64,000 nt of DNA from Clostridiales bacterium Firm_04. Lineage in GTDB: Bacteria > Bacillota > Clostridia > Oscillospirales > Ruminococcaceae. Shown piece after piece: positions 1 to 64,000 of this stretch; within the stretch, counting starts at the first letter, position 1, and the number at the start of each line of letters is the position of its first letter. Where the stretch lies: NCBI GenBank assembly GCA_001603005.1, contig LVAJ01000031.1:1-64000 (forward strand), written 5' to 3'. Below the pieces are notes generated by a model that worked only from the letters and a program-made list of their open reading frames with translations, did no database searches and had not been told where the DNA came from. The position numbers and the translations under genes were made by a program.

Positions 1-60
1 ATGATCTCCTTTGCCTTTTTGTTCTATCATACCATATTTCTCTCTTTTTGTACACCTTTA

Positions 61-190
61 TTCTTCGTAAGCGATTGCCGTGAGCCCCCGCTGGCATATT
101 CCTCCGGGAGCCGGTTTCGCGGACTGTCCCCGCTTTCCGAGCACACGCCGCTAGACGCGGCTTCTCATAGGTTACTGCTCCCAGCGGATA
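61..190 (-). repeat. Dispersed repeat, module A, copy 1
   Basis: Read on the minus strand this matches segments near 32.14-32.42, 57.30-57.42 and 60.84-60.97 kb. Shared landmarks in order are GAGAAGCCGCG, GCGGCGTGT, a CCGGAGG block and a GCGGGGGCT block. It contains no supported gene. It abuts module B (next entry) in the same relative order as at 57 kb, so A and B probably form one composite element. Confidence 0.7.
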
Positions 191-610
191 AAGTGAATAG
201 TGAATGGTGAAGAATGAATCGTGAAAAGTGAATTGGGAAGCGCAGCGGGAGCATACGCAGGCGGATACGCACGGCGAAAGCGTTCAAGACAACTGCGCCT
301 CCAAAAAAACAAGCAGCGACAGTGGCGCGCACCAGAGGGGGAGAGAAATAAGGAAAGAGAGCGCGAGAGAAAACCTTAAGAGAGAGGGGGAGACCGGAGC
401 GGAGCGACGACTCCCCGCTCTCTTGGGTTGTCACCCCCGCCGCGGGGAGCCGAAACACACGAGGGGAACTGCGGCGAAACATGGGAGATAGGACGCAAGC
501 GGGGAGCCCTCGCGCCCCGCGCCCAGTCAAATGGAACGTCGGACAAAGGATAAAGAGAGGATGACGAAAGTGCGCTCTTACACCCGCGCCCAGTCAAGTC
601 ATGCGGACGG
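191..610 (+). repeat. Dispersed repeat, module B, copy 1
   Basis: Begins with short tandem GTGAAT-type units (about 198-232). A long block follows, with GGGAGCATACGCAGGCGG, GCGTTCAAGACAACTGCGCC, AACAAGCAGCGACAGTGGCG and ACCGGAGCG landmarks. It is closely matched at 55.78-56.12 kb in the same orientation and at 56.98-57.30 kb inverted. The end carries repeated CGCGCCCAGTCAA-like words. Short open frames across it are not conserved in reading frame between copies, so it is treated as non-coding. Confidence 0.75.
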
Positions 611-985
611 ATAAAAAACTGATATGCAAAAAAATTTGACGAACTGTTAGCGCGATGTGCAATTCGCCAATATGTAATTTTCAAGGTTCCAAGCGCGTTG
701 TGACTTCGGCTTACTCCGGTCGGACACCTCATTGCGCTGCCGATTCTGCCTACTGGACCGCATCGGCTGGCTCCGCACATTCTTTCCCGCGGATGCCCCC
801 GATGCATAGCGCCCTCTACTAATAGCGCTCAAATCGCCAAAATTTGCACGTTTCCGTGCAACTAGTACCGAATTGTAATCAAATCTTCATAAATAAGCTT
901 GGATTTAGCAAAATAAAACAAATCATGCACAAAATAATCATAATCGAAATGATAGGCAAAATGCGCCCCTTTTTTGCGACGCAAT
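611..985. other. Gene-free stretch, nothing recognised
   Basis: No ORF here has both a plausible start site and recognisable protein similarity. The part from about 660 to 840 is GC-rich and could be a decayed gene or element remnant; from about 840 to 960 it becomes markedly AT-rich. I see no RNA gene or promoter that can be tied to a neighbour. Confidence 0.4.
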
Positions 986-1025
986 CAAAAATCCGGCAGG
1001 CAGAATCGGACTTCTGCTGCCGGAT
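986..1025 (-). terminator. Rho-independent terminator of the sugar-transport operon
   Basis: On the minus strand ATCCGGCAG pairs with CTGCCGGAT, with an inner CAGAA/TTCTG pairing, and a TTTTGATT tail follows. It lies 34 bases after the last transporter gene. Confidence 0.75.
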
Positions 1026-1058
1026 CATTTTCTTTGAAATCTGCAATGGATGCTGCTG

Positions 1059-2126
1059 TCAGCCGACCAGTCCGGAACGCTCAATTCCCTCTGTAAAATA
1101 TTTTTGCAAACTTGCATAGAGGATGAGCAGCGGCGTGATCGAGATCAGACAGCCAGCTTCCAGCCAGACGATCTTCTCCCGCGCGCTGACGCTCGCATTC
1201 GCATTTTTGAAGATCACCACATTCAGCGTGGTGTCCAGATTTTTCAGCATCATCGAAATCGTCACGCGATTGGAAAAGAACGAACTTGCGACATAATAAT
1301 CATTCCAGTACCAGACGATCGAGAACAGGAACACCGTCAGGAACGACGAGCCTGCATTCGGGATCATCACGCGCAGAAACGTCTGAAACGGCCCGCAGCC
1401 GTCCAGATATGCCGCGTCCTCTAACTCTTTCGGGAGTCCGCGGAAAAACTGCCGGAATATGAAGATCATCAGTCCTGCACGGATGCCGTTTGCCGTCATC
1501 GCGGGCAGATACATGACCAGCGGATTGTCGATCAGATTGAACGCGCCGAACAGAAAATATCGGAACGTCATGTAAAGCGGGATCGAAACGATCTGCGACG
1601 GCACAAGGATCATCAGGATCACAATGCCGAACAGCAGCTTTTTGCCCTTGAACTGAAAGCGCGCAAAGCCGTAGCCCGTGACCGCGCAGGACGCGACCTG
1701 ACACAGCGAACAGCCGATATTGAGCAGAAGCGTGTTCAGCAGGGGATTGTTGCTGCTGCGCGTCAGTCCCATTGCCTGTATCGTTTCCTTCATGATGCGC
1801 AGCGTCGGGTGCCGCGGGATCCACACAATCGTCGGATCTGTCATGTCGATGCTGTCGCGGAAGCCGTAGCTCACCATGAACAGCAGCGGCGTCAGGATCA
1901 CGAAGCCGAGCCCGAACAGGATCAGAAACCGGAATACCGGCCAGCATTTTTCGTAAAGATGCCGGCGGCGCATGGCGGCGATCTCGGCGCGGTTCATGTG
2001 CTGCATGCGGATGCGCATTGCCTCTTTCTTCGTCAGACCGTTCCCGACCTCGTGCTCGGGATGCACGTCGGGGACGGCGGATGCGGGCAGTCCGGTTTCG
2101 GCGGGCTGATTTGTCATTTGTTCCAT
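1059..2126 (-). CDS. Sugar ABC transporter permease, MalG/UgpE type
   Basis: One of the two integral-membrane subunits of a CUT1-type carbohydrate ABC importer. The 355-residue protein has an unusually long charged cytoplasmic N-terminus of about 65 residues, then about six hydrophobic segments. The EAA loop that contacts the ATPase lies near residue 240 (EDAAYLDGCG followed by MIP). It is the last gene of the eight-gene operon, 15 bases after the MalF-type partner, with an AAAAGGGGG ribosome site before the ATG. This pair is the second permease pair in the operon and has no solute-binding gene of its own next to it. Membrane-subunit assignment is firm; the substrate is unknown. Related clusters in Paenibacillus and Ruminococcaceae also combine YIP1, DUF5696 and two permeases. 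Confidence 0.9.
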   Translation of the reverse strand: MEQMTNQPAETGLPASAVPDVHPEHEVGNGLTKKEAMRIRMQHMNRAEIAAMRRRHLYEKCWPVFRFLILFGLGFVILTPLLFMVSYGFRDSIDMTDPTIVWIPRHPTLRIMKETIQAMGLTRSSNNPLLNTLLLNIGCSLCQVASCAVTGYGFARFQFKGKKLLFGIVILMILVPSQIVSIPLYMTFRYFLFGAFNLIDNPLVMYLPAMTANGIRAGLMIFIFRQFFRGLPKELEDAAYLDGCGPFQTFLRVMIPNAGSSFLTVFLFSIVWYWNDYYVASSFFSNRVTISMMLKNLDTTLNVVIFKNANASVSAREKIVWLEAGCLISITPLLILYASLQKYFTEGIERSGLVG

Positions 2127-2141
2127 AACCGCACCCCCTTT

Positions 2142-3065
2142 TCACTCAACTTCATAGAAGATGAACCGGTTGATGATGACCGTGACAATGCCGACCACGA
2201 TCATCACGATGCCGAAATAACTCCATGTCATTGCTGCGGCATGCGCATATGCCATGTCAAGCTGCTGGGTATTGAGCACGCGCAGCATGACGGCGTTATC
2301 GGTTTTCGTGAACGAATCAATGATCGTATAAATAAAATTGGCAAGGATCATCGGGCTGACATAGGGCAATGTGATCTTCCAGAAATACTCCCAGCCGGTC
2401 GCGCCTTCCATTGCGGCGGCTTCCCGCGCGGACGGCGGGATGTTCTGGAGCGCTGCGAGGAAAATGAGGATCTGGATGCCGGAGCTCCAGACCAGCCCGA
2501 AAATGTTCGTTGTCACGGAATTGATGACCGTGCTGAGTGAACTGCTGATATTCATGACGCCGAGAAATTCGAGCAGCTGATCGACCATGTCGGTCTCAAA
2601 CAGCGTGGAAAACTGCTCGGCGCTGTCCGCTCCGGTCGCGGAAATATTGCCGCTGATGATGTTATAGACGGGACCGGTCGCGATGATGACCGGCAGAAAG
2701 AAGATCGCGCGGGCAAAGCCTCTGCCCTTGAATTTCTGATTCAGGATGACTGCGATGAACAGCGAGAAAATCAGGATCATCGGCGTTGTCAAAGCGGTAT
2801 CCTGCAAAACGCTGACGAGCGCACGCTTAAATTCGCGGTCGCCGGCGAAGGCAAAACGGAAGTTTTCAAGCCACTGCCAGCCGGAGAGCGGGAGCCACGC
2901 CTTCTGCATGCCGCCCACTTCCGGACGGAGCTGCTTGTTGTCCATGAAGCAGTAGCAGAGCGATTCCGCGAGCGGCTTGAGGAACCAGAGCACCGTGCCG
3001 ATCAGCCAGACCGAGATAAACCCGTAGCCGTAAAGGGATTTTCTGCGCTCATACGAGATTTTCAT
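2142..3065 (-). CDS. Sugar ABC transporter permease, MalF/UgpA type
   Basis: Membrane subunit partnering the MalG-type permease immediately downstream. The 307-residue protein has an N-terminal hydrophobic segment (about 13-35), a periplasm-equivalent loop, and the binding-protein-dependent transport core. The EAA loop lies near residues 213-233 (AREAAAMEGATG ... TLP). Its ATG overlaps the stop of the DUF5696 gene in an ATGA arrangement, which indicates translational coupling. The residues between the first and second membrane segments are longer than in a minimal permease, as usual for MalF-like subunits. Substrate cannot be inferred from the permease alone. Confidence 0.9.
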   Translation of the reverse strand: MKISYERRKSLYGYGFISVWLIGTVLWFLKPLAESLCYCFMDNKQLRPEVGGMQKAWLPLSGWQWLENFRFAFAGDREFKRALVSVLQDTALTTPMILIFSLFIAVILNQKFKGRGFARAIFFLPVIIATGPVYNIISGNISATGADSAEQFSTLFETDMVDQLLEFLGVMNISSSLSTVINSVTTNIFGLVWSSGIQILIFLAALQNIPPSAREAAAMEGATGWEYFWKITLPYVSPMILANFIYTIIDSFTKTDNAVMLRVLNTQQLDMAYAHAAAMTWSYFGIVMIVVGIVTVIINRFIFYEVE

Positions 3066-5422
3066 GAAAGCACCGCCGCTCCTTCCTTTACGTAGTCTTT
3101 CAGGTATCTGACCTTGCCGTTGACAGAAACGGAATACGCATCGAGATCGACGACTGTTTCGGTTCCGTTGGCATATTTTGTCGTGATAAGGCTGCCGTCT
3201 TCCTGATAGCTGATGATGTGCGAATCGCTGACGGCAGCGAGAATGTCGGCGGAGAAACGGTCATACTGCGCCGCCTGCTCCGTCCAGTAATCTGCATTTG
3301 CATAGAAATACACATCGAAATCGGTATCCGTCAGGTCGCTGGCATCCGCGGCGAGCAGATCGAACCGCAGATTGCTGCCTGCTGCGATCGCCCGCAGAAC
3401 CATGTGCTCCGCATCGGCGCTGCTGTTGACCGCTTTCGTCGTGTAGGGAATGACGCCGTGCAGCACAAGCTGGCAGAGCGGGATATCCCCGTCAAAGAGG
3501 TTGAAGCCGCTGGAACTGAGCGGCAGATCGGAGATCGTGTCGGTGTAGGGCAGCAGATAGGCGTTCGGATCGGCGGAGAGCACCGGTCCTGCCTCTTTTT
3601 GCAGCAGCTTCAGGCTTTCTGCAACGGACTGCGCCGCTTCGCCGCGGGAGACTGCCGAGCGCTTGCCGTAGTCGCCGTACAGCACAGAGGACATCGCGCC
3701 GATGCTGATGCTTTGCAGCCCGCGCTTTCTGCTGTTTGCCGCGAGCTTCTGATAGAGCGACGGAAATGCTGCCGGCGAAAGCAGCGACATCGTTTTCTTT
3801 TTGCCGTAGGGCACGCCGAATGCCGGCTCGAAATCTACGATGCGTGCAAAGGAGCCGGATACCCGCACTGCCGTATCGGTCAGCGCCCAGTAGCCGCCGC
3901 CGGAGTAAAATGCGGTGTTTTCGGCGACCGGATACCACGCGATGCTGTTCTGACCGAAGTAATCCGTCAGCTGCCGGAAGCCGTCCTTGCCGCCGAGGAT
4001 GCGCGCGGGCTTTGCCTTGCAGTCCACCTTGCCGCTGATGCCGGCGTTCGTCCAGCGGTGCAGCGCGATCTGCATGTTTCCGGCGCCTGCATCCAGCAGC
4101 CGCGCCGTGATCTGCTGCATGTCGGAAAAGGTCGTCGCGGCGGTTTTCAGGAAGACCGGAAATCCCAGCACGTTCCGCTGCTTCATGCAGCCGCCGTAGA
4201 GGTCGATCTGCATGACGGACGTATCGGGCTGCGCTTTGACCGGTACCTGCTGATCTTCCAGCAGATATTGCCGGTAGCGCGCTGCAATGTCCGTATAGTC
4301 CAGCTCTGCGCTGCCGTCTGCATTGACTGCGTCCGATGCCGTCAGCGGATAGTACCGCACGGAGATCGTCTGCGCGGGCAGATTTTTTTCGTAGACGTCG
4401 ATCTGCTCATTGCCGAGATTGAACTGGTCGCTGCTGCGAAGCAGAAATTTGAAATAACAATGATTATATTCGGTATTGGACTGCCCCGAACCGCTGACAT
4501 CTGCGCAGAGCAGGCAGTTTTCCGCGCCGGAATCCGCGACCGCAAGCATCGCGTTTTCGCCCTTGCAGATGCCGAACATCGGGAGCGGGATGCTCTCGGT
4601 GACCGGCGCCTTGATCTTCGGGACGGCGGTGATATCGCTGCCGTAGATCATCTGGCTGTACGGGTTTGCGGCGTATTTCTGATTGTTGAAGCGGATGATC
4701 GCGCCGGAGCCGTCCGGTATCACGAAATAACCGGATTCGCGGCTGTCCGCGGCGCCGAATGCGTTCAGGACGGCAAGCGCCTGCGCAAGCTGCGGCGCTT
4801 CATCGTCCGGACCGTGCTTTTCGGTGATCTGTGCAGTATCCGCGCGCACTTCGAGATAATCGTCATGCAGCAGATAGCTGACCGGCAGACGGATGCCGCA
4901 TTTGCGGAAGAAATATGACACATGGACGCCGTTTTCAACGGGTTCTATTGTAATGCCGGTTCTGTTCGTGTCACCGGAGTTGAAATCGGTTCTGGTGCGC
5001 TCGCTGATCTTTGCATCGGTCAGCACCATTGCAGAGGCGAGCCGGTTCCGGAGCACGGGCGTTGCAATGCGGTCGCCCTGCGCATTGATCGGGGATGACC
5101 ACCAGACAAAGCCGTTCCGCTTGTTGACCAGCGCGAACAGATCCTCCGGCTTTTCGTCGGCATCCTCGTCCAGCTGATCGGTATCCCAGATCCAGAGCGC
5201 GAGATTTTCGTTTTCCGCTGCGATTTTCATGCGGGCAAAGACGTCCGCTTCATCCCGCATCTCCCATTCCGGTGCATCGCTTACATCCGAAACTTCGGAT
5301 TCTGCCGCATCTTCCGGATCGGGCGCCGCAGACGCAGAAAAACAGGGGAGTGCGGCGCACAGCATGAGGACAGCCGCCAGCATGCAGGCGCGCAGTCTGA
5401 TTTGTTTCAGCAAGCTGTTCAC
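3062..5422 (-). CDS. Secreted DUF5696-type protein of a sugar ABC cluster
   Basis: A 786-residue exported protein. The N-terminus is basic, then hydrophobic (CMLAAVLMLCAALPC) with a probable cleavage after SASA, followed by an acidic linker. The body has features that remind me of DUF5696 proteins found beside YIP1 and carbohydrate permeases. The motif region with IAWYPVAENTAFYSGGGYW (roughly residues 500-520) could belong to a TIM-barrel-like fold, but that is inference. The open frame extends upstream into the YIP1 gene. I place the start at the GTG at 5422, five bases past the YIP1 stop; a TTG at 5413 has better spacing from the TAAGGA site and is a real alternative. A carbohydrate-binding or hydrolytic role on the cell surface is plausible but unproven. 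Confidence 0.75.
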   Translation of the reverse strand: MNSLLKQIRLRACMLAAVLMLCAALPCFSASAAPDPEDAAESEVSDVSDAPEWEMRDEADVFARMKIAAENENLALWIWDTDQLDEDADEKPEDLFALVNKRNGFVWWSSPINAQGDRIATPVLRNRLASAMVLTDAKISERTRTDFNSGDTNRTGITIEPVENGVHVSYFFRKCGIRLPVSYLLHDDYLEVRADTAQITEKHGPDDEAPQLAQALAVLNAFGAADSRESGYFVIPDGSGAIIRFNNQKYAANPYSQMIYGSDITAVPKIKAPVTESIPLPMFGICKGENAMLAVADSGAENCLLCADVSGSGQSNTEYNHCYFKFLLRSSDQFNLGNEQIDVYEKNLPAQTISVRYYPLTASDAVNADGSAELDYTDIAARYRQYLLEDQQVPVKAQPDTSVMQIDLYGGCMKQRNVLGFPVFLKTAATTFSDMQQITARLLDAGAGNMQIALHRWTNAGISGKVDCKAKPARILGGKDGFRQLTDYFGQNSIAWYPVAENTAFYSGGGYWALTDTAVRVSGSFARIVDFEPAFGVPYGKKKTMSLLSPAAFPSLYQKLAANSRKRGLQSISIGAMSSVLYGDYGKRSAVSRGEAAQSVAESLKLLQKEAGPVLSADPNAYLLPYTDTISDLPLSSSGFNLFDGDIPLCQLVLHGVIPYTTKAVNSSADAEHMVLRAIAAGSNLRFDLLAADASDLTDTDFDVYFYANADYWTEQAAQYDRFSADILAAVSDSHIISYQEDGSLITTKYANGTETVVDLDAYSVSVNGKVRYLKDYVKEGAAVLS

Positions 5423-5427
5423 CGTCC

Positions 5428-6057
5428 TTACACTTTGATGCGATACAGGATCTCTGTATACAGCGTATAGAAAAATACATAGACCTTCTGGAACAGGCTG
5501 AGCAGCAGCACCGCAAGAAACAGGATCACGAGCATTGCCGCGACCGTCAGCAGGATCGCCGCAAGCGTTTTCGTGACCGAATACTGATGCACTGCCTTGA
5601 TCGCCGAAAACAGCAGGATCCCTGTCCAGATCAGCCCGATATAATACACGGCAAAGAAGAATACCTGCTCCTCCTGCACGAGAATATGCGACAGGATTAC
5701 ATTGATGAAGGTCGAGACAACATAGGGGATCAGCGCGTAGGAGCTGTAAATGCAGATGCTGCGCATCGTGCCCTCGCCGTCCAGCAGCGTGCAGACTGCC
5801 CAGTTCCCGACAACCCATGCGAGAAAATAGACGACCGAGCGCATCAGATACGGCACGACCGAGAACAGCGCATCGGGCAGCGGACGGAACTGGAACCCGC
5901 ACCAGCGGTCAAATGCGATCATCGAGAAGAACAGCGCGATGATGATGATGACGGTGTATTTCAATGTGCCGCCCTTTTTCCAGCGGAGATCCTCAAAGCC
6001 CTCGAACGGGTGGAATACAACATGCCGCACCCACTGCGGCTGTGTCAGATCCATCAT
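5428..6057 (-). CDS. YIP1-family membrane protein
   Basis: About 209 residues with roughly five hydrophobic segments, consistent with the Yip1 domain family of small polytopic membrane proteins. The sequence near the N-terminus (HPFEGFEDLRW) is the cytoplasmic lead-in often seen in bacterial members of sugar-transport clusters. The start overlaps the stop of the NHL/TPR gene as ATGATGG, preceded by an AGGGGG ribosome site, so either of two adjacent ATG codons (6057 or 6054) may be used. Earlier in-frame ATG codons lie within the upstream gene and are rejected. Molecular function is unknown; the genomic linkage suggests a part in assembling or regulating the importer. Confidence 0.8.
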   Translation of the reverse strand: MMDLTQPQWVRHVVFHPFEGFEDLRWKKGGTLKYTVIIIIALFFSMIAFDRWCGFQFRPLPDALFSVVPYLMRSVVYFLAWVVGNWAVCTLLDGEGTMRSICIYSSYALIPYVVSTFINVILSHILVQEEQVFFFAVYYIGLIWTGILLFSAIKAVHQYSVTKTLAAILLTVAAMLVILFLAVLLLSLFQKVYVFFYTLYTEILYRIKV

Positions 6058-7577
6058 TCTGCTGCACCCCCTTTGCCGGATCCTTTCTGTCTGCGCCTGC
6101 GGTACCGCCGGAACAGCAGTCCTGCGGCGGTCAGGACGGCGATCCCAAGAAGAATGCCGTTCAGATGCGCGCGGAGCCACTCGGCGCGGTAGCGTTCAAA
6201 GGCGCGGTTGTAGCTGCGGGACGCATCCGCTTTTTTCGCGTAGTCCATCGAATCCTTGTATCTGCCCATGTTGTAATACGCGCTGGCTATGCCGAGATAG
6301 GCTCTGCGGTAATTGCCGTCGCGGCGGAGCACTTCCTCCCACGGCGCAAGCGCTTCCTCATAATAGCCGCCGTTATACAATGCGGTCGCTTCATGCACCG
6401 TTCTGCCGAAGGTCGTTTCCGCAAAGACCGTGACCGTGCCCTTTCCTGCATCGAGCACATAGATCTGCTCGCAGCGGTCGCCGGCAGTTTCGATCGCCGA
6501 GACATTGCCGGAAGCGGAGAAGGTGCCGGTCTGGTCGCCCGTGCCGCCCATGATAAAGAGCAGATTCGCTTCCTTGTCATACTGGAATACTCTGCCGGTC
6601 TTCTGGTCGAGGCAGTTGATCGAGCCATCTGCGCCGATATCGAGGTCGATGATCTTGGTCTTGTAGGATGTGCCGGAATACCATGCGGAAAAGAGGTCGC
6701 CCCATTTGTAATCCGACATGTAGCCGAACAGATTGTAGCCCTCCGGATTGACCTTTTTCACGGTATCGGTATCGGAGATCTCGGATGAGGTCGAGGTGAA
6801 AATGAAGCCCTTTTCGGTATCGAGATCGAAATTGTCAAATGCAGTCGGCGCCGTGCGGGTGCTGTGCCGCCGCTCCTCCTCGGACGCGATCGCGTTCCAG
6901 AAATGATCGGCGAGCACCTTCGCTGTCCGAGCTACCGCATTTGCGCCGTAATAGCCGATAAATTCGCCGTCGCTGCTGAACATCGCGGCGCCCTTTGTGG
7001 TATTGCTGAGGATGATGTAGATATTGCCGGCACGGTCGCAGAGAATTTTCTGCGGCAGGAAGGTCAGCTGCGCATCGTAGAGCGCGGAATCGGGCTTCGT
7101 GATCTCCTGCACCACGCTGCCGTCCTCTGTGCAGACCAGCGCGCGGCTGTTGTCGGTGTCGGCGATGTACAGCAGTCCGGTATCCGGCGAGCGGAACACG
7201 CCCTTCGGCGTTTTCAGCGTTGTGCTGCTGCCGTCCGGCATCGTGAACCGGTCGTAAACATGCAGAACACGCGAAAAATCGCGGTCAATCTTGAGGATGC
7301 GCTGATTGCCGGTGTCGGCAAGATAAAAGCAGCCGTCGGAATCGCGGAACAGATCCTGCGGATTGCTGAGCGCTGCCGTTCCGAGGTCGGTGCCGGAGAC
7401 TGTCCGTTCGGCAAGATACCCAGCCTGCGAGGGGATCGCTTCGCCGAGCCGGTTGTAATTGTAGACGTCGTAATGCTCATCTGCGCGGACGGAAAGCGAC
7501 AGTGCGGAAGCGGCTGCCGCAAACGAACAGAGAATCGCTGCACACTGTCTGCGCAGGAAATTGTGATGCTGTTTCAT
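6054..7577 (-). CDS. Exported, membrane-anchored NHL-repeat/TPR protein
   Basis: 507 residues. A signal peptide (about 1-32, ending SVRA) is followed by about five NHL-like beta-propeller blades; blades 1 and 2 show NPQDLF...YLADTGNQRILK and TPKGVF...YIADTDNSRAL. TPR-like helices lie at about 395-465 (YNGGYYEEALAPWEEVL and AYYNMGRYKDSMDYAKKA). A single transmembrane helix near 470-490 is followed by a stretch of arginines and a Gly-rich tail, which predicts the propeller outside and the tail inside. It sits between the first permease pair and the YIP1 gene. A propeller on the outer face could bind carbohydrate or other subunits; this is inference from architecture and operon position. Confidence 0.8.
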   Translation of the reverse strand: MKQHHNFLRRQCAAILCSFAAAASALSLSVRADEHYDVYNYNRLGEAIPSQAGYLAERTVSGTDLGTAALSNPQDLFRDSDGCFYLADTGNQRILKIDRDFSRVLHVYDRFTMPDGSSTTLKTPKGVFRSPDTGLLYIADTDNSRALVCTEDGSVVQEITKPDSALYDAQLTFLPQKILCDRAGNIYIILSNTTKGAAMFSSDGEFIGYYGANAVARTAKVLADHFWNAIASEEERRHSTRTAPTAFDNFDLDTEKGFIFTSTSSEISDTDTVKKVNPEGYNLFGYMSDYKWGDLFSAWYSGTSYKTKIIDLDIGADGSINCLDQKTGRVFQYDKEANLLFIMGGTGDQTGTFSASGNVSAIETAGDRCEQIYVLDAGKGTVTVFAETTFGRTVHEATALYNGGYYEEALAPWEEVLRRDGNYRRAYLGIASAYYNMGRYKDSMDYAKKADASRSYNRAFERYRAEWLRAHLNGILLGIAVLTAAGLLFRRYRRRRQKGSGKGGAAE

Positions 7578-7635
7578 GCCTTGCCGCTTCCTCCTTTCTT
7601 ACGGTTCGCCGCAGTGCTGCATGCGCGCTGCGGTC

Positions 7636-8514
7636 TTACTCCTTGATGCCGGAATGCGCCATGGTCTCCATGACCTGACTCTGTGCCAGAATGAAGAACA
7701 GCACCGGCGGGACAAACAGGATCACGGCGGCTGCCATCGTCACGCCCTGACGGGAAATGCCCGCGGCTGCTGCCTGCTGAATGACGGTCGGCAGCGTTTT
7801 CAGGGATTCGTCATAGACGAACGTGCCGCCCGTGATGTTCCATGCACCCTGAAACGCAAAGATCGCCATGGTCATGAGTGCCGGCTTCTGGTTCGGGATC
7901 ACGATGCGCCAGCAGATCGTGAACAGGCCGGCGCCGTCCACCTTTGCCGCTTCAATCATCGCATCGGGGACGGTGGACATCGACTGCCGCATCAGATACA
8001 GCCCCATCGTCGAGGCGGCGGCAGGCAGGATCAGCGCGGACATGTGATTGATCATGTGCAGCTTTGCCATGACCATGTACTGCATCAGATAGATGACATT
8101 GCTGTTGTAGAGCAGCGCCAGCACTATGACCGCATTGATGATCTTATTGCCGGGAAAATCGACCTTTGCCAGACAGAACGCCGCCATAGACGCGAACACA
8201 CATTGCAGCACCGTGACCGAGACCGTCACGAGAATGCTGTTCCAGACATAGCGCGAGAACGGCACCCACATCTGCCCGAGCACACGGTAGGTATCCTTGA
8301 AATGGTCAAGCGTCGGGTTCAGGGTATACCACTTCGGCGGGAAAATGAACATCTCATTGACCGGCTTGACCGAATTGACAAACATCAGCCAGATCGGCAG
8401 CACCATGAAGATGCCGAGGATCAGCAGGAACAGAAAGATCAGGACGGTGCCGCCGTGCTTTCTGCCGGCACGCCGGTTCGAGGCTTTCAGCTTGTCGGGA
8501 TTGACGTTTGACAT
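7636..8514 (-). CDS. Sugar ABC transporter permease, MalG type (first pair)
   Basis: 292 residues with a short Lys/Arg-rich N-terminus, about six membrane segments and an EAA loop near residue 200 (PDAMIEAAKVDGAG followed by RIVIP). It follows the MalF-type partner by 14 bases and is 58 bases ahead of the NHL/TPR gene. It is only distantly similar to the second MalG-type permease at the end of the operon, so the two pairs are not a recent tandem duplication. Subunit class is certain; substrate is not. Confidence 0.9.
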   Translation of the reverse strand: MSNVNPDKLKASNRRAGRKHGGTVLIFLFLLILGIFMVLPIWLMFVNSVKPVNEMFIFPPKWYTLNPTLDHFKDTYRVLGQMWVPFSRYVWNSILVTVSVTVLQCVFASMAAFCLAKVDFPGNKIINAVIVLALLYNSNVIYLMQYMVMAKLHMINHMSALILPAAASTMGLYLMRQSMSTVPDAMIEAAKVDGAGLFTICWRIVIPNQKPALMTMAIFAFQGAWNITGGTFVYDESLKTLPTVIQQAAAAGISRQGVTMAAAVILFVPPVLFFILAQSQVMETMAHSGIKE

Positions 8515-8528
8515 ATCGCTGCGCCCCC

Positions 8529-9509
8529 TTAGTCCATGTATTTGCCGAGCAGCCTGTTGATGAGCCGGTTCGCGCCGAACATGGCGAGGAACAGGATCAT
8601 GCAGATCGCAGAGGCATAGCCCATTTCATAGCGCACCCAGCCGTAATCGAAGGCGTGCGTCATGATCGTATGGGCGGCATAATCGGTGCTCGGAAATCCC
8701 ACCAGATTCCGCGCGACGATATCGGCGGTGAATGCGGAGACGATCTGCATGACCGCTGCGAACATCAGCGAGGGCCCCATGCCGGGGATCGTGATGTAGA
8801 TCAGCTCCTGCCAGCGGTTCCTGATGCCCTCGACCGCACCCGCTTCATACAGCACCGGATCAATGTTCTGGAAGCCTGCGCGCATCGCGAGGAATCCGGC
8901 GCCCATGCTCACCCAGAGCTGCACGATGATGACGACCGTGAGGATATACCGCGAATCGGTGAGCCACTGGATCGCCGTGTTCGTGATGCCGAGATTCAGC
9001 AGCGCAGAATTGGCAATGCCGTAGCTGTCGCCCGAAAAGATCAGCTGCCACACGGCATATACGCCCGACGCCATCGACGGCGCATAGAAGATCAGCGTGA
9101 AGATGACCTTCAGCGGGCGGCTCATCTCATTGATGAGCCATGCGAGCAGAAAGCTCAGGATATAGCTGATCGGGCCGGTGAATACCGCAAACACAAGCGT
9201 CACGCGGATCGACTTGATGAAAATGCTGTCGTTGAGGAACAGATTATAGAAATTGCTCAGCCCCACCCATTTCGGCGGGAATGTCGCCATGTCGAAATCG
9301 GTCAGTCCAACCGGCAGGGACATCAGCACGGGGATCACGGTGAAGACCGTAAAGAGCAGCATGAACGGGAGCATCATCAGATAGGCTTCGCGGTTCTGCC
9401 GGATGCGCCGCAGCGTCATCCTCCGCTGTTCTGTTTTCGACCGGACGCCGATCGTGCTTTGGTCACGCACGGGATGATCCAATGCGGGCACCTCCTTTTC
9501 TTTAATCAA
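8529..9509 (-). CDS. Sugar ABC transporter permease, MalF type (first pair)
   Basis: 326 residues. A basic cytoplasmic N-terminus of about 40 residues is followed by the first membrane segment (AYLMMLPFMLLFTVFTVIPV) and the transport core. The EAA loop lies near residue 230 (VLYEAGAVEGIRN ... ITIPG). The start overlaps the end of the solute-binding gene by 8 bases, so the two are translated as a unit. The pairing solute-binding protein, then MalF, then MalG, is the usual CUT1 order. Confidence 0.92.
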   Translation of the reverse strand: MIKEKEVPALDHPVRDQSTIGVRSKTEQRRMTLRRIRQNREAYLMMLPFMLLFTVFTVIPVLMSLPVGLTDFDMATFPPKWVGLSNFYNLFLNDSIFIKSIRVTLVFAVFTGPISYILSFLLAWLINEMSRPLKVIFTLIFYAPSMASGVYAVWQLIFSGDSYGIANSALLNLGITNTAIQWLTDSRYILTVVIIVQLWVSMGAGFLAMRAGFQNIDPVLYEAGAVEGIRNRWQELIYITIPGMGPSLMFAAVMQIVSAFTADIVARNLVGFPSTDYAAHTIMTHAFDYGWVRYEMGYASAICMILFLAMFGANRLINRLLGKYMD

Positions 9510-12411
9510 GACCGAGATTTTCGCGCTTTCTGCGGATCTCGTCGTTCATGTCACTGTTGTAGTACATGAGGGTATCGCGCGGGTTTTCGTAGGAATTGAC
9601 CGTTTCGCGGAATGCATTCATGATATTGCGCGTGACGGCGTAGGATGACGGCAGAACGGGGATCTCCCGCAGGGCATCCCGCTGTGCCGTCAGCACGGAA
9701 AGCTCTGCCTGCGACCAGTTCAGCTGCTTGAACGCTTCGGTGTTCGCGGCTTCGTATCTGCCCATTTGTCCGAGCAGTCCTTCCAGCTCATTGCCGTAGG
9801 CTGCCTGCACATCCGCCGAGCAGAACCACTTCACAAATTCCCATGCGCCGGCTTTGTTTTCGGCTTTATTGAAGATGACCGCACCCGTTCCGCCGGAATT
9901 GGATGCGTGATCGACCGTGCCGTCGGGCTGTTCCGTGCCGGGCATGACCGTGAAATCCCACAGCCCGCGGATCTCCGGTGCGGCGACCGTCAATTGATTT
10001 GCAAAGCTGTAATTCGCAATGACGATCGGATACTGACCGGTGCGGAAATAGCTGTATGCGTCATAGGTCTGCATGAATTTGTAGTCGCGGTAGAAGTCTG
10101 TCCATTTCTCAAAGCACTGGATCGCCGGAACGGTATCGAACATGGTGCGCGTCTGTGCATCATTATAATAGTTGAGCCCCTGCTGGAGCAGCATCGCCGC
10201 ATAGGTGTGACCGGCTTCGGTCGCGGCGGCAACATTGGTCGAGGGCAGGATCAGTCCGACACCGAGATGCTTCCGCTGCAGTGCCGGCAGCGCATCAATG
10301 ATGCCGTCCCATGTGCGCGGGACTTCGGTGAAGCCGAGGCTGCTCAGAATGTCCTTGCGGTAGAACATCATCGTCCAGTTCTGCGTCAGCGGCATGCCGT
10401 ACACACCGCCGTCAAACTGATACTGCACGGTCGCTTCGGGGTGATAATCCGCGATCGCGTCCGCATAGCCCGGCATCTGCGAAAGATCGGTCAGCAGTCC
10501 GCGGCATGCGAGATTGACCGGAAATTCGCCGCCGAGAAACAGCGCGACATCCGGTCCCTGATCGGCAAGCGTTGCTTCTACGACACCGCCGACCACCAGA
10601 TTGACCGCGACCGGAATATCCGGATGCGCTGCGGCAAATTCGTTCTCGGTCAGCTCCTTGACTGCGAGCGCCTGCTCTCTGCCGAGGTTCACCCATACGC
10701 TGACGGTCTTTGCTTCGTCCGCGTCAACATCGGACAGCGTGGTGTAATCCTCTGTGAATGAGCCGATAAATGCCTTGAACCGGAATGCAAGCTGCTTGAA
10801 AAATCCGGCTTTCACCGGCGAAAATTCCTGCTCCGGCGAAATGATCTCCAGATAGTCGATCTCCAGCGGCTGATCGCGGTAATCACAGATGAATGCGGAG
10901 ATCGTGGAGATATTGTCCTTGATCTGCGGGACATAGGACGGGATGCGCGAGGGCTTTGCAATGCATTTGTCCAGAATGACGTACATGCGCTGCAATGCGG
11001 CGGCTTCTGAGCCGAGCATGCCCGAAAGCTGCTCGATGCTGTTCTGCGCCTCTTTCAGCTCGCCGGAAAGCCGCCGGAAATCCGAAAGGAGCGTCGGGAT
11101 GCTCTCCTCGACATAGTAATCATTGTATTGATCGGGATTCGGGCCGGTGACCATGAGGATCTGCTGATAACAGGTGTTGAGCGCGGAAACGGTTTCTTCG
11201 AGCCGGCGCATCGTTTCGCCGATCTCGCCGGGCATCGCTTCCAGCGTCAGCAGATGCGCTTCGTCCGCGGTCAGATAGAGGTATGCAGGGGCATCGCCGT
11301 CCTGCGCCTCGGTCACCGACCAGTCATTGTCATAATAGAATTTCAGCTGCGAAAATGCGCTGTCCGGTACCTTGAAATCCAGAAGCATGCGGCGGTTCGC
11401 GTAGAAGCCGCGCATGACATTCTGCCGCGCCTTGATGCCGATGCGGTACCAGCCGTCCGCGGGGAGCGTGTTTGCGGGGATCATCCATGAGACTGCCTGT
11501 CCCGCCTGATCCCAGTTCGCGCCGCCGATCGTGTTGTAGACCATTTTGACGGGATCGGACGGCGAGACTGCACAGGAGCTGCGGTCGTAGGCAGGGGAGA
11601 GTGTCGGTGCCGATTTATAGACGGCGTCCTCGCCCTCGATGCGCACGTGCACATCCTGCACCGCCTGCCGCGCGGATGCGTCCGGTGCCTGATAGTCCGG
11701 CACGGGTTCCGGCTGACAGAAGCGGATCATCTGAATCGCGCAGTTCGCCCGGATGCCGGTCAGCGTCAGCGTATGCGTGCCGGCGGACAGGCTGAACATC
11801 AGCGGATCGTTGAACAGTCCGTCGCGGTCATAGAGAAAGCGCGTCTGCCACGCGGGATGCTCGACCTGCGCCGGACGGATCTGATTGCCGCGCGAATCGG
11901 TGCGGATCTCCGTTTTGTTCACGAAAAGCTTGCTTAAACTGATGCGCGATGCCGATGCAAAGGGCAGCGCACCGTCCAGCATAAGTGAAAATTCCACGCG
12001 GTCGGCAGGCGATTCCATCGCGTAATAGCTGATCTCTGCCGCGTAAATGCCGGATTCCGGTACATCAAAGGTGTAGCTGACCGTTCCGCCGGCGCTGTTC
12101 CAGAGCAGCACATCCTGCGCGGATGACATTGCCGGATCCATGCCGATCATGCCGACCGAAAAATCGCCGTCCTCTGCGGCGGTGTAATCATAGCCCTGAA
12201 TCAAAATCTCGCGGTCGGGGCGCGGTTCGCCGGCATGCGCGTCGTAATAGCTGCTGTATCCGGTCTCCGGTTCGTAGTGCAGCTGATAGAGCGCGTCGGG
12301 ATCCGTTGCGGCGCCGGATGCTGCGGCACAGCAGAGCGGCTTGCAGCACGCAGCCGTCATCAGGCATGCAAGCGCTGCGGCATACCGCCGGAGCTTATGA
12401 TGAGTGTGCAC
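9502..12411 (-). CDS. Large multidomain extracellular sugar-binding protein
   Basis: Substrate-capturing subunit of the importer. The 969-residue form starts at GTG 12411, preceded by AAAGGCGG; an earlier in-frame ATG lacks a ribosome site. A cysteine-rich signal sequence may be a lipoprotein signal (CLMTAACC). Residues about 90-240 form a beta-sandwich resembling CBM6/35 modules (SAGGTVSYTFDVPESGIY ... SAGTHTLTL). A second sandwich of similar type spans about 265-400 (VRIEGEDAVYK ...). A helical segment (about 400-510) precedes a solute-binding domain of family 1 type (about 575-960), with GPDVALFLGGEFPV and TQNWTMMFYRKDIL typical of that fold. A normal binding protein is about 430 residues, so this one carries two extra carbohydrate-recognition-like modules. 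First gene of the operon, with its own promoter. Confidence 0.88.
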   Translation of the reverse strand: MHTHHKLRRYAAALACLMTAACCKPLCCAAASGAATDPDALYQLHYEPETGYSSYYDAHAGEPRPDREILIQGYDYTAAEDGDFSVGMIGMDPAMSSAQDVLLWNSAGGTVSYTFDVPESGIYAAEISYYAMESPADRVEFSLMLDGALPFASASRISLSKLFVNKTEIRTDSRGNQIRPAQVEHPAWQTRFLYDRDGLFNDPLMFSLSAGTHTLTLTGIRANCAIQMIRFCQPEPVPDYQAPDASARQAVQDVHVRIEGEDAVYKSAPTLSPAYDRSSCAVSPSDPVKMVYNTIGGANWDQAGQAVSWMIPANTLPADGWYRIGIKARQNVMRGFYANRRMLLDFKVPDSAFSQLKFYYDNDWSVTEAQDGDAPAYLYLTADEAHLLTLEAMPGEIGETMRRLEETVSALNTCYQQILMVTGPNPDQYNDYYVEESIPTLLSDFRRLSGELKEAQNSIEQLSGMLGSEAAALQRMYVILDKCIAKPSRIPSYVPQIKDNISTISAFICDYRDQPLEIDYLEIISPEQEFSPVKAGFFKQLAFRFKAFIGSFTEDYTTLSDVDADEAKTVSVWVNLGREQALAVKELTENEFAAAHPDIPVAVNLVVGGVVEATLADQGPDVALFLGGEFPVNLACRGLLTDLSQMPGYADAIADYHPEATVQYQFDGGVYGMPLTQNWTMMFYRKDILSSLGFTEVPRTWDGIIDALPALQRKHLGVGLILPSTNVAAATEAGHTYAAMLLQQGLNYYNDAQTRTMFDTVPAIQCFEKWTDFYRDYKFMQTYDAYSYFRTGQYPIVIANYSFANQLTVAAPEIRGLWDFTVMPGTEQPDGTVDHASNSGGTGAVIFNKAENKAGAWEFVKWFCSADVQAAYGNELEGLLGQMGRYEAANTEAFKQLNWSQAELSVLTAQRDALREIPVLPSSYAVTRNIMNAFRETVNSYENPRDTLMYYNSDMNDEIRRKRENLGLD

Positions 12412-12506
12412 GGATCCACCGCCTTTCTTTCGCCGAAGCTGTCGGATACTGTCCCGATGCATGCGGCATTTCCGCGCCGCTGCATCCGGACGCATTTTTA
12501 CACTTT

Positions 12507-12535
12507 ATTATATCAAATATCGGGGATGCTGTCAA
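12507..12535 (-). promoter_or_regulatory. Promoter of the sugar-transport operon
   Basis: Minus-strand TTGACA, a 17-base spacer and TATAAT, about 95 bases before the GTG of the solute-binding gene. Both hexamers are consensus for the housekeeping sigma factor. No regulator gene of AraC, LacI or two-component type lies next to the operon, and I could not assign an operator. Confidence 0.85.
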
Positions 12536-12774
12536 GATGTTGCAAAGCAATTTGAAATCAGCCGGATTCTTTCAACAATCTCCACAAGCAAATTTATATT
12601 ATCTTGCGATTCTGATGCTGATATTGCACATTCAGGTCTGTGCCGAAACTGTGCAAAAATCGCCTGAACGGACAGATTTTTCAAAAAATAACTGTTCGTA
12701 TCAGTCCGCTGCTGTATAATCTGAACAGGTTTCAACGAAACGGAAATACAGAAAAAATATTTTTGAAAAAGTAC

Positions 12775-12802
12775 TTGATTTTTTCCCGAAATATGTTACA
12801 AT
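12775..12802 (+). promoter_or_regulatory. Promoter of the ferredoxin gene
   Basis: TTGATT, a 16-base spacer, TACAAT, about 70 bases before the start codon. Confidence 0.65.
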
Positions 12803-12872
12803 AGGGTTGGAGGGCAATGGACCGCTCTCCGGAAACGCAAAACCACAATCATTTTTACAGGAGGTAACAGTT

Positions 12873-13043
12873 ATGGCATACGGAATCAGTGATGCTTGCA
12901 TCCAGTGCGGTGCATGTGCAGATGCATGTCCGGTCGGCGCAATCTCTGAGGGCGACGGCAAGTACGTGATTGATGCAGAGGCATGTCTCGACTGCGGCGC
13001 TTGCGCAGATACATGTCCTGTCGGCGCACCGGAGCAGCAGTAA
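12873..13043 (+). CDS. 2[4Fe-4S] clostridial-type ferredoxin
   Basis: Small soluble electron carrier of 56 residues. Two cluster-binding motifs are complete: CIQCGACADACP at residues 10-21 and CLDCGACADTCP at about 38-49. The two halves are near-repeats, as in clostridial ferredoxins. The ATG at 12873 follows an ACAGGAGGTAACAG ribosome site and gives the standard length; the longer open frame upstream has no ribosome site and is rejected. Monocistronic, between its own promoter and a terminator. Likely donor or acceptor for hydrogenases, pyruvate:ferredoxin oxidoreductase and similar enzymes. Confidence 0.97.
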   Translation: MAYGISDACIQCGACADACPVGAISEGDGKYVIDAEACLDCGACADTCPVGAPEQQ

Positions 13044-13065
13044 TCCGGCGGTGTCGTGAACACGA

Positions 13066-13105
13066 ACGGCGGTTCCGGTTTCGGAGCCGCCGTACTGCTT
13101 TTCTG
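13066..13105 (+). terminator. Terminator after the ferredoxin gene
   Basis: ACGGCGGTTCCG pairs with CGGAGCCGCCGT (one G-T pair) around a short loop, followed by a TTTT run. Confidence 0.75.
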
Positions 13106-13186
13106 CCGGTTTTGCCTTATTTTTCATAAATCCCGCGGTGCAGGACGGCGAAATTTGCCCGAATCGCAAAAAATCGGAAAAAACGC

Positions 13187-13215
13187 TTGCAATTTTGCGG
13201 GAGATGTGATATAAT
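13187..13215 (+). promoter_or_regulatory. Promoter of rplS
   Basis: TTGCAA, 17-base spacer, TATAAT, with TGTGA directly before the -10 (extended -10). Confidence 0.85.
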
Positions 13216-13221
13216 AATACA

Positions 13222-13443
13222 GCATTTGAATATCCGCCGGTCCTTGACCGGCGAGGTCGAGATGCATGTATGCGCGAAAAGGACGGTTTTCCGTCGGTTT
13301 TGCGGATACACAACATTCTGACAATTGGGTGGTCCGCTGCATTTGCCCTCTGCATTCATGAAAATGAGGGATTCTGTCAGGCACATTCGCTGCCTGCTGC
13401 GATGTATGAACATCCGTAAACAATTCAAGGAGGAAATCTCAAA
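13222..13443 (+). promoter_or_regulatory. Structured 5' leader of rplS (candidate L19 leader)
   Basis: About 220 transcribed bases separate the promoter from the rplS ATG. Hairpins seen: a perfect 7-bp stem at 13236-13252 (GCCGGTC/GACCGGC), and a nested structure in which CTGACA (13318) pairs with TGTCAG (13375) around CCCTC/GAGGG. Firmicutes rplS genes are known to carry an autoregulatory L19 leader motif; the position fits, but the consensus match was not tested. Confidence 0.5.
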
Positions 13444-13788
13444 ATGAATGCACTTGAGCAAATCAGCAAGTCCAGCATGAAGGAAAACGTCCCGGAGCTG
13501 AACGTCGGCGACACCGTTAAGGTGCATGTCCGCATTCAGGAAGGCGACAAGAGCCGTATCCAGGTGTTCGAGGGTACCATCATTGCGAAGAAGCACGGCG
13601 GCATCAGCGAGACCTTTACCGTTCGCAGAGTTGCGCACGGCGTCGGCATTGAGCGTGTGTTCCCGGTTCATTCCCCTGCTGTTGACAAGGTCGAGATCGT
13701 CCGCAGAGGCGTCGTTCGCAGAGCGAAGCTCTACTATCTGCGCGGCAGAGTCGGTAAGGCGGCAAAGGTCAAGGGACTGGTTCGTTGA
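13444..13788 (+). CDS. rplS: 50S ribosomal protein L19
   Basis: 114-residue large-subunit protein at the 30S-50S interface. Diagnostic sequence includes [24 protein letters not shown] near residues 21-44 (here quoted in part as KSRIQVFEG), [17 protein letters not shown] and [16 protein letters not shown]. Full-length, with an AAGGAGG ribosome site before the ATG. It precedes lepB-type genes and rbgA, as in most Firmicutes, but is separated from them by its own terminator. Confidence 0.98.
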
Positions 13789-13800
13789 TTGCAAAAAGCG

Positions 13801-13833
13801 AAAGGGGACTGGCGCAGTCCCCTTTTGTTTTTA
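13801..13833 (+). terminator. Terminator after rplS
   Basis: AAAGGGGACTG, loop GCG, CAGTCCCCTTTT, then a T-rich tail. Confidence 0.9.
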
Positions 13834-13887
13834 TCATGAAAATACAGCATAATACTTAGAATATAACGAGGAAAAGAGGAATGGAAA

Positions 13888-14532
13888 ATGGAGGAGCAGA
13901 ATGTGCAGGCACCGGAAAAGTCCGGCGGCATCAAGGGCTTTCTGTGTGACTTAATGGATATTCTGGAAGCGGCAGTGCTGACCGTGTTTATCTTCCTGCT
14001 GCTCTTTGCATATGTCGTCCGCCCTGTGACGGTGGACGGTCCGTCCATGAATCCGACGCTGCTGAATGAGGATAAGATCGTCATTGTGACGGCACTGCAT
14101 CAGCCGAAAAACGGTCAGATCGTTGTGATCGACGACCAGAAGGCGGGGCTCTTTGCCGACGTCGAGCAGAAGAACGTCTATGAGAGCGACGGCGCAGGCA
14201 TCGTCATCATCAAGCGCCTGATCGCACACGGCGGACAGGAGATCGACATTGATTTCGAGGCAAAGACCGTTTCCGTGGACGGCGTGGTGCTCGATGAGCC
14301 GTATATCGCGGAGCCGACCTCCAAAGACGAGGGCGCATTCCTCTATCCCTTTACCGTGCCGGAGGGCTACCTCTTTGTCATGGGCGACAACCGGCAGCGC
14401 AGCATGGACAGCCGCAGCCCGTCAGTCGCGCTGATCCCTGAGGATCAGGTGCTCGGTACGGCGCTGGTGCGCTACGGACGCAACAGCGAGAACTGCTCCA
14501 AATTCACGGACCGGTTCGACTATCTGTTCTGA
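13888..14532 (+). CDS. Signal peptidase I, paralogue 1
   Basis: Type I signal peptidase that releases exported proteins by cutting signal peptides outside the membrane. 214 residues with one N-terminal membrane anchor (about 27-46). The catalytic serine is Ser53 in DGPSMNPTL and the general-base lysine is Lys109 in IIKRLIAHGG. Box E is GDNRQRSMDSR. First of three tandem copies in the place where most Firmicutes carry one lepB. Its C-terminal end (NCSKFTDRFDYLF) is identical to that of copy 2. Confidence 0.95.
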   Translation: MEEQNVQAPEKSGGIKGFLCDLMDILEAAVLTVFIFLLLFAYVVRPVTVDGPSMNPTLLNEDKIVIVTALHQPKNGQIVVIDDQKAGLFADVEQKNVYESDGAGIVIIKRLIAHGGQEIDIDFEAKTVSVDGVVLDEPYIAEPTSKDEGAFLYPFTVPEGYLFVMGDNRQRSMDSRSPSVALIPEDQVLGTALVRYGRNSENCSKFTDRFDYLF

Positions 14533-14561
14533 TATTCTGATGCGAAAGGGAGGCGTTCTCA

Positions 14562-15287
14562 ATGGAGCCTGCAGAAAAACTCGATCAAGAAATCCAAACG
14601 GCACAGACTGAATCTGCCGAACAGCCGGAACCGGCTGCCGTTCAGACAGAGACAGATGTGCAGGAGAAAGAGGAGAAACCGGAAAAGGAGCATTTCCTCA
14701 GTGACCTGATGGATATTGCGGAAGCCGGCATCCTGACGATGTTTCTCGTGATGCTGGTCTTTACATATATTGTCCGGCCTGTGAGCGTGGACGGCAGTTC
14801 CATGAATCCGACACTGCTGCATCTCGACCGGATCCTTGTCGTGCGGCCGCTCTATGAGCCGAAAAACGGGCAGATCATCGTGATCGACGATCAGAAATCC
14901 GGCATCTTTTCGGATGCGTCGCAGCAGACGGTGCAGGAGACAACGGGCTCGGGCATGGTGCTCGTCAAGCGCCTGATCGCGAAAGCCGGTCAGGAGATCG
15001 ACATTGATTTTGATACCGGCGAGGTCAAGGTGGACGGCAAGCTGCTCAATGAGCCGTATATCGCGGATCCGACCACGCGCGATGAGGGCGCGTTCCAGTA
15101 TCCGTTCACGGTGCCGGAGGGCTATGTCTTTGCAATGGGCGACAACCGCCTGCACAGCATGGACAGCCGCGATCCTTCGGTCGGACTGCTGCCGGAGGAC
15201 GAGATCCTCGGCACGGCGCTGGTGCGCTTCGACCGTGATGATGAGAACTGTTCCAAATTCACGGACCGGTTCGATTATCTGTTCTGA
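14562..15287 (+). CDS. Signal peptidase I, paralogue 2
   Basis: 241 residues. A Glu/Gln/Thr-rich cytoplasmic extension of about 43 residues precedes the membrane anchor (about 53-71). Catalytic Ser80 (DGSSMNPTL) and Lys136 (LVKRLIAKAG) are present, and box E is GDNRLHSMDSR. It starts MEPAE, as copy 3 does, and ends like copy 1. An AAAGGGAGG ribosome site lies 29 bases downstream of copy 1, so the three are one transcript. Active-site residues predict a functional enzyme; possible substrate division among the copies is inference. Confidence 0.95.
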   Translation: MEPAEKLDQEIQTAQTESAEQPEPAAVQTETDVQEKEEKPEKEHFLSDLMDIAEAGILTMFLVMLVFTYIVRPVSVDGSSMNPTLLHLDRILVVRPLYEPKNGQIIVIDDQKSGIFSDASQQTVQETTGSGMVLVKRLIAKAGQEIDIDFDTGEVKVDGKLLNEPYIADPTTRDEGAFQYPFTVPEGYVFAMGDNRLHSMDSRDPSVGLLPEDEILGTALVRFDRDDENCSKFTDRFDYLF

Positions 15288-15316
15288 AATACTGATGCGA
15301 AACGGAGGGATGCAGC

Positions 15317-16015
15317 ATGGAACCGGCAGAAAATGAAAAGCTGGAATCTGCAAATGCACAGGATGCACAGCCGGATACCAAGCCGGAACAGGATGCTGTG
15401 CCGGAGCAGGAACAGGAGCAGGAGCAATCCGGAGAAGGCAAGGAGGGCAGCTTCGCTGCCGATCTGATGGATCTTCTGGAATCTGTATTCGTTTCGGTGT
15501 TTGTGGTCATGCTGATCTTTACATTTCTGGTCTGTACGGCGGATGTGGACGGCGACTCGATGAAGCCGACGCTTGAGGACGGAGACCGGCTTCTGGTCTC
15601 CCGCATCGACCGCAGCTACGAGACCGGCGATGTCCTGATTTTAGATGCAAAAAAAGCATACATCTTTAACGACGAAATGCAGGTGACCGAGCAGGAAGGT
15701 CTCGGCAAGCGGATCGTCAAGCGCCTGATCGCGCAGGGCGGTCAGGAGGTCGATATCCATTTTGATGAGGGCGTTGTCTATGTGGACGGACAGCCGCTCG
15801 ATGAGCCGTATGTCAGCTCGCTGACGAATTACAGCACCGGCAGCTTTCAATTCCCGATCACGGTGCCGGAGGGGTATATCTTTGTGCTCGGCGACAACCG
15901 CTATATCTCCAAGGACAGCCGCTCGGACGAGATCGGCTTTGTGCCGGTGAATCAGATCGTCGGCAAGGTCTTTCTGCGGCTTTCCCCGCTGAGCAGCTTC
16001 GGCAAGATCGACTGA
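15317..16015 (+). CDS. Signal peptidase I, paralogue 3
   Basis: 232 residues with an acidic, glutamine-rich cytoplasmic extension (about 1-45, containing a run of EQ repeats). The membrane anchor is about 54-73, catalytic Ser81 lies in DGDSMKPTL and Lys135 in IVKRLIAQGG. Box E is GDNRYISKDSR. The C-terminus differs from copies 1 and 2 (ends FGKID), so this copy has diverged most. Next gene, rbgA, follows after 29 bases. Confidence 0.95.
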   Translation: MEPAENEKLESANAQDAQPDTKPEQDAVPEQEQEQEQSGEGKEGSFAADLMDLLESVFVSVFVVMLIFTFLVCTADVDGDSMKPTLEDGDRLLVSRIDRSYETGDVLILDAKKAYIFNDEMQVTEQEGLGKRIVKRLIAQGGQEVDIHFDEGVVYVDGQPLDEPYVSSLTNYSTGSFQFPITVPEGYIFVLGDNRYISKDSRSDEIGFVPVNQIVGKVFLRLSPLSSFGKID

Positions 16016-16044
16016 ATGCGAACGGATCCGGACGGAGGTAGAAC

Positions 16045-16905
16045 ATGGAAGATATGAAGGATATTCAGTGGTTTCCCGGTCATATGGCGAAAACCAGACG
16101 GATGATCGCAAAGAGTCTGCCGCTGGTCGATGCCGCAGCCGAGCTGCTGGATGCCAGACTCCCGATGAGCAGCCGCAATCCGGAACTGAACCGTCTGACC
16201 GGAAAAAAGCCGCGGCTCATCATTCTGAATAAGGCGGATATGGCAGATCCTGCTGTGACGCAGCAGTGGATGCAGTACTATAAAAAACAGGGATTCGCCG
16301 TCATTACGGCGGATTCCAAAAGCGGCAAAGGCGTGAAGCAGTTTGCGCCTGCGCTGCGGGAGCTCCTGAAAGAACAGCTGGAAAAATATGCCGCAAAGGG
16401 CATGAAGGGCAGACCGATCCGCGTGATGATCCTCGGTATTCCGAATGTCGGGAAATCCTCGCTGATTAACCGCCTTGCCGGCGGCAAACGCGCAAAGGCA
16501 GAGGACAGAGCCGGCGTCACGCGCACGCAGCAGTGGATCAGGACAACAGAAGGCGTGGAGCTGCTTGATACGCCGGGCGTGCTCTGGCCGAAGCTTGACG
16601 ATCAGGACGTCGCGGTGCGGCTGGCAATGACCGGCGCGGTGCGCGACGATATCCTCGATAAGGAAGCACTTGCGGCGAGACTGATGACGCTGCTGCATGC
16701 GGAATATCCGCAGGCACTCGAACAGCGCTACAAGATCCCGCCTGAACTCGAAACAGAGGGCTTTGCATATCTGGAACTCATGGCGAAGAACCGCGGGATG
16801 CTGCTTTCCGGCGGCGTGCCGAATACCGAGCGCGCGGCAATTACGCTGCTCGATGAATTTCGCGGCACAAAGCTCGGACGGATCTCGCTGGAAAAACCGC
16901 TCTGA
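16045..16905 (+). CDS. rbgA: Ribosome biogenesis GTPase RbgA/YlqF
   Basis: Circularly permuted GTPase that promotes late maturation of the 50S subunit. 286 residues. The G4 motif NKADMAD (about 57-63) precedes G1 GIPNVGKSSLINRL (about 130-143) and G3 DTPGVLWP, the permuted order that defines the family. N-terminal WFPGHMAKTRR is a family signature. The ATG follows a GGACGGAGGTAGAAC ribosome site. Position between lepB-type genes and rnhB is the canonical one. Confidence 0.97.
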   Translation: MEDMKDIQWFPGHMAKTRRMIAKSLPLVDAAAELLDARLPMSSRNPELNRLTGKKPRLIILNKADMADPAVTQQWMQYYKKQGFAVITADSKSGKGVKQFAPALRELLKEQLEKYAAKGMKGRPIRVMILGIPNVGKSSLINRLAGGKRAKAEDRAGVTRTQQWIRTTEGVELLDTPGVLWPKLDDQDVAVRLAMTGAVRDDILDKEALAARLMTLLHAEYPQALEQRYKIPPELETEGFAYLELMAKNRGMLLSGGVPNTERAAITLLDEFRGTKLGRISLEKPL

Positions 16906-16917
16906 GGGAAGATTGAC

Positions 16918-17043
16918 ATGATTCAGGAATATGCGGAGAAGCTTCCGGCTGCCGGCAGACCGGAGCGTGAACGGGCGATCGGCAATCAGGCGCTTGCCGG
17001 TCGGGATTTTGCATCGGCAAGATTCCGGGAGGACTGCGGCTGA
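16918..17043 (+). CDS. Possible 41-residue small protein between rbgA and rnhB
   Basis: An ATG with a GAGGGA ribosome site eight bases upstream opens a 41-codon frame (MIQEYAEKLPAAGRPERER...) that ends 22 bases before rnhB. The product is charged and predicted helical and soluble, with no motif I recognise. It fills the gap between two operon genes and its codon use looks like its neighbours. It may be a real small protein or merely a translated spacer. Confidence 0.45.
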   Translation: MIQEYAEKLPAAGRPERERAIGNQALAGRDFASARFREDCG

Positions 17044-17065
17044 GCTTTTTCTAAGGGGTGAGCGC

Positions 17066-17698
17066 ATGGCAAGAGCACTGAAAATTTATCAGGAACTGTT
17101 TGATTTTGACGCGGAAGTGCGGATGCATTTTCCGGTGTTCTGCGGCGTGGACGAAGCAGGCAGGGGACCGCTTGCCGGCGACGTCTATGCGGCTGCTGTG
17201 ATTTTGCCGCCGGATCTCGTGATCCCGGGGCTGAATGACAGCAAAAAGCTCTCCGAGGCACGGCGCGAGGAACTGGCGGTCGAAGTGAAAAAACATGCCG
17301 CTGCATTCTGTATCGCGCATGCAACGGTCGGGGAGATCGAACGGCTGAACATTCTGCAGGCGGCGCTGCTTGCAATGCACAGAGCCGTCGAAGGTCTGGA
17401 GATCCAGCCGGAATTTGTGCTGGCGGACGGCAATCAGCCGCCGGTTGTGCCGGTCCCGGTCGGGACGGTCGTACACGGCGATGCGAAATCTGCGAGCATT
17501 GCTGCGGCATCGGTTCTGGCAAAGACTGCGCGTGACGCGGCGCTGCGGGAGCTCGATGCACTGTATCCGGAATACGGCTTTGCAGCACACAAGGGCTACG
17601 GCACAAAGGCGCATTATGCGGCACTGGAACAGTACGGCCCGTGTCCGGCACACCGCCCGTCCTTCCTGAAAAAGTTCTATGAGCGCGGCGGCAGGTAA
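17066..17698 (+). CDS. rnhB: Ribonuclease HII
   Basis: Removes ribonucleotides and RNA from RNA-DNA hybrids. 210 residues starting at the ATG at 17066, which has an AAGGGGTG site; the open frame begins earlier but crosses the small ORF. The acidic active-site motif GVDEAGRGPLAGDVYAAAV lies near residues 24-42, followed by DSKKLSEARRE. HGDAKSASIAAASVLAK and HKGYGTKAH complete the signature. Overlaps yraN by 20 bases. Confidence 0.96.
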   Translation: MARALKIYQELFDFDAEVRMHFPVFCGVDEAGRGPLAGDVYAAAVILPPDLVIPGLNDSKKLSEARREELAVEVKKHAAAFCIAHATVGEIERLNILQAALLAMHRAVEGLEIQPEFVLADGNQPPVVPVPVGTVVHGDAKSASIAAASVLAKTARDAALRELDALYPEYGFAAHKGYGTKAHYAALEQYGPCPAHRPSFLKKFYERGGR

Positions 17699-18056
17699 GC
17701 GGCAGACCGGCGCATTCGGCGAGGATGCGGTCTGTGCGTATCTCGAACAGCACGGCGCGGAGATCCTGCGCCGGAATTATACCGTTCGCGGCGGGGAGAT
17801 TGACATTATCGCGCAGCAGGGCGATTTTCTGCTGTTTGTCGAGGTCAAGACGCGCCGGACGGGTTCTCTGGTATCCGGAGCGGCGGCTGTGGATGCAAAA
17901 AAACAGCGCTTTCTCGTCCGGACGGCAGAGCAGTATCTTTTGCAGTATCCGAGTCCGCTTCAGCCGCGGTTCGATGTGGCAGAGGTGGAATATTCCGGCA
18001 GGTTTGTCCGGCATATTACGTATCTGGAAAGCGCGTTTGACGCGACCGGCTTCTGA
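17679..18056 (+). CDS. YraN/UPF0102 endonuclease-like protein
   Basis: 125 residues of the UPF0102 family, which has a PD-(D/E)XK nuclease-like core. The catalytic-type motif is seen as GEIDIIAQQGDFLLFVEVKTR (quoted elsewhere as GEIDII ... FVEVKTRR, residues about 43-61). N-terminal GAFGEDAVCAYLE is typical. It starts inside rnhB, with which it is commonly paired; the biological role is not established. Confidence 0.93.
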   Translation: MSAAAGKRQTGAFGEDAVCAYLEQHGAEILRRNYTVRGGEIDIIAQQGDFLLFVEVKTRRTGSLVSGAAAVDAKKQRFLVRTAEQYLLQYPSPLQPRFDVAEVEYSGRFVRHITYLESAFDATGF

Positions 18057-18075
18057 TTGCCGGTGAGGATGCATC

Positions 18076-18273
18076 ATGAGCAGGAGAATTGAGATCAAAG
18101 AATGCCCGTACTGCGGCGGCACCGAGTTCGTCAAGGGCTGGCAGTACGGCAGCGGAAAGCTGTTCAGCGACGGCTGCCTTGTGCAGGGCGGACAGGAGAT
18201 CCTGCATGTCGTCTGCAAGGAATGCGGCAGCATTGTCCGCAGCTACGTGCATTATCCGGAGAAGCTGAAATAA
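18076..18273 (+). CDS. Small zinc-ribbon protein
   Basis: 65 residues with two Cys-X2-Cys knuckles, CPYCGG (about 10) and CKECGS (about 48), predicted to hold one zinc ion. The sequence between them is not recognised beyond a generic zinc ribbon. It follows yraN by 19 bases with a GGTGAGGATGCATC ribosome region, so it is likely co-transcribed with the rbgA-rnhB group. Function unknown. Confidence 0.75.
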   Translation: MSRRIEIKECPYCGGTEFVKGWQYGSGKLFSDGCLVQGGQEILHVVCKECGSIVRSYVHYPEKLK

Positions 18274-18339
18274 ACGGAAACAACAGCGCTGCCCCTTTTC
18301 CGGCGGTGCTTGGGAGATATTTATAAGGAGGAGTTTGGT

Positions 18340-19836
18340 ATGGTTTACCACAGCACACGAAACAGTGCGCTCGCAGTCAGCAGCGCAGAGGCGATCGCAC
18401 AGGGCATCGCATCGGACGGCGGCTTGTTCGTTCCGGCATTCATTCCGGAGCTGACCGCTGCGGATTTTGATGCGCTCAAGGGGCTGACCTATGCAGAGCG
18501 CGCTGCACGGCTGTTCAAGCTGTATCTGACGGATTTTACGGACGAGGAACTGCGTGAATGCACGCATAATGCATATGAGACCGGCAGCTTTGAAACGCCG
18601 GAGGTGCAGGAGATCACAAAGCTCGCGGACGGCTCGATGCTGCTGGAGCTCTGGCACGGCCCGACCTGCGCATTCAAGGATATGGCGCTGCAGATCCTGC
18701 CGCATTTCCTGACGCGCGCGATCAAAAAGACCGGCACCGACAAGGAGGTCGTCATCCTGACCGCAACGTCCGGCGACACCGGCAAGGCGGCACTGGCAGG
18801 TTTTCAGGATGTGCCGGGCACCAAGATCATGGTGTTCTATCCGGAGGACGGCGTCAGCTCGATGCAGAAGCGTCAGATGCAGACGCAGGAGGGCGCGAAT
18901 GTCTGCGTCTGCGCAGTCAAGGGCAATTTCGATGACTGCCAGAACGGTGTCAAGGCGATCTTCACCGATCCGGAAATGCAGCAGGCACTCGATGCAAACG
19001 GCATGCAGTTTTCCAGCGCGAACAGCATCAACTGGGGACGCCTTGTGCCGCAGATCGTCTACTATGTTTCCGCATATGTCACGATGCTCGAAAAGGGCAT
19101 CCTGCAAAACGGCGACCGCTTCAGCGTGACCGTTCCGACAGGCAACTTCGGCAACATTCTCGCGGCGTGGTATGCAAAGCAGATGGGCGTGCCGATCGGA
19201 CATCTCGTCTGTGCATCGAACATCAACAATGTGCTGACCGATTTCATCAATACCGGCGTCTATGACCGCAGCCGCACCTTCCATGCAACGGTCTCGCCGT
19301 CTATGGATATTCTCATTTCGAGCAATCTGGAGCGCCTGCTCTATCATATGACCGGCGAGAATGATGCGCAGATCCGCGAGTGGTTCACTGCGCTGAAAAC
19401 CGACGGCAAGTACGACATCGGCACCGAGCTGCGCAACCGCATCCGCGCGGAGTTCTCCGGCAGCTTCTGGGACGATCAGGCAACAAAGGCGATGATCGGC
19501 AAGGTCTTTGCAGAAAACGGCTACCTCAGCGATACGCACACGGCAGTCGGCATCTGCGCGGCACGCGATTTCCTCGCGAAAGCTGCGGACAATGAGCCGA
19601 TGCTGATCGCTTCGACGGCAAATCCGTATAAGTTCGGCGCGGCTGTGCTCAGCGCGATCGGCGGCGATGCGGACGGCGCAGACGAATATGCTGTGCTCGA
19701 CCGGCTGCAGGCGAAATCCGGCATGCCGATCCCCGCGGCGCTTGCGGCGCTGAAAACCAAGACCGTGCGCTTCACCGATTCCGTTGCACAGGATGCAATG
19801 CCCGCTTACGTAAAGGAAAAGCTGGGGATCCGATGA
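18340..19836 (+). CDS. thrC: Threonine synthase
   Basis: PLP enzyme converting O-phosphohomoserine to threonine. 498 residues, the long form found in many bacteria. N-terminal YHSTRNS and SDGGLFVP are diagnostic; the PLP lysine lies in GPTCAFKDMALQ, with Lys about 116. The phosphate-binding loop follows as TATSGDTGKAAL. Start chosen at ATG 18340 behind AAGGAGGAG. Coupled by ATGA overlap to the phosphoesterase downstream. Confidence 0.96.
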   Translation: MVYHSTRNSALAVSSAEAIAQGIASDGGLFVPAFIPELTAADFDALKGLTYAERAARLFKLYLTDFTDEELRECTHNAYETGSFETPEVQEITKLADGSMLLELWHGPTCAFKDMALQILPHFLTRAIKKTGTDKEVVILTATSGDTGKAALAGFQDVPGTKIMVFYPEDGVSSMQKRQMQTQEGANVCVCAVKGNFDDCQNGVKAIFTDPEMQQALDANGMQFSSANSINWGRLVPQIVYYVSAYVTMLEKGILQNGDRFSVTVPTGNFGNILAAWYAKQMGVPIGHLVCASNINNVLTDFINTGVYDRSRTFHATVSPSMDILISSNLERLLYHMTGENDAQIREWFTALKTDGKYDIGTELRNRIRAEFSGSFWDDQATKAMIGKVFAENGYLSDTHTAVGICAARDFLAKAADNEPMLIASTANPYKFGAAVLSAIGGDADGADEYAVLDRLQAKSGMPIPAALAALKTKTVRFTDSVAQDAMPAYVKEKLGIR

Positions 19837-20534
19837 GCCTGTTTGTCATCGGGGATACGCACCTGTCGTTCGGTGTGGAAAAGCCGATGGATATTTTTGC
19901 GGGCTGGGAAAACCACACGGAGCTTCTGCGGGACGCATGGTGCCGGCTGATCGCGCCGGAGGATACGGTCGTGCTCGCGGGCGATATCTCATGGGGCATG
20001 AATATGCAGGAGGCGCTGCCGGATTTTCAATGGCTGGATGCGCTCCCCGGAAAGGAAAAGATCATCCTCAAAGGCAACCACGATTACTGGTGGGCGACGA
20101 TGAAAAAGATGAGCGATTTCTTTGCGGCGCATGATCTGCACACATTGAAGATCCTGCACAACAACTGCTATGCCTATGAAGGATACGGCATCTGCGGGAC
20201 GCGCGGCTGGGTAAATATGGAGCCGGACAGCGCAAGTCCGGACGATGCGAAGGTCAGTGCGCGTGAGGCGCAGCGGCTCGAAGTGTCGCTGAATGCGGCG
20301 GAGCAGCTGGGGCTGAAACCGATCGCGTTTCTGCATTATCCGCCGATCTACGGCAGCAGCTGCAACTACGAAATACTCGATGTGCTCTGGCGGCATCCGG
20401 TCACGGACTGCTGGTACGGGCATGTGCACGGGCGCTCGCAGCACCGTTATGCGGTCAACGGCGAACGCGACGGCATCAACTACCACCTGATCGCAGGGGA
20501 TTATGTACAGTTTATTCCGCAAAAGGTTCTGTAA
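19833..20534 (+). CDS. Calcineurin-like metallophosphoesterase
   Basis: 233 residues. Metal-binding motifs are GDTHLS (residue about 7), GDISWG (about 50), GNHDYWW (about 80) and GHVHGRSQHRY near 200, the complete metallophosphatase set. The substrate is not predictable. Overlaps thrC as ATGA, so the two are co-translated, though no metabolic link is evident. Confidence 0.88.
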   Translation: MSLFVIGDTHLSFGVEKPMDIFAGWENHTELLRDAWCRLIAPEDTVVLAGDISWGMNMQEALPDFQWLDALPGKEKIILKGNHDYWWATMKKMSDFFAAHDLHTLKILHNNCYAYEGYGICGTRGWVNMEPDSASPDDAKVSAREAQRLEVSLNAAEQLGLKPIAFLHYPPIYGSSCNYEILDVLWRHPVTDCWYGHVHGRSQHRYAVNGERDGINYHLIAGDYVQFIPQKVL

Positions 20535-20566
20535 ACTGTAAAAACCGAAGAAAGCGGCAAAACTGC

Positions 20567-20595
20567 TGGAAAAAATCTCCTGTTTGTGCTATAAT
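20567..20595 (+). promoter_or_regulatory. Promoter of tig
   Basis: A strong extended -10 (TGTGC then TATAAT) with a weak -35 (TGGAAA) at 17 bases. About 85 bases of leader follow. Confidence 0.65.
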
Positions 20596-20678
20596 AAAGT
20601 GTATCTGTCAATACGCGATGTTCCGCGGCGCGGAGCGGCGCTGCGGCAAAGAATAACGAAATGTTGGAGGAACAACCG

Positions 20679-22043
20679 ATGAGCTTAGTGTCCGATGTCA
20701 AAACAGACGTAAATATGAGAGAAGTTACCTTCTCGATTTCCGCTGAGGATCTGGAGAACGCCTGCGAGCGCGTCTATCAGCGGCAGAAGAAGGATATCGC
20801 CGTGAAGGGCTTCCGCAAGGGCAAGGTCCCGCGCAAAATGGTCGAGAAGCTCTACGGTGAGGAAGTGTTCTTCGAGGATGCAGTCAACATGATCATCCCC
20901 GGCGAGCTCGATACGATCATCCGCGAGAACGATATCACGATCATTGACCGTCCGTCTGTCGAGCTGGTTTCCTGCTCCAAGGCAGAGGGCGCTGTCTGCA
21001 AGGCGATCCTGATCACCAAGCCGGAGGTCACGGTCGGCGAGTACAAGGGCATCCATGCGCCGATGCAGGCTCGTGAGATCACCGATGCAGACGTCGATTC
21101 CCAGATCGAGATGCTCCGTCAGCGTCAGGCGCGTGTCGTCGATGTCGATGACCGTGCTGCACAGCAGGGCGATGAGGTCAAGATCAACTTCGAGGGCTTC
21201 ATCGACGATGTCGCATTTGAAGGCGGCAAGGGCGAGGATTATCCGCTCCGCCTCGGCAGCGGTCAGTTCATTCCGGGCTTCGAGGATCAGATCGTCGGCA
21301 AGAACATCGGCGACAAGTTCGATGTCAATGTCACATTCCCGGAGGAGTACGGCGATGACCGTTATGCGGGCAAGGCTGCTGTCTTCAAGACCGAGCTGCT
21401 CGGCATCACCATGCAGGAGCTGCCGGAAGTGGACGATGAGTTCGCAAAGGATGTCTCTGAGTTCGATACGATCGCAGAGCTCCGCGATGATATCAAGAAT
21501 AAGCTGACCGAGTCTGCACAGCAGCAGGCACAGGTCGCATTCGAGAACGCTGTGTTCGATACGCTCGTTGAGCGCACCGATGCTGTCGTGCCGCAGGTCC
21601 TCTATGACCGCCGCATCGACCAGAGAGTCCGTGAGTTCGAGAACCAGCTGCAGCAGCAGTACGGCGATCTGAAGCTCTCTGAGTATCTCCAGCTGACCGG
21701 CATGACCATGGAGCAGCTGCGCGATGAGTACGAGCCGCAGTCCAAGAAGGAAGTCATGCTGCGCCTTGCACTCGAAAAGATCGCAGATCTCGAAAATGTT
21801 GAGGTCTCTGATGATGAGCTCGAAGAAGCAGTTCAGGACTTCGCTGCACAGATGCAGGCTCCGGTGGAGTTCGTGAAGTCCCGCCTGCCGATGGATGACT
21901 ACCGCACCGATCTGCGCGTGCAGAAGGTTGTCGAGCTGGTCAAGAACAATGCCGTTGTGGACAACGACATGGCTCCGGCTGCTGAGGAAGCACCGGCTGC
22001 GGAAGAAGCGCCGGCTGCTGAGGAAGCAAAGGACGCTGAATAA
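20679..22043 (+). CDS. tig: Trigger factor
   Basis: Ribosome-bound chaperone and peptidyl-prolyl isomerase. 454 residues. The N-terminal ribosome-docking loop is present as [17 protein letters not shown] (about 44-60). The FKBP domain follows at about 160-245 ([26 protein letters not shown]), then the helical C-terminal arms. The end carries an unusual triplicated PAAEEA-type acidic tail. The start at 20679 sits behind GGAGG. Followed by clpP, clpX and lon, the usual quality-control order. Confidence 0.97.
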
Positions 22044-22068
22044 TTACGGATGTAAACAGATCAGTCAA

Positions 22069-22112
22069 CCGGCTTTTTGCCCCGCGGTACGCTGCTGCGG
22101 GGCAGAAGCCGG
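22069..22112 (+). promoter_or_regulatory. Hairpin between tig and clpP
   Basis: CCGGCTT pairs with AAGCCGG and an inner GCCCCGC pairs with GCGGGGC. No strong U-tract follows, so it may attenuate, stabilise or process the transcript rather than end it. Confidence 0.5.
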
Positions 22113-22192
22113 AAATCTGCTTTATTGCGGTGCATGACGCAGAACGCGCTGCTGTCGCGCAGCCGCATATTTTTTCAGAAAGGATAGATACC

Positions 22193-22798
22193 ATGAACAA
22201 TATGCATATGAGCCTTGTGCCGACGGTCATCGAACAGACCAACCGCGGCGAACGGGCATACGATATCTACTCCCGCCTGCTGAACGACCGCATCATCATG
22301 CTTTCCGAGGACGTCAACGATGTGACGGCAAGCCTTGTCGTCGCGCAGCTGCTGTTCCTCGAAAGTCAGGATCCTGAAAAGGATATTTCGCTGTATATCA
22401 ACAGCCCCGGCGGTTCTGTGACAGCCGGCATGGCGATCTACGATACCATGCAGTATATCAAGTGCGATGTTGCGACGATCTGCATCGGACTTGCGGCGTC
22501 CATGGGCGCGCTGCTGCTGTCGTCCGGCGCAAAGGGCAAGCGTATGGCGCTGCCGAACAGCGAGATCATGATCCACCAGCCGCTGATCATGGGCGGCGGG
22601 CTCTCCGGACAGGCAACCGATATCAAGATCCGCACGGACAACCTGCTCCGGACAAAGGGCAACCTCAACCGCATTCTCTCCGAGAATACCGGCAAGCCGC
22701 TTGAGGAGATCGAGCGCGATGTCGAGCGCGATTACTTCATGACCGCGCAGGAAGCGATGAACTACGGTCTGATCGACAAGGTCGTGACCAAGCGGTAA
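22193..22798 (+). CDS. clpP: ATP-dependent Clp protease, proteolytic subunit
   Basis: 201 residues, standard length for the serine-protease tetradecamer. Catalytic Ser103 lies in [14 protein letters not shown] and His128 in EIMIHQP; Asp is expected near residue 177 in the segment with RDVERDYFM-like spacing. Start at 22193 behind GAAAGGATAG gives [12 protein letters not shown]. Works with ClpX encoded just downstream. Confidence 0.98.
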
Positions 22799-22866
22799 GC
22801 GGAGCGGCGGAGTCGTCAGATGCCCCCCGATCCGACAGCTGAACCAATGATACAGGAGAAAAGCAT

Positions 22867-24132
22867 ATGCCGGAAAAAGGAATGAGAACCTGTAATTTCT
22901 GCGGCAAGCCCGAAAGCAAGGTGCAGAGCATGTTCTCCGCAGGTCCGAACAACATCTGTGATGAGTGCGTGACCTACTGTTACGAGCTGCTCTACGGCGA
23001 CCTCGATGTCAAGCCGAAGAACAGCAAGGCGGGCAAAAACAAGTCCGTCAAGGAGATCAACCTGCTCAAACCCGCAGAGATCAAAAAAGTGCTCGATGAA
23101 TACGTCATCGGACAGGACAGAGCAAAAATTTCGCTTGCGGTTTCTGTGTATAACCACTACAAGCGCATCCTGAGTCAGGATGACGGCGAGGATGTGGAGA
23201 TCCAGAAAAGCAATGTGCTGCTGCTCGGCCCGACCGGTGTCGGAAAGACCTATCTTGCACAGACACTCGCAAAGATTCTGGATGTGCCGTTCGCGATTGC
23301 CGATGCCACGACGATCACCGAGGCAGGCTATGTCGGCGACGATGTGGAAAATGTGCTGCTGCGACTGATCCAGGCAGCCAATTTCGACGTCGAAGCGGCG
23401 GAGCGCGGCATCATCTATATTGATGAGATTGATAAAATTGCCAGAAAATCCGAAAACACTTCCCTGACGAGAGATGTCAGCGGCGAAGGCGTTCAGCAGT
23501 CGCTGCTCAAGATCATCGAGGGAACCGTTTCCAATGTGCCCCCGCAGGGCGGCAGAAAGCACCCGAATCAGGAGTTTATTCACATCAATACGAAGAATAT
23601 CCTGTTCATCTGCGGCGGCGCGTTCGACGGGCTCGAAAAGCACATCGTCAGCCGGACGGAATCCTCCGGACTCGGCTTCGGTGCGCAGGTGCTCTCGAAA
23701 AAGGAAAAATCCGAGAATATTTTCCGCAAGGTGATCCCGCAGGATCTCGTCAAGTTCGGCATCGTGCCGGAGCTTGTCGGCAGACTCCCGATCATCACGA
23801 CGCTCGACGAAATGGACGAGGAATCCCTCATCCGCATCCTCACGGAACCGAAAAATGCACTGCTCCGGCAGTATGCAAAGCTGTTCCGCTACGATGACAT
23901 TGAGCTGGAGATCGAGCCGGATGCACTCGCAGGCATCGCAAAGCGCGCGATCGAGCAGAAAACCGGCGCCCGCGGACTCCGCGCGATCCTCGAAGGCATT
24001 CTCATGCAGACGATGTTCGATGCGCCGTCGCTCGGAAATGTGAAGAAGGTGCTCGTCACGGCAGACTGTGTGGAAAATAATACCGCACCGAAGCTGCTGA
24101 CCGGCGAGGGCAAGGAAGTTTCAGCGGCATAA
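22867..24132 (+). CDS. clpX: ATP-dependent Clp protease, ATPase subunit ClpX
   Basis: AAA+ unfoldase feeding ClpP. 421 residues. The N-terminal zinc-binding domain has four cysteines (CNFCGKPES ... CDECV). Walker A is [15 protein letters not shown] and Walker B is [11 protein letters not shown]. The pore loop (GYVGDDVE) and the ClpP-contacting loop region are present. Start behind ACAGGAGAAAAGC. Confidence 0.98.
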
Positions 24133-24143
24133 ACAGTCGATTC

Positions 24144-24178
24144 AGAATCTCCTGCGGTTTCGGACTGCGGGAGATTCT
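24144..24178 (+). terminator. Probable terminator after clpX
   Basis: AGAATCTCC pairs with GGAGATTCT, closing a stem extended by TGCGG/CTGCG. The T-tail is weak, so termination may be partial. Confidence 0.55.
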
Positions 24179-24233
24179 CTGTGTTATGCACGTAATTTTC
24201 ACGTACATATCACAGAATGGCGGAGTTTTCCGC

Positions 24234-24262
24234 TTGCATTTTGCACATGAATCATGTATAAT
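24234..24262 (+). promoter_or_regulatory. Promoter of lon
   Basis: TTGCAT, 17-base spacer, TATAAT. The leader to the lon start is about 220 bases and contains a dispersed repeat copy. Confidence 0.8.
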
Positions 24263-24340
24263 GTTAGTACAGCAAATCGAATAGCCTGCGCACTTTTTCG
24301 CGTATGCTGTTTGACGGCAAATGCCGAACAAGACATTTGA

Positions 24341-24420
24341 GCGGGATTCCATAGGGATCCATCCCTTTGGTCAGGCTTGGGCAGAATGTCCGTTTTGATC
24401 CATCGGAGATACCGCATTCA
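24341..24420 (+). repeat. Dispersed repeat, module D, copy 1 (in the lon leader)
   Basis: GCGGGATTCCA at one end and ATCCATCGGAGATACCG at the other are shared exactly with the inverted copy at 39624-39704. The middle, which forms hairpins in the other copy, is partly decayed here. It is transcribed as part of the lon 5' leader. Confidence 0.7.
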
Positions 24421-24486
24421 CCTGTTTCCGGCTGCGCACGGGGCAGGGCTCGCATCAGTGCCGCGCAGGGCAGATTGGAAATAAAC

Positions 24487-26949
24487 ATGCAGAAAAACAA
24501 TCGCACAGATGACATCGTGGAACAGGAAATGCCGGAAAAGAATTTGATTCCGGTGGTCGCGCTGCGCGGGCTTGTTGCGTTTCCGCATATGGTCATTGAT
24601 TTTGAAGTCGGGCGGGCGGAGTCCCGCAAGGCTGTGGATACTGCACTGAAGGCGGATCGCCGGATCATGCTGCTGGCACAGCGGGATGCGTCCGTCACCG
24701 AGCCGAAGGTGCGCGATCTGTACCGCTGCGGCGTGATCTGCGAGATCCGGCAGGTCATGCGCGGCAGGGACGGTACCAGAGTGCTCGTCGAGGGACTGGC
24801 GCGTGCAAAGGCATTCAACCTGACACCGCCCGAGGAGGACGGCTTCTGGCAGGCGGAGTACAAGGTGCTCCCGAATTACAGCAAGGTCAAAGAATCCGCG
24901 ATCGAAATGCAGGCTGTTGTCAATTCGGTCAAGGACGAATATTCTAATTACTGCCGGCTCTCCCGCAGAGTTCCGCGGGAATTTATGGAGATGGTGCTGA
25001 CCGAGGAGGATGCGCAGCAGGTCTTTGAGGCGATCTGGTCGAATTTCGATGTTGATTACCACGACCGGCAGATCCTTCTGGAGGAGAGCAGCCTGTTCCT
25101 GCGCCTGACAATGCTTTATGCGGTGCTCGCGCGGGAAAATGAGGTGCTCAAGGTCGAATCGGAATTGCAGTCCGGCGTGCAGATGCGCATTGACCAGAGT
25201 CAGCGCGAAATGTATCTGCGTGAGCAGATGCGCATGATCTCCGATGAGCTCGGTGACAGCGATTCGACCGAACCGCAGCAGTATCTCGACCGCATCGACA
25301 AGCTGGATGCTTCGGACGAGGTCAAGGAGAAACTGCGGAAAGAGGCGAATCAGCTGACAAAAATGCCGTCCGGTTCGCAGGAGGCGTATGTCATCCACAA
25401 TTATCTGGATACTGCGCTCTCGCTGCCGTGGGGCGTCACGACAAAGGAAAAGCTCGATATCCGCAAGGCGAGCGAGCAGCTCGACAAGGATCACTACGGG
25501 CTGAAACGCGTCAAGGAGCGTGTGCTCGAAGCAATGAGCGTTCATGTGATGCAGCCGAAGCTGACAGGACAGATCATCTGTCTGGTCGGTCCTCCCGGCG
25601 TCGGCAAAACCTCGATCGCGCAGTCGATCGCGAAGTCGCTCGGCAGAAATTATGTCCGCGTATCGCTGGGCGGTGTGCGGGATGAGGCAGAGATCCGCGG
25701 TCACCGCAAGACCTATGTCGCGGCAATGCCCGGACGCATCATCGAGGCAATGCGGCAGGCAAAGAGCATGAACCCGCTGATCCTGCTGGACGAGATCGAC
25801 AAGCTCTCCGGCGATTTCAAGGGCGATCCGGCGGCGGCGCTGCTGGAAGTGCTCGACAGTGCGCAGAACCATGCGTTCCGCGACCATTTCCTCGAGATCC
25901 CGTTCGATCTCTCGCAGGTGATGTTCCTGACGACCGCGAACAATGCGTCGCTGATTCCGGAGCCGCTGTTCGACCGCATGGACGTCATCGAGGTCAATTC
26001 CTATACGCGTGAGGAGAAATTCCACATCGCAAAAGAGCATCTCGTCAAGAAGCAGATCAAGGCGAACGGTCTGAAAGCATCGCAGATCCGGTTCAGCGAT
26101 GCCGCGCTCTACGATCTGATTGATTATTACACGAAGGAAGCGGGTGTCCGCACGCTGGAGCGTCAGATCGCGTCGCTGTGCAGAAAATGCGCAAAAACGA
26201 TCCTGACAGAGGACGTCAAAAAGGTATATTATACGCCGGAGACAGTCGAAAAGGCGCTCGGACCGCATAAGTATACCGCGGATTATTTCTCCACGGCGGA
26301 TGCGGTCGGCATGGTCAACGGACTCGCGTGGACAAGTGTCGGCGGTGTGGTCATGCCGCTCGAAGTGCTGACCATGGACGGCAAGGGCGACATTCAGGTG
26401 ACCGGTTCGCTGGGCGACGTCATGAAGGAGAGCGCGAAGCTTGCGGTCTCCTACGCGCGGCATGCTGCAAAGAAATATGACATCAATCCGGAGCTGTTCA
26501 AGACCAAGGATATCCACATTCATGCGCCGGAAGGGGCAGTCCCGAAGGACGGCCCGAGCGCGGGCGTCACGATGCTGACGGCGCTGGTCTCTGCGCTCAG
26601 CGGCATTCCGGTGCGGCATGATATTGCAATGACCGGCGAGATCACGCTGCACGGCAAGGTGCTGCCGATCGGCGGACTCGTGGAAAAGTCCATGGCTGCG
26701 TACAAAAACGGCATTCATACGGTGCTGATCCCGCAGGGCAATGTGCCGGATCTTGCCGAGATCGACGAGACCGTGCGCGAAGCGATCCGCTTCATTCCGT
26801 GCGAGCATGTGGAGACCGTTCTGGAAACTGCGCTGATCCCGCCGCATTATGACACCAAGCTGGAGCCGCTGCTCACGGACGAGGCATCGAAGCTTGCGCT
26901 TTCGCCGATCTCCATGCCGCGGAAGCCGCGCAATACCGTTAAGGCATGA
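24487..26949 (+). CDS. lon: ATP-dependent protease Lon
   Basis: Homo-oligomeric AAA+ serine protease. 820 residues from ATG 24487, chosen because it gives the family N-terminus ([17 protein letters not shown]); upstream frame crosses a repeat. Substrate-binding LON domain about 15-205, helical linker, Walker [16 protein letters not shown] near 368, LLDEIDKL near 433, and protease domain with catalytic Ser691 in [10 protein letters not shown] and Lys about 734 in [11 protein letters not shown]. The ribosome site (TTGGAAAT) is weak for such a conserved gene. Followed closely by engB. Confidence 0.97.
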
Positions 26950-26971
26950 CCGGCAGGGAAGGGGAAGCGTC

Positions 26972-27583
26972 ATGAACTGGAATACCGCAGAATTTACGGC
27001 TGCATACGGTCTGGCGAGTCAGCTGCCGAAATGCAAATCGCCGGAGATCGCCTTTGCAGGGCGCTCGAATGTCGGCAAGTCCACGCTCATCAACAAGCTG
27101 TTTCAGCGGAAGAATCTGGCGCGCGTCAGCTCGGTTCCGGGCAAGACCGCGACGATCAACTTCTATCAGTGTGCGCATGTGACCTTTGCCGATCTGCCGG
27201 GCTACGGCTATGCGAAGCGCTCGAAATCCGAGCTGAAGCGCTGGCAGGAGCTCATCAATGCCTATTTGCAGGATGAGCGCGACCTGCGTGCGGTGCTGCT
27301 GCTGATCGACATGCGGCATCCGCCGACCAAGAATGACCTGCAAATGGTGGATTTCCTGATCGACACGGAGATGCCCTTTGCGATCGTGCTGACGAAGGCG
27401 GATAAGCTGAACAAGAGCGAACGCGCGGCGCGTCTGGCTGCGCTGCCGCAGGAGCTCCCGCAGTTTGAGGATCTGAATGTCACGGTGTTTTCGTCGGTGA
27501 CCGGAGAGGGCGTTGAGCAGCTGCGGTCGCTGATCGAGGAGATCACGGCAGAGGATGAACCCGAACCCGATGCGGCTGAATAA
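26972..27583 (+). CDS. engB: Ribosome biogenesis GTP-binding protein YsxC/EngB
   Basis: GTPase needed for 50S assembly. 203 residues. G1 is GRSNVGKSTLINKL (about 29-42), G3 is DLPGYGYAKRSK, and G4 is TKADKLNKSER. Start at 26972 follows GGGAAGGGGAAG. Downstream of lon by 22 bases, a common clostridial arrangement. The C-terminus is acidic. Ends at a bidirectional terminator. Confidence 0.97.
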   Translation: MNWNTAEFTAAYGLASQLPKCKSPEIAFAGRSNVGKSTLINKLFQRKNLARVSSVPGKTATINFYQCAHVTFADLPGYGYAKRSKSELKRWQELINAYLQDERDLRAVLLLIDMRHPPTKNDLQMVDFLIDTEMPFAIVLTKADKLNKSERAARLAALPQELPQFEDLNVTVFSSVTGEGVEQLRSLIEEITAEDEPEPDAAE

Positions 27584-27617
27584 GGGCAGATCCCGTACAA
27601 TTTCACAGCAAACAAAA

Positions 27618-27649
27618 CCCGCCTGACTGCGTTGTCAGGCGGGCTTTTT
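27618..27649. terminator. Bidirectional terminator between engB and the dockerin/LRR gene
   Basis: CCCGCCTGAC, loop TGCGTT, GTCAGGCGGG, with T-tracts on both strands. Confidence 0.92.
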
Positions 27650-27659
27650 GTGGTGCGGT

Positions 27660-29273
27660 TTATGCTGCGGTTGTCGTCGTTGCTGTTGTTGTGGAAGCAG
27701 CCGTGGCGGTCGATGCTGCCGATGCGGATGTTGCCGCAGCCGTTGTCGCGGATGTCGCGGGAGCTGTTGTTTGCGGCGTGCCGTCTGTTGCGATTGCAGA
27801 GGTGGTTGTCGTTGTGGTCGTGGTTGTCGTTGCCGCTGTGGTAACCGTGGTGACAGGCGGTTCCTCCTCAACAAAATCCGGTGCGCCGTAGAGCAGATCC
27901 TCCCATGTCGGGTTGAGACCTGCAACATTCTTCTGCACGTAGTATCTGAGAATCAGCTGCGCATCTGCTGCGGTCACATAGCCGTCGCGGTCGATATCCG
28001 CTTTCTTGCGCTGCGCAAAGGACAGCGTGCTGGATTTGCCTGCAACTTTGGTGTTGGTGTATTCGATCAGCGCGAGCTGTGCGTCCGCAGATGTGACCGC
28101 GCCGTCTTCATTCAGATCGCCCGCATCATCCGAAAGCTGGCTGATGTAGGCAAATGCAAGCTGGAAGTATTTGGCGTATTCTTCTGCAGAAGAACCTTTG
28201 AGACCGTGAATTGTGCCGTAGAACAGGGGCGTCTGCGTCGATCCGTCCCACGGATCGAAAACAGCATCGTTGTAGACGACAGCATCACCGAAGCTGCAGT
28301 TCCCTTGGGTAAATGTAATGTCGGAGAGGTTTTTGCACATGCCAAACGCTTCTTCTTCGACGATTTGTGCGCCGACTTTGATGTTCGTGAAAGACTCACA
28401 ATAGCAGAATGCGCATGCTTTTATTTCATATACTGTTTCAGGAATCTCCTCGATCACCAGATTTTTGCATTTGTCGAAGGCAAAAAGTTCGATTGTTTTG
28501 ACAGAACGCGGGAAAGTGATATGCATGAGCTGTTCACAATCTGCGAAAGCACACTCACCGATTGTTTCGATGCCTTCCGGAATGTCCAGCTCGGTTATTT
28601 CATCAGATCCGGCAAACAGGACTTTTCCGAGTGCTGCAAAGCCCTCACTTTTCAGCGTGGATTCCAGCCACGGGGTACCGTAGAACGCCTTGATATCATC
28701 TTCGTAGCCGGATTCAACGGATGTGATTCCCGTTCCGCCGTCCACGCTTTCGAGCGATGTGCAGCCGCGGAACGCGCCGAGACCGATGGACTGAACCTTG
28801 TCAGGAATATGGATGGATGACAGTTTTTTGCAGCCATCAAAGACGTCCGTTTTGATTTTGGGAAGCTTTGCAGGCAGTTCAACTTCAGTCAGTGATTCGC
28901 AGTCCTTGAATGCAGATTCGCCGATGTCAATCACGGAATCCGGAATGATGATCGACTCGATCATTGTGCCCTGAAATGCTTTTGGGGCGATCGAAGTGAC
29001 GTCGTATCCGCAGATGCCAAATTCAACGATATCTCTGATTTCCGGATTGGTCGAGTACGATTCTTCTATCAGATATTCGGGAACAATGCCAACAACCTGC
29101 GCGGAGTATTCCTGCGTTCCGGGGAGTTTGACGAGCCGGTATACCAGATCGCCGTCAATGACAGTTTCCGGCTCCTCTGCGGCTGTGCAGATGAGGACGT
29201 CCGGCATGGCGGGGACTGCGGTGAGTGTGGTGCAGAGTGCTGCTGCGAGTGCGATTGTCTTGAATGCTTTCAT
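27660..29273 (-). CDS. Secreted leucine-rich repeat (BspA-like) protein with dockerin and Thr/Ala tail
   Basis: 537 residues. Signal peptide about 1-31. Residues about 75-370 are BspA/LRR_5-type repeats (IGESAFKDCESLTEVELP, VQSIGLGAFRGCTSLESV and others). Residues about 385-463 form a dockerin: GDLNEDGAVTSADAQLALI and ADIDRDGYVTAADAQLILRYY supply two calcium loops with the DAQ signature. The rest (464-537) is almost only Thr, Ala and Ser, with one run of ten threonines, and ends at a terminator with no further module. Likely displayed on a scaffoldin at the cell surface for binding rather than catalysis; no enzyme domain is visible. Transcribed alone from a consensus promoter. Confidence 0.88.
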   Translation of the reverse strand: MKAFKTIALAAALCTTLTAVPAMPDVLICTAAEEPETVIDGDLVYRLVKLPGTQEYSAQVVGIVPEYLIEESYSTNPEIRDIVEFGICGYDVTSIAPKAFQGTMIESIIIPDSVIDIGESAFKDCESLTEVELPAKLPKIKTDVFDGCKKLSSIHIPDKVQSIGLGAFRGCTSLESVDGGTGITSVESGYEDDIKAFYGTPWLESTLKSEGFAALGKVLFAGSDEITELDIPEGIETIGECAFADCEQLMHITFPRSVKTIELFAFDKCKNLVIEEIPETVYEIKACAFCYCESFTNIKVGAQIVEEEAFGMCKNLSDITFTQGNCSFGDAVVYNDAVFDPWDGSTQTPLFYGTIHGLKGSSAEEYAKYFQLAFAYISQLSDDAGDLNEDGAVTSADAQLALIEYTNTKVAGKSSTLSFAQRKKADIDRDGYVTAADAQLILRYYVQKNVAGLNPTWEDLLYGAPDFVEEEPPVTTVTTAATTTTTTTTTTSAIATDGTPQTTAPATSATTAAATSASAASTATAASTTTATTTTAA

Positions 29274-29489
29274 TTCTTTTTCCTTTCTGTTTGCGTATGT
29301 TTCGGTCGTTCTCCGAACCGGCGGGCGGTTCGTGCGGGAAAGAAATGTGCAAACCGGAGCGGAGTCCCCTGTGAACGGGGCGCCGGCGGTCTGCGGATCT
29401 GCACGGACAAGTGCTGCATGCGCGTGCAGTGCGCGGACGATACAGGTCTGCTTAATTGGAATATATTGCAGCTTCTGTATGTGAGCCTA

Positions 29490-29518
29490 ATTATAGCACA
29501 AGCCCTCGGTATTGTCAA
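29490..29518 (-). promoter_or_regulatory. Promoter of the dockerin/LRR gene
   Basis: Minus-strand TTGACA, 17-base spacer, TATAAT with TTGTGC before the -10. The leader is about 210 bases. I see no defined riboswitch in it. Confidence 0.85.
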
Positions 29519-29699
29519 TATCTGCAAAACGAATCGTATATCTGCCCAAATTTCAGCATTCAAATTTATGGATGTTCCATATTAAACGGAATCTGATAGG
29601 ACAAAATTTAACTTAAAGATCCCATTTCGTGCAATGAAAAATGGGATAATGGAATATATTGCTATTCTACATCCGGTATAAACAATGTTTGTGAACCTG
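29519..29699. other. AT-rich intergenic stretch
   Basis: No gene. A short stem, CCCATTT/AAATGGG, lies at about 29618-29644, and nothing else is recognised. Confidence 0.4.
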
Positions 29700-29733
29700 C
29701 AAAAAGCCCGTCCGTTTTTGCGCGGACGGGCTT
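29700..29733 (-). terminator. Terminator after nadC
   Basis: Minus-strand AAGCCCGTCCG, loop, CGGACGGGCTT, then TTTTTGC. Confidence 0.9.
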
Positions 29734-29756
29734 ATACAATATGCAGCTGTTCGGAC

Positions 29757-30599
29757 TTACTGTCTGCCCCACTTCATCGAAATGTCGAATGCCTTGACGC
29801 TGTGTGTCAGCGCGCCGATCGAGATGATATCGACACCGGTCTCGGCGACGCCGCGCAGCGTATCATGTGTGATGCCGCCGGACGCTTCGAGCAGCGCACT
29901 GCCGTTTGTGATGCGGACAGCTTCGCGCATGGTGTCGTTGTCCATGTTGTCGAGCATGATGATATCGGCTTTCGCTTCGAGCGCCTGCCGCAGTTCATCG
30001 AGCGTGCGTACCTCGACCTCAATGCGCACCATATGTCCGATGTGCTGCCGCAGCTGCGTGATCGCGGGTAGAATGCCGCCGCAGGCATCAATGTGATTGT
30101 CCTTCAGCATTGCGCCGTCGGAGAGATTGAAGCGGTGATTTTTGCCGCCGCCGCAGCGGACAGCGTACTTCTGCATTGCGCGGATGCCGACCATGCACTT
30201 GCGCGTATCGGCGATCGACGCATTTGTGCCTGCGATGATATCGACGCATCTGCGTGTTTCCGTCGCAATGCCGGAGAGATGCTGCAGGAGATTCAGCGCG
30301 GTGCGTTCACACTTGAGCAGCGTGCGGGTTTTGCCGTGCATCACCGCGAGAATGTCGCCGTATTTCACGCGGTCGCCGTCCTTCGCGCGCGCGGTAAAGC
30401 TGACGCCTTCGCCGACCAGCTCGAATACCCGTGCAGCAATGTCCATGCCGCAGAGCACGCCCTCATCCTTTGCCATGAGGTAGGCGTCCGAGCAGTGCTC
30501 CTCGTCCAGCAGAAAATCCGTGGTCACATCCATGCCGGTGATATCCTCGTGCAGTGCGCGCAGGATCACCTCGTCTACATAAGATCGCAGCAGTTCCAT
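29757..30599 (-). CDS. nadC: Nicotinate-nucleotide pyrophosphorylase (quinolinate phosphoribosyltransferase)
   Basis: Converts quinolinate and PRPP to nicotinate mononucleotide in NAD synthesis. 280 residues. Signatures include EDITGMDVTTDFLL near residue 18, ALNLLQHLSGIAT near 101, DTRKCMVGIRAMQKYAVRCGGGKNHRF (key arginines and K/H residues) near 130, and EVEVRTLDELRQAL. The start overlaps the nadB stop by one base. The partner quinolinate synthase, nadA, is not in the window. Confidence 0.97.
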   Translation of the reverse strand: MELLRSYVDEVILRALHEDITGMDVTTDFLLDEEHCSDAYLMAKDEGVLCGMDIAARVFELVGEGVSFTARAKDGDRVKYGDILAVMHGKTRTLLKCERTALNLLQHLSGIATETRRCVDIIAGTNASIADTRKCMVGIRAMQKYAVRCGGGKNHRFNLSDGAMLKDNHIDACGGILPAITQLRQHIGHMVRIEVEVRTLDELRQALEAKADIIMLDNMDNDTMREAVRITNGSALLEASGGITHDTLRGVAETGVDIISIGALTHSVKAFDISMKWGRQ

Positions 30600-32059
30600 T
30601 ATAATTGTTCCTCCAGAATCAGATATGCGCAGGTCGCCTGCGATTTTGCTTCGAGATAGTCGAGATCCATTTTCCAGTCCTCGCAGGCGATCAGCTGGAT
30701 CAGCTCGGTCACGCGCTCATAGGCGGCGCGCATGTTTTCGGTGTTCGGGATGACGAAATAATTCTCCTGCAAAATCTTCCGCAGCTCGGTGCGGATGCCG
30801 TGCGGGATCGGCTCCTCTGCCGTGACGGGTTTGAATGTGCCGTGTGCAAAGCGCGGATTGATGTCGGCAGCTTCTCTTGCGATCTCCTGCGCAGCGCGGC
30901 GCGAGAAGACGAGCGCTTCCAGCAGGCTGTTGCTCGCAAGGCGGTTGTTGCCGTGGACGCCGGTATGCGCACATTCGCCGCAGGCATAGAGTCTGTCCAC
31001 GCGCGTCTGCGCATTGGAATTGACGTCGATGCCGCCCATGAGATAATGCTGGCAGGGATAGATCGGTACCGGCTCTTTGGTCAGGTCATAGCCCTGCTCC
31101 AGCAGTTTGTTGTAGATCTTCGGGAATCTTGCCTTGACGGTCTCCGGATCCTCGTGCGAGATATCGAGCCAGAAGTCCTGCGAACCGGTGCGCTGGCTTT
31201 CGAGGATGATCGCATGCGACACGACATCGCGCGGCGCGAGTTCAAGGCGGTCGTCATAGCGCTGCATGAAGCGCTCCATGTTGCAGTTCCGCAGATACGC
31301 GCCCTCGCCGCGCACCGCCTCGGAGATGAGGAAGCATTCGCGGGTATGCTTGTTGTTGAAGGCGGTCGGGTGGAACTGGATCAGGCTAAGGTTTTTGATG
31401 CGCGCGCCGAGCTCATAGGCAATGCGGATGCCGTCGCCGGTCGCGATCGCGGAGTTTGTGGTGTACTCATAGACGCGCCCGATGCCGCCGGTCGCGAGGA
31501 TCAGGAAGTGGCAGTCCACGGTCGTGAGCGTATCCTCGCGCAGCAGCTCGACGGAAAAGCCGGTCTCGGTCTGCATGGCGCGGCTCATGACGGTGTATTC
31601 GGAGATGGTGACATTCGGAAGATTGCGCGTCTGGGCGAGCAGTCCGCGCAGGATCTCCGCGCCGGTGGAGTCGCGGTAATGGAAGATGCGTCTGCGGCAG
31701 TGACCGCCCTCAAGGGTGCGGTCGTAGTCGCCGTCGGCACCGCGGTCAAATTCGACGCCGTATTCGACGAGCTGTTCGATATCCTGCGCTGCCTCGGAGA
31801 CGAGAATTTGCAGTGTTTTGGGGTTATTGGTAAAGGCACCGGCGATGCGGGTGTCATTTGCATGCAGCTCGATGTTGTCGCCGGGGGAGTTCCAGACGCC
31901 GGCGATGCCGCCCTGTGCGAGCGCGGAGTTGCAGAGTGTTGCCTCACGTTTCGCGAGGACGAGCACACGGAGATTCGCGGGCAGATGCAGTGCGGCATAG
32001 CAGCCGGCAGCGCCTGCGCCTGCAATGACTACGTCATAATTTTCTTCGAGATTCACCAT
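30599..32059 (-). CDS. nadB: L-aspartate oxidase
   Basis: FAD enzyme that makes iminoaspartate, the first step of de novo NAD synthesis. 486 residues, a little short of E. coli NadB. N-terminal FAD motif is VVIAGAGAAGCYAAL; ALAQGGIAGVW and the substrate loop with GGIDVNSNAQTRV follow, and GVHGNNRLASNSLLEALVF is typical of the FAD-binding end. The C-terminal helical domain is compact. Own promoter 33 bases upstream, unusually close to a repeated segment. Clostridial NadB-NadC are often controlled by NadR or NiaR, but no operator was identified. Confidence 0.96.
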   Translation of the reverse strand: MVNLEENYDVVIAGAGAAGCYAALHLPANLRVLVLAKREATLCNSALAQGGIAGVWNSPGDNIELHANDTRIAGAFTNNPKTLQILVSEAAQDIEQLVEYGVEFDRGADGDYDRTLEGGHCRRRIFHYRDSTGAEILRGLLAQTRNLPNVTISEYTVMSRAMQTETGFSVELLREDTLTTVDCHFLILATGGIGRVYEYTTNSAIATGDGIRIAYELGARIKNLSLIQFHPTAFNNKHTRECFLISEAVRGEGAYLRNCNMERFMQRYDDRLELAPRDVVSHAIILESQRTGSQDFWLDISHEDPETVKARFPKIYNKLLEQGYDLTKEPVPIYPCQHYLMGGIDVNSNAQTRVDRLYACGECAHTGVHGNNRLASNSLLEALVFSRRAAQEIAREAADINPRFAHGTFKPVTAEEPIPHGIRTELRKILQENYFVIPNTENMRAAYERVTELIQLIACEDWKMDLDYLEAKSQATCAYLILEEQL

Positions 32060-32091
32060 AAGAATGGCTCCTTTTTTTGAATAGTACTTTT

Positions 32092-32120
32092 ATTATATCA
32101 TATTATGTCGAAAAGTGCAA
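32092..32120 (-). promoter_or_regulatory. Promoter of nadBC
   Basis: Minus-strand TTGCAC, 17-base spacer, TATAAT. A second copy of the same segment lies 162 bases upstream (TTGCAC at 32277-32282, TATAAG at 32254-32259). Confidence 0.85.
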
Positions 32121-32416
32121 TGGGAGTGCATGAAAAAAACGTGGTTTTTGGGAGCAGCAGCAAATGAGAAGCCGCGTTCAGCGGCGTGTACTGCAAATAC
32201 TGGGAGAGCCACGCTGCCGGTTTCCGGAGGGGAATGCCCGCGGGGGCTCCCCGCTTATATCATATTATGTCGAAAAGTGCAATGGGAGTGCATGAAAAAA
32301 ACGTGGTTTTTGGGAGCAGCAGCAAATGAGAAGCCGCGTTCAGCGGCGTGTATTGCGAATGTTGGGAGAGCCACGTCGCCGGTTTCCGGAGGGGAATGCC
32401 CGCGGGGGCTCCCCGC
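32093..32416 (-). repeat. Tandem duplication of 162 bp spanning the nadB promoter and repeat module A
   Basis: Copies are 32093-32254 and 32255-32416, head to tail, differing at about six to eight positions. Each unit holds the -35 and most of the -10 of nadB at one end and a module A repeat (GAAGCCGCG, GCGGCGTGT, GGAGGGGAATGCCCGCGGGG) at the other. The promoter-distal copy has TATAAG instead of TATAAT. Confidence 0.93.
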
Positions 32417-32419
32417 CTG

Positions 32420-32700
32420 CTTCGCAGATGCGATTCAGAATGAGGAAAGCAGCCCTACGGGGTACTTTCTCCAAGCCCCAATCTTCCCCTTAGAGAACGC
32501 TGGGGGAGTTTCGCGATCTGCGGATCGCATGTTTTGCGAAGCAAAACTGCTCAGTTTGCTTGCAAACGTGAGCGACGAGGGCACTCGCACGCTTCGCTAT
32601 GAGTTTGCAGGCAAACGCACCTCGACCTGCCAACTTTTGAAAAAGTTGGATCAAAACTTTCATGCTGGTGCGCGCCGGATGCGTCGTGCGTAACACGGAT
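32420..32700. repeat. Palindrome-rich intergenic block upstream of the second dockerin gene
   Basis: Contains short perfect palindromic words: TTTTGCGAAGCAAAA, GTTTGCTTGCAAAC, and CAACTTTTGAAAAAGTTG with a TTTTGATCC-like neighbour. Related words recur at 35.34-35.39 kb and 57.10-57.16 kb. The frame open across this block (from 32115) is treated as a by-product of the 162-bp repeat, not a gene. Confidence 0.6.
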
Positions 32701-32765
32701 ACGTTTGCGAAAATGCAGTCATGCGTTTCATTTCTTGTTTTACACTTTAATAATCGGAATAGATA

Positions 32766-32794
32766 TTGCAAAATGTCCTGAAATGTGTTATAAT
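32766..32794 (+). promoter_or_regulatory. Promoter of the 787-residue dockerin gene
   Basis: TTGCAA, 17-base spacer, TATAAT, with TGTGT before the -10. Confidence 0.88.
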
Positions 32795-32851
32795 ATTAAA
32801 CGGCAAAACCTTTTGACGTAATTTGAAGGTTTTGGAAAGGATGGATCAGAA

Positions 32852-35215
32852 ATGAAAAGAATGCGCGGATTATCTGCGGTCAGTGCGGTGTGCATGGCAC
32901 TGACCGGAATTGCGGGGGCGATCCCTGCACTGCCGGCACCGGCTGCCGTCTATGCGGCGGAAAGCACGGATGCTGCGGAAACAGCGGTTTCGGCGGAGGT
33001 GCTGCAGTTCTGCAAGGATGCGCTCAGTGCGCTGGACGGTTATCAGGCACAGTATTTTACGAGAGATGAAACTGCCAATGTTGAATTTTTGTATTTCTAC
33101 GGCAGCGATCTGCTGAAAAAAGCGGGCAAAAAGGGCACTGTTCCGTTCAGCGAGCTGGAAGCGGTGCTCAAACAGAACGGTTTTTCCAAGTGGAATCTGA
33201 AAGAAGAACTGGCAAAAATAAAGGACGGCAGCGGAAAGCCTGTCTTCGACAGCGAAAAGGAAACGGTCACGCTGTTTGCGGATAACTATGAACAGCAGCC
33301 CGTGAAAAATCGGCTGCTGTCGATCGAGATGGACAAGTACGGGCAGTTTTATTACGTCAGCGCGGCAGTCTGCACGCTCGAAACCGGTGATCCGGCAGCG
33401 CTTGAACTGAAGGAGTTTGCGGATTATTGTGACTATGATGCTGCAAAGAAAACCTTTTACCGCATCGGTCAGCCGATCCTGATGAAGGTCAGTGCTTATT
33501 CCGATTCGCTATCCGTGCAAAGCTATGAAGAAACGGACTGCTACGCTGCCGGCGGCAAGCTCTATGCGCTGATGCATTCAGATACGGAAAATCTGGACTA
33601 CAAGATGAGCTATGCGCCGCTGAAAATCAATGTTCAGGTAAAGAATGCCCTGACCGGTGAAGTGAAAGCGGCGGAAGAGTGGAATCTGGATGAAAACCCG
33701 ATTTACAACGAGAGAGGTTACAGCGAAGGAACTGACGGAAGAACCAAACTTTCTTTGTATGACACGCTGGGCTATTTGCAGGTTCTGTTCCCGAAGGATG
33801 ACACCCGCTTGGCTTACGGTGGGTTCTGGAAAACGGAAACGGGTGACTTCACCTTTGAGATGAAGCCGGGCAAGGCATGCACTGCCGATGTGACCTGTGA
33901 GGATGCAAAAGGCAGCCGTGCGGTCAAGGACTGCCATGTGCAGTCCGAGGGTGAGACAACGCTCAGCTTTGTGGTTACGAAGGATCCGGAGCAGATCAAG
34001 GCTGATGAACTGAGCGCACTTCTCGGTCAAATGTATTTCTATGATATGGAATTTGTCGATACTCCGTTTTTCAAAGAGGACGACAGTGCGCCGGACGATC
34101 TTGTCAGAGCGTGGACTGATTCCAAAGTCAACCAGAATCTGAGACCGGCTGATTTGTCGTGGGAAGAGTCGTTCACCGTTCCCTATAAAACCTATCTGGA
34201 GTATGCGGATCAGTTGTTTGCAAAGCACGGCGATCTGAAAAAGCAGCTTGGCAGCAGCTATGACAGTAAGGCAGATACTGTGAAGATTTCGGGCGGCGGC
34301 GGTGTCGGCGGCTTCGGTTCGACGTATCTGATGCTGGATTATGTCGAGGATGACGGTGTGATTACCGTGCGCGGGATACACTGCACACCGGAAGGCGGCA
34401 TGACCGGCTGGTATGTGCCGGAAGATGCAGTCGAGTATTATGATTATTTTTCAATGGTTGGTTCCAGCGGTGGCACACTCCGGTACAGCACCGGTCAGCC
34501 GCTGGAGATGAAGGTGCGCGAAACCGAAAACGGCTATCAGTTCCTCTCGTTTGAAACCGTTTCGTATGCGCGTCTCGGCGATCATCTCTATACCCGCACC
34601 TACGAAAAAGAGCCGCATGATTACAGCACACCTTTCACGAATATTGTCTATACGCCGGTGACGGTCACGGTTCTGGACAACAAGACCGGTCTGCCGGTCG
34701 AGGTCAAAACAACGCTGGACGGCAAGGGCGGCTTCACCGCTGCGACTGCGGACGGCAAGATCAAGGTGACTGCGTCCGAGGGCATCGAAACACTCTATGA
34801 CAACATCGGCTGGCGCTATGCGGTCAATCCGCTGACCTTTACCGTGACAGGTGACTGCACCGTGAACGGCATCGACGGCAAGGAGCTGAAATCTGCGGGC
34901 AAGGAGAAAACCTATCAGCTCGCGGCAAAGGACGGCGCTTCCGAGATCGTGCTCAGCTTCGGCAAAGCACCGGAACTGGGCGATATCTCCGGCAACGGCG
35001 CGATCGGCATTGAGGATGCGCAGAACACGCTGATCGCATATACCGAGACATTTGCGGGCAATGATCCGAAGCTGACGCCGGCACAGCAGACCGCTGCCGA
35101 TATCAACGGCGACGGCAAGCTCACCGCCGAGGATGCGCAGTACATTCTGATCTATTACACCGAAAACAAGGTCGCAGGCAATGCGGTCACATGGGAGCAG
35201 CTGCTCAAGAAATAA
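32852..35215 (+). CDS. Secreted dockerin-bearing protein with an internally duplicated unknown domain
   Basis: 787 residues. Signal peptide about 1-35. Two homologous halves of roughly 320 residues follow (about 50-385 and 390-705). Matching landmarks are GQPILMKV / GQPLEMKV, then a tyrosine-rich strand, and KNALTGEVK / DNKTGLPVE opening a carboxypeptidase-regulatory or CnaB-like beta fold. I do not recognise the repeated domain itself. Residues 710-787 are a dockerin (GDISGNGAIGIEDAQNTLI and ADINGDGKLTAEDAQYILIYY), ending TWEQLLKK. The dockerin is closely similar to that of the LRR protein at 27.7 kb, including the DAQ positions, so both should bind the same cohesin class. No catalytic motif was seen. 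AAAGGATGG ribosome site before the ATG. Confidence 0.88.
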   Translation: MKRMRGLSAVSAVCMALTGIAGAIPALPAPAAVYAAESTDAAETAVSAEVLQFCKDALSALDGYQAQYFTRDETANVEFLYFYGSDLLKKAGKKGTVPFSELEAVLKQNGFSKWNLKEELAKIKDGSGKPVFDSEKETVTLFADNYEQQPVKNRLLSIEMDKYGQFYYVSAAVCTLETGDPAALELKEFADYCDYDAAKKTFYRIGQPILMKVSAYSDSLSVQSYEETDCYAAGGKLYALMHSDTENLDYKMSYAPLKINVQVKNALTGEVKAAEEWNLDENPIYNERGYSEGTDGRTKLSLYDTLGYLQVLFPKDDTRLAYGGFWKTETGDFTFEMKPGKACTADVTCEDAKGSRAVKDCHVQSEGETTLSFVVTKDPEQIKADELSALLGQMYFYDMEFVDTPFFKEDDSAPDDLVRAWTDSKVNQNLRPADLSWEESFTVPYKTYLEYADQLFAKHGDLKKQLGSSYDSKADTVKISGGGGVGGFGSTYLMLDYVEDDGVITVRGIHCTPEGGMTGWYVPEDAVEYYDYFSMVGSSGGTLRYSTGQPLEMKVRETENGYQFLSFETVSYARLGDHLYTRTYEKEPHDYSTPFTNIVYTPVTVTVLDNKTGLPVEVKTTLDGKGGFTAATADGKIKVTASEGIETLYDNIGWRYAVNPLTFTVTGDCTVNGIDGKELKSAGKEKTYQLAAKDGASEIVLSFGKAPELGDISGNGAIGIEDAQNTLIAYTETFAGNDPKLTPAQQTAADINGDGKLTAEDAQYILIYYTENKVAGNAVTWEQLLKK

Positions 35216-35261
35216 GATATTGCGGTATCGCTGCTTTTCAAGTTCATATTCATGAGAAATA

Positions 35262-35302
35262 CCCCGAAGCGCATGCAATGAAATCGCTTCGGGGCATTTT
35301 TT
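35262..35302 (+). terminator. Terminator after the dockerin gene
   Basis: CCCCGAAGCG, 13-base loop, CGCTTCGGGG, then CATTTTTT. Confidence 0.88.
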
Positions 35303-35339
35303 CTGCATATAACGAGATTCATAGGCATGCAGTCCATTT

Positions 35340-35395
35340 GGTCAGGTTTGGTGAGTTTGCTTGCAAACTCATAGCGAAGCGTGCATGAAGCCCAT
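35340..35395. repeat. Short copy of the palindromic repeat words
   Basis: GAGTTTGCTTGCAAACTC and AGCGAAGCGTGC match words of the 32.5-32.7 kb block. Confidence 0.45.
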
Positions 35396-35428
35396 TTCAG
35401 ATCATCGCGCAGCGATACCTCTATACCC

Positions 35429-36217
35429 TCAAAGGCGGATGCGGATCTCGCCGGTCGCGCGCCATTGCTCCGTGCCGTCCGGATAGCGCACCAGCAGCCG
35501 GAGATCGTCGTCCACGGCGAGGGCTTCCGCCTGCCGTTCGATCCCGTTTTCGCAGACCGTCACAGGACGGTTCAGCACGCAGAGCCGCTCGCGATAGCCC
35601 GCGAGATAATGCTTTTCGGAGAGCAGCCGGTATTCCCGCATCAGCGCGGAGATCAGCGCTGCCGCACAGGACGCGAATACCGCATCTGCATCGGTATCTT
35701 CCGGAAAGACCGCACCGGCGATCCCAGCAAGTTCCTTCGGGAATCCGCCCGGCGGCGTGACCAGATTGATGCCGATGCCGACGACCGTATAATCCAGCTT
35801 TGCAGACTGCGAAAACTGCGATTCTGCGAGGATTCCGCAGATCTTTCTGCCGCCGAGCAGCAGATCGTTTACCCATTTGATCTGCACGCGCTGACCGGAG
35901 CACTGCTCGACTGCTTCTGCTGCCGCGACCGCAGCCATCGGCGTCAGCGCGACCAGCTCCGGCGCAGGGATCGTCGGACGGAACAGCATGCTCAGGTACA
36001 GACCGGTGCGCGGCGGCGAGAAAAAGCTTCTGCCCTGCCGCCCCTTGCCTGCCGTCTGCTGCTGCGCGGCATAGACCGTAAATTCCGGCGCGCCTGCATC
36101 CGCATCGCGGCGCAGCAGGTCATTGGTCGAGGTCACGGACGAAAACACATGCAGCTGCGCATCAGCCGCATCTGCTGTCAGCTGTGCCGCAATGCGGTCG
36201 TGTAAATTCTGATTCAT
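35429..36217 (-). CDS. birA: Biotin--[acetyl-CoA-carboxylase] ligase, without repressor domain
   Basis: Joins biotin to carboxylase and decarboxylase carrier lysines via biotinyl-AMP. 262 residues from ATG 36217 behind AAAGGAG. The catalytic motif region has TSTNDLLRR (about 31), TAGKGRQGRSFFSPP (about 65-79) and KWVNDLLLGGRKICGIL (about 115), the lysine in KWVNDLL being essential in the family. The N-terminal DNA-binding HTH of bifunctional BirA is absent, so it should not act as a repressor. A terminator-like hairpin lies just upstream, between it and rapZ. Confidence 0.95.
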   Translation of the reverse strand: MNQNLHDRIAAQLTADAADAQLHVFSSVTSTNDLLRRDADAGAPEFTVYAAQQQTAGKGRQGRSFFSPPRTGLYLSMLFRPTIPAPELVALTPMAAVAAAEAVEQCSGQRVQIKWVNDLLLGGRKICGILAESQFSQSAKLDYTVVGIGINLVTPPGGFPKELAGIAGAVFPEDTDADAVFASCAAALISALMREYRLLSEKHYLAGYRERLCVLNRPVTVCENGIERQAEALAVDDDLRLLVRYPDGTEQWRATGEIRIRL

Positions 36218-36231
36218 GTCAAACTCCTTTG

Positions 36232-36266
36232 AAAAAGCGGGACTTCGCACTGCGAAATCCCGCCGT
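36232..36266 (-). terminator. Terminator or attenuator between rapZ and birA
   Basis: Minus-strand GCGGGATTTCGCA, GT loop, GCGAAGTCCCGC with one mismatch, then TTTTTC. It ends within 20 bases of birA's ribosome site, so read-through would be required for joint transcription. Confidence 0.8.
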
Positions 36267-36271
36267 TTTTG

Positions 36272-37150
36272 TCACCGGTTTTTCTTGTAGTCGCGATGAT
36301 GCAAAATCACATGCATATCCGCATCCTTGAGATTTGCAGAGACCAGCTCGGCAAAGGTCACAGAGCGGTGCTGTCCGCCCGTGCAGCCGAATGCCACAAC
36401 AAGCTGCGGTCTGCCCTCCTGAATATACAGCGGAATCAGGAATCGCAGCATTTGCGTGATTTTCTCGAAATACTCCTGCGATTCCGGCGCCTGCATTACA
36501 TAGTCCTGCACGCATTTTTCCACGCCAGTATGCGATTTCAGTTCTTCGACATAGTAGGGATTCGGCAGGCAGCGCACATCGAACACCAGATCGGCTTCCA
36601 GCGGCGCGCCGTACTTGAACCCGAAGCTCATCACCTGAATCGGCATCGCATCCGTAATGCAATGCAAAAAATGCGTTTTGACCTGCTCTTTGAGCTGCGC
36701 CGCGGTAATCAGCGAGGAATCGAGCAGATAATCCGCCGTTGCGCGGAGCACCTGCAATTCGTCATGCTCAAAGCGGATCGCCTTTTCGAGATCGCCCTCG
36801 AATTTGCGGGACGCGACCGGATGACTTCTGCGATGCGTCCGGAAGCGTTTCAGCAGTACCTCGTCCGATGCTTCCACGCAGAGCATCCGGAAGCGGATCT
36901 CATTGCAGTAGCGTTCGCGCATGGCAAGATACGCCTCTGCCAGTTCGGAATACCGGTGGCAGGAGCGCAGGTCGATGACCGCCGCGGCGCGGGAATAGCG
37001 CCCGCCCTTGTCGAGACAGTGCCGCAGAAACGGCTCCAGCATTTCAAGCGGCAGATTGTCCACCGCGTAATATCCGATATCCTCCAGCGCATCGAGCGCA
37101 CTGGTCTTTCCGGCACCTGCCATGCCGGTCACTAAAATCAGTTCCATCAT
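36272..37150 (-). CDS. rapZ: RNase adapter protein RapZ/YvcJ-type nucleotide-binding protein
   Basis: P-loop protein that binds nucleotides and, in enterobacteria, guides small-RNA decay controlling GlmS; in Bacillus YvcJ affects competence. About 292 residues from 37150. Walker A is VTGMAGAGKTSALDALED at residues about 6-23. FGFKYG and the C-terminal FGCTGGQHRSVTFAE are diagnostic. The start is uncertain: two adjacent ATG codons at 37150/37147 match the family N-terminus but lie far from GGAAGGAT, and an ATG at 37183 is possible. In the hprK-rapZ neighbourhood as in other Firmicutes, though whiA and yvcK are not seen. Confidence 0.93.
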   Translation of the reverse strand: MMELILVTGMAGAGKTSALDALEDIGYYAVDNLPLEMLEPFLRHCLDKGGRYSRAAAVIDLRSCHRYSELAEAYLAMRERYCNEIRFRMLCVEASDEVLLKRFRTHRRSHPVASRKFEGDLEKAIRFEHDELQVLRATADYLLDSSLITAAQLKEQVKTHFLHCITDAMPIQVMSFGFKYGAPLEADLVFDVRCLPNPYYVEELKSHTGVEKCVQDYVMQAPESQEYFEKITQMLRFLIPLYIQEGRPQLVVAFGCTGGQHRSVTFAELVSANLKDADMHVILHHRDYKKNR

Positions 37151-37223
37151 TTGTTTTGCGATATCCTTCCGCACAGCGGGCATCTGCCCGCCGGCTTGCT
37201 TGTATTTTTTCCCGCCGCTGCTG

Positions 37224-37685
37224 TCAGCTTTCGATCTGAAGCTGCGTGCGCATTTTTTCAAATTCCGCGATCAGCGCATCGCCCATGACATAGATCTCAT
37301 CCCGCCACGGGTGCCCGAACAGACCGAACTGCCAGTCTCCGGACAAAAAGAAATGGAAGTCGCCGTCCGGATAATAGCGCGGAAAATAGACATTGACATC
37401 CCGTTCCGCATCGTGATACGAATAATCCGGCGGGATATTCTCCGTCGGGGAAAAGCGGAAACAGTCATGCTGCCAGTCCAGCGCATACATTTTCTCCGGA
37501 CAAAGCCGGCTGAAAATGCCGTTGACGATCTGCTCCTGTTCCGCTGTCCAGTATTGCGTGATCCTGTATTTTTTATGCGGAAGCGGCAGACGCAGCCATT
37601 CGGCGGCAGCGCGGTCAAAGCGGTATTCCGCGTACACCTTGTCCCAGATGCCGAGATATTCAGTTTCATCCAAAATTACACGCAT
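37224..37685 (-). CDS. DUF2716-like hypothetical protein
   Basis: 153 residues, acidic, aromatic-rich, no signal peptide or membrane segment. Sequence such as YPDGDFHFFLSGDWQFGLFGHPW near residues 108-130 (quoted in parts: FHFFLSGDW, FGLFGHPW) recalls the DUF2716 family of Bacillus and relatives; I assign it from memory of the motif. Lies 29 bases after the next entry and ahead of rapZ, so it is inserted into an otherwise conserved operon. Function unknown; some such proteins act as immunity factors in polymorphic-toxin loci, but no toxin is visible here. Confidence 0.7.
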   Translation of the reverse strand: MRVILDETEYLGIWDKVYAEYRFDRAAAEWLRLPLPHKKYRITQYWTAEQEQIVNGIFSRLCPEKMYALDWQHDCFRFSPTENIPPDYSYHDAERDVNVYFPRYYPDGDFHFFLSGDWQFGLFGHPWRDEIYVMGDALIAEFEKMRTQLQIES

Positions 37686-37714
37686 ATTGTTCTCCTGCTG
37701 TGCGGCTTACCGGT

Positions 37715-38635
37715 TCAGGCGAAATTTTTTTCTCTGTCCAGATTCAGCGCGGCATAATGTTCGCTTTCATATTCTGTCGGTTTGAAGCCGAGTTTGAAGC
37801 CGAAGTACGTGAGTCTGCCGTCCGTGACGGTCAGCGCAATACCGTCGTCTGTGTAATCCCATTGGCAGTAACCCTCAAGCGTATATTCGATCTGCCCTTC
37901 CTGTGCCGGCGGTTCAATCACGATCCGGTCTACGGTGAAATAATGCAGCAGATCGTCAGCGGGTGTATCTGCCGTGATGCTTCGCACGGGGCGGGCAGGC
38001 GGAAATTCTTTCTCAAACCGGTCGCCGAGTGTCTGCTGCAACTTTTCGAGAAAATACAGCGCGTGCCGTTTTGCCGCTTCACAGATCTCCCGCAGCAGCC
38101 GGTTCGGCGGATTTGCGGCTTCATCCGTACAGCGGCGAAAAACGTCCTCTCGCACCTTCTCTGCGCTGATATAGATTGTATTGTTAAATGCCGGACTGAA
38201 AAACGGCTCCTTATGATAATTATAGGGCTGCTCCTCCGTCAGATATTCCTGCCAGAGTTCTTCGCCGCGGTACAGATTATCGTTATGCCATGCACCGTCA
38301 CCGGATTCAAGCGTTCCGTTTGTCAGCACTGCAAGCGTGCAGGCAGCCGCAACATAGAAGCTTCTGCCGGCGCCCTCCAGTGCTCTGCTTTCCACGCACC
38401 AGTAAACCTCCGTCATTCCCGCATTTCGGTCTGCAAAAATACGTTCGTCGGCAATGTCGAAGCAGGTGAGCCCCGTGTTCATGGAAATCTGTTCTGTGCT
38501 GCTGACGCGTTCGCCGCAGTGATAGACCTCCAGCGCATCCGGATCAAACGGGAACATTTGTTGCAGCGCATCCAGAAAATCACGGATCGTCACCTCGCGG
38601 TCATTCACGGGATATACATCAAATGTGCGGCTCAC
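37715..38635 (-). CDS. Hypothetical protein sharing a C-terminal domain with the gene at 41.7 kb
   Basis: 306 residues from the GTG at 38635, which has AAAGGAG nine bases upstream; the longer frame runs back through murB and is rejected. No signal peptide. The C-terminal ~180 residues align by eye with the paralogue at 41685-42614: both have an F-x-x-AF opening, a helical stretch ending in FLEK / FMDL, an EFPP motif, and a W-DYTDDG / W-EPEHG strand followed by a DG(R) or DNK turn and Y-G-F or L-GGF. The pattern resembles DUF6985-type domains. N-terminal ~100 residues differ. Sits between murB and the DUF2716-like gene. Confidence 0.7.
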   Translation of the reverse strand: MSRTFDVYPVNDREVTIRDFLDALQQMFPFDPDALEVYHCGERVSSTEQISMNTGLTCFDIADERIFADRNAGMTEVYWCVESRALEGAGRSFYVAAACTLAVLTNGTLESGDGAWHNDNLYRGEELWQEYLTEEQPYNYHKEPFFSPAFNNTIYISAEKVREDVFRRCTDEAANPPNRLLREICEAAKRHALYFLEKLQQTLGDRFEKEFPPARPVRSITADTPADDLLHYFTVDRIVIEPPAQEGQIEYTLEGYCQWDYTDDGIALTVTDGRLTYFGFKLGFKPTEYESEHYAALNLDREKNFA

Positions 38636-38664
38636 TGCAGTCTCCTTTCCGTGTGCCGATCCGG

Positions 38665-39576
38665 TCAGCTGCCGATGATCTCCGGCTCCAGTTCCAGCAC
38701 AAAGCCGGTCTGCGCCTTGACGGTCTCCTGCACATGCGCACAGACTGCCATGACGTCCGCGAAGGTCGCGCCGCCGCGGTTGATGACAAAGCCGGCATGC
38801 TTTTCGCTGACCTGTGCGCCGCCGACGGTATAGCCTTTCAGGCCGCACTCGTCGATCAGCTTGGATGCAAAGCTGCCGGCAGGGCGCTTGAATGTGCTGC
38901 CCGCGCTCGGAAATTCAAGCGGCTGCTTGGATTTTCTGCGCCCGATCAGATCCTGCATTTTCGCGCGGATCTCATCGCGGCTGCCTTCTTCCAGCATGAC
39001 GGATACGGTCAGCACCGTCCATTTTTTCTCCATGAGGATGCTGTGGCGGTAGCTGAGTCCGAGTTCGTCTGCGGGAACTGTGCGGATCTCGCCTGCATCG
39101 TCCAGCAAGGTCACGGAGAGCAGGATCTGCGAAAATTCGCCGTCATAGGCGCCCGCATTCATGTACACAGCGCCGCCGACCGAGCCGGGGATGCCGTAGG
39201 CAAATTCGAGACCGGTCAGACAGTGGTCGAGCGCAAACTGACAGAGCTTTTGCAGCGTGACGCCCGCGCCGCAGGTGACGATGCCGTCATCGCAGCGGAT
39301 CTCATCGGCAAGCGCGCCGCCGAGTTTCACGATCACGCCGTCAAAGCCCTCGTCCGGCGCGAGCAGATTGCTGCCGCGTCCGATCAGAAAATACGGGATC
39401 TGCTCTGCACGCAGATACGAAAAAACAGTTTTTGCAGCCGCCTCATTCGGCAGCGTGACCAGCGCGGCACAGCACCCGCCGATCTTGAACGTTGTCAGCG
39501 CGGAGAGCGGAACCTGCTGCTCCAGCACAGCGCCCGCCTGCGCACAGACGGCAGTCAGTTTTGCAATATCGTTCAT
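38665..39576 (-). CDS. murB: UDP-N-acetylenolpyruvoylglucosamine reductase
   Basis: FAD enzyme completing UDP-N-acetylmuramate for peptidoglycan. 303 residues from ATG 39576 behind GGAAAGGA. LSALTTFKIGG near residue 20 and LIGRGSNLLAPDEGFDGVIV near 65 mark the FAD domain; GLEFAYGIPGSVGGAVYMNAGAYDGE (quoted in parts: GIPGSVGGAVYMNAG) carries catalytic tyrosine and glycine-rich elements, and PSAGSTFKRP with the active-site Ser follows. Type II MurB (lacking an insertion) by length. Follows the PHP gene after a 207-base gap holding a repeat. Confidence 0.97.
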   Translation of the reverse strand: MNDIAKLTAVCAQAGAVLEQQVPLSALTTFKIGGCCAALVTLPNEAAAKTVFSYLRAEQIPYFLIGRGSNLLAPDEGFDGVIVKLGGALADEIRCDDGIVTCGAGVTLQKLCQFALDHCLTGLEFAYGIPGSVGGAVYMNAGAYDGEFSQILLSVTLLDDAGEIRTVPADELGLSYRHSILMEKKWTVLTVSVMLEEGSRDEIRAKMQDLIGRRKSKQPLEFPSAGSTFKRPAGSFASKLIDECGLKGYTVGGAQVSEKHAGFVINRGGATFADVMAVCAHVQETVKAQTGFVLELEPEIIGS

Positions 39577-39623
39577 GAGAAATCCTTTCCTGTTCTGTTG
39601 TTTGCCATGAAGGAAACGCTGAT

Positions 39624-39704
39624 GCAATCGGTATCTCCGATGGATTAAAAATGGGGCGCTGCCCCATACCCCGCCAACGGGACATTGTCCCTTTGGAATC
39701 CCGC
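39624..39704 (-). repeat. Dispersed repeat, module D, copy 2
   Basis: Inverted relative to the lon-leader copy. GCGGGATTCCA and ATCCATCGGAGATACCG are shared. The interior retains two hairpins, GGGACATTGTCCC-like and GGGGCGCTGCCCC, better preserved than at lon. Confidence 0.75.
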
Positions 39705-39783
39705 TTTTCGGAAATGATAGAAAATACATGCTTTTTCTATCACATCTTAAAAATCCGCCGGAGACACTTTATTCAGCGATTCC

Positions 39784-40542
39784 TTAGTCCGGTGCGTCTG
39801 CATCATTACGGAACACGATGCCGCGTTTTTTCTCTGCCAGCTCCATGATGCGTTCCGCATCAAGATTGACGATCAGATGCCGCGGAAAATCGAGATCGGA
39901 AAGCAGACGGGACGCGATCGGCGTTTTTCCGACCAGTCCCGCATAATGCGCATCGGTATTCAAAACAATCGGTATTTCGTATTTTTTGCAGATCGCATAA
40001 ACGGTCTTTGCATTTTGGAGCGCGCCTTTTTTCCATTGCAGCGAGCTCTCGTTGATCTCGACAAGCTTGCCCGCTTCCTTGAACAGCTTCAGCACCGGCT
40101 CGTAATCGAACGGGAACATATCCGTTGTCGGATGCCCGATGACATCGACGAGCGGATTGTCGCAGAGCATGCGGTAGCCCTGTGTGACCAGCGCGGGCGC
40201 GGGTTCAAAATTGATGCAGGATGTATGATAGGACGCGACCACCCATTCGCAGAACGAGAGCTCGTGTTCGTCCATATCGAGTCTGCCGTATTCGTCGATG
40301 ATATTCGCCTCGACGCCTTTCAGAAGCCAGACGCCGTTTATCATCCGCGGCAGGATCTTATAGTTATGGAAATGCCAGACATGCGGGGAATCGGGTGCTG
40401 CGGGCCCGTGGTCGGTGATGCCGAGCAGCTGCAAGCCGGTTTCGGCAGCGGCTGCCGCCATTTCTGCGACGGTCGAATAGGCATGCGTGGACGCGATGGT
40501 ATGCGTGTGCACATCGGCACGGATCTTGATTTCGTTCAGCAT
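39784..40542 (-). CDS. PHP-domain phosphoesterase (YcdX-like)
   Basis: 252 residues. Metal-ligand motifs are DVHTHTIASTHAYST at residues about 8-22, GITDHGP about 38, H in VASYHTS, HPTTD about 133 and NTDAHY about 190, the set of the polymerase-and-histidinol-phosphatase superfamily. Start at 40542 behind GAGGTGGAT, eight bases after the hprK stop. Function by family is a hydrolase of phosphate or nucleotide substrates; the exact substrate is unknown. Confidence 0.85.
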   Translation of the reverse strand: MLNEIKIRADVHTHTIASTHAYSTVAEMAAAAAETGLQLLGITDHGPAAPDSPHVWHFHNYKILPRMINGVWLLKGVEANIIDEYGRLDMDEHELSFCEWVVASYHTSCINFEPAPALVTQGYRMLCDNPLVDVIGHPTTDMFPFDYEPVLKLFKEAGKLVEINESSLQWKKGALQNAKTVYAICKKYEIPIVLNTDAHYAGLVGKTPIASRLLSDLDFPRHLIVNLDAERIMELAEKKRGIVFRNDADAPD

Positions 40543-40549
40543 ATCCACC

Positions 40550-41512
40550 TCAGAACGCATCGAAATCCTTGATGATTTCTTTGCCCTGCATGGATTCCAG
40601 ACCGAGATTGTGCAGCAGTTCCTCGGTCGCATTATAGCCCATTTTCTTCTGACGGCTGTTCATTGCGGCGACTTCCATGATGACCGCGGTATTTCTGCCC
40701 GGCTTGACCGGAATGGTCATGGACGGCACCTTGACGCCGAGGATATTGGCGTATTCCTCATCGACGCCCATGCGGTCGTAATCCTTCGTGGAATCCCACG
40801 GCTCCAGCTCGATGATCAGGTCGATCTCCTGCTGCAGCTTGACTGCGCCCATGCCGAACAGTCTGCGGACATTGATGATGCCGATGCCGCGCAGTTCGAG
40901 GAAGTGGCGGATATTTTCGGGCGATGTGCCGACCAGATTCGTATTGGAGACCTTGCGCAGCTCGACGGCATCGTCCGCGACCAGACGGTGACCGCGCTTG
41001 ACCAGCTCGATCGCGCATTCGGATTTTCCGACGCCGCTCTCACCGGTGATGAAGATGCCTTCGCCGTAGATCTCAATGAGGACGCCGTGTCTGGTGACGC
41101 GCGGCGCGAGGTGCAGGTTCAGGAACGAGAGCAGGTTCGACGTAAAATGCGAGGTCGATTCTGCTGTCCGGAGCACCGGCACGGCATATTTCTGCGCGAG
41201 CGTGAGCATTTCGGCAAAGCAGGGCAGACCGCGGCTCAGGCACAGGCATTTGATATGCTGTGCGAACAGTGCGGTCAGGTGCTCGACGCGCTCCTTTTCG
41301 TCGATCGTGGAGAGATAGGCAAACTCCATTTTTCCGATGATCTGGATGCGCTCCGGATTGAAATATTCGTAAAAGCCCATGAGCTGCAAGCCCGGACGGG
41401 TGATATCATTTTCAGAGATCAGAATGTCGTTCGGATCGCCGGGGCAATAGACCACCTCAAGCCGGAACTCATCAATGATCTGTTTCAGCGTCACGGTAAA
41501 GCGTTCAGCCAT
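40550..41512 (-). CDS. hprK: HPr kinase/phosphorylase
   Basis: Bifunctional enzyme phosphorylating and dephosphorylating Ser46 of HPr, the switch for CcpA-type carbon catabolite control. 320 residues. P-loop GESGVGKSECAIEL at about 157-170, then RLVADDAVEL; the second signature with RGIGIINVRRLFG near 202 covers the family capping loop. Start at 41512 behind AGGAGGCAGC; the open frame is longer but carries no ribosome site. First gene of the murB-rapZ-birA group, with its own promoter. Its presence implies a Ser-HPr/CcpA regulatory circuit in this organism. Confidence 0.97.
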   Translation of the reverse strand: MAERFTVTLKQIIDEFRLEVVYCPGDPNDILISENDITRPGLQLMGFYEYFNPERIQIIGKMEFAYLSTIDEKERVEHLTALFAQHIKCLCLSRGLPCFAEMLTLAQKYAVPVLRTAESTSHFTSNLLSFLNLHLAPRVTRHGVLIEIYGEGIFITGESGVGKSECAIELVKRGHRLVADDAVELRKVSNTNLVGTSPENIRHFLELRGIGIINVRRLFGMGAVKLQQEIDLIIELEPWDSTKDYDRMGVDEEYANILGVKVPSMTIPVKPGRNTAVIMEVAAMNSRQKKMGYNATEELLHNLGLESMQGKEIIKDFDAF

Positions 41513-41549
41513 AATGCTGCCTCCTTTGAAAGATATGATGTAATACGTT

Positions 41550-41578
41550 ATTATACCACAAATTCCGGAAAATTGCAA
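41550..41578 (-). promoter_or_regulatory. Promoter of hprK
   Basis: Minus-strand TTGCAA, 17-base spacer, TATAAT, with TTGTGG before the -10. Confidence 0.85.
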
Positions 41579-41633
41579 GCGTTCTGTATAAATTTCACAA
41601 AAAGTCATAATCGCGTGCAAAAGCATCTCTGAC

Positions 41634-41673
41634 GCAAAAACGCCCGAAGACAGGTTTTCGCTGCCTTCGGGCG
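41634..41673 (-). terminator. Terminator of the lipoprotein/paralogue pair
   Basis: Minus-strand CGCCCGAAG...CTTCGGGCG stem with inner GCAG/CTGT pairing, then TTTTTGCG. Confidence 0.85.
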
Positions 41674-41684
41674 GGTGTATCCGA

Positions 41685-42614
41685 TTATGCCTGCGGGATG
41701 CCGTTCACAAAGTTCCATTCGTCGTCCGGATCGTAGTCCCGCCACGGGGAATTGCCGTCGAAGCCGCCGAGGTACAGCACCTTGTTATCGCGGATGCAGA
41801 TTTCCAGACCGTGCTCCGGTTCCCAATCCACGCCGCCGGTGAGCCGGTATGCCGTAACGGATTCGTCCTCCGGCGTTTCAATGATCGCCTCATGAATGCC
41901 GAAATACGGCTCCATTTCCATTGCCGGCGTATCCGGCGTGACAGGCGGAAATTCGCTCGGATCATACTGATCGCCTGCCGATTCTTTGCAAAGATCCATG
42001 AAAAACAGGCAGTATTTTTTCGCCGCCTCCATGATGACCTGCACCATGCTGTCCGGCATCTGTTTCAGATGCGCCTCGCAGCGCTTCACAAATTCCGGAC
42101 TGACCGACTCATTCTTCACATTGAACCGGATCTCCGAACGGAACGCCTCGCTGTAAAAGGGCGGCGGGGTGAGGCTTGCAAGCTGATCCGCTTTCTGCTG
42201 ATCCTGCGCCTGTAACTGCTGTTTCAGCTGTTCCAAGCGCGGATCGGTCATGCCGTCTTCAATGACCGCGGTGAGCAGATATTGATTGCGGTAACGGTTC
42301 TGCATCTTTTCATCTTCGGAAGCAGCCGTATATGTCCGTGCTTTGACATGATAAATGCTGTGCTTCACAAAATTGCCGAAGCGATGCGGATTCGGCATCA
42401 GAAATTTGAGAAAGCCGGCATGTGCAGAGAGCACACCGGATGCAAGGTCAAGCACGGCGGCAAATTCCGCATCCGTGTACAGACTGCCGCCTGCTTTGGG
42501 CAGTCCGCCGAAGTCCGCATGCGCGATCAGAACAAGCAGTTCCCGTTCCTCCGCCGCAAAGTTTGCGGCGATTTCCTCAAAATCCGCTCCGGATACGATC
42601 AGTTCCAATGCCAT
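41685..42614 (-). CDS. Hypothetical protein, paralogue of the gene at 37.7 kb (DUF6985-like C-terminus)
   Basis: 309 residues from ATG 42614 behind GCAGGAGGACAG; an ATG at 42632 is in frame but lacks spacing. The N-terminal ~120 residues are unrecognised and helical. A linker rich in Gln, Leu and Lys (LEQLKQQLQAQDQQK) near 150 precedes the shared C-terminal domain (about 165-300) with FNVKNESVSPEF, EFPPVTPDTPA, and WEPEHGLEICIRDNKVLYLGG. No signal peptide, so cytoplasmic. It lies 33 bases after the lipoprotein gene and is probably co-transcribed with it. Confidence 0.7.
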   Translation of the reverse strand: MALELIVSGADFEEIAANFAAEERELLVLIAHADFGGLPKAGGSLYTDAEFAAVLDLASGVLSAHAGFLKFLMPNPHRFGNFVKHSIYHVKARTYTAASEDEKMQNRYRNQYLLTAVIEDGMTDPRLEQLKQQLQAQDQQKADQLASLTPPPFYSEAFRSEIRFNVKNESVSPEFVKRCEAHLKQMPDSMVQVIMEAAKKYCLFFMDLCKESAGDQYDPSEFPPVTPDTPAMEMEPYFGIHEAIIETPEDESVTAYRLTGGVDWEPEHGLEICIRDNKVLYLGGFDGNSPWRDYDPDDEWNFVNGIPQA

Positions 42615-42647
42615 GCCGCTGTCCTCCTGCATTCAGTCTGTTTTTTG

Positions 42648-43535
42648 TTATTCAGCCGCAGATTCCTCCGCAGGTGCTTCCTCCGCACCCTCCGCTGCAC
42701 CGCCTGCGTGCACCGGAATGGAGTTGCCGTCCTTATCGAAGAACGTGATATTGTCGATGTAGAAATCGACGTCATTTTTCTGTCCCCAGCGCATGATGAC
42801 GAGCGTGGTGCCCTCATCGTTTTCGGCATAGCCGTTCGCGGGGATCCGGTTTGCAGGCACATCGGTCTCAACACGCCATGTGTGCTCCGGAAAGTCCCAG
42901 TCGTCGAGCTTGAACTCGTAGTGCGTTGCCCAAGTGTTCTGAATGGTATTGCCGTCGGCATCGGTGCCCTTTTCCGAGGCGAGATTGCCGGCGAGTGCGC
43001 CGAGGAAGTTGCCGACCACGACCGATTCCGTGCCGTCGTCATGCTGCCATGCCTCATTTGCAATGCAGGTGAAATCCACGCTGATATGCCCGATCTTGCC
43101 GACATTTTCCGTGCCGATCATCTCCGGCAGATTGAACACGATCTTCGGGACGCCGTAGTCCTCTGCGGGATCATCGCGCAGCACATGGACTTTCAGCTTT
43201 TTGTCGCCGTCGAGATCCGCGATCGAGAGCTCGACATCGGCTTCATCATTGCCGCCCTTCATCTGGTGACCGGAATGCATGTCGCCGTCCTCAAAGGTGA
43301 TCGCATTGGCATCGACCGTGCCGACATCTCTGGTCGGCGGCTCCTTCGGCTCCTCCTCGGACGATTCCGCTGCGGATTCTTCGGAAGATTCTGCTTCGGA
43401 CGATTCCTCTGCGGAAGATTCGGCAGCGGATTCAGACGATGACGATGCGGACGAGCCGTCTGCCGGTGCAGCGGTACAGCCGCAGAGCGACACAGCCGCC
43501 AGCATCGCGAGCGTGACGATCAGTTTTCTTTTCAT
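42648..43535 (-). CDS. Lipoprotein with Ser/Glu linker and possible carbohydrate-binding-like domain
   Basis: 295 residues. Lipobox is LCGC with Cys19. Residues about 25-63 are almost pure Ser, Glu and Ala, a typical surface-lipoprotein spacer. The globular part (65-275) contains sandwich-like strands including DFPEHTWRVETDVPANRIP and FYIDNITFFDKDGN, the last resembling ends of CBM-type modules. An Ala/Glu tail follows. No catalytic motif. May be co-transcribed with the downstream unknown gene. Function unknown; surface binding is inference. Confidence 0.75.
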   Translation of the reverse strand: MKRKLIVTLAMLAAVSLCGCTAAPADGSSASSSSESAAESSAEESSEAESSEESAAESSEEEPKEPPTRDVGTVDANAITFEDGDMHSGHQMKGGNDEADVELSIADLDGDKKLKVHVLRDDPAEDYGVPKIVFNLPEMIGTENVGKIGHISVDFTCIANEAWQHDDGTESVVVGNFLGALAGNLASEKGTDADGNTIQNTWATHYEFKLDDWDFPEHTWRVETDVPANRIPANGYAENDEGTTLVIMRWGQKNDVDFYIDNITFFDKDGNSIPVHAGGAAEGAEEAPAEESAAE

Positions 43536-43633
43536 AACGGTATCCTCCCCGTAGTAGTTTCGGTATCAGCCGGCATGCACCGGCAAATCCATTATAGCAT
43601 GTTTACTTTCGGAAATCCATGCACAGGGTTGCC

Positions 43634-43672
43634 AAAAATTGCGATGCGTTCCGGATGGTTCTCCGGCGCAAT
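43634..43672 (-). terminator. Probable terminator of mfd
   Basis: Minus-strand ATTGCG pairs with CGCAAT, closing an inner CCGG...CCGG stem, followed by TTTTTGG. Confidence 0.65.
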
Positions 43673-43712
43673 CGACAAAAAGCAACAGTTCAGCGCTGAA
43701 TGACCGGAATAT

Positions 43713-46700
43713 TCAAGCGTTCTTCTCAAATATTGCGATGACCTCGCGCATCAGATCGACAGAGAGCTCGCCCTTTTTCAGCCGCACCGCAACGAAATAG
43801 GGCGCTTCGCGGTCATTGAACGCAATGCGGTCGTAGTAATTGACCATGAGTGCCTGAAGCTGCTTGGCATTCGGCTGCGTGATGTAGAAGAACAGCGCGC
43901 CGCGCTTCTGTGCGATATCCGAGATGCCGAGTCTGCCTGCGGTATTGCGCAGCAGCGATGCGTCGATCAGGTTGACAAGGCTCTGCGGCGGATCGCCGAA
44001 GCGGTCGATCAGCTCGTCGATGAGATCGGTTTTGTCGTCCGTCTTCTCGACCAGCGCGATCCTGCGGTAGATTTCCAGACGGGACGTCATGCTGGAAATA
44101 TAGTCCTCCGGAATATGCGCCTCGACCTGAATATCGACGGTGCAGGCGGGGAGCTTTTTCGGCTCGCCCTTTTCCTCTGCGATCGCTTCATTGAGCATTT
44201 TGAGGTACATCTCATAGCCGACCTGCTCCATCTGTCCGTGCTGCTGCCCGCCCAGAATACTGCCGGCGCCGCGGATCTCCAGATCGCGCATTGCAATGCG
44301 GAAGCCGCTGCCGAACTGCGTAAATTCGCGCATTGCGGCAAGACGCTTCTCCGCGACCTCTGTGAGCGAGCGGTTCGGCTGATAGGTGAAATAGGCATAG
44401 GCTCGGCGGCTGGATCTTCCGACTCTGCCGCGCAGCTGATAGAGCTGCGAAAGCCCGAAGCGGTCAGCCTGTTCGAGGATCAGCGTGTTGACGTTCGGCA
44501 CATCGACGCCGGTCTCAATGATCGTCGTGCAGACGAGAATGTCGATCTCATGCTCGACGAGCCGGTTCCAGATCTCGCTGATCTCCAGCTCGCTCATTTT
44601 GCCGTGCGCAAAGCCGATGCGCGCATCCGGCAGCATATCCTGCAATTTGCCGGCGCACTGCTGAATAGTCTCCACGCGGTTGTGGATATAGTAGACCTGA
44701 CCGCCGCGCTTCAATTCACGCTGGATCGCCTGCACGATCAGTCCGGCATTGTATTCGAGCACGAAGCTCTGCACGGGGTAGCGGTCCTGCGGCGGCTCCT
44801 CGATGACGCTCATATCGCGGATGCCGGAGAGCGCCATATTCAGCGTGCGCGGGATCGGCGTCGCGGAGAGCGTCAGCATATCGACGCCGTGGAACACCTC
44901 TTTGAACCGCTCCTTGTGCGCGACGCCGAAGCGCTGTTCCTCGTCGATGATCGCGAGTCCGAGCGCGGCGAATTTCACATCCTTGGAGAGCAGTCTGTGC
45001 GTGCCGATCAGCAGGTCGATCGTGCCGTTTGCGGTCTTTTTTAGGATCTCGGTCTGCTGCTTTTTGGTACGGAACCGCGAGAGCAGTTCAATGTTGATCG
45101 GCACGGATTCAAAGCGGCGCAGCGCAGTTTCGTAATGCTGATGCGCAAGCACGGTGGTCGGTGCGAGCAGCACGCACTGCTTGCCGGAGAGCACACATTT
45201 CAGCGCCGCGCGGAATGCGACCTCTGTTTTGCCGAATCCGACGTCGCCGCAGAGCAGTCTGTCCATCGGACGCTCGCGCTCCATGTCCTTTTTGATCTCC
45301 TCGGAAGCGCGCAGCTGGTCATTCGTTTCGATATAGGGGAATCGTTCCTCGAAATCCTTCTGGATCTCGTCATCCGGCGAGAACGGAAAGCCCTGTGCAT
45401 GCTCGCGCGCGGCATAGAGCCGGATCAGCTCCGCCGCCATGTCCTTGACGGCTTTTTTCACGCTGGTACGCGTTTTCTGCCACTCCTGCGAGCCGAGCTT
45501 GTTCAGCTTGACGGATACGTCATCCTTGCCGCCGATGTAGCGCGACACCAGATCCAGCTGCGTGACCGGCACATAGAGCACATCGCTGCCGGCATATTCA
45601 ATGGTGATATAGTCCTTTGTAATACCTTCCATTTCGAGCTTTTTGATGCCCATGAACCGCCCGATGCCGTGCCCTGCATGCACGACGAGATCACCCTCGG
45701 AGATCTCCGACAATGCGCGGATCTCCTGACCTTTCTTGAATCTGCGCTTTTTGAGCACGGTGCTCTGCGCCTTGCTCTGCGCAATGCATGCATACTGCGT
45801 TGCGGGATATTCAAATCCGGCGGAAAGACCGCTCCGCATCAGCAGAACTTTGCCCTTTTCGCAGACGGAATCCGCATCGGCGAGCGCGCATTCGATGCCG
45901 CTTTCCTGCAAATCCTGCAAGAGGATCGGCAGCGTTTTTTCGGTGCCGCCGCAGACCATGACGCGGTAACCGCGCTTGCAGAGCTCCTGCAGGTCTTCGG
46001 TCAGGATGCGCGTGCTGCCGCCCCACGGGGCGTTCTGCGTCGCCTCGATCGAGAGCATCTTCTGGAAATTGAAGCTGCTCGTGCTGCTGAGAAATGCGTT
46101 CATGCAGACGAGTCTGCGCGCCTTTGCCTGTGCGAGCACCGCATTTGCATCTAAATAGTAGTCCGCGAGCTGCCGGCAGAGCGTGCCGTCTTCCAGCATC
46201 AGCTTGACGTCCTCGACATACCGCGCCTGCAAGCCCTGCCATGCATCGAGCAGCGCCGCCGTTTCACAGAGGAATACGCCGCCCTTGCAGTAGTCGAACA
46301 GCGTCGCGGTCTGCTCATAGATCAGCGGGAAATACATGTCGATGTTCAGCAGCGAAACGCCGCTGTCAAGGCGGTCGGCATCGGCATGCAGCTTTTCCTT
46401 CAATTCGGCAGCATGCTTGCCGCGGATCGCCTTTGCAAGTGACCGGATGCGCTCTGCAAGCAATGCCGGATCGGGGAGCGCTTCGGCAGCGGGCGCAATG
46501 CATGCTTCATCCAGCGAATCGGTACGCCGCTGCGTTTCCGGTTCAAACCATGCTATGCTGTCGATCTCGTCGCCCCAGAACTCGATGCGCACCGGCATGA
46601 GCTCCTGTGCGGAAAAGATATCGAGGATCGCGCCGCGCACGGAGAACTGACACGGCGCATCGACCTGCTCCGTGCGGATATAGCCGAGGGAAATGAGCCG

Positions 46701-47174
46701 GTCAGCGAGTTCGCGCAGATCGTAGCTTTCGCCTTGTACAAGATGCATCGTATGCGATTCGAGCACATCCTGCGGGAGCGTCAGCTGCATCGCGGCTTCG
46801 GCAGAGGCGGCAAGCACTTTGCATGTGCCGCTGCAAAGCGCCGAAAGCGCCGTAATGCGCAGCTGTTCATATTCGCGCGAAATGCCCGCAGCATCGAGAA
46901 AATTCAGTTCCTTTGCGGGGTAGGGGAATGCTGCCCGTCCGCCCGCCATAAAGTTGATGTCCTCGCAGAGCTGTCTGGCGGCTGCTTCATCCGGCACGAT
47001 CGCGAGCACCGGCGCATCCTGCGAAACCGTCAGCAGGATCTGTGCCCTGTGGATCTGGGAAGCGCCGGTCAGCGAGATCGGTGAGATGCCTTTTCCGAGC
47101 GCTGTCCGCAGCTCCTTGACCGCGGGCAGACTGCCGGCTGCATCGGTAAAAAATTGCATGGTCTGCATCATCAT
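43713..47174 (-). CDS. mfd: Transcription-repair coupling factor
   Basis: Translocase that removes RNA polymerase stalled at DNA lesions and recruits UvrA. 1153 residues, standard length. UvrB-like N-terminal region (about 1-350), RNA polymerase-interaction domain near 480-550 (LSEISEGDLVVHAGHGIGRFMG), helicase Walker A in RLLCGDVGFGKTEVAFRAAL near 635, DEEQRFG about 735, and motif VI region QLRGRVGRSSRRAYAYF near 925. The first ATG of a run of three is reported; any of them, or the ATG three codons later, may be used. Last gene of the pth-LRR-mfd group. Confidence 0.97.
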   Translation of the reverse strand: MMMQTMQFFTDAAGSLPAVKELRTALGKGISPISLTGASQIHRAQILLTVSQDAPVLAIVPDEAAARQLCEDINFMAGGRAAFPYPAKELNFLDAAGISREYEQLRITALSALCSGTCKVLAASAEAAMQLTLPQDVLESHTMHLVQGESYDLRELADRLISLGYIRTEQVDAPCQFSVRGAILDIFSAQELMPVRIEFWGDEIDSIAWFEPETQRRTDSLDEACIAPAAEALPDPALLAERIRSLAKAIRGKHAAELKEKLHADADRLDSGVSLLNIDMYFPLIYEQTATLFDYCKGGVFLCETAALLDAWQGLQARYVEDVKLMLEDGTLCRQLADYYLDANAVLAQAKARRLVCMNAFLSSTSSFNFQKMLSIEATQNAPWGGSTRILTEDLQELCKRGYRVMVCGGTEKTLPILLQDLQESGIECALADADSVCEKGKVLLMRSGLSAGFEYPATQYACIAQSKAQSTVLKKRRFKKGQEIRALSEISEGDLVVHAGHGIGRFMGIKKLEMEGITKDYITIEYAGSDVLYVPVTQLDLVSRYIGGKDDVSVKLNKLGSQEWQKTRTSVKKAVKDMAAELIRLYAAREHAQGFPFSPDDEIQKDFEERFPYIETNDQLRASEEIKKDMERERPMDRLLCGDVGFGKTEVAFRAALKCVLSGKQCVLLAPTTVLAHQHYETALRRFESVPINIELLSRFRTKKQQTEILKKTANGTIDLLIGTHRLLSKDVKFAALGLAIIDEEQRFGVAHKERFKEVFHGVDMLTLSATPIPRTLNMALSGIRDMSVIEEPPQDRYPVQSFVLEYNAGLIVQAIQRELKRGGQVYYIHNRVETIQQCAGKLQDMLPDARIGFAHGKMSELEISEIWNRLVEHEIDILVCTTIIETGVDVPNVNTLILEQADRFGLSQLYQLRGRVGRSSRRAYAYFTYQPNRSLTEVAEKRLAAMREFTQFGSGFRIAMRDLEIRGAGSILGGQQHGQMEQVGYEMYLKMLNEAIAEEKGEPKKLPACTVDIQVEAHIPEDYISSMTSRLEIYRRIALVEKTDDKTDLIDELIDRFGDPPQSLVNLIDASLLRNTAGRLGISDIAQKRGALFFYITQPNAKQLQALMVNYYDRIAFNDREAPYFVAVRLKKGELSVDLMREVIAIFEKNA

Positions 47175-47261
47175 CCTGCTTTCTGCATTGCGTTAGCTGT
47201 AAGCGTGCCGGAATCCGTACCGGCAGTTTCAGGGGATATCCGAGCGGATACCCCCTGTGTG

Positions 47262-48494
47262 TCATGATTCAGAATCAGCCTTTTTCGGCTTTGTCGTCTG
47301 TGTTTTATCGGTCGTTTCGGCAGAATCGCCGGTCGTGCCCGTTGTGCCGGAGCCTGTCGTTTCCGAACCGGAAGGCGCAGTCGTTTCGGCAGGCGCCGTT
47401 TCAGCCGGTTCCTCGTCCTCATCCGCCTGCGTCAGCTGCCGGATCCGTTCCAGCTCCTGCCGGCGCTCAAATTCCTCTTTGTCCTCAAAGCGGAAATGCA
47501 TTTTCTTTGCAAACCGCTCCGCCGAGGAGCCTTCGAGCCCGTAGATAATGCCGCGGTAGTAGTCCTTGTCATAGCCGGTCGGCTTATTGCTGATCGTCGT
47601 TGCCTCTGCCGGAATTTCGCATTCGGGATTGAGAAACAGCACCGAACGCAGATCGGGACAGTCGCAGAACGCGTATTTTCCGACCGATCTGACGCTTTCC
47701 GGCAGGATGACCGTTTTCAGCCCCTCGCAGGAATAGAACGCATAATCGCTGACCGCGACCACATAATCCGGCACCGTGACCGTACCGGTACAGCGCCGCC
47801 CCGCGTCATAGACCTTGCCGTTGAAGATCACGAGATCGCGGTGATAGAGCAGGCTGTCATACCACGGCGTCAGGGAAAAGGCGCTGTCGCCGATCGTGTC
47901 GATCGCCGCGGGAATGGTCAGCTTGTGCAGGCTCGCGCACATTGCAAACGCCCGTCTGCCGATGCGCGCGACCGATTCCGGCAGCTCGATCTCGACAAGA
48001 TTTTTGCATGCATAGAACGCATAATCGCCGATATCGGTGAGTCCTTCCGGCAGCACGACCTTCCGCAGCGAATAGCAGCTGTAAAAGCCGCCGTTGCGGT
48101 CGATATCGAAGATGCTTTCCGCTCCGGCAGCGACCGAAGCGATCTTTGTGACCGGCAGTCCCTCGATCTTTTCGGGGATCTCGATCTCCTCTGCGCTGAA
48201 ATCGTCCGTATGTCCAATGATCTCGGCGTGCTTCTGATAGAGCGCATAGCGGATGCCCTGATCGGTCTCGCTTGCCTTTTCGAGCTTGGTATCATCGGCA
48301 TAGGGATCGGGAACCGGATCGTGTACTTCCTGCGAAACGTAGGTGCCGTCCTCATATTTCGCCGGTTCGGTGGATTCCTGTGCCGGCTCGATGCCGACGA
48401 ACAGTCCGCCGGAAGGATTCGCCTGTGTCTGATCGGCACAGCCGCAGAGCAGCACGCATGCAGAGAGCGCCGCAAGCAAACGGTTCATTCGCAT
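47262..48494 (-). CDS. LRR (BspA-like) lipoprotein
   Basis: 410 residues. Lipobox LLCGC with Cys19 (start at 48494 behind AGGAGGCAAAGCC). The region about 110-310 holds BspA/LRR_5 repeats such as LTDIGDYAFYACKNLVEIELP and VRSVGKYAFCDCPDLRSV. A Thr/Ser/Gly-rich C-terminal tail (about 370-410) contains Glu/Thr runs. The stop overlaps nothing; the ATG region overlaps the end of pth. It resembles the dockerin/LRR protein in domain type but is anchored by lipid instead. Role probably adhesion or substrate binding. Confidence 0.85.
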   Translation of the reverse strand: MRMNRLLAALSACVLLCGCADQTQANPSGGLFVGIEPAQESTEPAKYEDGTYVSQEVHDPVPDPYADDTKLEKASETDQGIRYALYQKHAEIIGHTDDFSAEEIEIPEKIEGLPVTKIASVAAGAESIFDIDRNGGFYSCYSLRKVVLPEGLTDIGDYAFYACKNLVEIELPESVARIGRRAFAMCASLHKLTIPAAIDTIGDSAFSLTPWYDSLLYHRDLVIFNGKVYDAGRRCTGTVTVPDYVVAVSDYAFYSCEGLKTVILPESVRSVGKYAFCDCPDLRSVLFLNPECEIPAEATTISNKPTGYDKDYYRGIIYGLEGSSAERFAKKMHFRFEDKEEFERRQELERIRQLTQADEDEEPAETAPAETTAPSGSETTGSGTTGTTGDSAETTDKTQTTKPKKADSES

Positions 48495-49183
48495 GGCTTT
48501 GCCTCCTGTTCCGCTGCGGCAGCATCCTTTGGCTGCTTCGGCTTTTTCTGCCGGACGGTGTTATAGCGGTTCATGGCGAGGTCGGTCTTGCCGCCGATCA
48601 TCAGCGGGATCGCCGCACTGACAGATTTTGCCGCATCTGCGAGCTTTTCCAGATCGTCCTTCGAGAACGCCGAAAGCACCCAGTCCGCAAGGTCATAGTC
48701 CGGATGCGGCTTCTGTCCGATGCCGACGCGGATGCGCGGAAAGGTATCCGCCCCGGTCAGATAGATGATATTTTTCATGCCGTTATGCCCGCCGTCGCTG
48801 CCCTTTTTGCGGATGCGCAGCTCACCGACGCCGAGGTTGATATCGTCATAGATCACGATGACATGCTCCGCAGGGATCTGATAGAACTGCATCGCTTCCT
48901 GCACAGCCTGCCCGCTGAGGTTCATAAAGGTATCGGGCTTCAGCAGCAGGCAGCGGGTATCGCCGCAGACTGCCATTGCGGTATTGGCTTTGAACTGATG
49001 CTTGCCGAATTTCGCACCGCACTGTTCTGCAAATGCGTCGATCATCATGAAGCCTGCATTGTGGCGCGTGCCCTGATATTTTTCGCCGATATTGCCGAGA
49101 CCGGCGATGATCCATTCCGGCGGTCCGGTCACAGCCGGCGCGGACTGGGATTCGATCTGCTTAAAAAGGTCAAAGATGCTCAC
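48485..49183 (-). CDS. pth: Peptidyl-tRNA hydrolase
   Basis: Releases peptide from drop-off peptidyl-tRNA. 232 residues from the GTG at 49183 behind AGGAGAGCAAC; an ATG at 49222 lacks spacing. The protein has a 25-residue N-terminal extension (about 20-30 more than usual) before IIAGLGNIGEKYQGTRHNAGF, where His of RHNAGF is the catalytic residue. Substrate-binding NLSG and YDDINLGVGELRIRKKGSDGGHNGMK follow. A Lys/Pro-rich tail ends the protein. Ends overlapping the LRR lipoprotein. Confidence 0.95.
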   Translation of the reverse strand: MSIFDLFKQIESQSAPAVTGPPEWIIAGLGNIGEKYQGTRHNAGFMMIDAFAEQCGAKFGKHQFKANTAMAVCGDTRCLLLKPDTFMNLSGQAVQEAMQFYQIPAEHVIVIYDDINLGVGELRIRKKGSDGGHNGMKNIIYLTGADTFPRIRVGIGQKPHPDYDLADWVLSAFSKDDLEKLADAAKSVSAAIPLMIGGKTDLAMNRYNTVRQKKPKQPKDAAAAEQEAKPCE

Positions 49184-49249
49184 GTTGCTCTCCTGTAACT
49201 CTATTTGCACCGCCGCGGACACACGGCGGGATCACTTCCTGAAGCGCCG

Positions 49250-50080
49250 TCAGAGCGGCACATAAAACGGTTCATGCTTCTGAAAAACGGTCAGTCTGGA
49301 AAAACCGGCGGTTCTCGCCATATCCTCCAGCAGATCGACACCGAAGCCGAGATATTTCGTGTCATGCGCATCCGTGCTGATCGTCAGGCGTTCGCCGCCG
49401 AGATCGCGGTAGCGCCTGACAAGGATCAGATCCGGATCAATATACGGCTGCGGTTTGCGCAGACCGGAGCCGTTCAGCTCGATCGCCTTTCCCTTTGCGA
49501 TGACGGTTTTCAGGATCTCGTCGATCAGATCCAGATGCGGCGTCAGATCATAGGCGCGGCGGTTCGGCAGATAGCGCAGCCCGTAGGTAAGATGCGCCAG
49601 AATATCGTAGCAATCCGTCTGCGCGAGCCGGAGCACTTCCTCGAAGTACGCGGTCACCAGCGCAGGGATATCCTCTTTTGCATAATCCAGAAAATAGAAA
49701 TCCGGTCTGCCCGGCAGCTCATGCACCGAGCCGACAATCAGATCGACGCGCGGATCATTGTAAAGCAGCGCCGATTTTTCGACGTCCTGCGGGATCTGCC
49801 CGATCTCCGCGCCGGCAAGCAGCGTCAGCGGGGCGCAGTCTGCCTGCGCTGCGATGACCTCTGCAACGGAGCCTTCAAAGACACCTCTGCCGTCATAGAA
49901 AAATTCTTCTGTCTCGACTGCGTTGTAGTATTCCGCCGGATAGAACCGGTTGATCTCCACATGATCGGTGACAGCCATGTATTTCAGACCGAGTGCGTTT
50001 GCAGCCTGCACTCTGTCTGCTACGGTCTGCGGCGCGCCGTCCGGTGAATGATGTGTGTGCGTGTGCAGATTCATAATCAT
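49250..50080 (-). CDS. PHP-family histidinol-phosphatase-like protein
   Basis: 276 residues. Metal motifs NLHTHTHHSPDGAP near residue 4, MAVTDHVEINRFYP about 33, GSVHELPG about 125, HLTYGLRY about 165 and STDAHD about 240. The arrangement is that of PHP-type histidinol phosphatase, but without his genes nearby the true substrate is open. The most likely start is the ATG at 50080 behind GAAGGAG with a rather long spacing. Shares its region with a consensus-like promoter and is followed 66 bases later by pth. Confidence 0.85.
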   Translation of the reverse strand: MIMNLHTHTHHSPDGAPQTVADRVQAANALGLKYMAVTDHVEINRFYPAEYYNAVETEEFFYDGRGVFEGSVAEVIAAQADCAPLTLLAGAEIGQIPQDVEKSALLYNDPRVDLIVGSVHELPGRPDFYFLDYAKEDIPALVTAYFEEVLRLAQTDCYDILAHLTYGLRYLPNRRAYDLTPHLDLIDEILKTVIAKGKAIELNGSGLRKPQPYIDPDLILVRRYRDLGGERLTISTDAHDTKYLGFGVDLLEDMARTAGFSRLTVFQKHEPFYVPL

Positions 50081-50116
50081 AGAAACCGTTGCTCCTTCTG
50101 CTAACATACAGAAAAT

Positions 50117-50145
50117 ATTATACCACATCCGGCACGATTTTGCAA
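50117..50145 (-). promoter_or_regulatory. Promoter of the PHP-pth-LRR-mfd group
   Basis: Minus-strand TTGCAA, 17-base spacer, TATAAT, with TGTGG before the -10. Confidence 0.8.
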
Positions 50146-50279
50146 GGGGAGCACTGCACAGAAAATCGGCAGTCTGCGGCAAAATTTTTGCCGCTCCGGA
50201 CAGCCCGCAGCATTCGACAGCTTTCGCGGGCGGTGCGTGATACAATAAACTTATCCCAGAAAAGAAAGGTCGCGCTGTT

Positions 50280-50639
50280 ATGGTAGAACTCAAACAGGAA
50301 CCGCAAAAGCTCACGGCTCTGCTGAGCGGCGAGCTCGATCATCACCATGCAAAGGAGATCCGCGAAAAAATCGACTTTGCAGTGCGGGAGCAGTATCCGC
50401 CGGTCGTCGTGCTCGATTTCGGGCATGTCACGTTCATGGACAGCTCCGGCATCGGGCTGATCATGGGCAGATCCCGCCTCATGGAGGAATACGGCGGGAC
50501 GCTGGAGATCCACAATCCCTCGCAGCAGATCCGCAAGGTGCTGCGCATTTCCGGTGCGGACAGGCTCGCCGTGATCCGGAATCATGTGCATGCTGCGGCT
50601 GCAAACGGAAAGGAACCGGAACATGAATACGCTGAATGA
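50280..50639 (+). CDS. spoIIAA: Anti-sigma factor antagonist SpoIIAA
   Basis: 119-residue STAS-domain protein. The phosphorylation site motif TFMDSSGIGLIMGR (Ser55/56) matches SpoIIAA, whose dephosphorylated form frees sigma-F. C-terminal residues beyond the STAS domain are charged and histidine-rich. Followed by spoIIAB with overlap of its tail, and by sigF, the canonical spoIIA order. Confidence 0.93.
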   Translation: MVELKQEPQKLTALLSGELDHHHAKEIREKIDFAVREQYPPVVVLDFGHVTFMDSSGIGLIMGRSRLMEEYGGTLEIHNPSQQIRKVLRISGADRLAVIRNHVHAAAANGKEPEHEYAE

Positions 50640-51084
50640 ACTGAAATGTACATTTCCCGCGCGCTCGGAGAACGAGAGCTTTGCCCGCACAATGGTCTGC
50701 GCATTTGCAGCCCAGCTCGATCCGACGGTCGAGGAGCTTGCCGATCTGCGCACTGCGGTCTCGGAAGCCGTCACGAACTGCATCGTGCATGCCTATCGCG
50801 GCAGCGATGCGGGAACCGTCACCGTGACCGTCCGGCTGCTGCCCGACGGCGTGATCTATGTGCGCATTGCGGACAAGGGCTGCGGCATCGCGGATATCCC
50901 GCAAGCAATGACGCCGCTTTATTCCAGCGCGCCTGCCGAGGAACGCGCAGGCCTCGGCTTCACGGTCATGCAGAGCTTTACCGACCGGCTGACCGTCACC
51001 AGCAAGCCCGATCGCGGCACGACCGTCACAATGCGAAAGAAGCTGACGCATGGAACAGATGAAGCAGCCGGCGGTCGCAGCTGA
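50623..51084 (+). CDS. spoIIAB: Anti-sigma F factor SpoIIAB
   Basis: GHKL-type serine kinase and anti-sigma factor, 153 residues. N box AVSEAVTNCIVHAY (about 44-57), G1 box DKGCGI near 85, and G2 box ERAGLGFTVMQSF near 106 form the ATP site. It should bind sigma-F and phosphorylate SpoIIAA. The start at 50623, AAAGGAACC, lies inside the end of spoIIAA and the end overlaps sigF by 35 bases. Confidence 0.95.
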   Translation: MNTLNELKCTFPARSENESFARTMVCAFAAQLDPTVEELADLRTAVSEAVTNCIVHAYRGSDAGTVTVTVRLLPDGVIYVRIADKGCGIADIPQAMTPLYSSAPAEERAGLGFTVMQSFTDRLTVTSKPDRGTTVTMRKKLTHGTDEAAGGRS

Positions 51085-51715
51085 AGCGCATCTCGGGCTG
51101 GTGCATCTCTGCGCAAACCGGTTCCGCGAGCGCGGCATCGAATACGAGGAGCTGTATTCCGCAGGCTGCCTCGGACTGGTCAAGGCGGCGCATGCGTTTG
51201 ATCCGGCGCGGGGCGTCTGCTTTTCGACCTATGCCGTGCCGGTGATCCTCGGCGAGATCCGGCGGCTGTTCCGCGAAAACGGCGCTGTCCATGTCGGCAG
51301 GCGGCTGCAGGAGCTCTCGCGCCGTGCCGCAAGGGAAGCCGAACGGCTCCGGCAGGCAAACGGCGCCGAACCGACCGTCCGGCAGGTCGCCGATGCGCTC
51401 GGATGCTCCGAAGCGGAGACTGCCGAAGCGCTCTGTGCTTCGCAGCCGGTGCTCTCGCTCACCGCCGATCCCGATGACGGTGACACCGTGCTCGATATCC
51501 CCGTGCCGTCGCCGGAGCAGCATTTGCAGGAGCATCTTGCGCTGGAACAGGTGCTTTCGCTGCTCTCCGAACACGACCGGCGGCTCATTCATCTGCGCTA
51601 TGCCGAAAACCGCACGCAGAGCGATACCGCCGCGCGCCTCGGCATGACGCAGGTGCAGGTCTCGCGCCGCGAAAAGAAGATCCTGCTGTTTCTGCGCGCG
51701 CAGCTCAATGCCTGA
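51050..51715 (+). CDS. sigF: RNA polymerase sigma factor, sigma-F
   Basis: Forespore-specific sigma factor. 221 residues. Region 2 with ELYSAGCLGLVKAAHAFDPARGVCFSTYAV (residues about 31-60, quoted in parts: EELYSAGCLGLVKAA, FSTYAVPVILGEIRR) recognises the -10; region 3 about 85-125; region 4 HTH at about 175-212 (TQSDTAARLGMTQVQVSRREKK). The tripartite spoIIA operon shows that this organism or its recent ancestor makes spores. Confidence 0.95.
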   Translation: MEQMKQPAVAAEAHLGLVHLCANRFRERGIEYEELYSAGCLGLVKAAHAFDPARGVCFSTYAVPVILGEIRRLFRENGAVHVGRRLQELSRRAAREAERLRQANGAEPTVRQVADALGCSEAETAEALCASQPVLSLTADPDDGDTVLDIPVPSPEQHLQEHLALEQVLSLLSEHDRRLIHLRYAENRTQSDTAARLGMTQVQVSRREKKILLFLRAQLNA

Positions 51716-51766
51716 TCCCACCTGTGCAATATCATACGTTTTGTATGCTTTCAGCTTGCAGAATAC

Positions 51767-51795
51767 TTGACTTTTTTTTGATAATATGGTATACT
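51767..51795 (+). promoter_or_regulatory. Promoter of citrate synthase
   Basis: TTGACT, 17-base spacer, TATACT. About 115 bases of leader precede the ATG. Confidence 0.8.
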
Positions 51796-51835
51796 GAAAT
51801 CAATCAAATTGCTGTAATAATACGCAGAGGATATC

Positions 51836-51863
51836 CGGCAGGCGCCGCTTCTGACGCCTGCCG
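51836..51863 (+). promoter_or_regulatory. Hairpin in the citrate synthase leader
   Basis: A perfect 9-bp stem, CGGCAGGCG...CGCCTGCCG, 52 bases before the start codon. It has no U-tract and may be regulatory or a stabiliser. Confidence 0.5.
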
Positions 51864-51915
51864 CAATCTATATACAGGTATATCTGCAAATCGTTCAGGG
51901 AAAGGAGCATGCAGC

Positions 51916-53280
51916 ATGGGTGAATGGAACCGCTATACCACACAGACCAAAATCGAGGAGCTTTCGCAGCTTTGCCGTCAGAATTATCAGATTGATCCGG
52001 AGCTTTACACCAAATACGATGTCAAGCGCGGTCTGCGTGATATCAACGGAAAGGGCGTCTGCGCAGGACTGACCAATGTCAGCCAGATCATTCCGGGCAC
52101 AGAGGAGAACGGAGAGACCAAGCTCGGAAAAGGTCAGCTGCTGTTCCGCGGCTATCACATCGAGGATCTCGTCAACGGCTTTGTGCAGGATAATCGCTTC
52201 GGCTATGAGGAAACCGTGTATCTGCTGCTGTTCGGCGAGCTGCCGAATGCGGAGCAGCTTGCGGATTTCAGTGCGCTGCTCCGGAGCTGCCGCACGCTCC
52301 CGCCCTCGTTCACGCGCGACGTCATCATGAAATCGCCGAGCGAGGACATGATGAATACGCTTGCAAAGAGTGTGCTCGCGCTCTATTCCTACGACCACAA
52401 TCCGAATGATACCTCGATCGCCAATGTCCTGCGGCAGTGCATCCAGCTGATCGCGCAGTTCCCGTCGATCGCGGTCTACGGCTATCAGGCATACCGCTAC
52501 TATAAAAATGACAAGAGCCTGTTTCTGCATCAGCCGGATCCGACGCTCTCCGCAGCGGAAAACCTGCTGAGCCTGCTCCGCACGGATCAGAAATTCACGC
52601 AGCTTGAAGCAAAGCTGCTCGACCTTGCCCTTGTGCTCCATGCAGAGCACGGCGGCGGCAACAACTCGACCTTTACCGTCCATGTCGTGTCCTCGTCCGG
52701 AACGGATACCTATTCCACGATGGCAGCGGCGCTCGGCTCGCTGAAAGGTCCGAAGCACGGCGGCGCGAATATCAAGGTCGTGCAGATGTTCGACGACATG
52801 AAGGAGCGCGTCCGCGACTGGAAGGACGAGGAGGAGGTCGGCTCCTACCTGCGGAAGCTGCTGCACAAGGACGCATTCGACCACGCCGGTCTGATCTACG
52901 GCATGGGACACGCGGTCTATTCGCAGAGCGATCCACGCGCAACGATCCTGCACAGCTATGCGGCGCAGCTTGCCGAGGAAAAGCACTGCAGCGATGAATT
53001 TACGCTTTATGAGACTGTGGAGCGCCTTGCCCCGCAGATCATTGCAGAGGAACGCCGCATCTATAAGGGCGTCTGTGCAAATGTCGATTTCTACTCCGGC
53101 ATGGTCTACCGCATGCTGAATCTGCCGAACGAGCTGTTCACGCCGATCTTTGCGGTCGCGCGCATTGCGGGCTGGTCGGCGCACCGGCTGGAAGAACTGC
53201 TCGGCGCGAGCAAGATCATCCGTCCGGCATACCGCGCTGTCAAGGATTGGGAAGACTACAAGCCGCTTTCCGCCCGATAA
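51916..53280 (+). CDS. Citrate synthase
   Basis: Condenses oxaloacetate and acetyl-CoA. 454 residues, the longer form found in many clostridia and Bacteroidetes. The active-site segments are present: HGGGNNSTFT near 254, GPKHGGAN near 281 and GHAVYSQSDPRA near 336 carry the catalytic His and Asp. Start at 51916 behind AAAGGAGCATGCAGC. Monocistronic with its own promoter. Confidence 0.95.
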   Translation: MGEWNRYTTQTKIEELSQLCRQNYQIDPELYTKYDVKRGLRDINGKGVCAGLTNVSQIIPGTEENGETKLGKGQLLFRGYHIEDLVNGFVQDNRFGYEETVYLLLFGELPNAEQLADFSALLRSCRTLPPSFTRDVIMKSPSEDMMNTLAKSVLALYSYDHNPNDTSIANVLRQCIQLIAQFPSIAVYGYQAYRYYKNDKSLFLHQPDPTLSAAENLLSLLRTDQKFTQLEAKLLDLALVLHAEHGGGNNSTFTVHVVSSSGTDTYSTMAAALGSLKGPKHGGANIKVVQMFDDMKERVRDWKDEEEVGSYLRKLLHKDAFDHAGLIYGMGHAVYSQSDPRATILHSYAAQLAEEKHCSDEFTLYETVERLAPQIIAEERRIYKGVCANVDFYSGMVYRMLNLPNELFTPIFAVARIAGWSAHRLEELLGASKIIRPAYRAVKDWEDYKPLSAR

Positions 53281-53307
53281 CGGCGAAACCGCCCGAAAGG
53301 AACTGCG

Positions 53308-53791
53308 ATGTGTTTCAGGATCCGGCATGAAAAAATCAGTGAAGTGCTCGTACTGCTCTCTCTGTTTTTGCTGCTGACCGTTCTCTCGTTTGTGTTTATG
53401 ATCAAAGAGATGCAGCTTCTGCTCGTCTGCACGCTGGTGCTGATGCTTGCTGTCATCATTTTGTTCATTCTGGAGCAGACCGTCCGGACAGTGATCGAAA
53501 TTGCGGATCACGCCGTAACCGTCAGACGGCTGTTCGGAAAGAAGCGAATTGCCGTTTCGGATATTTCGGATGTTCAGATCACGCATTACACCAGAAGGCG
53601 AAAAGCGTGTCCATCTGGAGCAGCGGATGCGCATGACGATCAGTCTGAAAAATGCAAAAAAGCTTGTGCTGACGGATTCCGCAATGATGCATACGGGCGG
53701 TTTACAGCTCAGCAGCAGCGCGATCCTTCCGGATGAAGATGTGCCGCTCTGGCAGGCATATCAGCAGATTCAGGCGCTCCTGCGCACATAA
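53308..53791 (+). pseudogene. Frameshifted small membrane protein gene
   Basis: Behind AAAGGAACTGCG an ATG opens a frame encoding two strong membrane segments (residues about 12-33 and 37-55) and the start of a PH-like beta domain (AVTVRRLFGKKRIAVSDISDVQITHY). From about 53590 the coding sequence continues smoothly only in the +1 frame (TPEGEKRVHLEQR ... ISLKNAKKLVLTDS ... LWQAYQQIQALL, ending TAA at 53791). In the original frame the sequence becomes unlike protein and stops at 53736. One base gained or lost near 53585-53600 explains this; whether it is a real mutation or a sequencing error cannot be decided here. Confidence 0.75.
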
Positions 53792-53806
53792 GAATCAATA
53801 CAGACA

Positions 53807-53839
53807 AAGAGCGCCTCTGCTTCGGAGACGCTCTTTTTT
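53807..53839 (+). terminator. Terminator after the frameshifted gene
   Basis: AGAGCG and CTC pair with GAG and CGCTCT, then TTTTTT. Confidence 0.85.
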
Positions 53840-53843
53840 GGTG

Positions 53844-54176
53844 TTATCGCAGACGGTCTGTTTCAGTCATGTCCGCGGCAGCATCGGAGACTGCGCGCTT
53901 TGCATCTGTCATCATCTCTTTCGCCTTGTCCTTTGCATCGTCCAGCGCCGTTTCTGCGCGGTCAAGGATATCCGGTGCCGAAGCGGTCTCGCGGTGCACG
54001 TCATCGCTTTCATAGAGCGTATGCTGCTCCTTGCGTGCTTCCGTTTTGACCGTCGTGACGACTGTCTGTGCGCCGCGGTCTGTTGTTTCCGCACGGTCAC
54101 GTTCATGCGAGCCGCAGCCTGTCAGCAGCAGTCCGCCGCATGCCGCAGCAAACAGAATTGCCTTTGTATGCTTCAT
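53844..54176 (-). CDS. Small lipoprotein
   Basis: 110 residues. Lipobox LLLTGC gives Cys20 (start at 54176 behind AAAGGAACG). The rest is charged with an amphipathic Ala/Asp/Lys helix (LDDAKDKAKEMMTDAKRAVSD) that resembles surface stress-associated helical proteins. No domain recognised. Confidence 0.7.
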   Translation of the reverse strand: MKHTKAILFAAACGGLLLTGCGSHERDRAETTDRGAQTVVTTVKTEARKEQHTLYESDDVHRETASAPDILDRAETALDDAKDKAKEMMTDAKRAVSDAAADMTETDRLR

Positions 54177-54391
54177 ATCAGAATCGCGTTCCTTTCCGGC
54201 AGATCGCTCTGCCAAACTGCCCGATGCAAAACATGTTGCATGTTGAAAACATGTTGTGCGCTGCACAGGGCAAGCATAGCATGCCCGCGAACGAGCTGCT
54301 TCACGCATGGAAATTGCAGGAAAATCGCGAATCTGCGAAAAAATCATCCCGAAAGCGATCTGCCTGACCGTTTTCGGGATGTGCTGTTCCG

Positions 54392-54871
54392 TTACATTTG
54401 CAGATCGGCTGTTTTGCCGCCGGTCGCTGCGAGAAATGCATCCGGCGAGAGGAAGATCTGCGTGCCGAGTCTGCCGCCGCTCACGATGATCTCATCGTAG
54501 AGCACTGCCGTTTCATCGAGGAACACCGGATAATCCTTCTTCATGCCGATCGCCGTGCAGCCGCCGCGGATATAGCCCGTGACCGCCTGGATCTCCTTGA
54601 CCGGAAGCAGCTGGATCGACTTTTCGCCGGCTGCTGCCGCAGCTTTTTTCAGGTCCATTTCGGCGGTGCCCTGCATCACGAATGCATAATGCGCGCCGCT
54701 TTTGCCGACACACATCAGCGTTTTGAAGGTCTGCTCCGGATCCTGCCCGAGCATCTCCGCGATCTGCACTGCATCGGTAAATTCCTCGCAGTCGTAGTAA
54801 TTGACGCGGTGCGGCAGCGCCTTTTGCTCAAGGATCCGCATTGCATTGGTTTTCTGCTGTTGCTTTGCCAT
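54392..54871 (-). CDS. ybaK: YbaK/EbsC-type aminoacyl-tRNA deacylase (Cys-tRNA(Pro))
   Basis: Cleaves mischarged aminoacyl-tRNA, chiefly Cys-tRNA(Pro). 159 residues. N-terminal ALPHRVNYYDC, TFKTLMCVGKSGAHYAFVM, and GYIRGGCTAIGMKKDYPVFLDE (quoted in parts: YIRGGCTAIGMKK) with its conserved Lys, and SGGRLGTQIFLSP complete the family signature. Start behind TAAGGAG. Has its own promoter. Confidence 0.93.
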   Translation of the reverse strand: MAKQQQKTNAMRILEQKALPHRVNYYDCEEFTDAVQIAEMLGQDPEQTFKTLMCVGKSGAHYAFVMQGTAEMDLKKAAAAAGEKSIQLLPVKEIQAVTGYIRGGCTAIGMKKDYPVFLDETAVLYDEIIVSGGRLGTQIFLSPDAFLAATGGKTADLQM

Positions 54872-54904
54872 TTTCTGTGATACTCCTTACAGCGATTTGC
54901 TAAC

Positions 54905-54933
54905 AGTATAGCAAAAAAACATATATTTGTCAA
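54905..54933 (-). promoter_or_regulatory. Promoter of ybaK
   Basis: Minus-strand TTGACA, 17-base spacer, TATACT. Confidence 0.82.
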
Positions 54934-54951
54934 GCAAATGCCGCGGCGCGT

Positions 54952-55671
54952 TCAGAAGTCCGGTGCCTGACCGAACGGCTGCTGCTGCGGCTCGGCGTGT
55001 TGTTCCGCTGCCGGATTCCCGAATGCTTCCATCGGATCGTCCTGCGCCGCTGCTGCGAACGTCTGTGAAAGATCGGCGGCATTTGCGGTCTGTTCTGCGA
55101 TCTGCGGCAGATTCAGCCGGCGGAGCATCTCCGCAGCAGACGGGTTGACGGCTGCTTCAAACTGCTGCTGCACAAGCTGAAAGACCTGCTCACAGTCCGG
55201 CACGTTCGCAATGACAAATTCGTCGTCCATGTCACCGGGAAAGAGCTTCAGGACGATATCGCCGGTGCCGCATTTCTGATCGAAAAGCGGTGTCCGTTGC
55301 AGGCTGACGCTTTCCGCTTCGGTGAACCGCTTTTTCTGCACGTTCGGGCGGAATACGCCTTTCTGCATATATACGCCGGAATTGGTCACGCAGTATTCCG
55401 TATGCTTTGCACGGATCGGAGCCGTCAGTACATTGATCAGATACAGCGGGAGCCACGGGCCAAACATGATGAAGGCGAGAACTGTTTGCAGATCCATTTT
55501 GCCATTGTTGGAAATCATTATGAGAAAGTTGACGAGAACGAACGTCAGCGCAAAAAACAATACAATGAGCCATAATGGATTGAAAACGGAGTCCCAGACG
55601 GAAGCTTTCGTCTGCTTCCTGCCGTGCCAGAGCACTTTTTCTGTTTTGCCGACCTGATCGAGGAGATTCAT
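54952..55671 (-). CDS. Membrane protein with PH-like (bPH2-type) domain
   Basis: 239 residues from ATG 55671 behind GGAAAGGATG. Two hydrophobic segments (about 30-52 and 62-86) form a hairpin. A beta-rich part (about 90-175) looks PH-like: AKHTEYCVTNSGVYMQKG, KRFTEAESVSLQRTPLFD and GDIVLKLFPGDMDDEF. A flexible Gln/Pro/Ala tail follows. Related in architecture to the frameshifted gene at 53.3 kb but not obviously its paralogue. Function unknown. Confidence 0.75.
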   Translation of the reverse strand: MNLLDQVGKTEKVLWHGRKQTKASVWDSVFNPLWLIVLFFALTFVLVNFLIMISNNGKMDLQTVLAFIMFGPWLPLYLINVLTAPIRAKHTEYCVTNSGVYMQKGVFRPNVQKKRFTEAESVSLQRTPLFDQKCGTGDIVLKLFPGDMDDEFVIANVPDCEQVFQLVQQQFEAAVNPSAAEMLRRLNLPQIAEQTANAADLSQTFAAAAQDDPMEAFGNPAAEQHAEPQQQPFGQAPDF

Positions 55672-55733
55672 AGATGCTGCATCCTTTCCCGCAGATGCGC
55701 AGTTGTGTACGCATTTGCTGCTATTGAATATAT

Positions 55734-55762
55734 AGTATAGCAAAAAAGGCGCGCTTTGTCAA
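55734..55762 (-). promoter_or_regulatory. Promoter of the PH-like membrane protein gene
   Basis: Minus-strand TTGACA, 17-base spacer, TATACT. Confidence 0.8.
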
Positions 55763-55778
55763 CAGACACCGTTCAGAG

Positions 55779-56118
55779 TGAATGGTGAAAAACGGAGCAC
55801 ATCGGGAGCATACGCAGGCGGGCGCATACGGCGAAGGCGTTCAAGACAACTGCGCCCCCAAAAAACAAGCAGCGACAGTGGCGCGCAATTAGAGAGGAGA
55901 GGATAAGGAGAGAGGGAGCGCGAGGGGGAGAACCTTAGGGAGAGGGGAGACCGGAGCGCAGCGACGACTTCCCTCTTCCTATGGTGCTTCCCCTCGCATT
56001 CGCGCCTCGCGCCCAGACAGATCTGACGTCGGACACAAGATGAAGAACAGGTAGCGAAAGCGCTCTGCATAATAAATGAAACAGTGAATCGTAATCGGCA
56101 CCCGCGCCCAGTGAAACA
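55779..56118 (+). repeat. Dispersed repeat, module B, copy 2
   Basis: Same orientation as copy 1. GGGAGCATACGCAGGCGG, GCGTTCAAGACAACTGCGCC, AACAAGCAGCGACAGTGGCG and ACCGGAGCG landmarks all recur with indels. Ends with CGCGCCCAG words. No module A follows. Confidence 0.8.
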
Positions 56119-56726
56119 CGATGACAAAAGCCACTTCATAAATATAAAAAGTAAGATTTCATAACATATCATCATGCTGAAAAGATTGACGATATTGCTC
56201 CAAATAGAACAATATTATACATATCATCACAATATCAATGCAATTCGCATTCAAATTCTTATGACGATATGCAACTTTGACACGCAATATCGTAATAATG
56301 AAACCTTTGAAAACAGCGCAGATGCGGCATTATCGTCTTTTGTTCAATCAAATACGTATCATATTCTAATTGTGAAAAAGTGAAATGTTGAAACGTATCT
56401 GTTCTAACAAATAATGTATCCGTATGTGCTGTACCCCATGCCGTAACACCGCCCCTGCTCCGGTGCAGCAGCATCCCCGCAAATGACAAATGCCCCGAAC
56501 GCTTTTCTGTTCAGAGTGCCGTCCATGCATCCTGTACCGCCGGTGCTGCCGGTCTTTGCTTTCGCCTGCTCTTGCCTGCGATGCGGCGCTGTCTGTCCGA
56601 TGCAATATATTGTTATATGTTTTAATATGATATTATATTCTTGATATCCATGTATTTGCAGCGAATTGCCTATACATGAGTCCGGATTGCTTGTATCTTA
56701 TAACACAAATCTGAAAGGTTTCAAAG
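56119..56726. other. Gene-free AT-rich region
   Basis: No credible ORF with a ribosome site. About 56290-56390 carries loose copies of words of the next repeat (AATGAAACCTTTG, AAAAAGTGAAATGTTG). Nothing else recognised. Confidence 0.4.
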
Positions 56727-56944
56727 TTTCACTTTCTCATAATATGGAAATGAAACCTTCCGGGTAAAATGTTGCCAATTCTACTTTTATTGCTCATCGT
56801 TCGGCTTGTTCTGTGCAACATATCTGAAATATAAAAGGATTTCAGCGAGTAGTATGTGCAAAATCATGTTCCAACTTTTCACTTTTTCAGAATAAGAAAA
56901 TGAAACCTTTGGGGTGAAATGTTGCTGAATGTGCTTTTATTGCT
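56727..56944 (+). repeat. Direct repeat pair in the AT-rich region
   Basis: Units at 56727-56794 and 56877-56944. Both read TTTCACTTT, TCA-AATA, AAATGAAACCTT, GGGT-AAATGTTGC and CTTTTATTGCT in order. The units are about 150 bases apart and could be remnants of a further repeat family. Confidence 0.65.
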
Positions 56945-56984
56945 GTTTCGGGTGCGTAGCGCCTTCGCTGCCTGTTCCTGATCC

Positions 56985-57300
56985 TTTGTCCGATGTTTGA
57001 TTTAGTTGGGCGCGGGGCGCGAATGCGAGAGACAACCACAAGAGAGAGGGGAAGTCGTCGCTGCGCTCCGGTCTCCCCCTCCCTCTTAAGGTTTTCTCTC
57101 GCGCACGTTTCGCAAGCGAAACTGCGCAGTTTGCCAAAGGCAAACGTGCGCTCTCTTTCCTTATCTCTCTCCCTCTCTAATGCGCGCCACTGTCGCTGCT
57201 TGTTTTTTTGGGGGGGCGCAGTTGTCTTGAACGCCTTCGCCGTCCGCGCCCGCCTGCTTATGCTCCCGATGTGCTTTTTCACTATTCTCTATTCACTCTG
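56985..57300 (-). repeat. Dispersed repeat, module B, copy 3 (inverted)
   Basis: Reverse complement of copy 1 and copy 2 with the same landmarks, including the CGCGCCCAACT-type end, the AACAAGCAGCGACAGTGGCG block and the GTGAAT-rich end at about 57280-57297. It runs directly into module A. Confidence 0.8.
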
Positions 57301-57415
57301 TCTCATGGGAGTAGTGACCTTTGAGAAGCCGCCCCGCGGCGTGTACTGCGAATGCTGGGTGAGCCACGCTGCCGCACTCCGGAGGGAAACGGCAGCGGGC
57401 TCCGCGCCCCGCCCG
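57301..57415 (+). repeat. Dispersed repeat, module A, copy 2
   Basis: GAGAAGCCGC, GCGGCGTGT, GAGCCACGC and CCGGAGGGAAA landmarks. Adjacent to inverted module B, the mirror image of the 1-600 arrangement, so one composite A-B element is implied. Confidence 0.78.
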
Positions 57416-57436
57416 CCCGCGGCTTTTCAAAAATAT

Positions 57437-57465
57437 TTGCTTTTTCCGCCGTTATGTGCTATAAT
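57437..57465 (+). promoter_or_regulatory. Promoter of the glycosyltransferase operon
   Basis: TTGCTT, 17-base spacer, TATAAT with TGTGC before the -10. Confidence 0.8.
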
Positions 57466-57552
57466 AAAAAAGTATGTACTGAAACAGTAGATACGGACAA
57501 TCAACGGACTGCGCCGCTTTGACGGACAGTCCATTCGGAAAGAAGGAACAGA

Positions 57553-58572
57553 ATGGAACAGAAATATCAGGATCCGCAGCGGCGGCTCGATAAGATCGCT
57601 GTGCTGGTGCCGTGTTATAATGAAGCGAAAACCGTCGGCAAGGTCGTGCGCGATTTCAAGGCGGCACTGCCGGAAGCAACGATCTATGTCTACGACAACA
57701 ACTCCACCGACGGCACCGCCGAGATCGCCGCAGAGGCAGGCGCGGTCGTGCGGCATGAATATCAGCAGGGAAAAGGCAACGTCATCCGCAGAATGTTCCG
57801 CGAGATCGACGCGGAATGCTACCTCATGGTGGACGGCGATGACACCTATCCGGCAGAGTATGCGCGGCAGATCGCGGCGCCGGTGCTCGAAAAGAAGATC
57901 GACATGGTCGTCGGCGACCGCCTCTCCTCGACCTACTTCACCGAGAACAAGCGCCCGTTCCACAACTTCGGCAATTCGCTCGTGCGCTTTTGCATCAACC
58001 GCTTCTTCCACTCCGATATCAAGGATATCATGACGGGATACCGCGCGTTCAGCTTCCATTTCGTCAAGACATTTCCGGTGCTCTCCAAGGGCTTCGAGAT
58101 CGAGACCGAAATGAGCATCCACGCGATCGACAAGAATATGTCCACGGAAAATGTCGTCATCGGCTACCGCGACCGCGTGGAGGGCAGCGAATCCAAGCTG
58201 AATACCTACTCGGACGGCTTCAAGGTCCTGCGCACGATCCTGCGCATGTACAAAAACTACAAGCCGATGCAGTTCTTCGGGCTGATCGCGCTGGTGCTGT
58301 TCCTGATCTCGCTCGGATTCTTCCTTCCGGTGCTGGTGCAGTATTTCCGCACCGGCGCGGTCGCAAGGTTCCCCACGCTGATCGTCTGCGGCTTTACGAT
58401 GATCGCGGCGGTGCAGGCATTCTTTGCCGGCATGATCCTCGGCTGCATCATCCAGAAGAACCGGCAGGATTTCGAGATCAATCTGCAGCGCTCGGATGAA
58501 CGGCTGAAGCATTTGCAGCGGATCCGCGATGCCGCAGAGCAGAACAACGGAAAGGACGGTGCGGCAGAATGA
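57553..58572 (+). CDS. Family 2 glycosyltransferase with C-terminal membrane anchor
   Basis: 339 residues. GT-A fold: AVLVPCYNEAKTVGKVV (about 16-32), YDNNSTDGT, and metal-binding MVDGDDTYP near 96, then GDRLSS. Two membrane segments follow (about 238-262 and 275-300). The architecture resembles DPMS/ArnC-type transferases that charge polyprenyl phosphate, but the sugar is unknown. AAGAAGGAACAG before the ATG. Overlaps the following gene as ATGA. Confidence 0.9.
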   Translation: MEQKYQDPQRRLDKIAVLVPCYNEAKTVGKVVRDFKAALPEATIYVYDNNSTDGTAEIAAEAGAVVRHEYQQGKGNVIRRMFREIDAECYLMVDGDDTYPAEYARQIAAPVLEKKIDMVVGDRLSSTYFTENKRPFHNFGNSLVRFCINRFFHSDIKDIMTGYRAFSFHFVKTFPVLSKGFEIETEMSIHAIDKNMSTENVVIGYRDRVEGSESKLNTYSDGFKVLRTILRMYKNYKPMQFFGLIALVLFLISLGFFLPVLVQYFRTGAVARFPTLIVCGFTMIAAVQAFFAGMILGCIIQKNRQDFEINLQRSDERLKHLQRIRDAAEQNNGKDGAAE

Positions 58573-60551
58573 CACTGAAAGCACGCATCAGACAGTTCTG
58601 CGGAAATGAGACTGTCAGAAAAGTGACGCCGTTTGTCTGCGCCGGAATCTCGGCGGCGGGATTTGCGCGGTCGTTCAACTACGGCACGACCAATATCATG
58701 ACGCTGATCCTTGCGATCCTCATGGTGCCGGTGTTCCGCGCGGCAATGCAGCCGAAAACCAAGCAGATCCGCATCGGCTCGATCGTCTGCGGATTCTTCT
58801 TCGCACTGGCGACATTCATGATGAAATATGAATGGCTGACGCAGCAGGAGGAGCATGCGGCGCTCTATGCATTTGAGATGACGCTCGGATTTCTGCTGTT
58901 CTTCCCCGCACTGTGCGCCGTGCTCTATGAGCGGCTCTGCAAGCTGCGGCTGAATACGCCCGGTGAGGAGCCGCCGCGCAAAAAGCGGCTCGCGGTCTTT
59001 TTCGGCTCGGCAGCGATCATGTTTTTCGGCTGGCTGCCGTATTTCCTGATGCTGTTCCCCGGCGATCTGACATGGGATTCGATCGACGAGCTGAACCAGT
59101 CCGTCGGAAACTTTGAGCTCTCGAATCATCATCCGGTCGTGCATACCGCCGTCATCAAGCTGTTTTACAGCATCGGCAAGGCGGTCTTCGGCGACGACAA
59201 CCGCGCCGTCGCGACCTACTGTATCGCGCAGATGCTGCTGCTCGCGTTCTCCTTTGCGTATCTGATCGTGACGATGTACCGGATGCGCGTGAAAAAGCTG
59301 CCGATCATTGCGGTGCTTGCCTGCTATACGATTTTCAGCTACAACGGCACATACAGCACAACGATCTGGAAGGATATTCCGTTCGCGATGCTGGTGCTGT
59401 GCTTTACGGTCACGCTCTGGCGCTGGCTGATGCTGCATCAGATGGATGAGCAGCGGAAGACGCCGGTCTTTGAGACCGTCATGCTGTTCTTCACGGGACT
59501 CGGCATGTGCCTGTTCCGCAGCAACGGTCTGTATGCCTACATGCTGACATTTGTATTCCTGCTGATCTTCTGCATCAGATTCCGGCAGAAGGTGCTGCTT
59601 GCGGTCTGCGCGGCGGTGCTCGTGCTGGCAGTCATTGCAAAGGGACCGGTCTACAAGGCGCTCGGCATCAAGCCGCCGGAGACCATGGAGAGCCTTGCAA
59701 TGCCGCAGCAGATGGTCGGTGCGGTGCTGAAAAATGAACGGTATATCACGCCGGAACAGCGCGAACTGATCGAAAATGTTGCCGATATCGAGGGCATCAA
59801 GGAGCATTATTATGCAAGCTCTGCGGACGGCATCAAGTACTATGTCTGGTACAACGGCCATGAGGATTATATCGCGGAGCACAGAGGAGAGTTCTTCAAG
59901 CTCTGGCTCGATCTCGGTCTGAAATATCCGAAGGATTATATCATCGCCTATGTAAACCAGACCTACGGTTACTGGCATCCGGATGTGCAGAACTGGGTGT
60001 ACGCAAGTGAGTTCCGCTCGGATAATTTCGAGCTGTTCAAGGATCCGAAGCTTTCCGAGAAGACCTGCGAGAATCTGCGGGACTTCCGCGAGCTGTATCA
60101 CCGCTACTACTTCCTCGGACTGTTCTGGAGCATCGGCGCAGCGGTCTGGGCGGCGGTGTTCATGATGGGCTGCGCGTTCTCGAAGCAGAAGCTGCGCATG
60201 GTGCTGCTGTATTTTCCGGTTGCGGGCGTCTGGGCGACGCTGATGCTTGCAGCGCCGGTGTTCGCGGAGTTCCGGTATGCATACTCGATCTTCGTGACGG
60301 TGCCGCTGCTCTGCGCGATCCCGTTTGTCAGCCATGAGGGACTGGTGTTCAAGGGCAGCGCGGCAAAGGTGACTGTTCCTGCTGCGGATGCAAAGCCCGC
60401 GGAAGAAGCGAAACCGGAAACGGAACCGACCGAACCGGAAGTCTTGCCGGAGCAGACGGCAGCCGGTCAGCCGGAGCATACACCGGAAGCAGGGGAGCAG
60501 CCCGCTGCGAATAAGCCGGCTGCGTCCCGCAAAAAGAAGAAGCGGAAATAA
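58569..60551 (+). CDS. Polytopic membrane protein, DUF6020-like (possible GT-C transferase)
   Basis: 660 residues with about eleven membrane segments. A large loop near residues 165-185 carries FPGDLTWDSIDELNQSV (an Asp pair suggestive of GT-C catalytic loops), and another region about 370-520 is extracytoplasmic, with HHPVVHT and KDIPFAM motifs that recur in DUF6020 proteins. The end is a Pro/Glu-rich tail closing in a Lys/Arg run. Coupled to the GT2 gene, so it may use the lipid-linked sugar made by that enzyme. Assignment to DUF6020 is from memory; the role is inference. Confidence 0.75.
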   Translation: MTLKARIRQFCGNETVRKVTPFVCAGISAAGFARSFNYGTTNIMTLILAILMVPVFRAAMQPKTKQIRIGSIVCGFFFALATFMMKYEWLTQQEEHAALYAFEMTLGFLLFFPALCAVLYERLCKLRLNTPGEEPPRKKRLAVFFGSAAIMFFGWLPYFLMLFPGDLTWDSIDELNQSVGNFELSNHHPVVHTAVIKLFYSIGKAVFGDDNRAVATYCIAQMLLLAFSFAYLIVTMYRMRVKKLPIIAVLACYTIFSYNGTYSTTIWKDIPFAMLVLCFTVTLWRWLMLHQMDEQRKTPVFETVMLFFTGLGMCLFRSNGLYAYMLTFVFLLIFCIRFRQKVLLAVCAAVLVLAVIAKGPVYKALGIKPPETMESLAMPQQMVGAVLKNERYITPEQRELIENVADIEGIKEHYYASSADGIKYYVWYNGHEDYIAEHRGEFFKLWLDLGLKYPKDYIIAYVNQTYGYWHPDVQNWVYASEFRSDNFELFKDPKLSEKTCENLRDFRELYHRYYFLGLFWSIGAAVWAAVFMMGCAFSKQKLRMVLLYFPVAGVWATLMLAAPVFAEFRYAYSIFVTVPLLCAIPFVSHEGLVFKGSAAKVTVPAADAKPAEEAKPETEPTEPEVLPEQTAAGQPEHTPEAGEQPAANKPAASRKKKKRK

Positions 60552-60578
60552 GCGGTGCGACAGAATATTTGAATCCAG

Positions 60579-60622
60579 CCGCCCCCGGAGTGATCTGTAT
60601 GATCGCGCCGGGGGCGGTTTTC
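60579..60622 (+). terminator. Terminator after the membrane protein gene
   Basis: CCGCCCCCGG...CCGGGGGCGG, then TTTTC. Confidence 0.9.
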
Positions 60623-60639
60623 GGGAGCAGCGAAAAAGT

Positions 60640-60965
60640 GAACGGGGAAGAATGAACAGTGAAAAACAGCGGTACCGCTTCGCAATGATCGGAAAGGGGC
60701 GTCACCGAATTATGCACAACGCATCCGGTGCGCCCGCCTGCTTATGCTCCCGAAAAAGAATTATGTGCGCCGTGCAGATCTTCACTTTTCACTATTCACT
60801 ATTCACCATTCACTCTATCCATTGGGACAGTCGCGTCACAGAAGCCGCGAATAGCGGCGTGAGCCGTCGAAACATGGAAAAGCCACGCCACCGCACTCCG
60901 GAGGGAAATGCCAGCGGGGGCTACCCGCCCGGAGGAAAATGCCCGCGGGGGCTACCCGCCGGAAT
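60640..60965 (+). repeat. Composite repeat, truncated B plus module A, copy 3
   Basis: GTGAACGG/GTGAAAA words at 60640-60665, a short B fragment with CGCCCGCCTGCTTATGCTCCCGA at about 60730-60752, tandem TTCACTATTCAC words at 60785-60815, then module A (GAAGCCGCG, GAGCCGTCGAAAC, CCGGAGGGAAATGCC, GCGGGGGCT) with the last part locally doubled. It occupies the gap before pckG. Confidence 0.75.
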
Positions 60966-61045
60966 CCTGCCTAAAAAATGCGTTAATAGTTAGTGTCTGC
61001 TAACAGCTTTTTGCCGAATCCTGTCCGTTTCACACAATTCTCACC

Positions 61046-61083
61046 CGAAAGCGCTTGACATTCCGGCGGATTTCCGGTATAAT
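61046..61083 (+). promoter_or_regulatory. pckG promoter with overlapping cre-like site
   Basis: TTGACA (61055), 17-base spacer, TATAAT (61078): a full consensus promoter. CGAAAGCGCTTGAC at 61046-61059 keeps the GAAAGCGCTT core of the CcpA cre consensus and overlaps the -35, so occupancy would repress. Only 10 of 14 consensus positions match. Confidence 0.75.
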
Positions 61084-61138
61084 GATAAATAGGAAAAATT
61101 GGGTTTTTCCAAAAATGTACTTTTAGGAGGTCTGTATT

Positions 61139-62974
61139 ATGTCTCTGACAAAGAATCCCAATGTCAATCAGTGGGTCGATGAAATGATCGCACTGTGCAA
61201 GCCGGATCAGGTCGTCTGGATCGACGGCTCCAAGGAGCAGCTCAATCAGCTGGTCGAGGAGGTCACCTCGCTGCCGGACGGTCACCCCGACAAGCTCTAT
61301 AAGCTCAATCAGGAAAAGTATCCGGGCTGCCTCTATCACCGCACCCGTCCGAACGACGTCGCGCGTGTTGAGGACAGAACCTTTATCTGCTCCCGCAAGC
61401 AGGAAGATGCCGGTCCGACCAATAACTGGATGGATCCGAAGGAAATGTATGCAAAGCTCACTCCGCTCTATGACGGCGTGATGAAGGGCAGAACCATGTA
61501 TGTCATTCCGTACAGCATGGGCCCGATCGGCTCCCCGCTCGCAAAGGTCGGCGTGGAAGTCACTGACTCGATCTATGTTGTCCTCAACATGGAGATCATG
61601 ACGCGTATGGGTACGCAGGCATTCGAGAACCTCGGCGATGTCTCCAATGACTTCGTCCGCGGTCTGCATTCCAAGGCTGATGTTGATCCGGAGAAGCGCT
61701 ACATCGTCCAGTTCCCGGAGGACAACACCATTTGGTCGATCAACTCCGCTTACGGCGGCAACGTTCTGCTCGGCAAGAAGTGCTTCGCACTGCGTATCGC
61801 TTCCTATCAGGCAAAGAACGAGGGCTGGATGGCAGAGCATATGCTCATTCTCGGTCTGAAGCGTCCGGGCAAGGAGACCAAGTATGTCTGCGCAGCATTC
61901 CCGTCTGCATGCGGCAAGACCAACCTCGCAATGCTCATTCCGCCGGAAGGCTACCGCAAGAACGGCTATGAGGTCTTCACCGTCGGTGACGATATCGCAT
62001 GGCTGAAGCCCGGTCCGGACGGCAGACTCTATGCGATCAATCCGGAGAACGGCTTCTTCGGCGTGGCTCCGGGTACCAATGAGAAGTCCAACTACAATGC
62101 ACTGGCTTCTACCAAGAAGAATGCGATCTTCACGAACGTCGCAATCGACAACTCCGACAATACCCCGTGGTGGGAGTCCCTCACCAAGGATCCGCCGGTC
62201 GATGCAACCGAGTGGAAGGGCGCAAAGGTCAACGGTCCGGAATACTGCGCACAGCTTGATGCAAACGGCAAGCACCTCACGCTGGCGCATCCGAACAGCC
62301 GCTTTACCGCTCCGGCTGAGAACTGCCCGTGCATCAGCCCTGAGTTCAACAATCCGCAGGGCGTGCCGATTTCTGCGATCATCTTCGGCGGCAGACGCGC
62401 TTCCACGACGCCGCTGGTCTACCAGTCCTTCGACTGGACACACGGCACCTACATGGGCTCCGCTGTTTCCTCTGAGACAACGGCTGCTGCAACCGGCGCA
62501 GTCGGCGTGCTCCGTCACGATCCGATGGCAATGAAGCCGTTCATCGGCTACAATGTCGGCGACTACTGGGCACACTGGCTCGAAATGGGCGATGTGCTCG
62601 GCGACAAGGCTCCGAAGATCTTCAACGTCAACTGGTTCAAGAAGGACGCAGAAGGTCACTTCATGTGGCCGGGCTTCGGCGACAACATGAGAGTCCTTGA
62701 CTGGATCATCAAGCGCTGCGAAGGCGAAGTGGATGCACAGGAAACCGCAATCGGCTATCTGCCGAAGCCGGAAGACATCAACCTCGCAGGCATTGAGGAT
62801 GAAGTGAATGCTGACACCCTCAAGGAGCTGCTCGCAGTTGATCCGGAGCTCTGGACAAAGGAAATTGCTGAAATGCGCAGATATTACAACGATGATATCA
62901 AGGCAAAGGGCGGCAAGATCCCGCAGGCGCTCTACGATGTGCTCGACAAGATCGAGGCAAACCTCAAGAAGTAA
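61139..62974 (+). CDS. pckG: Phosphoenolpyruvate carboxykinase (GTP)
   Basis: Interconverts oxaloacetate and PEP with GTP/GDP. 611 residues, standard for the GTP family. AAFPSACGKTNLAML near 255-270 is the GTP-family P-loop, GDDIAWLK about 285 binds metal, and GRRASTTPLVYQ with FGGRR are diagnostic. AGGAGG ribosome site before the ATG. In anaerobes it often runs toward oxaloacetate, feeding succinate or the citrate branch. Confidence 0.98.
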   Translation: MSLTKNPNVNQWVDEMIALCKPDQVVWIDGSKEQLNQLVEEVTSLPDGHPDKLYKLNQEKYPGCLYHRTRPNDVARVEDRTFICSRKQEDAGPTNNWMDPKEMYAKLTPLYDGVMKGRTMYVIPYSMGPIGSPLAKVGVEVTDSIYVVLNMEIMTRMGTQAFENLGDVSNDFVRGLHSKADVDPEKRYIVQFPEDNTIWSINSAYGGNVLLGKKCFALRIASYQAKNEGWMAEHMLILGLKRPGKETKYVCAAFPSACGKTNLAMLIPPEGYRKNGYEVFTVGDDIAWLKPGPDGRLYAINPENGFFGVAPGTNEKSNYNALASTKKNAIFTNVAIDNSDNTPWWESLTKDPPVDATEWKGAKVNGPEYCAQLDANGKHLTLAHPNSRFTAPAENCPCISPEFNNPQGVPISAIIFGGRRASTTPLVYQSFDWTHGTYMGSAVSSETTAAATGAVGVLRHDPMAMKPFIGYNVGDYWAHWLEMGDVLGDKAPKIFNVNWFKKDAEGHFMWPGFGDNMRVLDWIIKRCEGEVDAQETAIGYLPKPEDINLAGIEDEVNADTLKELLAVDPELWTKEIAEMRRYYNDDIKAKGGKIPQALYDVLDKIEANLKK

Positions 62975-62988
62975 TCCCAGAACAGCGA

Positions 62989-63026
62989 AAGCCCGTATCC
63001 GTTTTGCAGCGGATGCGGGCTTTTTT
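62989..63026 (+). terminator. Terminator after pckG
   Basis: AAGCCCGTATCCG, loop, CGGATGCGGGCTT, then TTTTT. Confidence 0.95.
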
Positions 63027-63065
63027 ATATTTGCGTGCATTTTCTTTAAGATAAGATGAAGTCTG

Positions 63066-63094
63066 TTGCGTTTTCGGCGGGAATGTGTTATAAT
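63066..63094 (+). promoter_or_regulatory. Promoter of the GH25 gene
   Basis: TTGCGT, 17-base spacer, TATAAT with TGTGT before the -10. Confidence 0.85.
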
Positions 63095-63147
63095 CAGACT
63101 ATGCGAATATTGTCGAAAAATGTCTGATTTTGTAACGAGGTGAACCT

Positions 63148-64000
63148 ATGAGCTTCAAACGTGTGATTGCTGTTGCACTGCCGATGCTGGCAATGCTCGG
63201 CGCGATCGGCGGGCTTGCACTCGCGGTACACAACCGCAACAATACGATCTCTGTGCTCCGGCAATCGCTGGAAACGCAGGGCGTGGATCCCGACCGCATT
63301 TCCGTCGAGCCGATCCAGTACGATCCGGTGCCGGTCGATCATTTCTATGAGCGCGCAGGACATAAGATCCTGCTTTCCGATGACACATTCGGGCAGATCT
63401 GGCTGCCGGTGCTGTCGGATGTGCCGCTTTCCGAGCATCCGCTGGAAAATATGCAGATGCTCCCGAACGGCAGAATGGTGTCGCTGGATGAAAACGGCAA
63501 TCTGAATGCGCTGACCGGCATTGACATTTCCGCGCACAATACGGTCACGGACTGGGCTGCGCTGAAAGCCGACGGCATTGACTTTGTCATGCTTCGCGCG
63601 GGTTACCGCAGCTACGGCGTCGGGACGGGCAAGCTGTTCAAGGATGACCGGTTCCGGGAGTATTACCGCGCGGCAAAGGATGCGGGGCTGCTGGTCGGTG
63701 CGTATTTCTTCTCGCAGGCGGTCTCAGAGGAGGAGGCAGTCGAGGAGGCGATCCTGACGGCGGAGATGCTCGAAGGCTGCGAGCTGGATTTTCCGGTCGC
63801 GTTTGACTGGGAGCTGATCTTCCATGACGATGAGGGTGCGCGCACGGATAATGTGCCGGTCGATACGCTGACCGACTGCGTGCTTGCATACTGCCAGAAT
63901 CTCGAATCATTCGGCTATCAGACAATGGTCTATCAGAACAAGCGCACGACGCTGTTCAAGCTGGATATGCCGCGCCTGAAGGATATCCCGTTCTGGCTCG
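63148..64000 (+). CDS. GH25 lysozyme-like protein, truncated by the window end
   Basis: An open frame runs from ATG 63148 (ACGAGGTGA ribosome site) to the edge of the window, 284 codons without a stop. An N-terminal membrane or signal segment (about 5-28) is followed by an unusual ~100-residue leader (about 29-130) unlike GH25. The GH25 barrel then starts with GIDISAHNTVTDWAALKADGIDFVMLRAGYR (quoted in parts: GIDISAHNT, FVMLRAGYR), and has AYFFSQAVSEEEAVEEA and the catalytic-type DWE in FPVAFDWELI. It should cleave peptidoglycan. The C-terminal end is outside the window. Confidence 0.9.
   Translation, partial: MSFKRVIAVALPMLAMLGAIGGLALAVHNRNNTISVLRQSLETQGVDPDRISVEPIQYDPVPVDHFYERAGHKILLSDDTFGQIWLPVLSDVPLSEHPLENMQMLPNGRMVSLDENGNLNALTGIDISAHNTVTDWAALKADGIDFVMLRAGYRSYGVGTGKLFKDDRFREYYRAAKDAGLLVGAYFFSQAVSEEEAVEEAILTAEMLEGCELDFPVAFDWELIFHDDEGARTDNVPVDTLTDCVLAYCQNLESFGYQTMVYQNKRTTLFKLDMPRLKDIPFWL

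Follow-up and report, generated by a model that had tools for sequence, protein, structure and literature searches.

A scattered patchwork family of intergenic repeats with an evolutionarily conserved hairpin in a rumen bacterium

The window analysed here is a 64,000-nucleotide stretch of the genome of Clostridiales bacterium Firm_04 (contig LVAJ01000031.1, positions 1 to 64,000), and it carries several non-coding segments that recur between its genes. What are these segments, and why have they been kept and multiplied? The original prediction described two modules, A and B, that would travel as one composite unit belonging to a mobile element or a structured RNA. Descriptions of small interspersed repeats in rumen Ruminococcus seem to be scarce, and we found none in the open-access literature. 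We analysed the copies in the window, in the rest of its genome, in the genus and in the order.

Layout of the repeats in the window

A reading of each region together with a repeat search found repeats at all the predicted sites. The features are as follows.

82–181, minus strand: module A with its small hairpins, reversed
192–233, plus strand: heptamer array (AGTGAAT)n, linking A to the B linker
334–448, plus strand: variant B-type hairpin, its 3′ arm from another subfamily (62.6 bits)
507–577, plus strand: end of B and tail, with ~66 bp of extra sequence between them and the hairpin
511–942, plus strand: module E, following B and overlapping its end
32093–32254, plus strand: A unit 1 of a tandem pair, its start a promoter-like sequence reading the opposite way
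32255–32416, plus strand: A unit 2 of the tandem pair
55779–55890, plus strand: B linker
55891–56015, plus strand: B core, purine leader and long hairpin (151.9 bits; covariation)
56123–56960, plus strand: module D, AT-rich
56958–57287, minus strand: B reversed, hairpin at 57007–57106 and the part past a nested insertion
57105–57147, no strand: nested 43-bp double palindrome within B, GCGC on both sides
57308–57402, plus strand: module A
60729–60753, minus strand: B linker fragment, 25 bp
60781–60814, minus strand: heptamer array
60840–60960, plus strand: module A, its last 31-bp hairpin unit repeated (60898–60960)

Adjoining A and B had been described at 61–610, where both modules are present and B is split by the ~66-bp segment. 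The pair at 56985–57415 is a reversed B followed by a forward A, spanning 56958–57402. At 60640–60965 module A was found as described, but the B hairpin is missing and only the short linker piece represents B. A forward B without A lies at 55779–56118, and A without B occurs twice near 32.1–32.4 kb, as tandem units of 162 bp each that match at 96%. The mirror-image boundary between A and B is genuine and is seen again outside the window. A frequent order is reversed A, AGTGAAT-type heptamers, a GC-rich linker, the B hairpin, a tail and then a larger module, D or E. At least 250 bp of module E is common to four further places in the same genome, with a 123-bp part at one more, and parts of module D (233–880 bp) were found at five further places, with B adjoining each.

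The nested 43-bp insertion occurs in three other copies of the genome. It sits at the foot of the B hairpin, and double palindromes of this length, with ends ACGTTT/AAACGT or ATGTTT/AAACAT, were observed in several B subfamilies (L012, L017, L024, L199, L205). The palindrome resembles a very small mobile element in its own right.

Two other observations concern the same window. A further intergenic repeat module of ~150–170 bp lies at 32417–32725 (also at L285:2207–2369 and 15738–15902), with many 82–94% matches among the relatives' matches listed. Three tandem diverged copies at 13939–15922 carry a motif that reads like GDNR..S.DSR, and we take them to be, probably, type I signal peptidases.

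Copies in the whole genome

The genome comprises 3.54 Mb in 53 contigs and is 88.6% complete. Using window 55779–56118 (340 bp) as the B query, we obtained at least 52 BLAST matches (40 of 54 candidates scored), the best non-self match having an E-value of 3.3e-98. The A query (window 32093–32254) gave at least 56 (40 of 182 candidates scored). A covariance model of the B core gave 68 matches, which were merged by hand into 38 hairpin places, 27 opposite-strand echoes and 3 fragments. The copies are therefore not confined to the window, and many more are found across the genome and the genus. At least nine contigs start or stop in a copy or within ~120 bp of one, as is expected because repeats break assemblies.

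The arrangement of these copies does not agree with A and B being one fixed mobile unit of 420–530 bp. Each module also occurs without the other, B forms inverted B-B pairs, and A units stand in tandem. We examined 14 divergent B-B pairs, whose members lie 11–168 bp apart. In 2 of the 14 (L197, L198) one outer flank clearly repeats the other in inverted orientation, so that some copies are long inverted-repeat elements; neither ends nor a target duplication could be located for these two. The family shows palindromic units as inverted pairs between genes, a feature of the REP/BIME type, and several non-coding intergenic modules in varying combination, a BOX/NIME-like feature, in kind and not as a family. 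The repeats of the window are a scattered, non-coding, intergenic patchwork family of this rumen bacterium.

Fold of the B hairpin

The B core measures 125 nt and consists of a hairpin preceded by an unpaired purine leader. All six copies that were folded singly had low energies relative to shuffled sequences (z from −4.1 to −7.1). The B alignments contain length differences of 1–2 nt between copies, as would fit the predicted lack of a conserved reading frame. Covariation was estimated in alignment A4, a plain MAFFT alignment of 43 hairpins of three genera that were picked to span subfamilies and are partly out of register. Changes on both sides that keep the pairing were found at 24 of the 28 stem pairs. 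They amounted to 189 double-change cells, against 62.3 in shuffled alignments and 21–52 when the partner was slid by 1–3 columns; further pair types were not above shuffles (189 of 500 shuffles reach the observed number). The narrower alignment A2 keeps 23 of 41 hairpins, leaving out 4 with the nested insertion, 12 that are register-shifted, 1 shortened and 1 mis-anchored, and gave 7 of 27 pairs with 20 cells against 5.0 shuffled. Another alignment, A7, keeps 34 of 63 rows, and locus L286 was left out of the analysis. Because the cells share ancestry, which affects covariation cells and wobble cells alike, we put more weight on the slid controls.

The wobble pairs distinguish the two strands. 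G-U outnumbered A-C by 60 to 1 in A2 and by 84 to 33 in A4. Among 102 sequences selected on Watson-Crick pairs only, there were 199 G-U cells at 18 positions versus 48 A-C cells at 11 positions, and A-C cells thus do occur outside A2. This preference of about 4:1 indicates that the strand with the purine leader folds, either as RNA or as single-stranded DNA; a double-stranded cruciform, by our reasoning, should not favour G-U over A-C. The base opposite the U that follows the central ACC (this U is fixed by the search motif) is U or G in 99 of 101 sequences and A in 1, and the standard U-A pair seems to be avoided there.

Across three related genera, evolution has preserved how the B hairpin folds rather than its letters, and these paired changes bear out the suggestion of a structured repeat, for which a covariance check had been proposed. 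Module A is conserved in sequence and has small hairpins with little covariation (3 of 16 pairs).

Distribution in the genus, family and order

The covariance model of the B core, R1, matched 27 of the 30 genus genomes, with no match in G007, G015 and G016. A plain DNA search detected B in 22 of 61 genomes, every one within the genus, and most relatives match just positions ~113–271 of the 340-bp query. In the order-wide search, which covered 295 genomes with stricter filters and with 11 candidates scored per genome listed, R1 matched seven genomes: that of the window, three of genus g33, one of genus g35 (G144) and two with weak matches (G192, G285). The weak matches look like plain palindromes in which the leader is absent, and they were not counted as homologues. 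Deeper scoring of 150 candidates gave 36 matches in G144, 16 in G131, 20 in G184 and 19 in G067, opposite-strand echoes included.

The sequences of g33 and G144 have the TAAGGAAAGAGGGAGC-type leader stretch and the ACC/GGT centre of the window's B. Their surroundings are quite unlike those of the window's B, and the flanking modules vary by genus. Module A was found at 14 of the 75 genus loci that had been retrieved for B (some places twice), and at none of 63 loci from the other two genera. Likeness to one reference copy per genome was 77–94% in G144 and 80–95% in G184; as the copies are alike within each genome, separate expansions of the family seem to have taken place in the individual genomes. 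Named records with the exact B core pattern are metagenome-assembled genomes called Ruminococcus or Oscillospiraceae, and 5 of 11 come from sheep or goat omasum. The elements of g33 have long, highly conserved 5′ parts, which might form a larger structured RNA.

Gene context and orthologous sites

The gene context was determined with a simple codon-usage gene caller for the hairpins matching the anchor motifs (24 in the window's genome, 62 in the genus, 21 in G144 and 21 in g33). It had been predicted that the repeats sit only between genes. This holds for nearly all of them, but B overlaps a called gene in 2 of the 24 hairpins of the window's genome and in 1 of the 62 same-genus hairpins.

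The strand of the neighbouring genes was mixed. The upstream gene was on the same strand in 6 cases and on the opposite strand in 14 in the window's genome, with 13 and 22 in the genus and 12 and 8 in g33; the downstream gene was on the same strand in 14 cases and on the opposite strand in 6 in the window's genome, with 23 and 11 in the genus (the remaining hairpins had no called neighbour). A consistent strand relative to the neighbouring gene was thus not found in the window's genome, the genus or g33, and this speaks against the element acting in cis within a transcript. The orientation is not perfectly random, as the same-strand downstream gene in 14 of 20 and 23 of 34 cases indicates. Five copies in g33 (L170, L216, L223, L225, L237) lie 66–143 bp upstream of the start of a same-strand called gene. 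In G144, 16 of the 18 copies with a called upstream gene follow a gene of the same strand, and this one-sided orientation is explained by insertion at terminators.

We looked for empty sites in relatives. The window gene next to one repeat copy encodes PEPCK (NF003253), and the stretches upstream of PEPCK in 13 relatives had no match to A (0/13) or R1 (0/13); the window copy there is without the hairpin, and the R1 result does not bear on that copy. The B profile matched 1 of the 13, at L153:1537–1587, which is a 51-nt remnant of the B 3′ end. Sites upstream of PEPCK can thus be reused, or old copies decay there. Upstream of a glycosyltransferase gene, six relatives had no R1 match, and in one of the six stretches A matched at a long distance from the start of the gene. 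Neither place is a clean empty site, as different genes lie on the far side.

The check for empty sites gave one much shorter orthologous site, in G004. It has 55 bp, with neither an A nor a B match, where the window's genome has 1.24 kb with three A matches. This could be a gain in the window's genome or a loss in G004. Mobility of the repeats is supported by this site together with the species-specific surroundings.

Of 63 distinct A ends, sorted by eye, many are followed closely by a promoter, and in G004 the promoter at 57.4 kb is present without the element. A special targeting of the −35 box was rejected, since other A ends face terminators, gene ends or reversed promoters. Elsewhere in the window's genome, ~570 bp with an extra reading frame (L285:12367–12935) corresponds to 25 bp between matched stretches in G025, and this segment is not an A/B repeat.

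IS1182-type elements in a sister genus

The genome of G144 is a single contig of 2.69 Mb, and here the hairpin lies inside elements of ~500–570 bp with the ends CAGnCTGTCGAAAAAC and GACTTTTTCTACAAnCTG. This end pattern matched 103 times, compared with 12 for the reversed control, and other G144 elements, which have such ends but lack the B hairpin, measure 54–355 bp. Whole terminator stem-loops occur as flanking direct repeats at 9 of the 20 B-type loci and at 10 of 20 others. We interpret the G144 elements as IS1182-type MITEs. No autonomous parent was detected in 20 regions judged by ORF length, and a split IS1182-like gene lies elsewhere in G144. A 6S RNA gene (RF00013, above gathering; L168:2050–2240, minus strand) was observed near one G144 copy.

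An IS1182-family element of G007 (NF033551, above cut-off; L273:1359–2995) bears ends of this kind, and an exact 27-bp copy of a terminator flanks it on both sides. The window's genome also encodes an IS1182 transposase with such a left end and a terminator adjoining it, and just one copy of that terminator was found within the 4.1 kb examined.

Are the repeats of the window MITEs of this kind? Their terminal inverted repeats would be CAGnCTGTCGAAAAA and TTTTTCTACAAnCTG, which match twice in the window against 0.39 expected, neither match lying in a repeat. The automatic duplication test gave 0 of 22 loci in g33, 1 of 90 in the window's genome, which was judged to be chance, and 4 of the 75 from other genus members, which, judging by their sequence, are not terminators beside an element. 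With no such ends and no duplication, the repeats of the window are not IS1182-type MITEs, and none of the mobile elements tested accounts for them.

Searches against known families

The repeats of the window had no match at gathering in Rfam 15. When nine loci were searched, the repeats drew microRNA models only, far below thresholds, and the sole above-threshold match was 6S RNA beside a repeat, not in it. A known RNA family was therefore rejected at threshold. An origin from a plasmid, phage or virus was rejected with a different query for each: B had no match to plasmids, window 61–610 had none to phages, and three exact patterns had none to viral contigs. The Y1 (RAYT) transposase domain PF01797 was absent from the window's genome and present in 3 of 30 genus genomes, one of these without the hairpin, and the same search was positive in 5 of 14 control genomes. 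A classical RAYT was accordingly rejected as the mover. We also rejected a stand-alone RNA gene, as no conserved promoter-like stretch was seen upstream of B by eye, without scoring. In none of the libraries searched does the repeat have a match, in accord with its description as unrecognised, and it is apparently non-autonomous.

Proposed explanation and its rivals

We favour, with moderate confidence, that the window copies are a non-coding, non-autonomous intergenic mosaic repeat in which the single-strand hairpin is the transmitted unit. A copying machinery would read the hairpin as single-stranded DNA or as an RNA copy, not as a double-stranded cruciform. Just those copies with an intact hairpin would be copied on, and selection for the fold could arise in this way without any service to neighbouring genes. 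The work would be done by an enzyme encoded elsewhere, and the larger arrays of A, heptamers, B and D or E may grow through recombination and nested insertion. We infer this way of moving from the dispersal, the mosaic build, the strand-specific hairpin and the lack of a clear cis pattern, all of which fit a hairpin that is read by a copying enzyme.

The main rival is that the B hairpin would be a functional RNA within transcripts, such as a terminator, a stabiliser or a leader regulator, kept by the host in many intergenic regions. The strong compensatory change, the G-U preference and the conserved purine leader are what such an RNA would have, and the five g33 copies shortly upstream of gene starts and the G144 copies behind same-strand genes would suit it too. 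However, the gene orientation is inconsistent in the other genomes, the G144 orientation is accounted for by insertion at terminators, the element is missing from one orthologous site, and neither a conserved promoter, judged by eye, nor an Rfam family at threshold was found. We consider the functional RNA rather unlikely.

Two kinds of transposition were also weighed as explanations. An origin of the repeats as MITEs from a resident transposon of the IS1182 family, as in G144, is suggested by the G144 ends and terminator duplications, by the G007 element and by the transposase with its adjoining terminator in the window's genome itself. However, the window repeats have neither the ends nor the duplication, a single terminator copy was found beside that resident IS1182, and G007 has a full-length IS1182 transposase match but no B hairpin match. 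This explanation is mostly refuted for the window and is improbable. REP/BIME elements moved by a Y1 (RAYT) transposase would likewise be intergenic, with irregular pairs in the hairpin, a conserved 5′ single-stranded stretch and inverted pairs. The scarcity of PF01797 in the genus, its absence from the window's genome and its presence in control genomes argue against them, and the B hairpin is several times longer than a REP. With the classical enzyme this explanation is refuted, and we regard it as very improbable.

The mosaic repeat with a transmitted hairpin may be extended further. The B core could be a single-strand hairpin that is a unit in itself and that some machinery, neither Y1/RAYT nor IS1182, has been copying within genomes and from one genome to another since before the three genera of the family split. 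An IS1182-type MITE would have captured it as cargo. The hairpin would then represent a new class of mobilisable hairpin, a proposal that we put forward tentatively and hold to be rather doubtful.

The family offers a strongly covarying structure, a strand assignment and a set of copies in a one-contig genome. The covariance model can be used to annotate these genomes, and the question of which enzyme reads the hairpin can now be put to the test. The IS1182-type elements, moreover, provide a natural example of the duplication of whole terminators.

Comparison with known systems

The B stem shares support by covariation with the structured RNAs of Rfam 15, and differs from them in having no above-threshold match. 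In the parts of the IS1272 study considered here (PMC5678879), IS1272 is placed in the IS1182 family and replaces stem-loops, and duplication is drawn as model pathway b. The likeness lies in the sister-genus hairpin within MITEs that have IS1182-like ends, and in stem-loops as the target. Unlike IS1272 as described in those parts, which replaces the stem-loop, the G144 and G007 elements duplicate it, whereas the window copies do neither. The terminator duplications of G007 and G144 (L240–L272) may be viewed as a natural counterpart of the duplication pathway drawn there (PMC5678879).

NIME, Correia elements and enterobacterial BIMEs, as they appear in the excerpts of the pneumococcal BOX study used here (PMC3049150), are also composite, intergenic and built of repeated palindromic units, a likeness in kind. 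The difference is that the window's genome has no RAYT-type enzyme. The copies may work in a mode like that of REP/BIME or pneumococcal BOX, and we claim membership in neither. In the same excerpts (PMC3049150), BOX consists of composite intergenic, separable modules that are folded if transcribed and whose mobiliser is inferred, as is the case here. However, the core here is one long hairpin with strong cross-genus covariation and inverted pairs; the likeness to BOX is one of kind.
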